Assembly (NCBI GenBank): GCA_001917535.1
Contig: MNEF01000024.1
Location: 1 to 32,719, forward strand
Length of the DNA: 32,719 nucleotides
Direction of reading: 5' to 3'
Origin: Candidatus Rokubacteria bacterium 13_1_40CM_69_27
GTDB lineage: Bacteria > Methylomirabilota > Methylomirabilia > Rokubacteriales > CSP1-6
Under the pieces are notes generated by a model. The model was not told where the DNA came from. It worked only from the letters and a program-made list of their open reading frames with translations, and made no database searches. Below, piece after piece: positions 1 through 32,719 of this stretch (positions are counted from its first letter, which is position 1; each line of letters opens with the position of its first letter). The position numbers and the translations under genes are program-made.

Positions 1-484
1 TGAAGGTGTTGGCGCGGAGGTCGCGCGTGTACTGGGGGTGGTCCTTCATCATGGCGTCCATGATCCGCCGGGCCGGCAGGCTCAGGTGGCCGGCCTCGTA
101 CTCGGCCAGGTAGTCGCGGGCCCGCTGCCGCCCGCGCACGCGGGCGTAGAAGGCCGGGAAGAGGTCGAGCGCCACCAGCAGGGGCCGTCCCCGGAGCAGC
201 TTGCCGTAGTAGACGCGCTTGGCCGCCGGCAGCGTGTCCTTCAGCTCCCAGGTGAGCCCGATGGCCGCGTCGTGATGCGAGTGGCGCGGCCAGCGGGGAT
301 TCGGCCGCCCGGCCACCGCCTCCCAGAGACAGGCCAGGCCTTCCGGGAAGCGGTAGAAGGTCGAGCAGAACCCCACCTCGTTCACGAAGGCGAGCGCGCT
401 CCGCTCGCTCCGCACGCGCAGGCCGCGGGCGCGGCGGAAGCGCCGGCCGCGGAGGCGTTCGAGGGCGGCCCCGTCGAGGCGATC
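1..484 (-). CDS. AlkZ-related conserved protein, C-terminus off left edge
   Basis: Minus-strand open frame running out of the window at its 3' end. The visible protein has the run FVNEVGF followed by a LWEAVAGR segment, then HSHHDAAIGLTWELKD, VYYGKLLRGRPLLVALDLFP and a YEAGHLSLPARRI segment. From memory this order matches the AlkZ-related / winged-helix proteins distantly linked to DNA glycosylases of the YcaQ/AlkZ group; I cannot confirm this by search. The frame overlaps the amidohydrolase stop by 2 bases. I see no ATG, GTG or TTG in frame near position 484. The first usable start is GTG at 415-413, just before the conserved part, so the true start is unsettled. It is probably the last visible member of the minus-strand run that begins at 5507. 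A role in DNA repair is only a family-level guess. Confidence 0.6.
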
Positions 485-2105
485 AGGGTTGGTATTCGTA
501 GACGACGTTCCCGCCGACGATCGTGAGCACGGAGCGGATCTTGGGGATCCGGTCCTCGGGCACCGTCAGATAGTCGTCACTCAGGACGATCAGGTCGGCG
601 AGCTTGCCCGGCTCCAGCGAGCCGACCCGGCCCTCGGCGTGGGCGATCCAGGCGCTGCCCCGCGTGTAGACGCGCAGCGCCTCCTCGCGGGTGAGGTGCT
701 CGCGGGCGCGGGCCACGTCGCCACGGAGCATCCGGCCCGTGATCATCCACCACAGCGAGACGAACGGCGAGTTGGGGGCGACGATCGTGCCATCCGTGCC
801 CCCGCCCATCGGCACGCCGCTCTGGTACATGGTCTGGAGCGGCGGCTTGGCCACCATGCTCTCGCCCCAGACGCGCTTCATGATGTCGCCCTGGATCACC
901 TGACGATCCTGCACCGTGAGGCCCATGCCAAGCTGCTTCATGCGCTCCAGCTGGGCCGGCGTGACGTGCTCGCCGTGGGCGAAGACCAGGCGCAGGCTGC
1001 GGAGCGGCGTCTGGCGCTGGAGCTCCTCGAACACCCCGAGCATCGTGTTGATCGTCGACTCCAGCGTCGCGTGCAGGTGGAGCGTGATCCCCTTCTGCGT
1101 GGCTGCCGACACCACCTGCTGGAAGTCGGCCAGCGTCTCCCGGGCGATGGGGAACTGGGCGGCGACCGACTGATCCCACATCTGGTCGATGACGACCTCG
1201 CCGAGCCCCAGGATCTTGAGCCAGTCGTCGCCGAACCGTCCGGGCAGCGCCTGGATCCAGCGCCGCGCGCCCTCGAGGTCCCTGACGACGATGTTGAGGC
1301 CCATGCGCACGGTCATCTGCTGGCGCCGCCAGAGCTCGAAGGCCGGCTCGTAGTCGCGGTCCGTCATCTCGCCGCCGATCGGCTCGACCGTGGACGTGAT
1401 CCCCATGGCGTTGAAGTCGCGCATCACGGCGCGCAGCCCCTGCACCTTCTGCTCGAACGGCACCGGCGGCAGCTTGGCCTTCAGCGCGACGACCGCCGGC
1501 GCCCCCCGCACGACGCCGCTGGGGTCGGTGACCCCCAGCGCCTGGGCGGCAGGACTGTTCACGACGGCGGCAGCCAGCAGCATGTGCAGGAGGACGGGGT
1601 GCTGCGGCGCCGCCCGGTCGAGCTCCTCGCGCGTGGGCATGCGCCGCTCCTTGAGCTGGCTCTCGTGCCAGCCGCCGAGCGTCAGGATCCACTCGCCGGG
1701 CTTCACCTTCGCGGCCCGCTCGCGGATCCGAGCCAGGATGTCGTCCACGGACGTCGCGTCGTCCAGGCGCACCTCCTGGGGCCAGCGGAAGCCCGCGCGC
1801 AGCATGTGGACGTGCGAGTCGATGAGGCCAGGCAGCACGGTGCGGCGCCGGAGATCGATCACGCGGGTGCCGGGCCCGGCCAGCGCACGGATCTCCGACG
1901 AGGTCCCCAGCGCGAGGACCTTGCCGTCACGGATCGCGATCGCCTCGCGGATCGAGAAGCGATCGTCCACGGTCACGACCTTGCCGTTGAGCAGCACGAG
2001 CTCGGGGTAGTGCAGGACTGCGGCGGGCACGCCGGCCTGACCGTGCGCGGCCGGGGGCGCCAGGATCAGCAGCGCGGTCACGAGCAGGATGGAGAGCGCG
2101 GGCAT
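483..2105 (-). CDS. Exported YtcJ-type amidohydrolase (Amidohydro_3)
   Basis: 540 residues, the usual length for YtcJ-like metal-dependent hydrolases. An N-terminal signal peptide (hydrophobic run at about residues 4-20, followed by AAHG) predicts export. The metal-binding HxH is seen in LPGLIDSHVHM (His98, His100). Later conserved pieces are a Trp-His segment (GGWHESQLKERRMPTREEL), LHLHATLE, FAHGEHVT and a GGTDG turn where the family usually has GSDxP. The C-terminal LEPGKLADLIVLSDD segment is the standard urease-fold beta-sandwich closing. The family hydrolyses amide or cyclic-amide bonds, but the substrate here cannot be read. A GAGGAGG ribosome site lies 5 bases before the ATG. The gene starts 12 bases after the Mo-hydroxylase stop, so both probably act in one periplasmic pathway, for example opening a lactam made by ring hydroxylation (inference). 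Confidence 0.85.
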   Translation of the reverse strand: MPALSILLVTALLILAPPAAHGQAGVPAAVLHYPELVLLNGKVVTVDDRFSIREAIAIRDGKVLALGTSSEIRALAGPGTRVIDLRRRTVLPGLIDSHVHMLRAGFRWPQEVRLDDATSVDDILARIRERAAKVKPGEWILTLGGWHESQLKERRMPTREELDRAAPQHPVLLHMLLAAAVVNSPAAQALGVTDPSGVVRGAPAVVALKAKLPPVPFEQKVQGLRAVMRDFNAMGITSTVEPIGGEMTDRDYEPAFELWRRQQMTVRMGLNIVVRDLEGARRWIQALPGRFGDDWLKILGLGEVVIDQMWDQSVAAQFPIARETLADFQQVVSAATQKGITLHLHATLESTINTMLGVFEELQRQTPLRSLRLVFAHGEHVTPAQLERMKQLGMGLTVQDRQVIQGDIMKRVWGESMVAKPPLQTMYQSGVPMGGGTDGTIVAPNSPFVSLWWMITGRMLRGDVARAREHLTREEALRVYTRGSAWIAHAEGRVGSLEPGKLADLIVLSDDYLTVPEDRIPKIRSVLTIVGGNVVYEYQP

Positions 2106-2117
2106 CGTCGCCTCCTC

Positions 2118-4343
2118 TCAGGCGCGGGTTACGGCGTCGAGCGCCGCCTTGATCCGCTCTGGCGTGAACGGCACCGTTCTCACCCGCGTGCCGGTGGCGT
2201 CGAAGATGGCGTTGGCGATCGCCGCGGGTACCGGACAGGCGGCGGGCTCGCCCGCGCCCACCGGGCGCTGGTCCGGGCGGTTGACGAGGACGATCTCCAC
2301 CTCGTCCGGCGCCTCGGCGAAGGTGAGGATCGGGTAGGAGCGCCAGTCGAGGCTCGTCACGCGCGCGCGGTCGAACTTCACCTCTTCCTTGAGCGTCCGG
2401 CTGATCGTCTGGATCACGTTGCCCTCGATCTGGTTCCTCACGCCGTCGGGGTTGATGACGAGGCCGCAGTCGTGGGCGATCCAGGCGCGCGTCACCCGGA
2501 CGGCGCCGGTCCGGCGGTCCACCGCCACCTCGGCCACCATCGCCACGTAGGCGTTCTCGTTCTCGTACTGGACGTACGCGATGCCGCGCCCCGTGGCCAC
2601 CGGGCGGCTCGCCGCGCCCGGCTTCGGCGATGGGCGCGTCTCCCAGCGCGCCAGCAGGGCCGCCGCCTCGACGACGGCGATGGCGCGCGAGTCCGTGAGG
2701 TGGCGCAGGCGGAACTGGACGGGGTCGGCGCCCGCGGCCGCCGCCAGCTCGTCCATGAACGACTCGTTGGCGAAGGAGTTCTGGGGCGCCCCCAGCCCGC
2801 GCAGCGCCGAGGGGCGCAGCGCCGCTCGCGGCAACCAGTGAACGACCACGCGACCGTTCGGGAACACATAGCCGTACTTCGCGTTGCGATCGCCACCGCT
2901 CAGGCCGGCCTTGATCGCCCGTCCGGTGAGCTGTCCGGCCAGCGTGTTGCCCGCCTCGCTCCGGGGCCGCGTGGAGTGGGTCGGCGTCCACACCTCATAG
3001 TCCCAGGCGACCACGCGGCCCTGCGCGTCGAGACCGCCGCGGACCTGCATGACCATGCTCGGCCCCTTGGGCTCCCAGCCGTGCTCGTCGTGGCGCATCC
3101 ACTGCACTCTCACGGGGCGCCCGACCGCCTGCGACAGCAGCGCGGCATCCGCCGCGACATCGTCGGCGCCGTTGTGGCCGTAGCAGCCCGCCGCCTCCGC
3201 GAAGACGAGGCGGACGTTGTCCGGCGCCAGCCCCAGCAGCTCGGCCAGGGAGTCGCGCAGCCCGAAGACCCCCTGGCTCGCGCACCACACCGTGGCCTTG
3301 CCGTCCCGCACGTCGGCCACGGCGCAGGAGGGACCGATGGAGGCGTGCATCTGGAACGGCCACTCGTAGGTCGCGTGCAGCGACTTCGCCGCAATCGCCA
3401 GCGCCGGGCCCACGTCGCCCACGGTCAGGAGGGCGCGGTCGGTGGTGCGGGCGCCGCGCATCGTCTGGTAGAGCTCCTTCATCTCCGACAAGGCGGGACC
3501 GTCTTTCCAGGCGACCTTCAGCTCCCGGGCCGCCCGGATCGCCTGCTCCTCGCGCTCGCACACGACGCCCACGAAGTTGCCGGTGCGCACGACCTTGACG
3601 ACGCCGGGCAGCCCGCCCAGGGAGCCCTCGTCGACGCTCTCCAGCGTCGCGCCGATGGCGGCGGGCCTGACGACGCGCCCCTGCAGCATCCCGGGCAGGC
3701 GCAAGTCGTGCACGTACGTGTGCGTCCCCGTGACCTTGCCGGGGATGTCCACGCGGGGCGCCGCGGTGCCGACGACGGTGTACCCGGCGGGACTCTTGGG
3801 CTTGGCCGTCTTCGTCACCGCGCGATTGAAGCGCTGGCCGCCGATCAGCTCGGCGTAGGTCACCCGCTTCGACGGCTCCTCCCTCGCGCTCACGACGCCA
3901 TCCTTGACGACGAGCCGCTCGCCGGGCGCCCCCAGGCGCGCCGCCGCCATCTCCAGCAGCGCCTGCCGGGCCTCCGCGGCCGCCTGGCGGAGCTGCGGCC
4001 CGCCCTGATCGATCGTCTTGCTGCCGACCGTGTAGCCTTGATCGGGCGTGCGGGCGGTGTCGCCCTGCACGATCGCGATGCGCGCGACGGGCACGTCCAG
4101 CTCCTCGGCGACGATCTGGGAGAGCGCGGTCTCCACGCCGGTGCCCAGCTCGACCTTGCCGGTGAAGACCGTGACGCGGCCGTCGCCCCCGACGGCGAGC
4201 CACGAATCGATCCACGCATACTGCGCGAGCCGCTCGGGCGGCGTGGAGGTCTGCGCCCCGAGCTCGAGGGGCAGGCTGAACGTCACGATGAGCGCGCCCC
4301 CGCCCGTGAGGAACCGCCGCCGGGAGATCGTCGCCGTCGTCAC
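2118..4343 (-). CDS. Mo-hydroxylase large subunit, IorB-like, copy 1
   Basis: 741 residues, full length for the molybdopterin-binding subunit of isoquinoline-1-oxidoreductase / aldehyde-dehydrogenase-type enzymes (xanthine oxidase family). A twin-arginine signal is present (SRRRFLTGGGALIVTFSLPL), so the folded cofactor enzyme is expected to be Tat-exported, as in IorB. The aldehyde-oxidase hammerhead region is at about 210-300. A GCYGHNG segment sits at the dioxo-Mo contact region, followed by VGRPVRVQWMRHDEHGW. The C-terminal VGAGEPAACP segment carries the likely catalytic glutamate (about E699). The start is GTG at 4343, supported by GGAGG about 9 bases upstream. The gene follows the 2Fe-2S subunit by 13 bases. 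It hydroxylates an N-heterocycle or aldehyde using water; the substrate is unknown. A close paralogue is at 12176-14404. Confidence 0.9.
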   Translation of the reverse strand: MTTATISRRRFLTGGGALIVTFSLPLELGAQTSTPPERLAQYAWIDSWLAVGGDGRVTVFTGKVELGTGVETALSQIVAEELDVPVARIAIVQGDTARTPDQGYTVGSKTIDQGGPQLRQAAAEARQALLEMAAARLGAPGERLVVKDGVVSAREEPSKRVTYAELIGGQRFNRAVTKTAKPKSPAGYTVVGTAAPRVDIPGKVTGTHTYVHDLRLPGMLQGRVVRPAAIGATLESVDEGSLGGLPGVVKVVRTGNFVGVVCEREEQAIRAARELKVAWKDGPALSEMKELYQTMRGARTTDRALLTVGDVGPALAIAAKSLHATYEWPFQMHASIGPSCAVADVRDGKATVWCASQGVFGLRDSLAELLGLAPDNVRLVFAEAAGCYGHNGADDVAADAALLSQAVGRPVRVQWMRHDEHGWEPKGPSMVMQVRGGLDAQGRVVAWDYEVWTPTHSTRPRSEAGNTLAGQLTGRAIKAGLSGGDRNAKYGYVFPNGRVVVHWLPRAALRPSALRGLGAPQNSFANESFMDELAAAAGADPVQFRLRHLTDSRAIAVVEAAALLARWETRPSPKPGAASRPVATGRGIAYVQYENENAYVAMVAEVAVDRRTGAVRVTRAWIAHDCGLVINPDGVRNQIEGNVIQTISRTLKEEVKFDRARVTSLDWRSYPILTFAEAPDEVEIVLVNRPDQRPVGAGEPAACPVPAAIANAIFDATGTRVRTVPFTPERIKAALDAVTRA

Positions 4344-4356
4344 CGCCCCACCCTCC

Positions 4357-4815
4357 TCAGGCCCGCGCCACGCGCCGGACGGCGCGCAGGATGCGCATGT
4401 GGGTGCCGCAGCGACAGAGGTTACCGGCCAGCGCCTCCCGGATCTGCGCCTCGCCCGGGCGCGGCGTGCGCTTGATCAGCGCCGCCGCGGTCATGATCAT
4501 CCCGTTGATGCAGTAGCCGCACTGGGCCGCCTGCTCGTCGATGAAGGCCTGCTGGAGCGGGTGGGGTTTCTCGCGAGTGCCCAGCCCCTCGAGCGTGGTG
4601 ACCGGCGAGCGGACGGAGGAGACGGGCGTCACGCAAGAGCGGACGGCCCGGTCCCCCAGGTGCACGGTGCACGCCCCGCACTGGGCCAGGCCGCAGCCGA
4701 ACTTGGGTCCGTTGAGGTTGAGCTCGTTGCGCAGCACGTAGAGCAGCGGCGTGTCCGGGGCCGCCTCGACGCGATACCGCTTGCCGTTGACGGTGATCTG
4801 GAGCTGGCTGGCCAT
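4357..4815 (-). CDS. Mo-hydroxylase 2Fe-2S small subunit, IorA-like, copy 1
   Basis: 152 residues, typical for the two-cluster iron-sulfur subunit of xanthine-oxidase-family enzymes. The plant-type ferredoxin site uses Cys41, Cys46, Cys49 and Cys61 (GCGLAQCGACTV). The C-terminal four-helix [2Fe-2S] site uses Cys99, Cys102, Cys134 and Cys136 (QCGYCINGM and NLCRCGTH). It passes electrons from the Mo site of the 741-residue subunit encoded just downstream. It has no signal peptide of its own, so it probably rides through Tat bound to the large subunit. A GGAGGAG ribosome site stands 5 bases before the ATG. No FAD subunit is encoded nearby. This fits the IorAB type, which passes electrons to a cytochrome rather than to NAD. 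Confidence 0.92.
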   Translation of the reverse strand: MASQLQITVNGKRYRVEAAPDTPLLYVLRNELNLNGPKFGCGLAQCGACTVHLGDRAVRSCVTPVSSVRSPVTTLEGLGTREKPHPLQQAFIDEQAAQCGYCINGMIMTAAALIKRTPRPGEAQIREALAGNLCRCGTHMRILRAVRRVARA

Positions 4816-4872
4816 GACGTCTCCTCCGGGACCAGACGCTGGACGCAGTTTTACCGCGGACGAGGAGGAATT

Positions 4873-5214
4873 CTACCTCCGGTAGAGCGCGTCCGTCTTG
4901 GCCGCCATGATGAAGTCGTTGCGGTGCAGGCCGCGGATGGCGTGGGTCCACCAGGTCACCGTGACCCGCCCCCACTCGGTGAGGAGCGCGGGATGGTGGC
5001 CCTCCTCTTCCGCGATGGCCCCCACCCGGTTGGTGAAGGCCAGGGCGGCGGCGAAGTCGGGGAAGGCGAAGACGCGCTCCAGCCGCCTGATCCCGTCGCG
5101 CTCGACGACGCTCCAGCCCGGAATCTGGGGCTTGAGCTCGCGCGTCTCCGCCTCGGTCACGGGCGGCGCGTCGCTCCGGCAGGCGACGCACTTCTCGCCC
5201 GCCAGGCGACTCAT
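4873..5214 (-). CDS. phhB: Pterin-4a-carbinolamine dehydratase
   Basis: 113 residues, matching the PCD/DCoH family. It dehydrates 4a-hydroxytetrahydropterin, recycling the cofactor of aromatic amino acid hydroxylases; some bacterial homologues are thought to act in molybdopterin or other pterin metabolism. The family signature is clear: [21 protein letters not shown] followed by [19 protein letters not shown]. The catalytic His-His pair and the later His are all present. The N-terminus carries an extra CxxC (CVAC) seen in many bacterial PhhB proteins. Its ATG shares one base with the stop of the upstream secreted-protein gene (TGATG), indicating translational coupling. The molybdopterin-enzyme genes lie 57 bases downstream; a link to pterin handling for them is possible but unproven. 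No phenylalanine hydroxylase gene is in view. Confidence 0.92.
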
Positions 5215-5507
5215 CAGCCGCCCGCTTTGCGGATCGCCGTCGCCCGGAGCTTGCCGCCTTCCTGGGCGTAGACGACGGCGACCTCGTCCTTGACGGCGAC
5301 GTCCTTGAGCAGCTCGGGACGCGCCAGGAACGTGAGGTTCTGCCTGGTCTGGGCGTCGCGGAGGGTGAGCGTGCTCTGGGCGGCGTCGATGGCCACGATG
5401 GTGCCCATGTGCGTATTCGGTCCCGCCAGCTCGCAGGCCGGCGCCACCGCGGCCGCGCCGAGGAGCACCAGGGAGAGAACGACGAGGAGCGTCCTGCTCA
5501 ATGTCAT
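5214..5507 (-). CDS. Small secreted beta-rich protein, OB-like
   Basis: 97 residues with a clean Sec signal peptide (hydrophobic core at about residues 6-19, then an AVAPA-like cleavage site). The mature part, of about 70 residues, alternates hydrophobic and polar residues: [45 protein letters not shown]. This resembles the small OB-like CusF/DUF5666 periplasmic domains, but the His/Trp/Met copper ligands of CusF are not seen, so a metal role should not be assumed. An AAGGAGG ribosome site precedes the ATG. It is the first gene of the minus-strand run and its stop overlaps the phhB start by one base. It is divergent from the DUF3750-like gene at 5585, with about 77 bases between the starts. 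Function unknown. Confidence 0.7.
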
Positions 5508-5584
5508 GGTCCGCCTCCTTCCGAGTCCGACTCTACCGAGGCATTAAACCGCCGGGCGCGGTCGAGCGCAACGCTGCTATTTTC

Positions 5585-6319
5585 ATGGGGATGGGCCGCT
5601 GGATGAGGTGGGCGCTGCCGTGGCTCGCGCTGGCGGCGATCTCCGGATGCGCCGTGCTGGCGCGGAGCGACTGGCGGCAGGCGCGGCGCGATTCGTCGGG
5701 ACAGGCGCCCCATCCTGGAATCACCCCGGAGGCGGTCGTTCAGGTGTACGCGGCGCGTGCGGTCGGTTGGCGCGGCGTGCTCGCCGTGCACACGTGGATC
5801 GCGGTGAAACCGAGCGGCGCCCCCTCCTACACGCGCTACGAGGTCATCGGCTGGCGCGTGGACCGCGGGGCGCCGGCCGTGCGCGTCAACCGCGCGGGGC
5901 CCGACAACTACTGGTTCGGCAGTCGCCCCCGCCTGCTCGCCGACCGGCGGGGCGACGGCGTCGACGCGCTGATCGCCCGGATCGAAGCCGCCGTCACCGC
6001 GTATCCCTACGGCTCGGCGTACCGCACGTGGCCAGGGCCGAACAGCAATACCTTCACCGCCTACATCGCCCGGGCCGTTCCGGAGCTGCGGCTCGACCTG
6101 CCGCCGACCGCGATCGGCAAGGACTTCCTGCCCGGGGGCGCCGTCTTCGCCACGAGCCCGGGCGGCCTCGGCGTGCAGGTCTCGCTCCTCGGGCTGGCCG
6201 GCGTGCTCGTCGGCTGGGAGGAAGGCGTCGAGGTGAACCTCCTGGGCCTGACGTTCGGCCTCGACCTCAAGGAGCCCGCGCTGAAGCTGCCGGCGGCCGG
6301 ACGTCTCGGCGTGCCCTGA
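5585..6319 (+). CDS. DUF3750-like lipoprotein
   Basis: About 244 residues from the first of three closely spaced in-frame ATGs (5585, 5591, 5603). I chose the first because none has a clear ribosome site. A signal peptide ends in a lipobox, AISGC, so the protein should be lipid-anchored. The mature part contains WRGVLAVHTWIAVKP, YTRYEVIGWRV, a PDNYWFGSRP segment, YPYGSAYRTWPGPNSNTF and PPTAIGKDFLP. These match my recollection of the DUF3750 family, whose layout (His in a VHTWIA segment, Cys/Asn-type NSNTF segment) hints at a papain-like fold. That fold assignment is an inference. The C-terminus, rich in Gly and Leu (GVQVSLLGLAGVLVGWEEGVEVNLLG), could line a membrane or a barrel. No operon partner on this strand. 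Confidence 0.75.
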   Translation: MGMGRWMRWALPWLALAAISGCAVLARSDWRQARRDSSGQAPHPGITPEAVVQVYAARAVGWRGVLAVHTWIAVKPSGAPSYTRYEVIGWRVDRGAPAVRVNRAGPDNYWFGSRPRLLADRRGDGVDALIARIEAAVTAYPYGSAYRTWPGPNSNTFTAYIARAVPELRLDLPPTAIGKDFLPGGAVFATSPGGLGVQVSLLGLAGVLVGWEEGVEVNLLGLTFGLDLKEPALKLPAAGRLGVP

Positions 6320-6325
6320 GCGCCG

Positions 6326-7171
6326 TCAGCCGACGAACTTCGCGATCGCGTCGATGACCGCCTGGGGCTGCTCCTCGGGGATGAAGTGCCCACACTCGGG
6401 GATCGCCCAGCCCTCGACGCGTTCGCAGCGCGCCTTCCACACGCCCAGCATGTCCGACGCCTGCGGCATTCGGCCCGACTCGCCCCAGAGCACCAGCGTC
6501 GGCGCCCGAACCTTCTTGTCGCGATCGGCGGCGTCGTGCTCGAGGTCGATCGTCCCGCCGGCGCGGTAGTCCTCGAAGCCCGCGCGCATGGCGCCGGGCT
6601 GGCGGAAGCAGCGCAGATACTCCTGCACCGCGTCCTCCTCGATGGCGGCGGGATTGTAGGTCCAGACCGTGTACATGTAGCGAAGATAGATGTCCTCCCG
6701 GCCGGCGGTGAGGGCCTCGGGCAGGTCGGGAACCAGATGAAAGAGCCAGTGCCACCGGGCCCGGGCGCCGCGCTGGTCCATCCTCTCGAAGAGGTCGTAG
6801 GTCGGCGCGATGTCCAGCAGCACGAGGTGCGTGAGCAGCGCCGGATGGTCGAGCGCGAAGCGGTGGGCGACGCGCCCGCCGCGGTCGTGACCGACGAGCA
6901 CGATCGGCCCGAGGCCGAGCGCCCGGATCACGTCGGCGACGTCGGCGGCCATCGCGCGCTTGTCGTAGCCGCTCGGCGGACGATCGGAGTCGCCGTAGCC
7001 GCGCAGGTCGGGCGCCACCACGGTGAAGCGCTCGGCCAGCGCCGGCACCACCTTGCGCCACATGTGACCGGTCTGAGGCCAGCCGTGAAGCAGGACCATG
7101 CCGGGGCCGCGCCCCTCGCGCCGGTAATGGATGCGAACTCCATCGCGGTTTCTCACGACGCCGCGGGTCAT
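6326..7171 (-). CDS. Haloacetate (fluoroacetate-type) dehalogenase-like alpha/beta hydrolase
   Basis: 281 residues from the ATG at 7171, preferred over the GTG at 7180 because GAGG lies 8 bases before it. Alpha/beta-hydrolase fold with oxyanion motif HGWP, nucleophile Asp in GHDRGGR (about residue 96), acid Asp in VLLDIAP (about 120) and base His in ECGHFIPEE (about 262). The residues that bind the carboxylate and halide in fluoroacetate dehalogenases are all present by eye: Arg-Arg in DRGGR, His-Trp in RWHWLF and Tyr in EDYRAG. The expected reaction is hydrolytic removal of halide from a 2-haloacetate via an Asp ester (EC 3.8.1.3). Epoxide hydrolases are the main alternative, but they lack this Arg pair. 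Cytoplasmic. It may share a transcript with the upstream 320-residue gene, 63 bases away. Confidence 0.8.
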   Translation of the reverse strand: MTRGVVRNRDGVRIHYRREGRGPGMVLLHGWPQTGHMWRKVVPALAERFTVVAPDLRGYGDSDRPPSGYDKRAMAADVADVIRALGLGPIVLVGHDRGGRVAHRFALDHPALLTHLVLLDIAPTYDLFERMDQRGARARWHWLFHLVPDLPEALTAGREDIYLRYMYTVWTYNPAAIEEDAVQEYLRCFRQPGAMRAGFEDYRAGGTIDLEHDAADRDKKVRAPTLVLWGESGRMPQASDMLGVWKARCERVEGWAIPECGHFIPEEQPQAVIDAIAKFVG

Positions 7172-7234
7172 GGCGATCACCTCAGCGTGGTTGGGTCAGT
7201 TCCGTGACGCGAAACGGCTGGAGCGAGTCGATCG

Positions 7235-8197
7235 TCACATTCCCGGGTCGTCCCTGTTCTCTTCGATGACCCGGGTGACCGGGCGCGAGCCCATCGCGCC
7301 CCCCATCCAGCCGGGCACCACCGCCGAGAAGCGGCCGGCAGTGCCGCCGGCCACCACGATCACGATCTCGTCCGGGGACGGGAACTTCGGAATGAGGTCA
7401 TCCGGCTCGGCCCCGGCGAGCAGATTCTTGAGCCGGCCGCTCTCGCCGCCGTCGGGGCCTGGCGCCAGGTCGCGGGCGGGCCGCCGGATCGTGTCGTAGA
7501 GGAACTGCCGCACGTCGCGCTTGGACCAGCCCTCGTCGCCGAGCGTCTTGGCGTGCTCGGGCCCGATCACCCACAGCGTGTGGCCGTAGAGCGGGAAGGC
7601 CTTGTGGTTCCACACGCCGGCCGCCGACCAGCCGAGCGAGGCCAGGAGCTGGGGCGCCCCGCGGCTCAGATGATCGTTGACCATGAAGGGCGCCTCGCCG
7701 GAGAAGAGCGTCACCGCGCTCGCCGCCGCGGCGAAGCCGCGCTCCACGTGCAAGGGCTCCCAGGGCGAGGCTTCCTCGTGCTCGCCGATGCAGTAGGTGT
7801 AGCGCCCCGGATGCCCCATGGTGGACATCGCGATCTCCCCCGGCCGGGCGCCGCCGAGGTTGATCATGAGGCGGGCCGGGCCATTGAGGATGATGAGCGG
7901 CGAGGCGGCGTTGGTGGTGCCCGACTGGCCGTGCAGGTTGAAGGCCGGATCGCACACCGCCTCGACCACGGCCAGCACCATGGGAAAGTACTCGAGCCGG
8001 CACCCGGCCATGACCGCGTTGACCGCGATCTTTTCGACGGTCGCGCGGCCGTAGTTGGGAGCGACGAGCCCGATCAGCTCGTCCGGCTTGCGTCGCGTGG
8101 CGCCCAACATCCGCTCGACGCGCTCGCGCGTGGGCGGCACCACGGGCAGCCCATCGGTCACGCCACGCTCGAACCAGATTTCGAGGTCGTCCGCCAT
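7235..8197 (-). CDS. Conserved hypothetical protein (GLPVVPPT family)
   Basis: 320 residues, no signal peptide or membrane segment. It opens with FERGVTDGLPVVPPTRERVE and continues with GLVAPNYGRATVEKIAVNAVMAGC, FNLHGQSGTTNAASPLIILN, GRYTYCIGEHEE and a Gly-rich C-terminal VVAGGTAGRFSAVVPGW segment. I associate this architecture with proteins that recur next to UGSC-type (seleno)proteins and in degradative clusters, but I know of no demonstrated function. Two cysteines are visible and no classical redox motif. It lies 63 bases upstream of the dehalogenase-like gene on the same strand, so the two may be co-transcribed. The ATG lacks a strong ribosome site. Confidence 0.65.
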   Translation of the reverse strand: MADDLEIWFERGVTDGLPVVPPTRERVERMLGATRRKPDELIGLVAPNYGRATVEKIAVNAVMAGCRLEYFPMVLAVVEAVCDPAFNLHGQSGTTNAASPLIILNGPARLMINLGGARPGEIAMSTMGHPGRYTYCIGEHEEASPWEPLHVERGFAAAASAVTLFSGEAPFMVNDHLSRGAPQLLASLGWSAAGVWNHKAFPLYGHTLWVIGPEHAKTLGDEGWSKRDVRQFLYDTIRRPARDLAPGPDGGESGRLKNLLAGAEPDDLIPKFPSPDEIVIVVAGGTAGRFSAVVPGWMGGAMGSRPVTRVIEENRDDPGM

Positions 8198-8247
8198 GGC
8201 CCGCCCATGCTATCACCCGCCCACTCTTCGGCAGGGAGCCCATGCCC

Positions 8248-8267
8248 GCCTCCCGAAGGGGGGAGGC
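8248..8267. repeat. Hairpin in divergent intergenic region
   Basis: GCCTCCC and GGGAGGC form a 7-bp perfect stem with a 6-base loop between the starts of the minus-strand hypothetical (8197) and the plus-strand coiled-coil gene (8418). No T-run follows on either strand, so it is not a standard terminator. It may lie in a 5' leader. Confidence 0.35.
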
Positions 8268-8334
8268 CGTCTCCATCTAAGAGGCCGATTCTGATGGGCC
8301 AATTTTTCCATGGTGGCCGTCCGACCGCGTGCTA

Positions 8335-8350
8335 GTCTCAAATTTGACAC
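8335..8350. promoter_or_regulatory. Near-palindromic operator candidate overlapping a TTGACA
   Basis: GTCTCAAATTTGACAC is a 16-bp near-palindrome with a perfect 10-bp core (TCAAATTTGA, 8338-8347) in an otherwise GC-rich divergent intergenic region. It overlaps a consensus TTGACA (8344-8349) pointing toward the coiled-coil gene at 8418. I see no convincing -10 at the right distance, so the promoter is weak evidence. A regulator binding here could affect both directions. Confidence 0.3.
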
Positions 8351-8417
8351 TTTTGGAGCGGTCTGCTCGACGCCTCCCGAGCTGGTTGGACGGGAAAAGG
8401 GGCAGACAAGGACGAGC

Positions 8418-8825
8418 ATGGAACCGACGGTCGCGGCGGATATCCGTGAGAGAGTGGCCCAATGGGTCCAGGAAGGACTCAGGCTGCTCCCGCACCTCCC
8501 GGGGCTCCTGCACAGCGCCGAAGCGGCCCGGGCCGCCGAGCTGGAGCGAGAGTGCGAGAAGCTTCGCCGGGAGCTCGAGGATCTCCGGAAGGAGCAGGAG
8601 CGGCTGCGGGGCGACCGCGATGAGGTCACCCAGGCGTTCAGCCGGCTCATGGAGTCGGTTCAGCCCATCAATCAGCTCGTCCAGAAGCTCGGCGTGAGGC
8701 GCAGCCCCTTCGAGCGCGACCCGCGGGGATCGGCCACCCCGCCTGCGCCCGGCACCACGGCCCCGTCAGGCGGGACGCCGCCCGGCCCCGCGCCGACGCC
8801 GGGCCCGACACCCAAGCCGAGTTAG
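8418..8825 (+). CDS. Small coiled-coil protein with Pro/Gly-rich tail
   Basis: 135 residues from the ATG at 8418, supported by AAGGA five bases upstream. Residues 1-35 form an amphipathic N-terminal segment (VAQWVQEGLRLLPHLPGLLHS). Residues 36-75 are a heptad-rich, highly charged coiled coil (LERECEKLRRELEDLRKEQE and onward). A hydrophobic patch, FSRLMESVQPINQLVQKLGV, follows, and the last 35 residues are Pro/Gly/Thr-rich and disordered. No signal peptide. No family recognised. It is convergent with the 466-residue paralogue (ends 5 bases apart) and shares its low-complexity style, so it could be a structural partner of those proteins, but nothing proves it. Confidence 0.65.
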   Translation: MEPTVAADIRERVAQWVQEGLRLLPHLPGLLHSAEAARAAELERECEKLRRELEDLRKEQERLRGDRDEVTQAFSRLMESVQPINQLVQKLGVRRSPFERDPRGSATPPAPGTTAPSGGTPPGPAPTPGPTPKPS

Positions 8826-8830
8826 CGACC

Positions 8831-10231
8831 CTACCGCGCCTCGGGGGCCGACGGCCCCTGGCCCCGGTGCTTCACGCTCACCGTCAGCTCGTAGCGCCGC
8901 TCGTTCTCGGCCTCGGGGTTGAAGAGCGCGATCCAGACGGCGCAGTCGCGCAGGAGCGTCGCCACCGTGCTCCCCTGGCGCTCGTGCCGGCGGGCCTTCG
9001 GGGCCCCCTCGCGGCCCTGGATGAGCACGAGCCAGGCGTCGTCGGAGGGCGCGCCCTTCTCGGCGAGCCGAACGTGAATGTCACGCGGCTCCTTGAGATC
9101 GACACCGTCGAAGCGGAAGAAGCGCGCGGTCAGCGGGGCGACGTCGGCGATGAACTGATGGTCGGCGGAGCGCTGCCCCTCCTGGGCGAGTCGCTCGGCC
9201 TTCTGGGCGGAATCGCCGATCCTGGCGCTCGGACGCTGGAAGACGGTCGTCGTGGCTTCACTCTCCTCGATGCCGCCGTTGACCCAGAGGCCAGGCTTCG
9301 GGAGGCCTGTCAGCATCACCGCCTTGATGAACTCCGCGTACGCCTGTCCCTGGAGCGGCTCGGACAAATAGTTGTAGAGCCGCTGGCCCAGGGACGCGCC
9401 CTGGCGCGCGGCCAGTCGGTTGAGGGCCTCCGAGACGAAACCGCGAACGCGCTGCTCGACGAACTCCAGGAGCACAGCGTAGCCGTAAGCCAGTAGCCCG
9501 TCCTCCAGCTCCGCGCTGGTCTGGATGGGCACGCTGAAGACGTAGGGGTATCTCTTCAAGACGTCGCGCACGGCGTCGGGAAAGGCGACCTGGCGCGACC
9601 TCATGTTGCCCCAGCTCGCGCTAGCCGAGATCCACCACTGGGCTGTCTCCAGCCCCAGGTCCTCGGCGGGCTCCTGCGCCCGGGCGGTAGCCGGCGCCAC
9701 CGGCTCCTTGGCCTTGCGCCGCGCTTCCTCCTGGGCCCGCCGCTTCGCGTCCTCCTGGGCCTGGGCTTTCCGCTTGGCTTCGGCCTCGGCCCCTCGCTGC
9801 CGGGCTTCCTCCCCGGCCTTGCGCCGCGCTTCCTCCTCGGCCTTGCGCTTCGCCTCCTCCGCCGCCTTGCTCTTGGCCTCTTCTTCGGCTTGACGTTGCG
9901 CATCCTGCTGCGCCTCTTCGTCGGTGTTCCGCCTGGCCTGGCGCGCTTCTTCCTCCACAATGGCCTTGACCAGGAACGCCAGCTCCCGGATGCCGGGGAT
10001 CCCGGGAGAAGCCTGTTTGATCGACAGCGATGCCGCCGCCTCGGTGGCCTTCGCGCGGAGCGCCTCGAAGCCGGCGCGGACGGCCGCCAGCTCCTCGACC
10101 AGCCCCTCCGTCGGCAGCGCCCGCCGCTCCAGGAGCCCCTTGCCAGCGTCCGCGAGCTGCGCGCTCAGGCGCATGAAGCGCTCCATCAGCGCGTTGAGCC
10201 CGTGAGCGAGCTCGGCCTGATTTCCGCTCAC
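8831..10231 (-). CDS. Coiled-coil protein, paralogue B of unknown family
   Basis: 466 residues, GTG start four bases after the stop of the upstream paralogue. Residues 1-95 form a helical N-terminal region (MSGNQAELAHGLNALMERFM) with a counterpart in the paralogue. Residues 95-185 are an extreme Ala/Glu/Lys/Arg coiled coil of the TolA kind, dominated by EEAR/KRKAEEEA repeats. The C-terminal 250 residues form the shared domain: PYVFSVPIQTSAELEDG, LWVNGGIEESEATTTVF, ARFFRFDGVDLKEPRDIHV and YELTVSVKHRG. No signal peptide, membrane segment, ATPase or nuclease motif is seen. I cannot assign a family. The two genes form an operon. The alternation of a conserved C-terminal beta-rich domain with a long rod suggests a structural or surface-assembly role (inference). 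Confidence 0.7.
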   Translation of the reverse strand: MSGNQAELAHGLNALMERFMRLSAQLADAGKGLLERRALPTEGLVEELAAVRAGFEALRAKATEAAASLSIKQASPGIPGIRELAFLVKAIVEEEARQARRNTDEEAQQDAQRQAEEEAKSKAAEEAKRKAEEEARRKAGEEARQRGAEAEAKRKAQAQEDAKRRAQEEARRKAKEPVAPATARAQEPAEDLGLETAQWWISASASWGNMRSRQVAFPDAVRDVLKRYPYVFSVPIQTSAELEDGLLAYGYAVLLEFVEQRVRGFVSEALNRLAARQGASLGQRLYNYLSEPLQGQAYAEFIKAVMLTGLPKPGLWVNGGIEESEATTTVFQRPSARIGDSAQKAERLAQEGQRSADHQFIADVAPLTARFFRFDGVDLKEPRDIHVRLAEKGAPSDDAWLVLIQGREGAPKARRHERQGSTVATLLRDCAVWIALFNPEAENERRYELTVSVKHRGQGPSAPEAR

Positions 10232-10235
10232 GCCG

Positions 10236-12116
10236 TCATCTCGGGCGCGCGGGCGCGCCGAAGGACGCCCGGCGGGCGCCGGCGGGTTGTCCCTGCGGCC
10301 TCACGCTGACGACCAGCTCGAACTGCTTGTCGCCGGCCGGCTCCACATTGAAGACGGCGACCCAGAGGCCGCCGTAGCTCTGGCCGAGGCCTTCCAGGGA
10401 CGCGCCCTCCGCGCCCGGTCGCTTCGGCGACGCGTGCAGGAGGTGATCGGTTCGCAGCGTGAGGAGCCACGCCGCATCGGAGGGCTCTCCGTTCAGCGTC
10501 AGCTTGACGTGGACGTCCCGCGGCCCCTTCAGCTCGCCCCGCTTGACGTAGAAGAAGCGGGTCGTCATGGGGGCGACGGTGAAGGCGAACCGGTGCTCGG
10601 CGAGCCGCTCGGTCTGCTCCGTCAGGCTCCGCGTCGCCTCGGCCGTCTCGCCGATCGTGTGACCCGGATGCGTCACCACGACGGTCTCGGCGTCGCTTTC
10701 GATCACGCCGCCGTCCACCCAGACGCCCGGGTTGGGAATCGCCGCGACCATGACGTCCCGCACGAAGTTCGGATAGCTCTGGCGCAGCTTGCCCTTGGTC
10801 ACCATCAGCACGTAGAGCCTCGTCCCCAGCGCACGCGGGTCGGCCGATTCGCCGGCCTGCTCGACCGCCTGATCGAGCGCGGTGCGGATGAAGGCCGGCG
10901 ACTGGTTCTCGACGTGGTCCAGGAGCACGAAGTAACCGGCCGCCAGGCGCCCCTCGTCGTAGTCGCCGCTCTGCTGGATCGGCACGCTGAGCAGGTATGG
11001 GTGCTTGGCCAGCTCGGCGCGGAGGGCGTGGGCGGTGGCCATGCCGCTGGACTTCCAGGCCCTCCAGGCCCCGCTCGCGGCCGCCCACCAGGGCACCGCG
11101 GCCGCGCGCGGGTCGGGTGAGGGCGGGGCTGAGGCCTCCTCCTCTGCGTGCGTGGGTCGGAACGAGGCGGCCGCCGGCTCTACCATCGGCGGTGGCGCTG
11201 GTGGAGGCGGCGGTGGAGGTGCAGAGGGAGGAGGCGCCACATGCGCGGTCGGCACGGGACGCGGCTCCGCTCGGGGGCCAGCCTCCGGCGGGCTCGGTGG
11301 GGCCGGCCTGGCGACGCGCGGCTCCACGCCCTGGATGAAGAGCCGTCCCCGGGTGGCGGCGATGGCCAGCGGCCGGCCGAATATGCGGGCGACGCCCTCC
11401 TCGAGCTGGGACCAGCGCTCGTCGTCCAGATTCTCCCGGCCGATCACCAGGGTGAGAAAATCCGCGAACGGCAGCATCACCTCGTCGACCTGCTCCACGC
11501 TGCAGTCCGGGTTCTCGGCGGCGAGGCGCGAGAGCGCCAGGCGAAGCTCGCTGGTCTTCGCCTGGCACTCGAGCAGCGGCTTAAAGGCCTGGTCGTCCCG
11601 GTGGCCGATCGCCAGGACGCGGTTCAGTACGCCGATGGCGCGCTGGACGGCCGCCTCCAGCGCCGCGCTGCGCGAGCGCTGATCTTCGGCGGCGACGCTC
11701 CGGGGCTCAGCCTCCACACGCCGAGACTCTGCCGGAGCGCGCCGGGGCTCCATCTCCACGCGCCGGGACTCCGTCGGCGCGCGCTTGGCGTCCGCCGGGG
11801 CGCGCCTGGTCTCGGCGTCCGCGATCGCGCGCAGCACCGGCTCGAGATCGGTGAGCGAGATCATCGCCTCGGGCGATTGCGCGATGGTGACCCCGAACGA
11901 TCCCGCCTGCTGGATGAGCCGGGTGCGAAGATCGACGAAGGCGCCGCGCAGGGCGGTGAGCTGGCGCACCAGAGCCTCCGGGGGGGGCGCGCCCTCCCTC
12001 ATCGCCTGGCTGGTCTCGAGGAGGTTGTTTCCCAGCCGGCCGAAGTACTCGGAGAGTTCCGCCAGCTGGCCTTGCAGTTCGCGGCTGTTTTCGGTCACTG
12101 CACAGCAGAATAGCAT
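10236..12116 (-). CDS. Coiled-coil / Pro-rich protein, paralogue A of unknown family
   Basis: About 626 residues from the ATG at 12116 (GGAG just upstream). A GTG at 12098 would give 620 residues and aligns exactly with the start of paralogue B (TENSRELQGQL versus SGNQAELAHGL), so either is possible. The frame stays open farther upstream, but that part is antisense to the next gene. The protein has a helical N-terminus, an imperfect Arg-rich repeat region (RRAPAESRRVEAEP type, about 105-145), a middle helical domain and a Pro-rich linker. The C-terminal domain is homologous to paralogue B: PYLLSVPIQQSGDYDEG, GVWVDGGVIESDAETVVV, TRFFYVKRGELKGPRDVHV. No enzyme motif recognised. It ends four bases before paralogue B. 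Confidence 0.7.
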   Translation of the reverse strand: MLFCCAVTENSRELQGQLAELSEYFGRLGNNLLETSQAMREGAPPPEALVRQLTALRGAFVDLRTRLIQQAGSFGVTIAQSPEAMISLTDLEPVLRAIADAETRRAPADAKRAPTESRRVEMEPRRAPAESRRVEAEPRSVAAEDQRSRSAALEAAVQRAIGVLNRVLAIGHRDDQAFKPLLECQAKTSELRLALSRLAAENPDCSVEQVDEVMLPFADFLTLVIGRENLDDERWSQLEEGVARIFGRPLAIAATRGRLFIQGVEPRVARPAPPSPPEAGPRAEPRPVPTAHVAPPPSAPPPPPPPAPPPMVEPAAASFRPTHAEEEASAPPSPDPRAAAVPWWAAASGAWRAWKSSGMATAHALRAELAKHPYLLSVPIQQSGDYDEGRLAAGYFVLLDHVENQSPAFIRTALDQAVEQAGESADPRALGTRLYVLMVTKGKLRQSYPNFVRDVMVAAIPNPGVWVDGGVIESDAETVVVTHPGHTIGETAEATRSLTEQTERLAEHRFAFTVAPMTTRFFYVKRGELKGPRDVHVKLTLNGEPSDAAWLLTLRTDHLLHASPKRPGAEGASLEGLGQSYGGLWVAVFNVEPAGDKQFELVVSVRPQGQPAGARRASFGAPARPR

Positions 12117-12175
12117 CCCTCTCCCGGCAGGAGAGAGCAGCCTGCCCCGTCGGCGCTCGGCAACGCCGCCCGGGG

Positions 12176-14404
12176 TCAGGCCTGAGCGCGGATCGCCGCC
12201 TTCACCCGCTCCGGCGTGTACGGCACGGTCCGGAGGCGCACGCCGATCGCATCGAAGACGGCGTTCGAGATCGCGGACGGCACGATCGCGGCCGTCGGCT
12301 CGCCCGCGCCCCACGGTGGATCGTTGGGCCGGTTGATCAACTCGATGTCGATCTCGGGCACCTCCGGGAACGTGAGGATCGGGTACGTCACCCAATCCAC
12401 GCTCGTCACCCGCGAGCGGTTCCACTTCAGCTCTTCCTTCAGGGTCCGGCTCACCGTCTGGACGACGTTGCCCTCGATCTGCGCCCGGACGCCGTCGGGG
12501 TTGATGATCTGGCCGCAGTCGTGGGCGACGACGACGCGCTTTACCCGGATGACGCCGCTCCGGCGCTCGACCTCCACCTCGGCTACGGCCGCCACGTACG
12601 TCCGCACGTTCTCGTACTTGCAGTACGTGACCCCGCGCCCGGTGGCGACCGGCGAGCTCGCCGCCGACTTCTTCGGCGACGGGCGCGTGTCCCACTTGGC
12701 GCGCCGGACCGCCGCCTGAAGGACCTCGATGCCCCGCAAATCCTTAAGGTGGCGCAGGCGGAACTCGACCGGATCGGCGCCGGCGGCCGCCGCCAGCTCG
12801 TCCAGGAACGCCTCGTTCACATAGGTGTTCTGCAGGCGGCCCGGCGTGCGGATCCACGACGGCCGGAAGGGCGTCGTCTCCAGCCGGTGGCAGACCGCGT
12901 GCGCGTTGGGAAATGCGTAGGGCGGCGCCGAGTTCTGAAAGATGTTGCCGGGGTTGATGTTGTCCTTGTAAGGAAGCCCGCCCAGGGTGGCCGCCAGCAT
13001 GGGCACGCCCTCGGTGATCGCTCCGACCTTGGGAATCCAGAACTCGGACTGCCAGGCGATGACGTTGCCACTGGCGTCGAGCCCGCCGCGGAGCTCGGCC
13101 AGCGTCGGCGGTCCCTTGGGGTCCCAGCCGTGCTCGTCGTGGCGCATCCACTGCACCCGCACGGGCCGGCCCACCTCACGCGACAGCAGCGCCGCGTCCG
13201 CCGCCGCGTCCTCGTGGCCGTTGCGCCCGTAGCAGCCGGCGCCATCGCGGTAGATCACGTGGATGGCGCTGGGGGAGATGCCCAGCATAGTGGCCAGGTC
13301 CCGGCGCAGCCAGTGCGGCGCCTGCGAGGCCGACCACACGGTGAGCTTGCCGTCGCGGACGTCGGCGATCGCGCAGGACGGGCCGATCGAGCCGTGCGTG
13401 TGGATGGCGAACTCGTAGGTGGCCGAGACCGTCTTGGCGGCGCTGGCCAGCGCCGACTTGGCATCGCCCACGTTGACGGTGACCTCGTCCTTGGCCACCG
13501 GCGTCTGGCGGACGACCTGGTAGAGCTGGTCCATGTCGGGCAGCCCTTCCCAGGGCGACCACGTCGCCTTGAGCCCCTCGGCGGCCTTGATGGCCGCCCA
13601 CTCCGTCTCGGCGACGACAGCCAGGAAGTTGCCGATGCGCACGACCTTCACGAGCCCCTTGATCCCGCTGACCGAGCTCTCGTCCACGCTCGAGAGCTGG
13701 GCGCCCAGGGCCGGAGGCCGCACGACGCGTCCGTGGAGCATGCCGGGCACCCGGACGTCCTGCATGTACGTCCACTCGCCGGTGACCTTGGCCGGGATGT
13801 CCACGCGCGGCACCGGCTTGCCCACGATCGTGTAGCTGGCAGGGTCCTTCACCCGCGCGCTCTTGTCGACCTTCAGGTGGAACTCCTGGTCGCCGATCAG
13901 CTCGCTGTACGAGGCGCTCCGGGTGGGGTCGGCCTTGGCGCGGACGACGCCGTACTTGACCTCGAGGTCGCTCGCCGGCGCGCCGAGACGCTTGGACGCC
14001 AGCTCGACCAGCGCCTTGCGCGCGGTCGCCGCCGCCTGGCGGATCTGCACGCCGCCGACCTGGATGGTGAGACTGCCCCACGTCGGCCCCTGATCGGGCG
14101 TGAGGGCGGTGTCGCCCTCCACCAGGTTGATCCGCTCGAACGGGACGTCGAGCTCCTCGGCCGCGATCTGGCGCAGCGCCGTGCGCGTGCCGGTGCCGAG
14201 GTCCACCTTGCCCGTGTACACGTTGACGGTGCCATCCGGGACGATCGCGAGGAACGAGTCCACTTCGTCGAGGGCGACCGGCTTGCCGCCGGCCCCCGCC
14301 GTCTGACCGCGCGCGGCGGACATCGGGCCGGCCAGGCTGAATCCGACGATCAGCGCCCCACTGGTCTTGATGAAGTCTCTCCGGGTGCTCTGATGAGTCA
14401 GCAT
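12176..14404 (-). CDS. Mo-hydroxylase large subunit, IorB-like, copy 2
   Basis: 742 residues, a full-length paralogue of the copy at 2118-4343 with the same domain order. The N-terminus is a textbook twin-arginine signal (STRRDFIKTSGALIVGFSLA). The Mo-contact region reads GAGCYGRNGHEDAAADAALL, followed by VGRPVRVQWMRHDEHGWDPKGP. The C-terminal WGAGEPTAAIVP carries the likely catalytic Glu (about E702). It differs from copy 1 by an insertion of about 20 residues near GVPMLAATLGGLPYKDNINP, in the region that lines the substrate channel in relatives, so the two copies probably act on different substrates (inference). The ATG lies one base after the stop of the small subunit. Confidence 0.9.
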   Translation of the reverse strand: MLTHQSTRRDFIKTSGALIVGFSLAGPMSAARGQTAGAGGKPVALDEVDSFLAIVPDGTVNVYTGKVDLGTGTRTALRQIAAEELDVPFERINLVEGDTALTPDQGPTWGSLTIQVGGVQIRQAAATARKALVELASKRLGAPASDLEVKYGVVRAKADPTRSASYSELIGDQEFHLKVDKSARVKDPASYTIVGKPVPRVDIPAKVTGEWTYMQDVRVPGMLHGRVVRPPALGAQLSSVDESSVSGIKGLVKVVRIGNFLAVVAETEWAAIKAAEGLKATWSPWEGLPDMDQLYQVVRQTPVAKDEVTVNVGDAKSALASAAKTVSATYEFAIHTHGSIGPSCAIADVRDGKLTVWSASQAPHWLRRDLATMLGISPSAIHVIYRDGAGCYGRNGHEDAAADAALLSREVGRPVRVQWMRHDEHGWDPKGPPTLAELRGGLDASGNVIAWQSEFWIPKVGAITEGVPMLAATLGGLPYKDNINPGNIFQNSAPPYAFPNAHAVCHRLETTPFRPSWIRTPGRLQNTYVNEAFLDELAAAAGADPVEFRLRHLKDLRGIEVLQAAVRRAKWDTRPSPKKSAASSPVATGRGVTYCKYENVRTYVAAVAEVEVERRSGVIRVKRVVVAHDCGQIINPDGVRAQIEGNVVQTVSRTLKEELKWNRSRVTSVDWVTYPILTFPEVPEIDIELINRPNDPPWGAGEPTAAIVPSAISNAVFDAIGVRLRTVPYTPERVKAAIRAQA

Positions 14405-14405
14405 G

Positions 14406-14873
14406 TCAGGCCCCCTTCGCCATGAGCGCCGCCGCCCGCCTGACCGCGCGGACGATCCGCGGATGGGTCCCGCAGCGACAGAGGTTGCCGGCGAGCGTCT
14501 GCTTGATCTCGCGTTCGGATGGATTCGGCTTGCGGTCGAGGAGCGCCTTGGCGGTCATGATCATGCCGTTGATGCAGTAGCCGCACTGCACGGCCTGCTC
14601 CTCGATGAAAGCTTTCTGGAGCGGGTGCGGTTTGTGCGAGGAGCCGAGCCCTTCGAGCGTGGTGACCTTCTTGCCGACAGCCCTCGACACCGGCGTGGTG
14701 CACGACCGGATCGCGTTGCCGTCCAGGAGGACGGTGCACGCCCCGCACTGCGCAAGCCCGCAGCCGAACTTGGGCCCGTGCAATGCCAGAGTATCCCGGA
14801 GCACGTAAAGGAGCGGCGTGTCGGGGTCGACGTCGAGGGTTTGGGACTTGTCGTTGACGACCAGCGTGATCAT
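14406..14873 (-). CDS. Mo-hydroxylase 2Fe-2S small subunit, IorA-like, copy 2
   Basis: 155 residues with both [2Fe-2S] sites intact: Cys38, Cys43, Cys46, Cys58 (GCGLAQCGACTV) and Cys97, Cys100, Cys132, Cys134 (QCGYCINGM, NLCRCGTH). It is the electron-transfer partner of the 742-residue Tat-exported subunit that follows after a single base. A GGGGAGG ribosome site precedes the ATG. Compared with copy 1 the order and spacing are the same, but there is no amidohydrolase downstream, so this is a second independent IorAB-type operon. Confidence 0.92.
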   Translation of the reverse strand: MITLVVNDKSQTLDVDPDTPLLYVLRDTLALHGPKFGCGLAQCGACTVLLDGNAIRSCTTPVSRAVGKKVTTLEGLGSSHKPHPLQKAFIEEQAVQCGYCINGMIMTAKALLDRKPNPSEREIKQTLAGNLCRCGTHPRIVRAVRRAAALMAKGA

Positions 14874-14975
14874 GGGCCCTCCCCTGTCGGCGAGCGCGGG
14901 CGGCGCCCGGAGGAAACGCCGCGAATCTAGGCCCGAATCAGAGTGCTGTCAATGCGCGCGACGCGACGGTCGCCC

Positions 14976-16922
14976 TCAGGTCGCCTCGGCGACCGCCTTG
15001 ACCGCGTCGGGGTTCTCGAGCGACGAGAGGTCGCCGGGATCACGGCCGAGATACGTGGCCCGGATCACCCGTCGCATGATCTTGGCCGAGCGCGTCTTGG
15101 GCAGGTCGCGCGCGAACAGCACGCGCTCGGGCCGGAGCGCCTTGCCCATCTGCCGCGCGACGCGCTCGGTCAGCTCGGCGCGCAGGGCCTCGGAGGGTGA
15201 CGTCGCCGGCTTGAGCACGACGAAGCAGACCACGGCCTCGCCCTTGACCTCGTGGGGCACGCCGATGACGCCGGCCTCGGCCACCGCCGGGTGACCGACC
15301 AGGATCGATTCGACCTCGGCGGGCCCGAGCCGCTTGCCGGCGATCTTGAGGGTGTCGTCGGAGCGTCCCTGGAGGAACCAGAAGCCGTCCGCGTCGATCA
15401 GCGCCCAGTCGCCGTGGACCCACACTCCGGGCCAGCGCGACCAGTAGGTTTCCTCGTAGCGCTTGGGATCGCGCCAGAACCCTTGCGTCATCCCGGGCCA
15501 CGTCTTGGTGACCACCAGCTCGCCGACCTGGCCGCGCACCGGCCGGCCATTCTCGCCGAACACGTCGGCGGCCATTCCGGGGATGGGGCCGGCGAAGGAG
15601 CACGGCTTGAGCGGCGTGATCGGGAAGCACCCGAGGATGCCGCCGGAGATCTCGGTGCCGCCCGTGTAGTTGATGATCGGCACGCGACCGCGACCGACGT
15701 GCTCGAAGAGCCAGCGGTAGGGCTCGGGGTTCCAGGGCTCGCCCGTCGATCCGAGTATGCGGAGCGACGACAGATCGTGGACACGCGGGTGCTCGGGGCC
15801 GTGAGGCATCAGCGCGCGCACCGCCGTCGGCGAGAGCCCCATCACGGTGATCCGGTGACGCTCCACGAGCGCCCACAGCCGGTCGGGCTTGGGGTAGTCG
15901 GGCACGCCTTCGAAGAGCACGCCGGTCGCGCCGAGCGCCAGCGCCGCCGTGATGAGCATCGGACCCATCAGCCATCCGAGATCGGTGAGCCAGAAGAGGC
16001 GATCGCCCTCGCCGACGTCGTGGCAGTAGGCGAAGTCGTTCGCCGTCTTGAGGAGGAAGCCCGCGTGGGTGAGCACGGCGCCCTTGGGGCGGCCGGTGGT
16101 GCCCGAGGTGTAGATGATGAGGCAGGGGCGGTCGGCGTCCACCGGCACCGCGGAACAGTCGTCGGAGGCCGAGGCGACGCTCTCGTGCCACCAGCGATCA
16201 CGGCCCGCCGTCCACGGGATGTCGCGCCCGAGCCGCCGGTAGACGAGGACCCGTCGGATGCTCGGGCACGCCGCCACCGCCTCGTCGGCGGTCTCCTTCA
16301 TCCTCACCACCTGGCCGCGACGGTGGAAGCCGTCGGCGGTGATGAGGAGCTTCGCCTCGCAATCCTGGAGCCGGGAGGCGACGGCCTGGGCGCCGAATCC
16401 GGAGAAGCAGGGGGTGTAGACCGCGCCGATGCGCGCGATGGCCAGCGTGGCGATGGCCGCCTCGGGCGCCATCGGTAGGAACACGCCGACCCGGTCACCC
16501 TCGGCGATGCCGAGACGCTTGAGCGCGTTGCCGAGCCGGTTCACCTCCCGGGCCAGCTCGCGGTAGGTCAGCGTACGCGTCTGGCCGTCGTCCGCCTCCC
16601 AGACGAGCGCCGGGCGGTCAGCCCGCCCCGCGTCCAGGTGGCGGTCGAGGCAGTTGTCGGCGAGGTTGAGGAGCCCGCCGGGAAACCACGCCGGCCAGGC
16701 GGGGCCGCGCGAGTCGTCGAGGACGCGCGTGTAGGGCCGCGTCCACCGGATCCCGAGATCGTGGACGACGGCATTCCAGTACCACTCCGTGTCGTCGATG
16801 GAGCGCTTCTGGAGCTCCCCGAGCGAGCGAAGGCCGTTGGCGCGCATCAAGCGCGTGATCCGGGCGCGCTCGACAATGTCCGGGGTGGGACGCCAGACGA
16901 TCTCGCTGGTGTCGGTGGTCAT
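14976..16922 (-). CDS. AMP-forming acyl-CoA synthetase (ANL family)
   Basis: 648 residues from the ATG at 16922; GGAG lies about 17 bases upstream, and an alternative in-frame ATG ten codons farther up cannot be excluded. The N-terminus resembles the acetyl/propionyl-CoA synthetase N-domain (WYWNAVVHDLGIRW). The adenylation core has the P-loop YTSGTTGRPKGAVLTH, then NYTGGTEISGG, HGDWALID and GRSDDTLKIAGKRLGPAEVE. The C-terminal lysine motif is KTRSAKIMRR. It activates a carboxylic acid with ATP and CoA. The Trp pair that restricts acetyl-CoA synthetase to acetate is absent (NYTGG in its place), so a larger acid is likely. It lies downstream of no other gene on this strand and is divergent from the riboswitch-controlled protease. 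Confidence 0.85.
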   Translation of the reverse strand: MTTDTSEIVWRPTPDIVERARITRLMRANGLRSLGELQKRSIDDTEWYWNAVVHDLGIRWTRPYTRVLDDSRGPAWPAWFPGGLLNLADNCLDRHLDAGRADRPALVWEADDGQTRTLTYRELAREVNRLGNALKRLGIAEGDRVGVFLPMAPEAAIATLAIARIGAVYTPCFSGFGAQAVASRLQDCEAKLLITADGFHRRGQVVRMKETADEAVAACPSIRRVLVYRRLGRDIPWTAGRDRWWHESVASASDDCSAVPVDADRPCLIIYTSGTTGRPKGAVLTHAGFLLKTANDFAYCHDVGEGDRLFWLTDLGWLMGPMLITAALALGATGVLFEGVPDYPKPDRLWALVERHRITVMGLSPTAVRALMPHGPEHPRVHDLSSLRILGSTGEPWNPEPYRWLFEHVGRGRVPIINYTGGTEISGGILGCFPITPLKPCSFAGPIPGMAADVFGENGRPVRGQVGELVVTKTWPGMTQGFWRDPKRYEETYWSRWPGVWVHGDWALIDADGFWFLQGRSDDTLKIAGKRLGPAEVESILVGHPAVAEAGVIGVPHEVKGEAVVCFVVLKPATSPSEALRAELTERVARQMGKALRPERVLFARDLPKTRSAKIMRRVIRATYLGRDPGDLSSLENPDAVKAVAEAT

Positions 16923-16989
16923 GAAACGTATTGTAAAACTCCTTGCACCCATGAAGCAGGAGCGCTGCCGGGCCCCGATTCCAGGCTCT

Positions 16990-17042
16990 GCGTTCCGAAT
17001 CGCGAGGGTTGTCGCTCTGGCACGTGTCAGTGTTCGGAACGC
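16990..17042. repeat. 10-bp inverted repeat in divergent intergenic region
   Basis: GCGTTCCGAA (16990-16999) and TTCGGAACGC (17033-17042) are perfect inverted repeats separated by 33 bases, located between the synthetase start (16922) and the sigma-54-like promoter (17154). The spacing is wide for one hairpin, so paired operator half-sites are an alternative. Confidence 0.35.
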
Positions 17043-17114
17043 GACGTTCTCGACCGCGCTGCGGAATATCTCCCGGAACCGATAGCGGGCTGGCTGCTCG
17101 CTAAGCCCCCGAAT

Positions 17115-17126
17115 AGAAGCGCTTCT
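17115..17126. promoter_or_regulatory. 12-bp palindrome upstream of sigma-54-like promoter
   Basis: AGAAGCGCTTCT is a perfect 12-bp palindrome about 28 bases upstream of the -24 element at 17154. Sigma-54 promoters need an upstream activator site. This is a candidate, although somewhat closer than most such sites. Confidence 0.35.
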
Positions 17127-17152
17127 CAAAGAAGGCAGAGAAAACGACCTGT

Positions 17153-17168
17153 GGGCATGGCCCTTGCC
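17153..17168 (+). promoter_or_regulatory. Sigma-54-type (-24/-12) promoter candidate
   Basis: The sequence GGGCATGGCCCTTGCC matches the TGGCAYRN4TTGCW consensus. The invariant GG (17154-17155) and GC (17166-17167) are separated by exactly 10 bases, CATG follows the GG, and TT precedes the GC. Only the first and last positions differ. Transcription would begin near 17178, about 17 bases before the first base of the riboswitch P1 stem, which is a sensible distance. It implies RpoN and an enhancer-binding protein, neither visible here. Confidence 0.55.
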
Positions 17169-17194
17169 ATACTCCACGGGGTGTAGGGAGAAGA

Positions 17195-17286
17195 CCCCTT
17201 CCCGAAAAAGGCAAACCCGCCGCGAGACGGGGACGCAAAGCCACGGGTCAGGCAACGACCTGACAGCCGGGCTACCGAAGAAGGGG
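17195..17286 (+). promoter_or_regulatory. Cyclic-di-GMP-I (GEMM-I) riboswitch aptamer
   Basis: The hallmark blocks of the class-I c-di-GMP aptamer appear in order. They are AAGGCAAACC (17209-17218), a P1b hairpin capped by a GCGA tetraloop, GGGACGCAAAGCC (17230-17242), a second arm GTCAGG/CCTGAC (17247-17264), and GGGCTACCG at the 3' side. P1 is a perfect 7-bp helix, CCCCTTC (17195-17201) with GAAGGGG (17280-17286). By eye, the base matching Vc2 G20 is G, which favours c-di-GMP over cGAMP. It lies 41 bases before the metalloprotease ATG, so it controls that gene. Confidence 0.93.
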
Positions 17287-17297
17287 AGAGACGTTGG

Positions 17298-17327
17298 TGA
17301 GGGGTCTTCCCGAAAGGAGGCCCCTCA
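17298..17327 (+). promoter_or_regulatory. Expression platform: SD-sequestering hairpin
   Basis: GAGGGG (17299-17304) pairs perfectly with CCCCTC (17321-17326), and the inner bases TCTTC can pair with the Shine-Dalgarno GGAGG (17316-17320), hiding the ribosome site and the A of the start codon. The upstream segment GAAGACCCCT (17190-17199) is a perfect complement of AGGGGTCTTC (17300-17309). It would open this hairpin, but it shares bases 17195-17199 with the aptamer P1 stem. Ligand binding should therefore favour the closed, OFF state. There is no terminator T-run, so control is predicted at translation. Confidence 0.75.
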
Positions 17328-19573
17328 TGAGTTCGAAGAGCGCGTCCCGGCCGCGGTCGATCGTCGCGGCCCTTCTCGCCCTCGGCATGGCACTCTTCGC
17401 CGCCGACGGGCTTGCCCTCGCTCAGCAGGCCCCGTCATCTGGACGGAACGCATCCGCTGAGTCCCTCACAAAAACCCTTGTCGCCCTCAATGCCCGGTAT
17501 CGGACCGCTGGCCCTGCCGAGCGGGCCCGGATCGCGAGCCGCCTGCTGAGCGTCGCGGCGAAGCGCCAGCAGGTGTTGCTCTCGCTCGTTGAGAGCGACC
17601 CTGGAGAGGCGTTGCGGGTGGCTCTGCCCGCCAGCCGCCGCGCGAGCCTGGCGTCATCGGTTCAGCGTTACCTCGAGAAGGAGACAGCGCTTGAGGGTGT
17701 TCTGACCGTCCTGCACGAGGACTGGCCAGGCGGAGGCCGATACCGCTACTTCCTCCACTCCACAAGCGGCCGGTACTCGCTTCACTTCGCCGACGGTCAG
17801 CCGACGCACCTTCTGACGGGCGCCAGAATTCGAGTCAGAGGCGTTCAGATCGGCACAATGCTGGCGCTCGGTGGCAGTACCAGCGTTGAGACAGTGGCCC
17901 CGGCCCCGTTGCCGAACAGTTTCGGGCCGCAGAAGACCGCCGTGATCCTCGCCAACTTTCAAGACAGCCCGACCCAGCCCTACACGCTTGCCGACGCCCG
18001 GGGCGTCGTCTTCGGCACGACAAGCAACTTCTTCTTGGAGAACTCTTACGGGCAGACCTGGCTGACCGGCGACGTCTACGGCTGGTACACCGTCCCAGTC
18101 AACAGCACGGTCTGTGACCCAGCATTCACCAGCTACGCAGATTCGGGCGCTACTGCGGCGGGAGCTAACCTCTCCGCCTACACCCACATCGTCTATATCA
18201 CTCCCTATAACAGTGGCTGTGGCTTTTCGGGCTCCGCCACCGTCGGCGGCAACCCCTCACGGGCCTTGATCAACGGGCACCTTGAATTGGTGACGGTCGG
18301 CCACGAGGTCGGGCATAACCTTGGCCTTTTACACTCACACTCCCTAGTGTGCAGCGACGGCACGAGCATAGGGCCCACCTGTACGAGGCTCGAATACGGT
18401 GACGGCATCGACATCATGGGGTGGTCGGATTCGGCGCACTTCAACGCCTTTCAGAAGGAGCGGCTGGGGTGGTTGAACCAGGGCGTCTCACCGCCCATCA
18501 CCACCGTTCAATCGAGCGGCACCTACCTGCTGGATCTCTACGAACCCCTGGGTGCCAGCTCCAAGGCCTTGAAGATTCTGAAGAACACGAACCTGACGAC
18601 CGGCTATAGCGAATGGTATTACGTGGAGGTCCGCCAGCCGCTTGGCTTCGATACCGTCATTGTTACTAGCACAAAAGGCGGCGGCCTGGACAGCAACAAC
18701 ATCCTGAATGGCGTGGTCGTCCACATCGCGCTTAATGACAACGGCGGCAACAACAACGCCCTCCTGGACATGACGCCCGAGACCTACCAACTCTATTCCC
18801 TGGACCCCGCGCTGACGGTCGGCCGGAGCTTCTCCGATCCCGATGCTGGAGTGACGATCACTCCAGTGTCGGTGCGCAGCACCGGCGCCGCTGTCGGTGT
18901 GGCCCTCGGCGCACCGGCCTGCAACACTCGCTCGACCCCAACCGTCGCGCTGTCGCCGTCCAAGAGCGAGACGGTCCCGGCCGGGACCGCCCTGACCTAC
19001 ACCGTCTCGGTCACGAACAACGACGGTGCGACCTGCCCCGCGTCCAGCTTCCTCCTCCAGGCGTTTGTGCCGAGCGACTGGACCGCTGCGCTGGCGCCAA
19101 CCCTCACCCTGAGTCCCGGCGCGAGCGCGTCCACCACGCTCACCGTGACCTCACCGACCTCAGCCGCCGCTGCCTCCTACAACGTCACGGCGAGAGTGAT
19201 GAATGGCTCGTACACCCAATACGCTGCGATAGCCTATGCAATCTACGTCATCGGCTCCTCTTCTGGCACCGGCTCTACTCTTGATGTCTCCGTGTCGACC
19301 GACAAGCCCAGCTACACCGGCAACCAGACCGTCTCCGTCACGGCCAAAGCGCGCTCTGGGGGATCACCAGTCTCGAACGCCAGCGTGACGTTCGCGATCA
19401 CGAAGTCGAATGGCACTGTGGTGAGCCAGACAGCCAGCACTGACTCGACGGGTTCAGCCGTGGCGAAGTACAGGCTCACGAAGTCGGATCCGGGCGGCGC
19501 TTACAAGGCGCGCGCAGACGTTGCGAAGACGCCGTTGTCTGGCAGCGCCGCCGCGAACTTCACAGTGAAGTAA
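17327..19573 (+). CDS. Secreted gametolysin-type (M11-like) zinc metalloprotease
   Basis: 748 residues from the ATG at 17327, fixed by AAGGAGG six bases upstream. A Sec signal peptide occupies about residues 1-33 (VAALLALGMALFAADGLALA), followed by a helical propeptide to about residue 190. The catalytic domain carries the metzincin site HEVGHNLGLLH (His326, Glu327, His330, His336) and a later DIMGWSDSAHFNA Met-turn region, as in the M11 gametolysin family. C-terminally there is a NEW3-like beta-sandwich (NNDGATCPASSF, about 545-630) and an invasin/Big_1-like Ig domain (LDVSVSTDKPSYTGNQTVSV, about 655-748). It probably cleaves extracellular or surface proteins. Its leader carries a c-di-GMP riboswitch and a sigma-54-like promoter, tying it to the sessile/motile decision. 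It is a single-gene transcript. Confidence 0.88.
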   Translation: MSSKSASRPRSIVAALLALGMALFAADGLALAQQAPSSGRNASAESLTKTLVALNARYRTAGPAERARIASRLLSVAAKRQQVLLSLVESDPGEALRVALPASRRASLASSVQRYLEKETALEGVLTVLHEDWPGGGRYRYFLHSTSGRYSLHFADGQPTHLLTGARIRVRGVQIGTMLALGGSTSVETVAPAPLPNSFGPQKTAVILANFQDSPTQPYTLADARGVVFGTTSNFFLENSYGQTWLTGDVYGWYTVPVNSTVCDPAFTSYADSGATAAGANLSAYTHIVYITPYNSGCGFSGSATVGGNPSRALINGHLELVTVGHEVGHNLGLLHSHSLVCSDGTSIGPTCTRLEYGDGIDIMGWSDSAHFNAFQKERLGWLNQGVSPPITTVQSSGTYLLDLYEPLGASSKALKILKNTNLTTGYSEWYYVEVRQPLGFDTVIVTSTKGGGLDSNNILNGVVVHIALNDNGGNNNALLDMTPETYQLYSLDPALTVGRSFSDPDAGVTITPVSVRSTGAAVGVALGAPACNTRSTPTVALSPSKSETVPAGTALTYTVSVTNNDGATCPASSFLLQAFVPSDWTAALAPTLTLSPGASASTTLTVTSPTSAAAASYNVTARVMNGSYTQYAAIAYAIYVIGSSSGTGSTLDVSVSTDKPSYTGNQTVSVTAKARSGGSPVSNASVTFAITKSNGTVVSQTASTDSTGSAVAKYRLTKSDPGGAYKARADVAKTPLSGSAAANFTVK

Positions 19574-19627
19574 GCGGGCGCCCAGACGGACACCTGACAG
19601 AGGTCGAGACCCAGAACACGTCAGCCA

Positions 19628-19680
19628 GCTGTGCGCAGGCCTCGGGCACTCGATTCGATCACTCGAGGCCGGCGCACAGC
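19628..19680. terminator. Strong bidirectional hairpin after metalloprotease
   Basis: GCTGTGCGC-A-GGCCTCG pairs with CGAGGCC-G-GCGCACAGC, giving 16 base pairs broken by one A/G mismatch, with a 19-base loop. It lies between the convergent ends of the metalloprotease (19573) and the DsbA-like pseudogene (19692). There is no U-run, so it is a hairpin barrier rather than a classical intrinsic terminator. Confidence 0.5.
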
Positions 19681-19691
19681 GTCTCTCGACG

Positions 19692-20030
19692 TCAGCACGT
19701 CCGCGCCAGCTCCTCCTCGATCAGGCGCGTAAGTTCTAGCGGCTGGGCGCCCGAGAGCGACCTCCGCATCCAGGAGTGCCTCCACCGAGACGCCCTGCTT
19801 CGCCGCCTCGCGCGCCAGGAGCCGTTCGGTCATCAGCGCCTCGAGCCTCCGGCGCTTCAGGGTGTAGGTCCGCCCTTCGAGCTTCTTGAGCGGTGCGCCG
19901 ATGACCTTCTCGACCCGGTCGTCCGTGATCGCCTCCCCGGCCACCTCCGCCAGCGGCTCGCTCTTCGCGGCGGTCTCGGCCGCGGCCGGGAGGATCAGGG
20001 CGAGCAGGAGCGCGAGTCCCCCGAGAGAAA
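19692..20030 (-). pseudogene. Internally deleted copy of the SurA_N-DsbA gene
   Basis: The upstream part encodes LSLGGLALLLALILPAAA, then EPLAEVAGEAITDDRVEKVI, PLKKLEGRTYTLKRRRLEAL and LAREAAKQGVSVEALLDAEV. This is clearly homologous to residues about 24-107 of the intact gene at 22761-23816. Directly after LLDAEV the reading frame shifts by one base and continues as LSGAQPLELTRLIEEELARTC-stop. That matches the very C-terminus of the intact protein (LSGAQPLESFVRVIEGELAHAR). About 220 codons, including the whole CxxC thioredoxin core, are missing. No ATG, GTG or TTG is found before the signal peptide, although GGGAGG is still visible. This is a decayed duplicate, not a gene. Confidence 0.8.
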
Positions 20031-20056
20031 GATTCTTTCCTCCCTGGGAAAAGAGC

Positions 20057-20083
20057 GGGCAGGGCGGCGGCGCCGCCCTGCCC
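20057..20083. terminator. 12-bp GC-rich hairpin downstream of Ig-repeat gene
   Basis: GGGCAGGGCGGC and GCCGCCCTGCCC form a perfect 12-bp stem with a 3-base loop. On the minus strand it is followed by GCTCTTTTCCC, a short T-run, so it could end the Ig-repeat transcript. It sits immediately before the degraded DsbA copy. Confidence 0.5.
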
Positions 20084-20109
20084 GGTGCCGTTCAACCCTC
20101 CTTTGGACC

Positions 20110-20135
20110 CTGGTGGCCGGGGTACCGGCCACCAG
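20110..20135. repeat. 11-bp perfect hairpin with GGTA loop
   Basis: CTGGTGGCCGG and CCGGCCACCAG form a perfect 11-bp stem with a 4-base loop, 32 bases after the Ig-repeat stop codon. No T-run follows it. Together with the hairpin at 20057 it makes a tandem stem-loop pair, probably 3'-end protection or termination. Confidence 0.5.
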
Positions 20136-20167
20136 AGCGCCTCAGGGCTGCGACGCCGTGAAGGTCA

Positions 20168-21823
20168 CTACGGGTGCGTGAGGAAGGGCAATCCGCACAC
20201 TGGCTCACACGAACTGGTGGCGGAGGGGAGGCAGTTGAAGTCACCGTTGTAGACGGCGTTGAACGAGAAGACGCCGGCCGTGATAAGGTGCGTCCCCGAT
20301 GTGGCCACTCCGCTGGCATTCAATGGACACCCGCCAGCTAGACCACAGTTATCCACGGTACCGGAACCTGTGCAGGTGGCGTTGTTGAAGAACGTGAACG
20401 TCACGCCACCCGTGGGCGCAATTCCGCACGTGACGGTAGCCTTGTCCACCACGCTCACCGGGCCTGAATTCGTGTTCAGCGCCTGATTGGTGAGGTCAGC
20501 GCCGGTAATCGGATCGGCGATGAACGTGCTGATGCCAGATGGCACCTGCGCTACGGTGAACGGCTCACACATGCTGAAGCCAGTGGCGGGATAGCGGCTG
20601 TCACCGTTGTACTTCGCGTGGTAGGAGTGGGGACCAGGGTTCGGGGTCCTGGAGGGTGAGAGTGCCTCTGCGACTCCACCCGTCGTTGCCGTGGGTGCTA
20701 TGACTTGACTCAGCGTGCCGGACTCTTGGGCAACGAAGTTAGCGGGGTCGCAGTTGAGGTTGTCGAAGAACTCGAACGTCACGGTCCCCGTGGGGGTGGC
20801 GACGCCTGGAGTCCCCGTGACCAAGGCCTGGTCGTGGAGCGGCGTGGGAAACGCGACGTTGTTGTTGTTGGTGAGATCGGCGTTGTTGCTATCGGCGCGC
20901 ACGTGGGTCACGATGCCAGCCTGGCAAGGCTGAAACGCCCCTCCCACGAAGTCCTTCAGCACGGCAGTGATGGACTGCGAGGAGCGGGTCTCCATCAGGA
21001 AGCTGGCGAAGCACTCGCCACCCAGGTTGAATGCGCTCAGGTTCAGGCCCCCCTCGAAGAAGGCGACGGGCGGATAGGTCCCTGCTGGTGTGTTGGCCTT
21101 GTCTTTGTAGTTGGGGTCGAGTGAGGGGGTGGTACCTGCGTTCGTCGCTGCACAGATGGTGTCCGGCCCATTACAGGCGAAGGTCGTCCCGGCAGACGCG
21201 CTCGCGATCGTCGTAAAGCTAAGATCGCCGCTGGCGCTGATCGCCGTCACCAGCAGAGCCTGGATGTTGGTCAGGGTGCCACCTTGGGTGAAGTTGCTGA
21301 GGATCAGGATGTCGTTTACTTGGTGGTTGCCGCTGAACGTTCCGGTACTGGGGTTGAATTGCACGTTGTCCTGGAAGAACCAGAAGCCGATCTGTGCGTC
21401 GCCGTTGGTGGCGAAGCGGTCGCCGCCAAAGTAGAGAATCTGGTCGGTGCCGGAGGTGTACCTGGCGGCGAAGGCGGTGACGAGGTTGTCCTTGTCCGGC
21501 ACACTCCCCTCTTTCCCAGCCCAGAAGGGGATGTCTAGCCCGTCCTTGGAGCCGCCACCCGTGAAGATGCTCGCGGTGTCGTCCAACCGTTCTGAGACGC
21601 AAGTCTTGCTAGTGGCGGTGCCACCCGGAGCCGTAGTCGAGCAGTTGAAAACACCGCCCGAGAAGAAGAGGGTTTGCCAGTCCTGAGCGGAAAACGGTAT
21701 CACGTCGCCGTCGATCTCAAGGGGGCTGGTGTGGACGGCCAGCGCTGGCGTTGCGCCCAGTGCCAGCGCCGCGACGAAGACGATCACTTGAATAGTTCGT
21801 ATCAGTCCGGTACACGCTTTCAT
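20168..21823 (-). CDS. Secreted protein with C-terminal Ig-like repeats
   Basis: About 551 residues from the ATG at 21823-21821 (MKACTGLIR), fixed by AAGGAGGAG just upstream. The frame is open farther up, but that part covers a terminator. It has a Sec signal peptide (IQVIVFVAALALGATPALA). The N-terminal 300 residues resemble exported proteins with DWQTLFFSGG, FTGGGSKDGLDIPFW, DKDNLVTAFAA, DQILYFGGDRFATNGDAQIG and a FWFFQD segment. Two Ig-like repeats of about 100 residues follow, each with a GTVTFEFFDN or GGVTFTFFNN strand and ending in YNGDSRYPA or YNGDFNCLP before a Cys-containing CEP. This suggests a surface-adhesive or structural role (inference). Paired cysteines fit the DsbA-like protein encoded upstream. 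A terminator in its leader implies conditional expression. Confidence 0.8.
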   Translation of the reverse strand: MKACTGLIRTIQVIVFVAALALGATPALAVHTSPLEIDGDVIPFSAQDWQTLFFSGGVFNCSTTAPGGTATSKTCVSERLDDTASIFTGGGSKDGLDIPFWAGKEGSVPDKDNLVTAFAARYTSGTDQILYFGGDRFATNGDAQIGFWFFQDNVQFNPSTGTFSGNHQVNDILILSNFTQGGTLTNIQALLVTAISASGDLSFTTIASASAGTTFACNGPDTICAATNAGTTPSLDPNYKDKANTPAGTYPPVAFFEGGLNLSAFNLGGECFASFLMETRSSQSITAVLKDFVGGAFQPCQAGIVTHVRADSNNADLTNNNNVAFPTPLHDQALVTGTPGVATPTGTVTFEFFDNLNCDPANFVAQESGTLSQVIAPTATTGGVAEALSPSRTPNPGPHSYHAKYNGDSRYPATGFSMCEPFTVAQVPSGISTFIADPITGADLTNQALNTNSGPVSVVDKATVTCGIAPTGGVTFTFFNNATCTGSGTVDNCGLAGGCPLNASGVATSGTHLITAGVFSFNAVYNGDFNCLPSATSSCEPVCGLPFLTHP

Positions 21824-21864
21824 CTGCAATCTCCTCCTTGGGATGGTGAGCCGCTCGCCGACAA

Positions 21865-21909
21865 ACAAAAAGGCCCTGACCGGCGCTCTATGGCGCTCAG
21901 GTCGGGCCT
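21865..21909 (-). terminator. Intrinsic terminator inside the Ig-repeat gene leader
   Basis: On the minus strand AGGCCC-GACC-(TGA)-GCGC pairs with GCGC-(C)-GGTC-(A)-GGGCCT, about 14 base pairs, followed directly by TTTTTGTTTG. It ends about 42 bases before the ATG at 21823, leaving no room for a promoter after it. Either transcription of the downstream gene reads through conditionally (attenuation), or a promoter overlaps the hairpin. Confidence 0.75.
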
Positions 21910-21980
21910 CTGGAAGGACCTCTACGCGGTTCTCGGGGAACTCGGGGATGGCCCTCGGCGGGGCTCGTATCGTCACAGGG

Positions 21981-22079
21981 TCAAGCTGGTTCGATCACCT
22001 CCTCAAGCGGTGCCCGCATGTTCTGACATTTCAACTCGTCGTGATGTTCCGCAAGCAAATACCTCCTCCCGTCGGGCAT
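21981..22079 (-). CDS. Putative small ORF, possible leader peptide
   Basis: A 32-codon frame (start ATG at 22079-22077, product beginning MPDGRRYLLAEHHDELKC) ends 72 bases before the terminator at 21909-21865. A strong AGGAGG is located inside this frame, four bases before an in-frame TTG (22058), so the real product may be 25 residues (MLAEHHDELKCQN and onward). No known family. It may be a leader peptide for the attenuator, or the last small gene of the upstream run. Confidence 0.35.
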   Translation of the reverse strand: MPDGRRYLLAEHHDELKCQNMRAPLEEVIEPA

Positions 22080-22111
22080 GTCAACGGCAACATGACAAAC
22101 CCACGGCTGCC

Positions 22112-22312
22112 TCACGCCACTGACTCGCGGCCACCGCCGGCGAGGTTTTCCGGCCTCATCCTCATCATGTGGGCCAGGACCTTCTCATAAGGAACTCCGG
22201 CGAGCGAGAGTCGCTCGGCGACCCTCACAATCGGTCGTCGTCTCGGCTTCCCGGACGTGCGTCCCGTGCGTCGGGACTTCCCGATCACGGTCGTTGGCGG
22301 GCGGGTCGCCAC
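22112..22312 (-). CDS. Small basic protein of unknown function
   Basis: 66 residues, GTG start, overlapping the end of the IS1595-type N-terminal gene by 28 bases. The N-terminal half is strongly basic (GKSRRTGRTSGKPRRRPIVR). The second half looks like a folded helical segment (VAERLSLAGVPYEKVLAHMMRMRPENL). The frame keeps sensible codon use to its stop, which the antisense frames do not. No family recognised; a nucleic-acid-binding role would be a guess from charge alone. Confidence 0.45.
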   Translation of the reverse strand: MATRPPTTVIGKSRRTGRTSGKPRRRPIVRVAERLSLAGVPYEKVLAHMMRMRPENLAGGGRESVA

Positions 22313-22764
22313 GCCGATTGCCGGAGTTCGGGCCGAGATGTGAGCGCCTCACGAATGCGCTGCGCCATCAGCCATGCGCTCGGACGGGACACCCCCACCA
22401 GCCGATGAAGCCGGTAGGCGCTCACGGCCGGGCCCGACTCGCAGAGTTGCCTGATGGCCGCGAGCCAGGTGGCCAGTGGAAGGTGGCTGCGTTCAAAGGC
22501 CGTCCCCACCGTCACGGTGAACTGCCTGCGGCACGCCTTGCACTTCAGGACACCCCTGCGGACCGGCCTCGTCGAGTGAGGCTTCGGCTGCAGTCGATAG
22601 GCGCCAGACGACCCACAGTGTGGGCATACGGGGCCATTCGGCCACCGAAAGCGCTCGAGAAACGCCCGGGCGGCGTCATTATCGAGCAGTGCCGGGCTCG
22701 ACATCGCGGGGCCTGGGCTGTCACCCGTTGTGGGCTCCCTCTCGCTCGGCCTCTCGCCCCTCAT
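22285..22764 (-). CDS. IS1595-type transposase N-terminal domain protein, no DDE domain
   Basis: 159 residues. The ATG overlaps the stop of the DsbA-like gene in an ATGA, so it is translationally coupled to it. A four-Cys zinc ribbon (Cys47, Cys50, Cys75, Cys78; CPHCGSSGAY and LKCKACRRQFTVTVGT) is followed by a helix-turn-helix-like region (TWLAAIRQLCE, VSAYRLHRLVGVSRPSAWLM). This is the standard N-terminus of IS1595/ISXO2 transposases. The DDE catalytic domain that should follow is absent: the frame stops after about 45 more residues with no homologous continuation seen. No terminal inverted repeats found. Either it is a truncated transposase that landed in frame after dsbA, or a domesticated zinc-ribbon/HTH DNA-binding protein. 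The coupling favours the latter, but not strongly. Confidence 0.65.
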   Translation of the reverse strand: MRGERPSEREPTTGDSPGPAMSSPALLDNDAARAFLERFRWPNGPVCPHCGSSGAYRLQPKPHSTRPVRRGVLKCKACRRQFTVTVGTAFERSHLPLATWLAAIRQLCESGPAVSAYRLHRLVGVSRPSAWLMAQRIREALTSRPELRQSAWRPARQRP

Positions 22765-23816
22765 CGCGCGTGCGCGAGCTCTCCCTCGATCACCCGCACG
22801 AAGCTCTCCAGGGGCTGGGCCCCTGAGAGCAGATGGCCGTTGATGAAGAAGGCCGGCGTGCCGGTCACCCCGAGGCGGATCCCCTCGTCTACGTCCTTCT
22901 GCACCGCGGCCTCGGGCGTCCCGCTCGAGAGGCAGCGCTCGAAGCTCGGGAGGTCCAGCCCCACCTGCGCGGCGTACGCCTTGAGCTTCTCCGGACTGGC
23001 CTGGGGCGCATTGGCGAAGAGGACGTCGTGATACTCCCAGAATTTCCCCTGGTCGTGGGCGCACCGCGCCCCCTCGGCTGCCTTTCGGGCCTGGGGATGG
23101 AGGCTATCAATCGGGAAGTCCCGGAAGACGAGCCTCACCCGGTCGCCGTATCGCGACAGAAGTTGGGTAAGTGTCCCGAGGACCTGCTTGCAGAAGGGGC
23201 AATGGAAGTCCGAGAACTCGACGATCGTCACCGGCGCCGCCGCCGGCCCCCGAAACGGAGCGCCGCCGACAGTGACCTCGGGCCGGAAGACGGGCGGCGC
23301 CTGGAGATGGACCACCACCCTGGCCTGCGAGCGGAGGGACTGCAGGAAGGTCTCCCGACGGACCGCCAGCTTCTGCTGCTGGAGGTGCGCCGCGATCCGC
23401 TTTCGGACGTCGGCCTCCTCGCCCTTGAGTCGGGCCTTGTTGGCCTGAAAGAAGGTCTCGACCTCCTGCTCGCTCACCAGTCCAGCCTTTGCCGTGACCT
23501 CCGCATCGAGCAGCGCCTGGACGGAGATGCCCCGCTTCGCCGCTTCCCGCGCGAGGAACCGCTCGCCGATGAGCGCCTCGAGCTTCTGCCGCTTCATGTC
23601 GTAGATCTGCCTTTCGAGCCGGCGAAGCGGCGCGCCGAGAGCGTTTTCAACCTCCTCGACCGTGATCGCCTCTCCGTTCACCACAGCGAGCGGCTCGCTC
23701 GTCGTAGCGGTCTGGGCCGAAACTGGCAGGCCGATGCCCACGACGATGACGAACATCCACACGCCGGAGATGACCCTGAATCTTCGCTGGAGCCGGGCCC
23801 GGAGGGGTCTCGTCAT
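22761..23816 (-). CDS. SurA_N-like / DsbA-like thioredoxin fusion, exported
   Basis: 351 residues from the ATG at 23816, which overlaps the stop of the zinc-finger gene (ATGA). A signal anchor/signal peptide lies at about 14-34 (VISGVWMFVIVVGIGLPVSA). Residues 43-165 look like the N-terminal chaperone part of SurA/PrsA-type proteins (VNGEAITVEEVENAL, ERFLAREAAKRGI). From residue 180 there is a DsbA/DsbG-type thioredoxin domain with active site FSDFHCPFCKQV (Cys206, Cys209) and cis-Pro loop VTGTPAFFING (Pro321). It is expected to act outside the cytoplasm in disulfide formation or isomerisation. The nearby secreted proteins with several cysteines are possible clients. A broken copy is at 19692-20030. 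Confidence 0.88.
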   Translation of the reverse strand: MTRPLRARLQRRFRVISGVWMFVIVVGIGLPVSAQTATTSEPLAVVNGEAITVEEVENALGAPLRRLERQIYDMKRQKLEALIGERFLAREAAKRGISVQALLDAEVTAKAGLVSEQEVETFFQANKARLKGEEADVRKRIAAHLQQQKLAVRRETFLQSLRSQARVVVHLQAPPVFRPEVTVGGAPFRGPAAAPVTIVEFSDFHCPFCKQVLGTLTQLLSRYGDRVRLVFRDFPIDSLHPQARKAAEGARCAHDQGKFWEYHDVLFANAPQASPEKLKAYAAQVGLDLPSFERCLSSGTPEAAVQKDVDEGIRLGVTGTPAFFINGHLLSGAQPLESFVRVIEGELAHAR

Positions 23817-24022
23817 GGCGCTCTCGGAGGTCGCGCGCGACGCTCGGCAGGGTTCTCGTCTGCGCGCAGGGAAGAGGGCCGGATGACTTCCATATGGGGC
23901 TGGCCGCATCTCGGGCACTTCAGCTCGAGGATCACCTGTCCCGCCTGGACCTCGTTGACGAAGTCCCCCAACCGCCGGTTACAGCCGGTACATCGGAGTT
24001 GAATCTGCGGTAGTGTCGCCAC
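23813..24022 (-). CDS. Com-like small zinc-finger protein
   Basis: 69 residues from the GTG at 24022 (a longer frame to 24067 would run into the terminator). Two CxxC knuckles (QLRCTGCNRRLGDF and LELKCPRCGQPHMEV) match the Com family, named for the phage Mu translational activator of mom. The C-terminal tail is Arg/Pro-rich and disordered. GGAG is about 11 bases upstream. The stop overlaps the DsbA-like start, so it leads an operon of zinc finger, DsbA-like and zinc-ribbon/HTH proteins. Homologues are common as stand-alone small proteins; function here unknown. Confidence 0.7.
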   Translation of the reverse strand: MATLPQIQLRCTGCNRRLGDFVNEVQAGQVILELKCPRCGQPHMEVIRPSSLRADENPAERRARPPRAP

Positions 24023-24064
24023 GGGACCGTCGTCTCCTCGCTCGAGCCAGGGCCTCGCGGCCCA

Positions 24065-24218
24065 CACAAAAAACCGGCAACGCTCACGTTGCCGGTTTCA
24101 CCATTTCGCTCGCCGACAGCCCTGGTGACCAGGTGAGGCTGTCAGATCATCGCTTCAACGTTCGCCCTCGTCGGTTTTAGGTTAGAACTTATCGCACCCT
24201 ATATAGTTCTCTCCGCAG
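24065..24218 (-). ncRNA. Candidate structured leader or small RNA ending in terminator
   Basis: From the predicted start near 24218, this minus-strand transcript of about 150 nt would contain a nested hairpin (GACAGCC/GGCTGTC, 24115-24143, enclosing CCTGG/CCAGG) and end at the terminator at 24098-24068. It matches no riboswitch or sRNA class that I can recognise. It could be a free small RNA or the leader of the Com-DsbA operon. Confidence 0.45.
24068..24098 (-). terminator. Intrinsic terminator before the Com-DsbA operon
   Basis: AAACCGGCAACG and CGTTGCCGGTTT form a perfect 12-bp stem with a 4-base loop, continued by three more T on the minus strand (TTTTTTG in total). It ends 45 bases before the GTG of the zinc-finger gene. 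It could end the Ldh transcript from 24280, end a small RNA, or act as a conditional attenuator for the operon. Confidence 0.85.
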
Positions 24219-24223
24219 CGGGG

Positions 24224-24252
24224 AGCCTAGCTGCAAGCCCCGCCCCTGTCAA
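24224..24252 (-). promoter_or_regulatory. Sigma-70-type promoter for the 24.1-kb leader
   Basis: On the minus strand a perfect -35 TTGACA (24252-24247) is followed after exactly 17 bases by TAGGCT (24229-24224), which keeps the conserved TA...T of the -10. It lies between the Ldh stop (24280) and the terminator at 24098, so it would start the leader/small RNA transcript. Confidence 0.5.
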
Positions 24253-24279
24253 CAGGACCTTGGTCGTAGAGAGCCCGAC

Positions 24280-25356
24280 CTAGAGCCTACTCAGCGGAGC
24301 GATGCCGAGATCCTCGGCCAGCCGGTGAAGCTGGGCCTGGAGGGCCGGGTTGAGGGGGACGCCGTCCTTCGAGCGCTCGACGAAGGTGACGTGGCTCTGC
24401 TCGCCGGGCAGCCGGATGCGCTCGACGCCGGGCAGCCGCTTGGAGCACCGGATGTCGCGGATCAGGGTATCGACTCTCCGCTTGAAGGCGTCGGCGGGCG
24501 CGAAGCGGCGGACGTCGAGAGCCACGATGGCGTGCCCGGTGTTGGTGGGAGTCACGTCGTCCTTGTTGAAGTCGACCACATCGCGTCCGTTGGCCGCCCC
24601 ATTGAGCGTCCCCGCCAGGAGCCCGAACACGAGCGAGAGCCCGTAACCCTTGTAACCCCCGATGGGCAGGAGGAAGCCCTCGTCGGCCCGGCGGGGATCG
24701 GTCAGCGGCTGGCCGCGGGTGTCGAGCATCCAGCCCTCCGGGATCATCTCTCCGCGCTGCGCCGCCGTCTTCACCTTGCCGTAGGCGGCCACGGTCGTGG
24801 CCATATCGAGCACGATGGGCGGCTCCTCGGCGGCCGGGATGGCGACGGCGATCGGGTTGGTGCTGAGGAGCATCTCGATCCCGCCCCAGGGCGGCAGGTG
24901 ATTGGCGTTGCCGACCGCCAGGTAGAGCCCGATCATGTCCCGCTCGAGCGGCATCATGGCGTAGAGGGCCGCGGGGCCCGCGTGGTTGCTCCGGCGCACG
25001 CCCACCCAGCTCACAGCCTGGCGGGCCGCCTTGTCCATGGCCAGGCGAGTGGCGAAGCCCATGACGAGGTGGCCCATACCGTTGTCCCCGTCGACGAGCG
25101 CCATGGCCTCGGTCTCGCTGGCCACGCCGATCCGGGGCCGGACGTTGACGGCCCCGGCGCGGATCCGCCGCACGTACTGAGGGAGGCGGAAGATGCCGTG
25201 GCCGTCGGCGCCGCGCAGGTCGGCCCGCACCATCAGGCGCGCGACTTCGGCGGCGTCGCTCGGCGGCAGGCCGACGGCCCCGAGGGCGCGGGCGATGAAG
25301 GCTTCGAGCTGCGGGGTCGCGTACGAGCGCACGCCGGTCGACGGTCTCTCCGTCAT
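24280..25356 (-). CDS. Ldh family oxidoreductase (malate/L-lactate dehydrogenase type)
   Basis: 358 residues, the usual length of the NAD(P)-dependent Ldh_2 family (malate/L-lactate/ureidoglycolate dehydrogenases), which is unrelated to classical lactate dehydrogenase. Family landmarks are DLRGADGHGIFRLPQYVRRI, VRRSNHAGPAALYAMM with the catalytic His, LSTNPIAVAIP, VLDMATTVAAYGKV and IGGYKGYGLSLVFGLL. It oxidises a 2-hydroxy acid or reduces the keto acid in the cytoplasm; the substrate cannot be read. A GAGGAGG ribosome site precedes the ATG. It is divergent from the cupin gene at 25444 with 87 bases between, and two perfect hairpins lie in the gap. Confidence 0.88.
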   Translation of the reverse strand: MTERPSTGVRSYATPQLEAFIARALGAVGLPPSDAAEVARLMVRADLRGADGHGIFRLPQYVRRIRAGAVNVRPRIGVASETEAMALVDGDNGMGHLVMGFATRLAMDKAARQAVSWVGVRRSNHAGPAALYAMMPLERDMIGLYLAVGNANHLPPWGGIEMLLSTNPIAVAIPAAEEPPIVLDMATTVAAYGKVKTAAQRGEMIPEGWMLDTRGQPLTDPRRADEGFLLPIGGYKGYGLSLVFGLLAGTLNGAANGRDVVDFNKDDVTPTNTGHAIVALDVRRFAPADAFKRRVDTLIRDIRCSKRLPGVERIRLPGEQSHVTFVERSKDGVPLNPALQAQLHRLAEDLGIAPLSRL

Positions 25357-25386
25357 GGATCGCTGTCCTCCTCTATACTACGCAGC

Positions 25387-25426
25387 CGGGCTCGTTCTCG
25401 AGCCCGATCGCCGGCGGCGTCGCCGG
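25387..25426. repeat. Two adjacent perfect hairpins in the Ldh-cupin gap
   Basis: CGGGCTCG/CGAGCCCG (25387-25406, loop TTCT) and CCGGCG/CGCCGG (25411-25426, loop GCGT) lie side by side between the divergent starts. They could be leader structure for the cupin transcript or operator sites. A TATACT at 25374-25379 could serve as a cupin -10, but no -35 is visible. Confidence 0.4.
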
Positions 25427-25443
25427 ACCAGCAGGGGGACATC

Positions 25444-25893
25444 ATGACGATCGAATCGCGCGTGCTGGCGTTCACCACGCTGCCGGTCTTCGAGCGGGGC
25501 GGCGGGGTCCAGACCATGCTCTTCTCCAACAAGGAGCTGGGCGCCCACATCACGAGCGGAGTGACGCGCTTCCCGGTCGGCGGCAGCATCCCTCTCCACT
25601 ACCACAACTGCGACGAGCAGACCACCGTCCTCGAGGGCGAAGCGGAGGCCGAGATCGACGGACGCCGTGTCCGCATGCGGCCGTACGACACCGCCGTCAT
25701 CCCTCAGGGCCGGCACCACCGCTTCCACAACGTGGGGACCGGACCCATGATGATCCTCTGGGTCTACAACATCACCGACGTCACCCGGACGTTCGTGGAG
25801 ACCGGCGAGACGGTGCCTCATCTCTCCCCGCGCGACCTCGCGGCCAGCCGTCTGCCCGCCGGGCCTTCCGATCGCCCGGAGAGGCGCGCGTAA
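25444..25893 (+). CDS. Single-domain cupin protein
   Basis: 149 residues from the ATG at 25444, with AGGGGGA five bases upstream. A single cupin_2 barrel. Motif 1 is GGSIPLHYHNCDEQTTVLEG (two His, one Glu) and motif 2 is MRPYDTAVIPQGRHHRFHN (metal His). The three-His-one-Glu set needed to bind Fe, Mn or Zn is present. The frame is open far upstream, but that part is antisense to the Ldh gene. Small cupins may be dioxygenases, isomerases or binding proteins; the reaction cannot be told. It is divergent from the Ldh-family gene, suggesting a shared catabolic role. Confidence 0.82.
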   Translation: MTIESRVLAFTTLPVFERGGGVQTMLFSNKELGAHITSGVTRFPVGGSIPLHYHNCDEQTTVLEGEAEAEIDGRRVRMRPYDTAVIPQGRHHRFHNVGTGPMMILWVYNITDVTRTFVETGETVPHLSPRDLAASRLPAGPSDRPERRA

Positions 25894-25911
25894 GGAGGAC
25901 GCGGTCACGCC

Positions 25912-26093
25912 ATGAGCACCGCGCCCGGTCCGTGGTGGAGCGATCACGTCGAGGTCGTCGGCTACAGCGACCTGGCCGGCCCCTCACCGACAAGAACCAC
26001 GGGCTGTACGTCCTGCGTTGCCAGGGGCTCGACGAGACTCGCGGCCGTCTCAGCCTCCCGGCGCCCGGGCGACCGCGAAGCATGGTTCGGTGA
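25912..26093 (+). pseudogene. Frameshifted gene remnant after cupin
   Basis: An ATG at 25912, downstream of a TAAGGAGG, begins MSTAPGPWWSDHVEVVGYSD with protein-like composition. After about 24 codons this frame turns into Arg/Ser-rich noise, while the next frame reads LTDKNHGLYVLRCQGLDETR before a stop at 26091-26093. This looks like a gene start, a frameshift near 25980, then truncation. The opening resembles LVIVD-repeat proteins, but the match is too short to be sure. Confidence 0.35.
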
Positions 26094-26106
26094 GCCGGAC
26101 TTCCGG

Positions 26107-26919
26107 CTAGGCAGCCGTGCCCGGCGGACCAGACTCGGCGCGCTTTCGGTCGCTGATATCGATCACGATGCCCTCGAGGTACGCGGACGACCCCTCGACG
26201 ACCTCGCGCACGTTGACCAGCACCCAGATCGTCCGGCCATCGGCCCGCCGCCAGTGGACCTCGTGGTTGCTGACGACCACCCCCGGCTGGAGCAGCTTCA
26301 TCAAGCGCGCGCGGTCCCCCGGGTCGACGTAGAACCCCGTGGCGTTCTGCGCGAGCACCTGGTCGCGGGAGGAGAACCCCAGCAGGTGCACGAGCGCCGT
26401 GTTGCATTCCAGCATGCGCCCGTCTCGCTGCGACCGGAAGATGCCGGCCAGGTTTCGCTCGAAGAGCATCCGGTAGCGTTCCTCGGAGGCCCGCAACGCC
26501 TGCTCGGTGTGCCGGTGCTCGGCCAGCAAAGCCTCGAGCGAGGCCGAATGATCGCGCTCTCGGCGCACGATCTCGTCGGAGGCCCCGTCGGCCCGGCGCC
26601 TCATGAGCCCGACCATCAGCACCATCGCGGGCGCGGCGATGGCCCACACCAGCACGCGCTGCAGTTCTTCGGCGCCGTACCGGAAGAACTGGCCCGGGAC
26701 CGAGAAGAAGTACGCGAGATAGACCGCCGTAATCCCGGCACTGATCAGCCCCTGGCGCAGGCCCGCATTGAACGTCGAGTACACGGTGGCCAGCAGGAGG
26801 ACCGCGTGGGGGTCGGCGATGCGCCGGACCGTCTCCGAAAGCAACTCGATGACGACCACGGCCGCAACGGTCAGCAGCGGCCCTCCGAAGCGGCTCCAGA
26901 TCCTAGTCCAGCGTCTCAT
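26107..26919 (-). CDS. Membrane PAS-domain protein without output domain
   Basis: 270 residues. Three to four membrane segments lie in the first 105 residues (LLTVAAVVVIELL; AVLLLATVYSTF; an AGITAVYLAYFF region; VLVWAIAAPAMVLMVGL), arranged like the DUF4118 sensor region. A short coiled linker (ERDHSASLEALLAEHRHTEQ) leads to one PAS domain (ASEERYRMLFERNLAGIFRS to LEGIVIDISDRKRAE). The protein then stops after PPGTAA. No histidine kinase, GGDEF, EAL or other output domain follows in any frame. It may be a truncated sensor or a stand-alone input protein working with the kinase/REC proteins at 28082-32719. ATG at 26919 with a weak ribosome site. Confidence 0.75.
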   Translation of the reverse strand: MRRWTRIWSRFGGPLLTVAAVVVIELLSETVRRIADPHAVLLLATVYSTFNAGLRQGLISAGITAVYLAYFFSVPGQFFRYGAEELQRVLVWAIAAPAMVLMVGLMRRRADGASDEIVRRERDHSASLEALLAEHRHTEQALRASEERYRMLFERNLAGIFRSQRDGRMLECNTALVHLLGFSSRDQVLAQNATGFYVDPGDRARLMKLLQPGVVVSNHEVHWRRADGRTIWVLVNVREVVEGSSAYLEGIVIDISDRKRAESGPPGTAA

Positions 26920-27007
26920 GGTGGCGGCCGAATCGTCAGTCGGGACGCGGGACGAGCGTAGTGAAGGGAGCGCCGCCGGTCAAGGACGGCGACGCGCACG
27001 ACGGCGC

Positions 27008-27955
27008 CTAGGGGACTTCGACGCCGAGTGGCTGGACGGGAAGACTGCGCGCGCGCCAGCCATCCAGCCCGCCCGCCAGGGGCCGGACGCGGAGGATTCC
27101 GCGGCGTCGCAGCATGAGCGCCACCCGGGCGCTGGTCGCTTCGTTCGGTCAGGAGCAGTAGACGACGAGGTCGACGTCGCGCGGCAACTCCTGGTGGCGC
27201 TGCTCGATCTCCTCCGCGGTCATGCGGATGGCGCCCGGGATGAGGTAGGGGTCGGCCGCCGCATCGAGGGCGGTTCTGAGATCGACGACGGCCACCGCCT
27301 CGCCCGCGTCGACCTTGCCCTTGAGCTCGTCGGCACTGATCCGGGCGATCCGGAGGGTGCCGAGGAGCCGTCGGCGCTGCACCCATTTGAAGGCCACGTA
27401 GACGACGATGATCGCGACGAGCATCCCCACCAGGGCCGAACCCACGTTGCTGGCCTGGGCCGTCGCCCACTCGAGGACATCACGGAGCGCGTAGCCGAGC
27501 CCCATCCAGGCCGTGGCCCAGAGGAGCGCGGCGGCCGCGCTGTAGAGGGCGAAGCGCGGGAGGCCGACCCGGAAGATCCCGGCCAGCGGCGGCGCCACCG
27601 TGCTCAAACCCGGGACGAACTTCGCAAAGACGAGCGACCGGACGCCGTGCCGCTGGAACGCGTTCTCGGTTCGGCGAACGCAGGCATCGGGTTCCAGGGC
27701 CACCCGGCAGAGAAAGCCGAGCACCCGGGCGCCCCGAAGACGCCCGACGAAGTACCAGATGAAATCGGCGATCAGTGAGGCGGCGACGCTGAGGGCGACA
27801 GCGAGGGGAAAGCTGAGCTTGCCCACGCCGGCCAGGGCCCCGGCGGCCAGGAGCACAGGGACGGCGGGCAAGGGCACCCCGACCTGGTCGGCGAAGACGT
27901 AGACAAAGAGGACGGCCTCGCCGTGACGGACCAGGAATGCGATCGTCTCGTTCAC
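27008..27955 (-). CDS. DedA membrane protein-rhodanese fusion with in-frame UGA (putative selenoprotein)
   Basis: 315 residues if the TGA at 27151-27149 (codon 269) is read through; 268 if not. The GTG start has GGAGG four bases before it. Residues 1-195 are a DedA/SNARE-associated membrane protein (VFADQVGVPLPAVPVLLAAG, FAKFVPGLSTVAPPLAG, several hydrophobic helices). Residues 205-315 are a rhodanese domain. Its active loop reads VVYC-S-UGA-PNEATSARVALMLRRRG, then RVRPLAGGLDGWRAR, and ends at TAG 27010-27008. Relatives have YCSCPNEATSA, so the UGA replaces the second Cys, two residues after the predicted catalytic Cys267. The C-terminal 46 codons remain clean coding sequence, which argues against decay. 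A fused membrane sulfurtransferase with Sec beside the active Cys is the best reading; a recent nonsense mutation is the alternative. Confidence 0.75.
27117..27133 (-). promoter_or_regulatory. Candidate bacterial SECIS hairpin
   Basis: Starting 15 bases after the in-frame TGA, AGCGCC and GGCGCT form a perfect 6-bp stem around the 5-base loop CGGGT. Bacterial SECIS elements are short stem-loops with a bulge or loop G (often within GGU) about 16-37 bases after the UGA. This loop lies 22-26 bases after it and contains GGGU. It overlaps coding sequence, as bacterial SECIS elements do. Confidence 0.6.
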
Positions 27956-28081
27956 CGGGCCTCCGCGTCCTCGCTCTTGAGATGCGTCACGGGGGGAGGT
28001 GGTCGCCGCCCGCGACGAGGACCGCCGGAGTGCTTCAGAAGGGCCTGAAAACCCTCGCGGTCGCCTGCTCTGGGTGACCCG

Positions 28082-30496
28082 TCACGACCCCCCGACGCTC
28101 TGCTGGATCACCCGGCGGATCTGCTCCAGCTCATAGGGCTTGCTCACCGTGCGGACTCCCTCCCGCTCCAGGAACTCACGCGTCGCCGGGCTCAGCTGGT
28201 CACCGGTCGCGAAGATCAGGCGACGACAGAGCCCTGGCCGCCGGCGCTCCAGCTCGCGGTAGAGCCCGGGGCCGTCGAGATCCGGCATCCGAACGTCGCT
28301 CACGATCACGTCATAGGGGCGCGTCAAGATCATGTCGAGCGCGACGAAGCCGTTGGCCGCCGTCTCGACCTGATGTCCATCAGCGATCAGCAGGTCGCGC
28401 AACACCTCGGCCACGTCGGCTTCATCCTCCACCACCAGGATCGACTTTCCCTGGACCGACGCGCCGGCCTCGTGGTCCGGTGCCTCCGGCCCCGCGATCC
28501 CGGGTGTCGTCACCGGTAGCACGATCCGGAAGACGGCGCCTCGGCCAGGCTCAGTTTCCAGATCTAGCCAGCCCCCGTGGCTCTCGACGATGCCGCGACA
28601 GAGCGAGAGCCCCAGGCCGGTCCCCTGTCCTGGTGGCTTCGTCGTGAAGAACGGCTCGAAGATCCGCTCCTGGATCTCGGGGGGAATGCCTGGACCCGTA
28701 TCCCCCACCTCCAGGTGGACGCGGTCCTGCGCCGCCTCGAGCCGGGTCGTCAGACTGATTCGCCGCGACCCCTCCACCTGCCGTAACGCGTGATGGGCGT
28801 TGGTGATGAGATTGACGACAACCTGGTGGAGCTGATGCTCATCAGCCCACAGTACGGGGAGATCCGGCGCCAGCTCCAGCGCAACGTCGACGTTGTCCAC
28901 CCTGAGTGGGTAGGCAACGAGCTCCACGACCGCTCGGACAATCCCGTTCAGATCGACGTGTTGGCGTTCGGGTTGGCGCTGGCGGGCCAGGGCCAGGAAA
29001 TTCTTCACGATGCGCGCGCAGCGCTCCGCCGCGCCCGCGATCTTCTCGGCTCGTTCGGCCAGCGGTCCCTGGGCAACCGTATGGCACAGGAGGGTCGTGT
29101 GCCCGATCAGGACCGATAGCGGGTTGTTCAGCTCGTGGGCCACGCCGGCCAGAAGCTGTCCCATGGCCGCGATCTTCTCGGTCTGAAGGAGGCGGGCCTG
29201 GGTTTGTTGAAGCTCTTCCAGCCGATCTTTGAGCTGGTGATAGAGCCGCGCGTTCTCCACGGCGATAGCCGCGTGGTCGGCCAGGATCGTCAGGAGCCGC
29301 TCCTCCATCCCCCCGAAGTCGCGTGGCCGCTCGGTCGCGACCGCGAGCACGCCCACCAACCGACCACCGGTCACCAGCGAGATCGCCAAGTTCCCGCGGA
29401 CCCGCTCCAGCCACGACCCGGATGGCCTCCCGGCCGTTCCCACCAAGGCGGAGAAATCCACGTGCCGCCGCGCCACTGCCCGATCCAGGAACCGATGCTC
29501 GACACGAAGACGCAACCCGCACGCCGCCGATTCCGGGACACCGGCCCACCCGACCGGGTGCAGCGCGAGTCCATCCGCGAGCCAGAGGAGGGCGATCTCG
29601 GCCTTGAGAAGCTCGGTGGCGGCCCGGGCCACGAGCTGGACCACCTCGCCGAGCTCTTGAAGGCTCGCGATGGACCGGGCCAGACCGTTGAGGACCAGGA
29701 GCGCGTCCTTCTCGTCGGCGAGACGCCGATGGGCCAGCACGTTCTCCAGGGTCGAGGGAAGCTTCGTGAAATAGCCCTCCCCCTTGATGATGTAGTCGGC
29801 CGCGCCGAGCTTGAAGGCCTCGACCGCCGTCGCCTCGTCCCCCTGCCCCGTCACCATCACCACGGGAATCCGGATCCGTTCGGTCCGGAGGGTCTTGAGC
29901 ACCTCGATGCCGGTGATGTCCGGCATCCGGTAATCGAGGAGCAAGAGGTCGTAGGGGAAGGACCGGAGACGTTGCAAGACCCCGCGCCCGTCCTGCACCA
30001 CGTCGAGATAGAGATGCTCCCCGTACTCGTGGAAGGCGCGTCGCGTGAGCTCCACGTCGCCCGGATCGTGCTCGGCGTACAGCACGCGGATGGTTCTCTG
30101 CCTCACCTCGCTGGCCGACTGAAACCACCGGAAGGCGCCCTCCAGGATCGGCGGCAGCGTCTCCAGATACCCCGGACGCTTCACCACATAGTCGGCGGCG
30201 CCGGCCTTGAGCAGACGGACCGCGGAGTCGGCGTCCCCCGAGCCGGTGACCAGGACGACCGGCACGTTGAATTCGCGCTCCTTAATCGTCTCCAGGACGT
30301 CCAGCCCCGTGCCGTCGGTGAGGCGAAAATCCGAGAGCACCACGTCCACATCGCCGACGGTCAGCCGGTCGAGCGCGCCGGCCACGGTGTCCACCTCGGT
30401 CAGCTTGAGGTGAGGGGCGTGGCGCTCCAGGTAACGCCGCGTCAGCTCCCGGTCGCTGGGGTCGTCTTCCACGTAGAGGACGCGGATCGCCTCCAC
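28082..30496 (-). CDS. Hybrid histidine kinase, REC-REC-GAF-HisKA-HATPase-REC
   Basis: 804 residues, GTG start just after the stop of the upstream response regulator. Domains in order: REC1 (phospho-Asp56 in VVLSDFR), REC2 (Asp188 in LLLLDYRMP), GAF (about 270-415), a coiled linker, HisKA with His454 in AGVAHELNNPL, HATPase with N-box NLITNAHHA, G1 DTGPGIP and G2 GTGLGLSL, and a C-terminal REC3 (Asp734 in IVSDVRMP). It is soluble: no membrane segment. Two N-terminal receivers let it take phosphate from other kinases and pass the signal to its own kinase and final receiver. No DNA-binding output is encoded here. It is third in a likely operon with a phytochrome-like kinase and an Rcp1-like regulator. 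Confidence 0.9.
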   Translation of the reverse strand: MEAIRVLYVEDDPSDRELTRRYLERHAPHLKLTEVDTVAGALDRLTVGDVDVVLSDFRLTDGTGLDVLETIKEREFNVPVVLVTGSGDADSAVRLLKAGAADYVVKRPGYLETLPPILEGAFRWFQSASEVRQRTIRVLYAEHDPGDVELTRRAFHEYGEHLYLDVVQDGRGVLQRLRSFPYDLLLLDYRMPDITGIEVLKTLRTERIRIPVVMVTGQGDEATAVEAFKLGAADYIIKGEGYFTKLPSTLENVLAHRRLADEKDALLVLNGLARSIASLQELGEVVQLVARAATELLKAEIALLWLADGLALHPVGWAGVPESAACGLRLRVEHRFLDRAVARRHVDFSALVGTAGRPSGSWLERVRGNLAISLVTGGRLVGVLAVATERPRDFGGMEERLLTILADHAAIAVENARLYHQLKDRLEELQQTQARLLQTEKIAAMGQLLAGVAHELNNPLSVLIGHTTLLCHTVAQGPLAERAEKIAGAAERCARIVKNFLALARQRQPERQHVDLNGIVRAVVELVAYPLRVDNVDVALELAPDLPVLWADEHQLHQVVVNLITNAHHALRQVEGSRRISLTTRLEAAQDRVHLEVGDTGPGIPPEIQERIFEPFFTTKPPGQGTGLGLSLCRGIVESHGGWLDLETEPGRGAVFRIVLPVTTPGIAGPEAPDHEAGASVQGKSILVVEDEADVAEVLRDLLIADGHQVETAANGFVALDMILTRPYDVIVSDVRMPDLDGPGLYRELERRRPGLCRRLIFATGDQLSPATREFLEREGVRTVSKPYELEQIRRVIQQSVGGS

Positions 30497-30499
30497 GAT

Positions 30500-30949
30500 T
30501 TATCCCCGACGCTCGGGCGCGGGATAGGGGACGTTGGTCAGGATCCAATAGAGGTCGATGCGTTCGACGACTTCCAGGAACTTCTCGAACTCCACCGGCT
30601 TGACGATGTAGCTGGCCGCGCCGAGCTCGTAGCTCGTCTTGATGTCCCGATCCTCCGCGGACGTCGTGAGCACCACCACGGGAATGTTGCGGTACACCGG
30701 GTGGCTCTTGATCTCACGCAGCACGTCGAGGCCGTCGACCCTCGGGAGGCGGAGGTCGAGGAGAATCAGCCCGGGGAGTGGGGCCCCCTGGAGGAACTGG
30801 CCGCGCCGGTGCATGTAGTCGAGCGCTTCTTCTCCGTCGCGAGCCACGGTGATGGCGTTGGCGAGCTTCCGGCGCTTGAACGCCCGGAGCGTCAGCTCGA
30901 CGTCGGCGGGGTTGTCCTCCACGAGCAGGATCGGTAGAGGTTCGTTCAT
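30500..30949 (-). CDS. Single-domain response regulator, Rcp1-like
   Basis: 149 residues, one receiver domain with no output. The acidic pair is in LLVEDNPADVELT, the phospho-acceptor Asp65 in LILLDLRLPRVDG, the switch Thr-Ser in VVLTTSAED and the Lys in ASYIVKPVEF. The ending, VVERIDLYWILTNVPYP, is typical of the Rcp1 group paired with phytochrome-like kinases. Its ATG overlaps the upstream kinase stop in an ATGA, and it ends three bases before the hybrid kinase start. It therefore probably shuttles phosphate from the first kinase to the hybrid kinase. Confidence 0.92.
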   Translation of the reverse strand: MNEPLPILLVEDNPADVELTLRAFKRRKLANAITVARDGEEALDYMHRRGQFLQGAPLPGLILLDLRLPRVDGLDVLREIKSHPVYRNIPVVVLTTSAEDRDIKTSYELGAASYIVKPVEFEKFLEVVERIDLYWILTNVPYPAPERRG

Positions 30950-32719
30950 CCGCCCTCTCCTGCGCTCCCGGGGAGCGTCAAATAAAACGTGCTTCCCTCC
31001 CCGGGCTCGGAGACCGCCCAGGCCCGGCCGCCGTGTCGCTCGGCGACCTTCCGGACGATCGCCAGCCCGACCCCGGTTCCGGGAAAGTCTTCCTGCCGGT
31101 GCAAGCGCTCGAAGATGCCGAAGATCCGGTCGTGATACTTCATGTCGAAGCCGATCCCGGTGTCCTCCACCCGGAGGACGACGTCACCGCCATTTTGCTG
31201 CGAACCGATGGTGATCGTGCCCCCGTCCCCGCGGCTGAATTTGACGGCGTTTCCGATGAGGTTCGCCAGCGCTTCTCGAAGCCCTTCCCGCTCGGCGTCG
31301 ATGGCCTCCACCGCCAGGTCGAGGCGGACGGTGAGGCCCCGCGCCCGGATCTCCTCGGCCACCTCGTCGCACAGGCTTTCCACGAGGGGCCGGAGCGGCG
31401 TGTGTTCCTGTCTCATCTCGCGCCGCTCGAGACGTGAGTAGCGCAGGAGATCGTCGATCAGCTGCCCCAGGCGGCGGGCGCCGCCCTGGATCAACCCGAG
31501 GTAGCGGCTGCCCGTTTCGTCGAGCCGATCAGTGTAGTCCTCCTGGAGCGCTCGGGCAAAGCCCTCCATGCCGCGCAAGGGTGCCTTCAGGTCGTGAGAC
31601 ACGGTATAGGTGAAGGCCTCCAGTTCTTTGTTGGCCGCCTCCAGCTGCTGGGTGCGTTCCGCCACCCGACGCTCGAGCCGTTCGTTGAGCGCGACTACTT
31701 CCCTGGTCTTCTGTTCGATCTCGCGTTCGGCCCGTTTGCGCTCGGTCAGATCACGGACGAAGCCGCTGAAGGTCACCGTGTCCCCCGATCGGATGACGCA
31801 GATCGCCAGCTCGACAGGAAACTCGCCCCCGTCGCGGCGGAGCGCCATGACCTCGATCCGCTTGTTCAGGACCGGGCCCTCTCCGGTGGTCAGAAAGCGC
31901 TTCAAGCCGCCCGCGTGAGCCCCGCGATCCCGCTCGGGAATGATCGTGGCCGCCAGGCTCCGCCCCAGCGCTTCCTCTCGGGACCACCCGAACATCTTCT
32001 CGGCCTGGGTGTTCCAGCCCGTGATGACTCCCCGAACGTCCATCGTGATGACGCCCTCGAGCGAGGTCTCGATGATGAGGCGGACGCGTTCTTCACTTTC
32101 GCGGAGCGCGTGCGCGGACACCTCGGCTTCGGCCACCCGGCGCTGGAGCTGCTCGGCCATGGCGTTGAACGATAGGGCCAGGGCCGCGACCTCGTCCTGG
32201 CTCTCCGGAGTCACCCGAACCGAGAAATCCCCGGCTCCCAACCTTTTGGTCGCCCCGGCGAATCGGATTAGGGGGCCGGTGAGCGTGCGGGCCAGGCCCC
32301 AGCCGAGAGCGACCGCGACCGCCGTGAAGCCCAGGGTAAGCCAGAGCAACCGCCGACCGAGCTGACCGGCCGCGGCATAGGCGACCGACACGGGCTGCGC
32401 GGCGACGACGCCCCATCGCAGCCGGGTGATCGGGACATGGGCCGCCAGGAAACTCTTGCCGCCTCCCGGCTCCCGGAACTCTAGCGTGCCCCGCTTTCCG
32501 GCCAACGCGGCCTGGACTGGCGGCTGCATCCTCATGTCTGTGCCGGGAGCGACGTCCACTCCTCCGGAGTGCGCGATCAGGAGCCCCTGGCTATCGACCA
32601 CGTAGACGACGCTGCCCTGCTCCAGTCCGATCATCGATACGAACCGCCCGAGCGTCTTCAGTGAAAGCGCTCCGCCGACGACTCCTCGGATTCGGTCGGT
32701 GTCGTCCATCGCCGGCATC
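30946..32719 (-). CDS. Membrane sensor histidine kinase (Cache-HAMP-PAS-HisKA-HATPase), N-terminus off right edge
   Basis: At least 590 residues are visible; the true N-terminus lies beyond the window and the first Met in view is not necessarily the start. An extracytoplasmic Cache-like sensing region (VVYVVDSQGLLIAHSGG, LAAHVPITRLRWGVVAAQP) is followed by a membrane helix (about 122-143), HAMP, PAS (ESEERVRLIIETSLEGVITM), a coiled coil, and HisKA with His375 in YTVSHDLKAPLRGMEGFA. HATPase_c follows with NLIGNAVKFS, VEDTGIGFD and GTGVGLAIV. The SHDLKAPLR H-box belongs to the phytochrome-like kinase group that partners Rcp1 regulators, as found directly downstream. Confidence 0.9.
   Translation of the reverse strand, partial: MPAMDDTDRIRGVVGGALSLKTLGRFVSMIGLEQGSVVYVVDSQGLLIAHSGGVDVAPGTDMRMQPPVQAALAGKRGTLEFREPGGGKSFLAAHVPITRLRWGVVAAQPVSVAYAAAGQLGRRLLWLTLGFTAVAVALGWGLARTLTGPLIRFAGATKRLGAGDFSVRVTPESQDEVAALALSFNAMAEQLQRRVAEAEVSAHALRESEERVRLIIETSLEGVITMDVRGVITGWNTQAEKMFGWSREEALGRSLAATIIPERDRGAHAGGLKRFLTTGEGPVLNKRIEVMALRRDGGEFPVELAICVIRSGDTVTFSGFVRDLTERKRAEREIEQKTREVVALNERLERRVAERTQQLEAANKELEAFTYTVSHDLKAPLRGMEGFARALQEDYTDRLDETGSRYLGLIQGGARRLGQLIDDLLRYSRLERREMRQEHTPLRPLVESLCDEVAEEIRARGLTVRLDLAVEAIDAEREGLREALANLIGNAVKFSRGDGGTITIGSQQNGGDVVLRVEDTGIGFDMKYHDRIFGIFERLHRQEDFPGTGVGLAIVRKVAERHGGRAWAVSEPGEGSTFYLTLPGSAGEGG

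Follow-up and report, generated by a model that had tools for sequence, protein, structure and literature searches.

Two adjacent genes of no recognisable family, with a third, small gene converging on them, raise the question of what such a set might do: is it a protein assembly rather than a group of enzymes, as the initial annotation suggested, or does its ancestry point elsewhere? The genes lie in a stretch of 32,719 nucleotides from Candidatus Rokubacteria bacterium 13_1_40CM_69_27 (contig MNEF01000024.1), hereafter the window. Gene B (10236-12116, minus strand, 626 aa) is 4 bp upstream of gene A (8831-10231, minus strand, 466 aa), and gene C (8418-8825, plus strand, 135 aa), which encodes a short helix, a coiled coil, an R/K-SPF-x-R motif and a Pro/Gly tail, indeed converges on A, ending 5 bp from its end. 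B starts with an ATG at 12116, just after a purine-rich GGAGAGG-like site, and an AAGGA site precedes C. As the GTG start of A falls 4 bp past the stop of B, A and B are probably translated together. A scan for promoters and terminators at the locus found none, and neither A, B nor C has a transmembrane-like segment (19-residue hydropathy maximum 1.2). Elsewhere, the window carries genes for two molybdopterin-binding oxidoreductase large subunits (2118-4343 and 12176-14404), the second accompanied by a 2Fe-2S subunit gene (14406-14873), and a series of genes for sensor kinases, receivers and hybrid kinases (28082-32718), one of them with three receiver domains.

Selection on the three genes was gauged against L028, from the sole other genome of the genus, whose orthologues are 88% (A), 92% (B) and 81% (C) identical. 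The dN/dS ratio is about 0.33 for A (CTD, the C-terminal domain, 0.23), about 0.29 for B (Mid, a domain described below, 0.15; CTD 0.19) and about 0.38 for C. It is lowest in the conserved domains, and dN in the linkers is some 2-6 times that in the domains. From these ratios, A, B and C are real genes under purifying selection.

That A and B are tandem paralogues, with alike helical N-termini and CTDs, is borne out by BLASTP, which aligns the CTDs at 38% identity over 265 aa (E=1e-54) and the N-terminal regions at 33% over 169 aa (E=8e-10). The CTD is about 270 residues long (8849-9676 in A, by profile match; 10281-11120 in B, by profile match and model; both minus strand), and the motifs previously quoted for it are found in A and B respectively: SVPIQ in both, LWVNGG/GVWVDGG, ARFFRF/TRFFYV and LKEPRDIHV/LKGPRDVHV. 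The helical region of A, which we call Nh, spans 9959-10216 (minus strand) and is joined to the CTD by a TolA-like charged rod. B, which also begins with Nh, has Arg/Glu repeats, then Mid, a conserved domain of 108 residues (11340-11663, minus strand) that is family-wide and absent from A, and then a Pro-rich stretch. The two linkers were described as unrelated, and for the rod as against the Arg repeats and Pro-rich stretch this stands, but the presence of Mid between those two stretches means that B is not linker alone there. Within a small clade (window A, L028 and L029), the charged rod has replaced Mid in A.

Are these modules known from elsewhere? In keeping with the initial annotation, the CTD matches no family in Pfam, NCBIfam, PDB sequences, PHROG or PADLOC, and neither CTD nor Mid scored above chance in these collections. 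C and the rod of A gave generic coiled-coil matches only in the family libraries and PDB sequences. Judged by sequence, we regard Nh, Mid and CTD as a new family, one without a description in the libraries searched. A 37-row CTD profile run against 95 genomes of the phylum detected the CTD in 32, all belonging to the window's own family (f1, Ca. Rokuibacteriota; 57 genomes) and usually carrying two copies; the 38 genomes from other families lack it. Mid is likewise found in 32 of the 95 genomes, in f1 only. Presence is all-or-none by genus, with 12 genera fully positive and 12 fully negative. The hosts of the CTD all belong to a single family of soil and groundwater bacteria that are uncultured. 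The pair is conserved beyond this genome, being in tandem in genera g1 and g13, and two CTD genes occur in most positive genomes. The whole-genome profile search covered this phylum; other phyla were covered through a two-pattern scan, which returned one locus, L027, and a 640-aa CTD protein is identical in L027 and L058 (from G032, a genome that belongs to the same family as the window). Viral contigs and plasmids hold no relatives, and we reject a virus or plasmid origin on this ground.

Iterated profiles over the fetched loci divide the family into three types. Type I (Nh-Mid-Pro-CTD) comprises 29 loci, among them the three with a rod in place of Mid; to type II (cyclase-Mid-Pro-CTD) belong 21 distinct loci, and at one of them, L029, Nh is present too; type III (Nh-Mid-Pro/Gly-CTD) adjoins pilT-pilU. 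A 56-row CTD tree sets each type apart from the rest by a single branch (support 77/81, 60/88 and 99/93). Window A groups in type I. Window B falls, together with L028 B, inside the type II set with support of 100/100, and its nearest neighbour is L029 B, in which the cyclase is kept. A Mid tree places B in agreement with the CTD tree. The genomic context of B points the same way: an AMP-binding acyl-CoA synthetase gene lies upstream in the window (14976-17255, minus strand), as it does in G013 and upstream of most type II genes. Taken together, the two trees and the shared synteny suggest that B is most simply a former cyclase-CTD protein that has lost its cyclase.

Pfam gives no class III adenylate cyclase match (PF00211) in window A or B. 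The domain is clear in L029 and L027 (E=1e-18 to 4e-19), and D12, D56, K52, D108, N115 and R119 are invariant in 21/21 type II sequences; we take these to be the two metal-binding Asp, the adenine-pair Lys and Asp, and the transition-state Asn and Arg of class III cyclases. A weak GGDEF score of the type II cyclases overlaps the cyclase match. The proposal of a protein assembly rather than enzymes is not supported in that form, since in nearly all relatives the orthologues of B carry an intact adenylate cyclase domain. The B branch is therefore enzymatic by ancestry, and reading the set as a signalling scaffold is to be preferred over a purely structural assembly. In the relatives, cAMP would be the signal.

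The surroundings of type II genes allow a different interpretation, namely that the proteins regulate neighbouring acyl-CoA or aromatic acid metabolism, linked to cAMP now or formerly, and have no role in pili. At nearly every type II locus, genes for an AMP-binding CoA ligase and a second CoA ligase precede the type II gene on the same strand, often with an RskA_C gene downstream; the AMP-binding ligase is kept upstream of B in both the window and G013, and the MoCoBD oxidoreductase family recurs nearby. However, types I and III and C lie outside that context, beside pilus motor genes in eight genera, and genus g6 has one adjoining ligase gene only, downstream. We consider a purely metabolic regulator quite unlikely.

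For gene A the most constant neighbour is C. The two had been placed together on the strength of the window, and their association proves general: C ends between -4 and +31 bp from the type I gene in 28/28 testable loci (L042, the 29th, is truncated at a contig end and stands outside this count), convergently in 27 and on the same strand, 18 bp apart, in one (L030). In C, a Trp and a Pro close to the N-terminus are invariant, as are a Gly and the SPF motif that precede a variable tail. Full-strength matches (E below 1e-30) are confined to CTD-positive genomes, with weaker paralogues more widely spread, and g6, the sole positive genus to lack a type I gene (it has type II only), lacks the full C as well. 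Position and distribution alike show that A-type genes and C are fixed partners.

Relatives of C bearing the SPF motif adjoin PilZ-domain genes in g15 and g17 (G015, G017), with prepilins in G017, and, as read by eye, a PilZ-like gene in g3 (G003). In g19 (G085), a C relative whose SPF is not clear comes after a PilB. Histidine-kinase-like genes, also read by eye, are the neighbours in g3 and g19 (G003, G084, G087), an arrangement that fits signalling in general, not pili specifically, and so counts against a role in pili. In CTD-less genomes we observed short coiled-coil SPF proteins with PilZ-domain, prepilin or histidine-kinase-like partners (L126 168-617, L134 8233-8874, L143 5265-5720 and L136-L139). 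A 'DRRxGERR'-like motif also marks many small proteins, some of them fused to a C-like coiled coil (L130 5598-5861, 6779-7444 and 9699-9977; L129 3641-4429; L146 10267-10542).

The case for pili comes from gene neighbourhood, in two arrangements. First, at 10 type I loci a PilB-type ATPase gene (T2SSE plus MshEN) lies 24-80 bp upstream on the same strand, with an eleventh such locus (L125) cut by a contig end; these genes span g4, g5, g14 and g22. This is a second PilB, as G005 has a standard pilB-pilT-pilC on another contig. Second, in g2, g12, g16 and g18 the convergent neighbours of type III genes are pilT-pilU and a receiver-like gene. In g18, moreover, a short Nh-Mid gene comes directly after the same type of PilB, 64% identical to the type I-linked PilB. 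Linkage to pilus motor genes is thus seen in 8/12 positive genera and is absent in g9, g13, g6 and the window's own genus; neither the window locus nor the type I loci of g9 have a pilus gene as neighbour.

Several observations accompany these loci. Genes for a second PilB lie outside the pilB-pilT-pilC operon at L044 9951-11813 and G000:C53:66598-68289, and the closest relative of the second PilB in the window's genome stands alone on another contig (L146). Standalone Nh-Mid proteins without a CTD occur in type III genomes (L121 5868-6854, L122 6962-7948, L123 307-2961, L119 5563-6318, L120 3810-4457 and L124 6257-6919), three directly following a PilB-type ATPase gene. In g16, very long open frames start beside the type I gene: one of 2879 aa (L036 11263-19899), cut by the locus end, and one of 4384 aa (L042 1388-14542).

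How much weight can such adjacency bear? By our own estimate, assuming about 4500 genes and a three-gene margin, a motor gene would adjoin a given locus by chance in about 1% of cases, and two separate motor arrangements are unlikely to have arisen by chance. Because of shared descent, the pilB- and pilT-linked loci represent few independent events, and the two links may reflect two evolutionary events only. Co-occurrence with type IV pili was discarded as a test: almost every genome of the phylum has PilM and PilT, with about 2-11 PilT-family matches per genome, and where pili are nearly universal co-occurrence is uninformative. In G012 and G016, standalone Nh-Mid genes lie close to cyclases of the GAF or CHASE2 kind, and these were likewise set aside, since those genomes hold 24-32 cyclase domains.

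From this neighbourhood, family members probably help to control type IV pili. For A, B and C themselves the best reading, to which we assign a probability of roughly 0.45, is that of a lineage-specific cytoplasmic signalling scaffold, acting most likely on type IV pilus motor ATPases. The Nh helices or the rod would serve in dimerisation or in setting distance, the CTD would dock to a common target (the motors or the motor platform), and the coiled coil and SPF motif of C would form a bridge; in the relatives, the cyclase would make cAMP at the place of docking. In the window's genus, a B without its cyclase and an A with a rod for Mid would have become a two-gene, non-catalytic scaffold operon with C. 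The window locus itself, which lacks both a cyclase and an adjoining pilus gene, is a derived form. A more specific version, which we put forward tentatively, is a novel second-messenger scaffold for pilus motors, in which an A-type protein and C have a second PilB of their own, the other paralogue makes cAMP, and the window's genus represents the state after cyclase loss.

Some of the same features would suit a general structural scaffold, such as a cytoskeletal or polar organiser, for which the cyclase is one of several cargoes. This develops the idea of the initial annotation: coiled coils, the charged rod and Pro-rich linkers change fast between conserved ends, Nh, Mid and CTD carry no catalytic signature, and C relatives occur in varied contexts. 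Set against this, recurrent adjacency to PilB and PilT-PilU indicates a specific client and copy number is almost fixed at two, which makes a general organiser unlikely.

Structure prediction for both CTDs, from alignments of three sequences (those of the window and L027), gave models of about seven helices followed by eight or nine strands, with pLDDT 51 and pTM 0.53 for A and pLDDT 61 and pTM 0.65 for B, whose C-terminal sheet is mostly at 70-84. Foldseek placed GOLD domains (5gu5, 7rrm; TM to target 0.60-0.66, E 8e-5 to 4e-4) and PliG (4dzg also listed) among the top matches for both, with other beta-sandwiches close behind. At low to moderate model confidence this supports a predicted beta-sandwich; the fold yields no indication of function. 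The invariant polar residues of the CTD (Thr148, Arg174, Thr188, Arg190 and Asn258, A2 numbering), together with several invariant Trp, could be read as signs of an enzyme or of a domain binding a ligand such as cAMP or a lipid, making A and B effectors that read a messenger, and some GOLD domains do bind lipids or proteins. Yet the likeness does not go beyond the fold (TM to target about 0.6, about 10% identity), many unrelated beta-sandwiches reach similar scores, and the invariant residues include no His, Asp or Glu; such effectors are, to our minds, very unlikely.

The family can be set beside several known systems. The resemblance of the CTDs to GOLD (p24/TMED, SEC14-like) and PliG beta-sandwiches concerns the second half of the domain only, at about 10-15% identity, and none of 37 CTDs has a Pfam match to GOLD; the similarity is one of fold only. 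With TolA (TIGR02794), A shares a charged helical rod, but membership was rejected: the match is to the coiled coil only and scores 44.1 bits against a cut-off of 59.45, there is no N-terminal membrane helix (19-residue hydropathy maximum 1.1), and the CTD is unrelated. Class III adenylate cyclases share their domain with the type II orthologues of B, the nearest solved structure being the mycobacterial Ma1120 (E=4e-36), and the cyclase domain of Pseudomonas CyaB also matches (E=4e-18), but in no family searched does Mid plus CTD follow a cyclase, and window B has none. A natural series of forms, with the cyclase kept, with the cyclase lost, with Mid lost and with Nh-Mid standing alone, suggests parts worth testing. 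For control of motors there is precedent, in that PilZ and FimX control PilB and cAMP from CyaB feeds pilus control in Pseudomonas (PMC11656802). The likeness to PilZ/FimX of Proteobacteria is one of working only (cytoplasmic location, the PilB extension motor, a second-messenger link; PMC11656802), as A, B and C have no PilZ, EAL or GGDEF domain by Pfam and the messenger in the relatives would be cAMP. If the pilus link holds, the family would add a further tie between motor and second messenger, beside PilZ/FimX and CyaB-Vfr.
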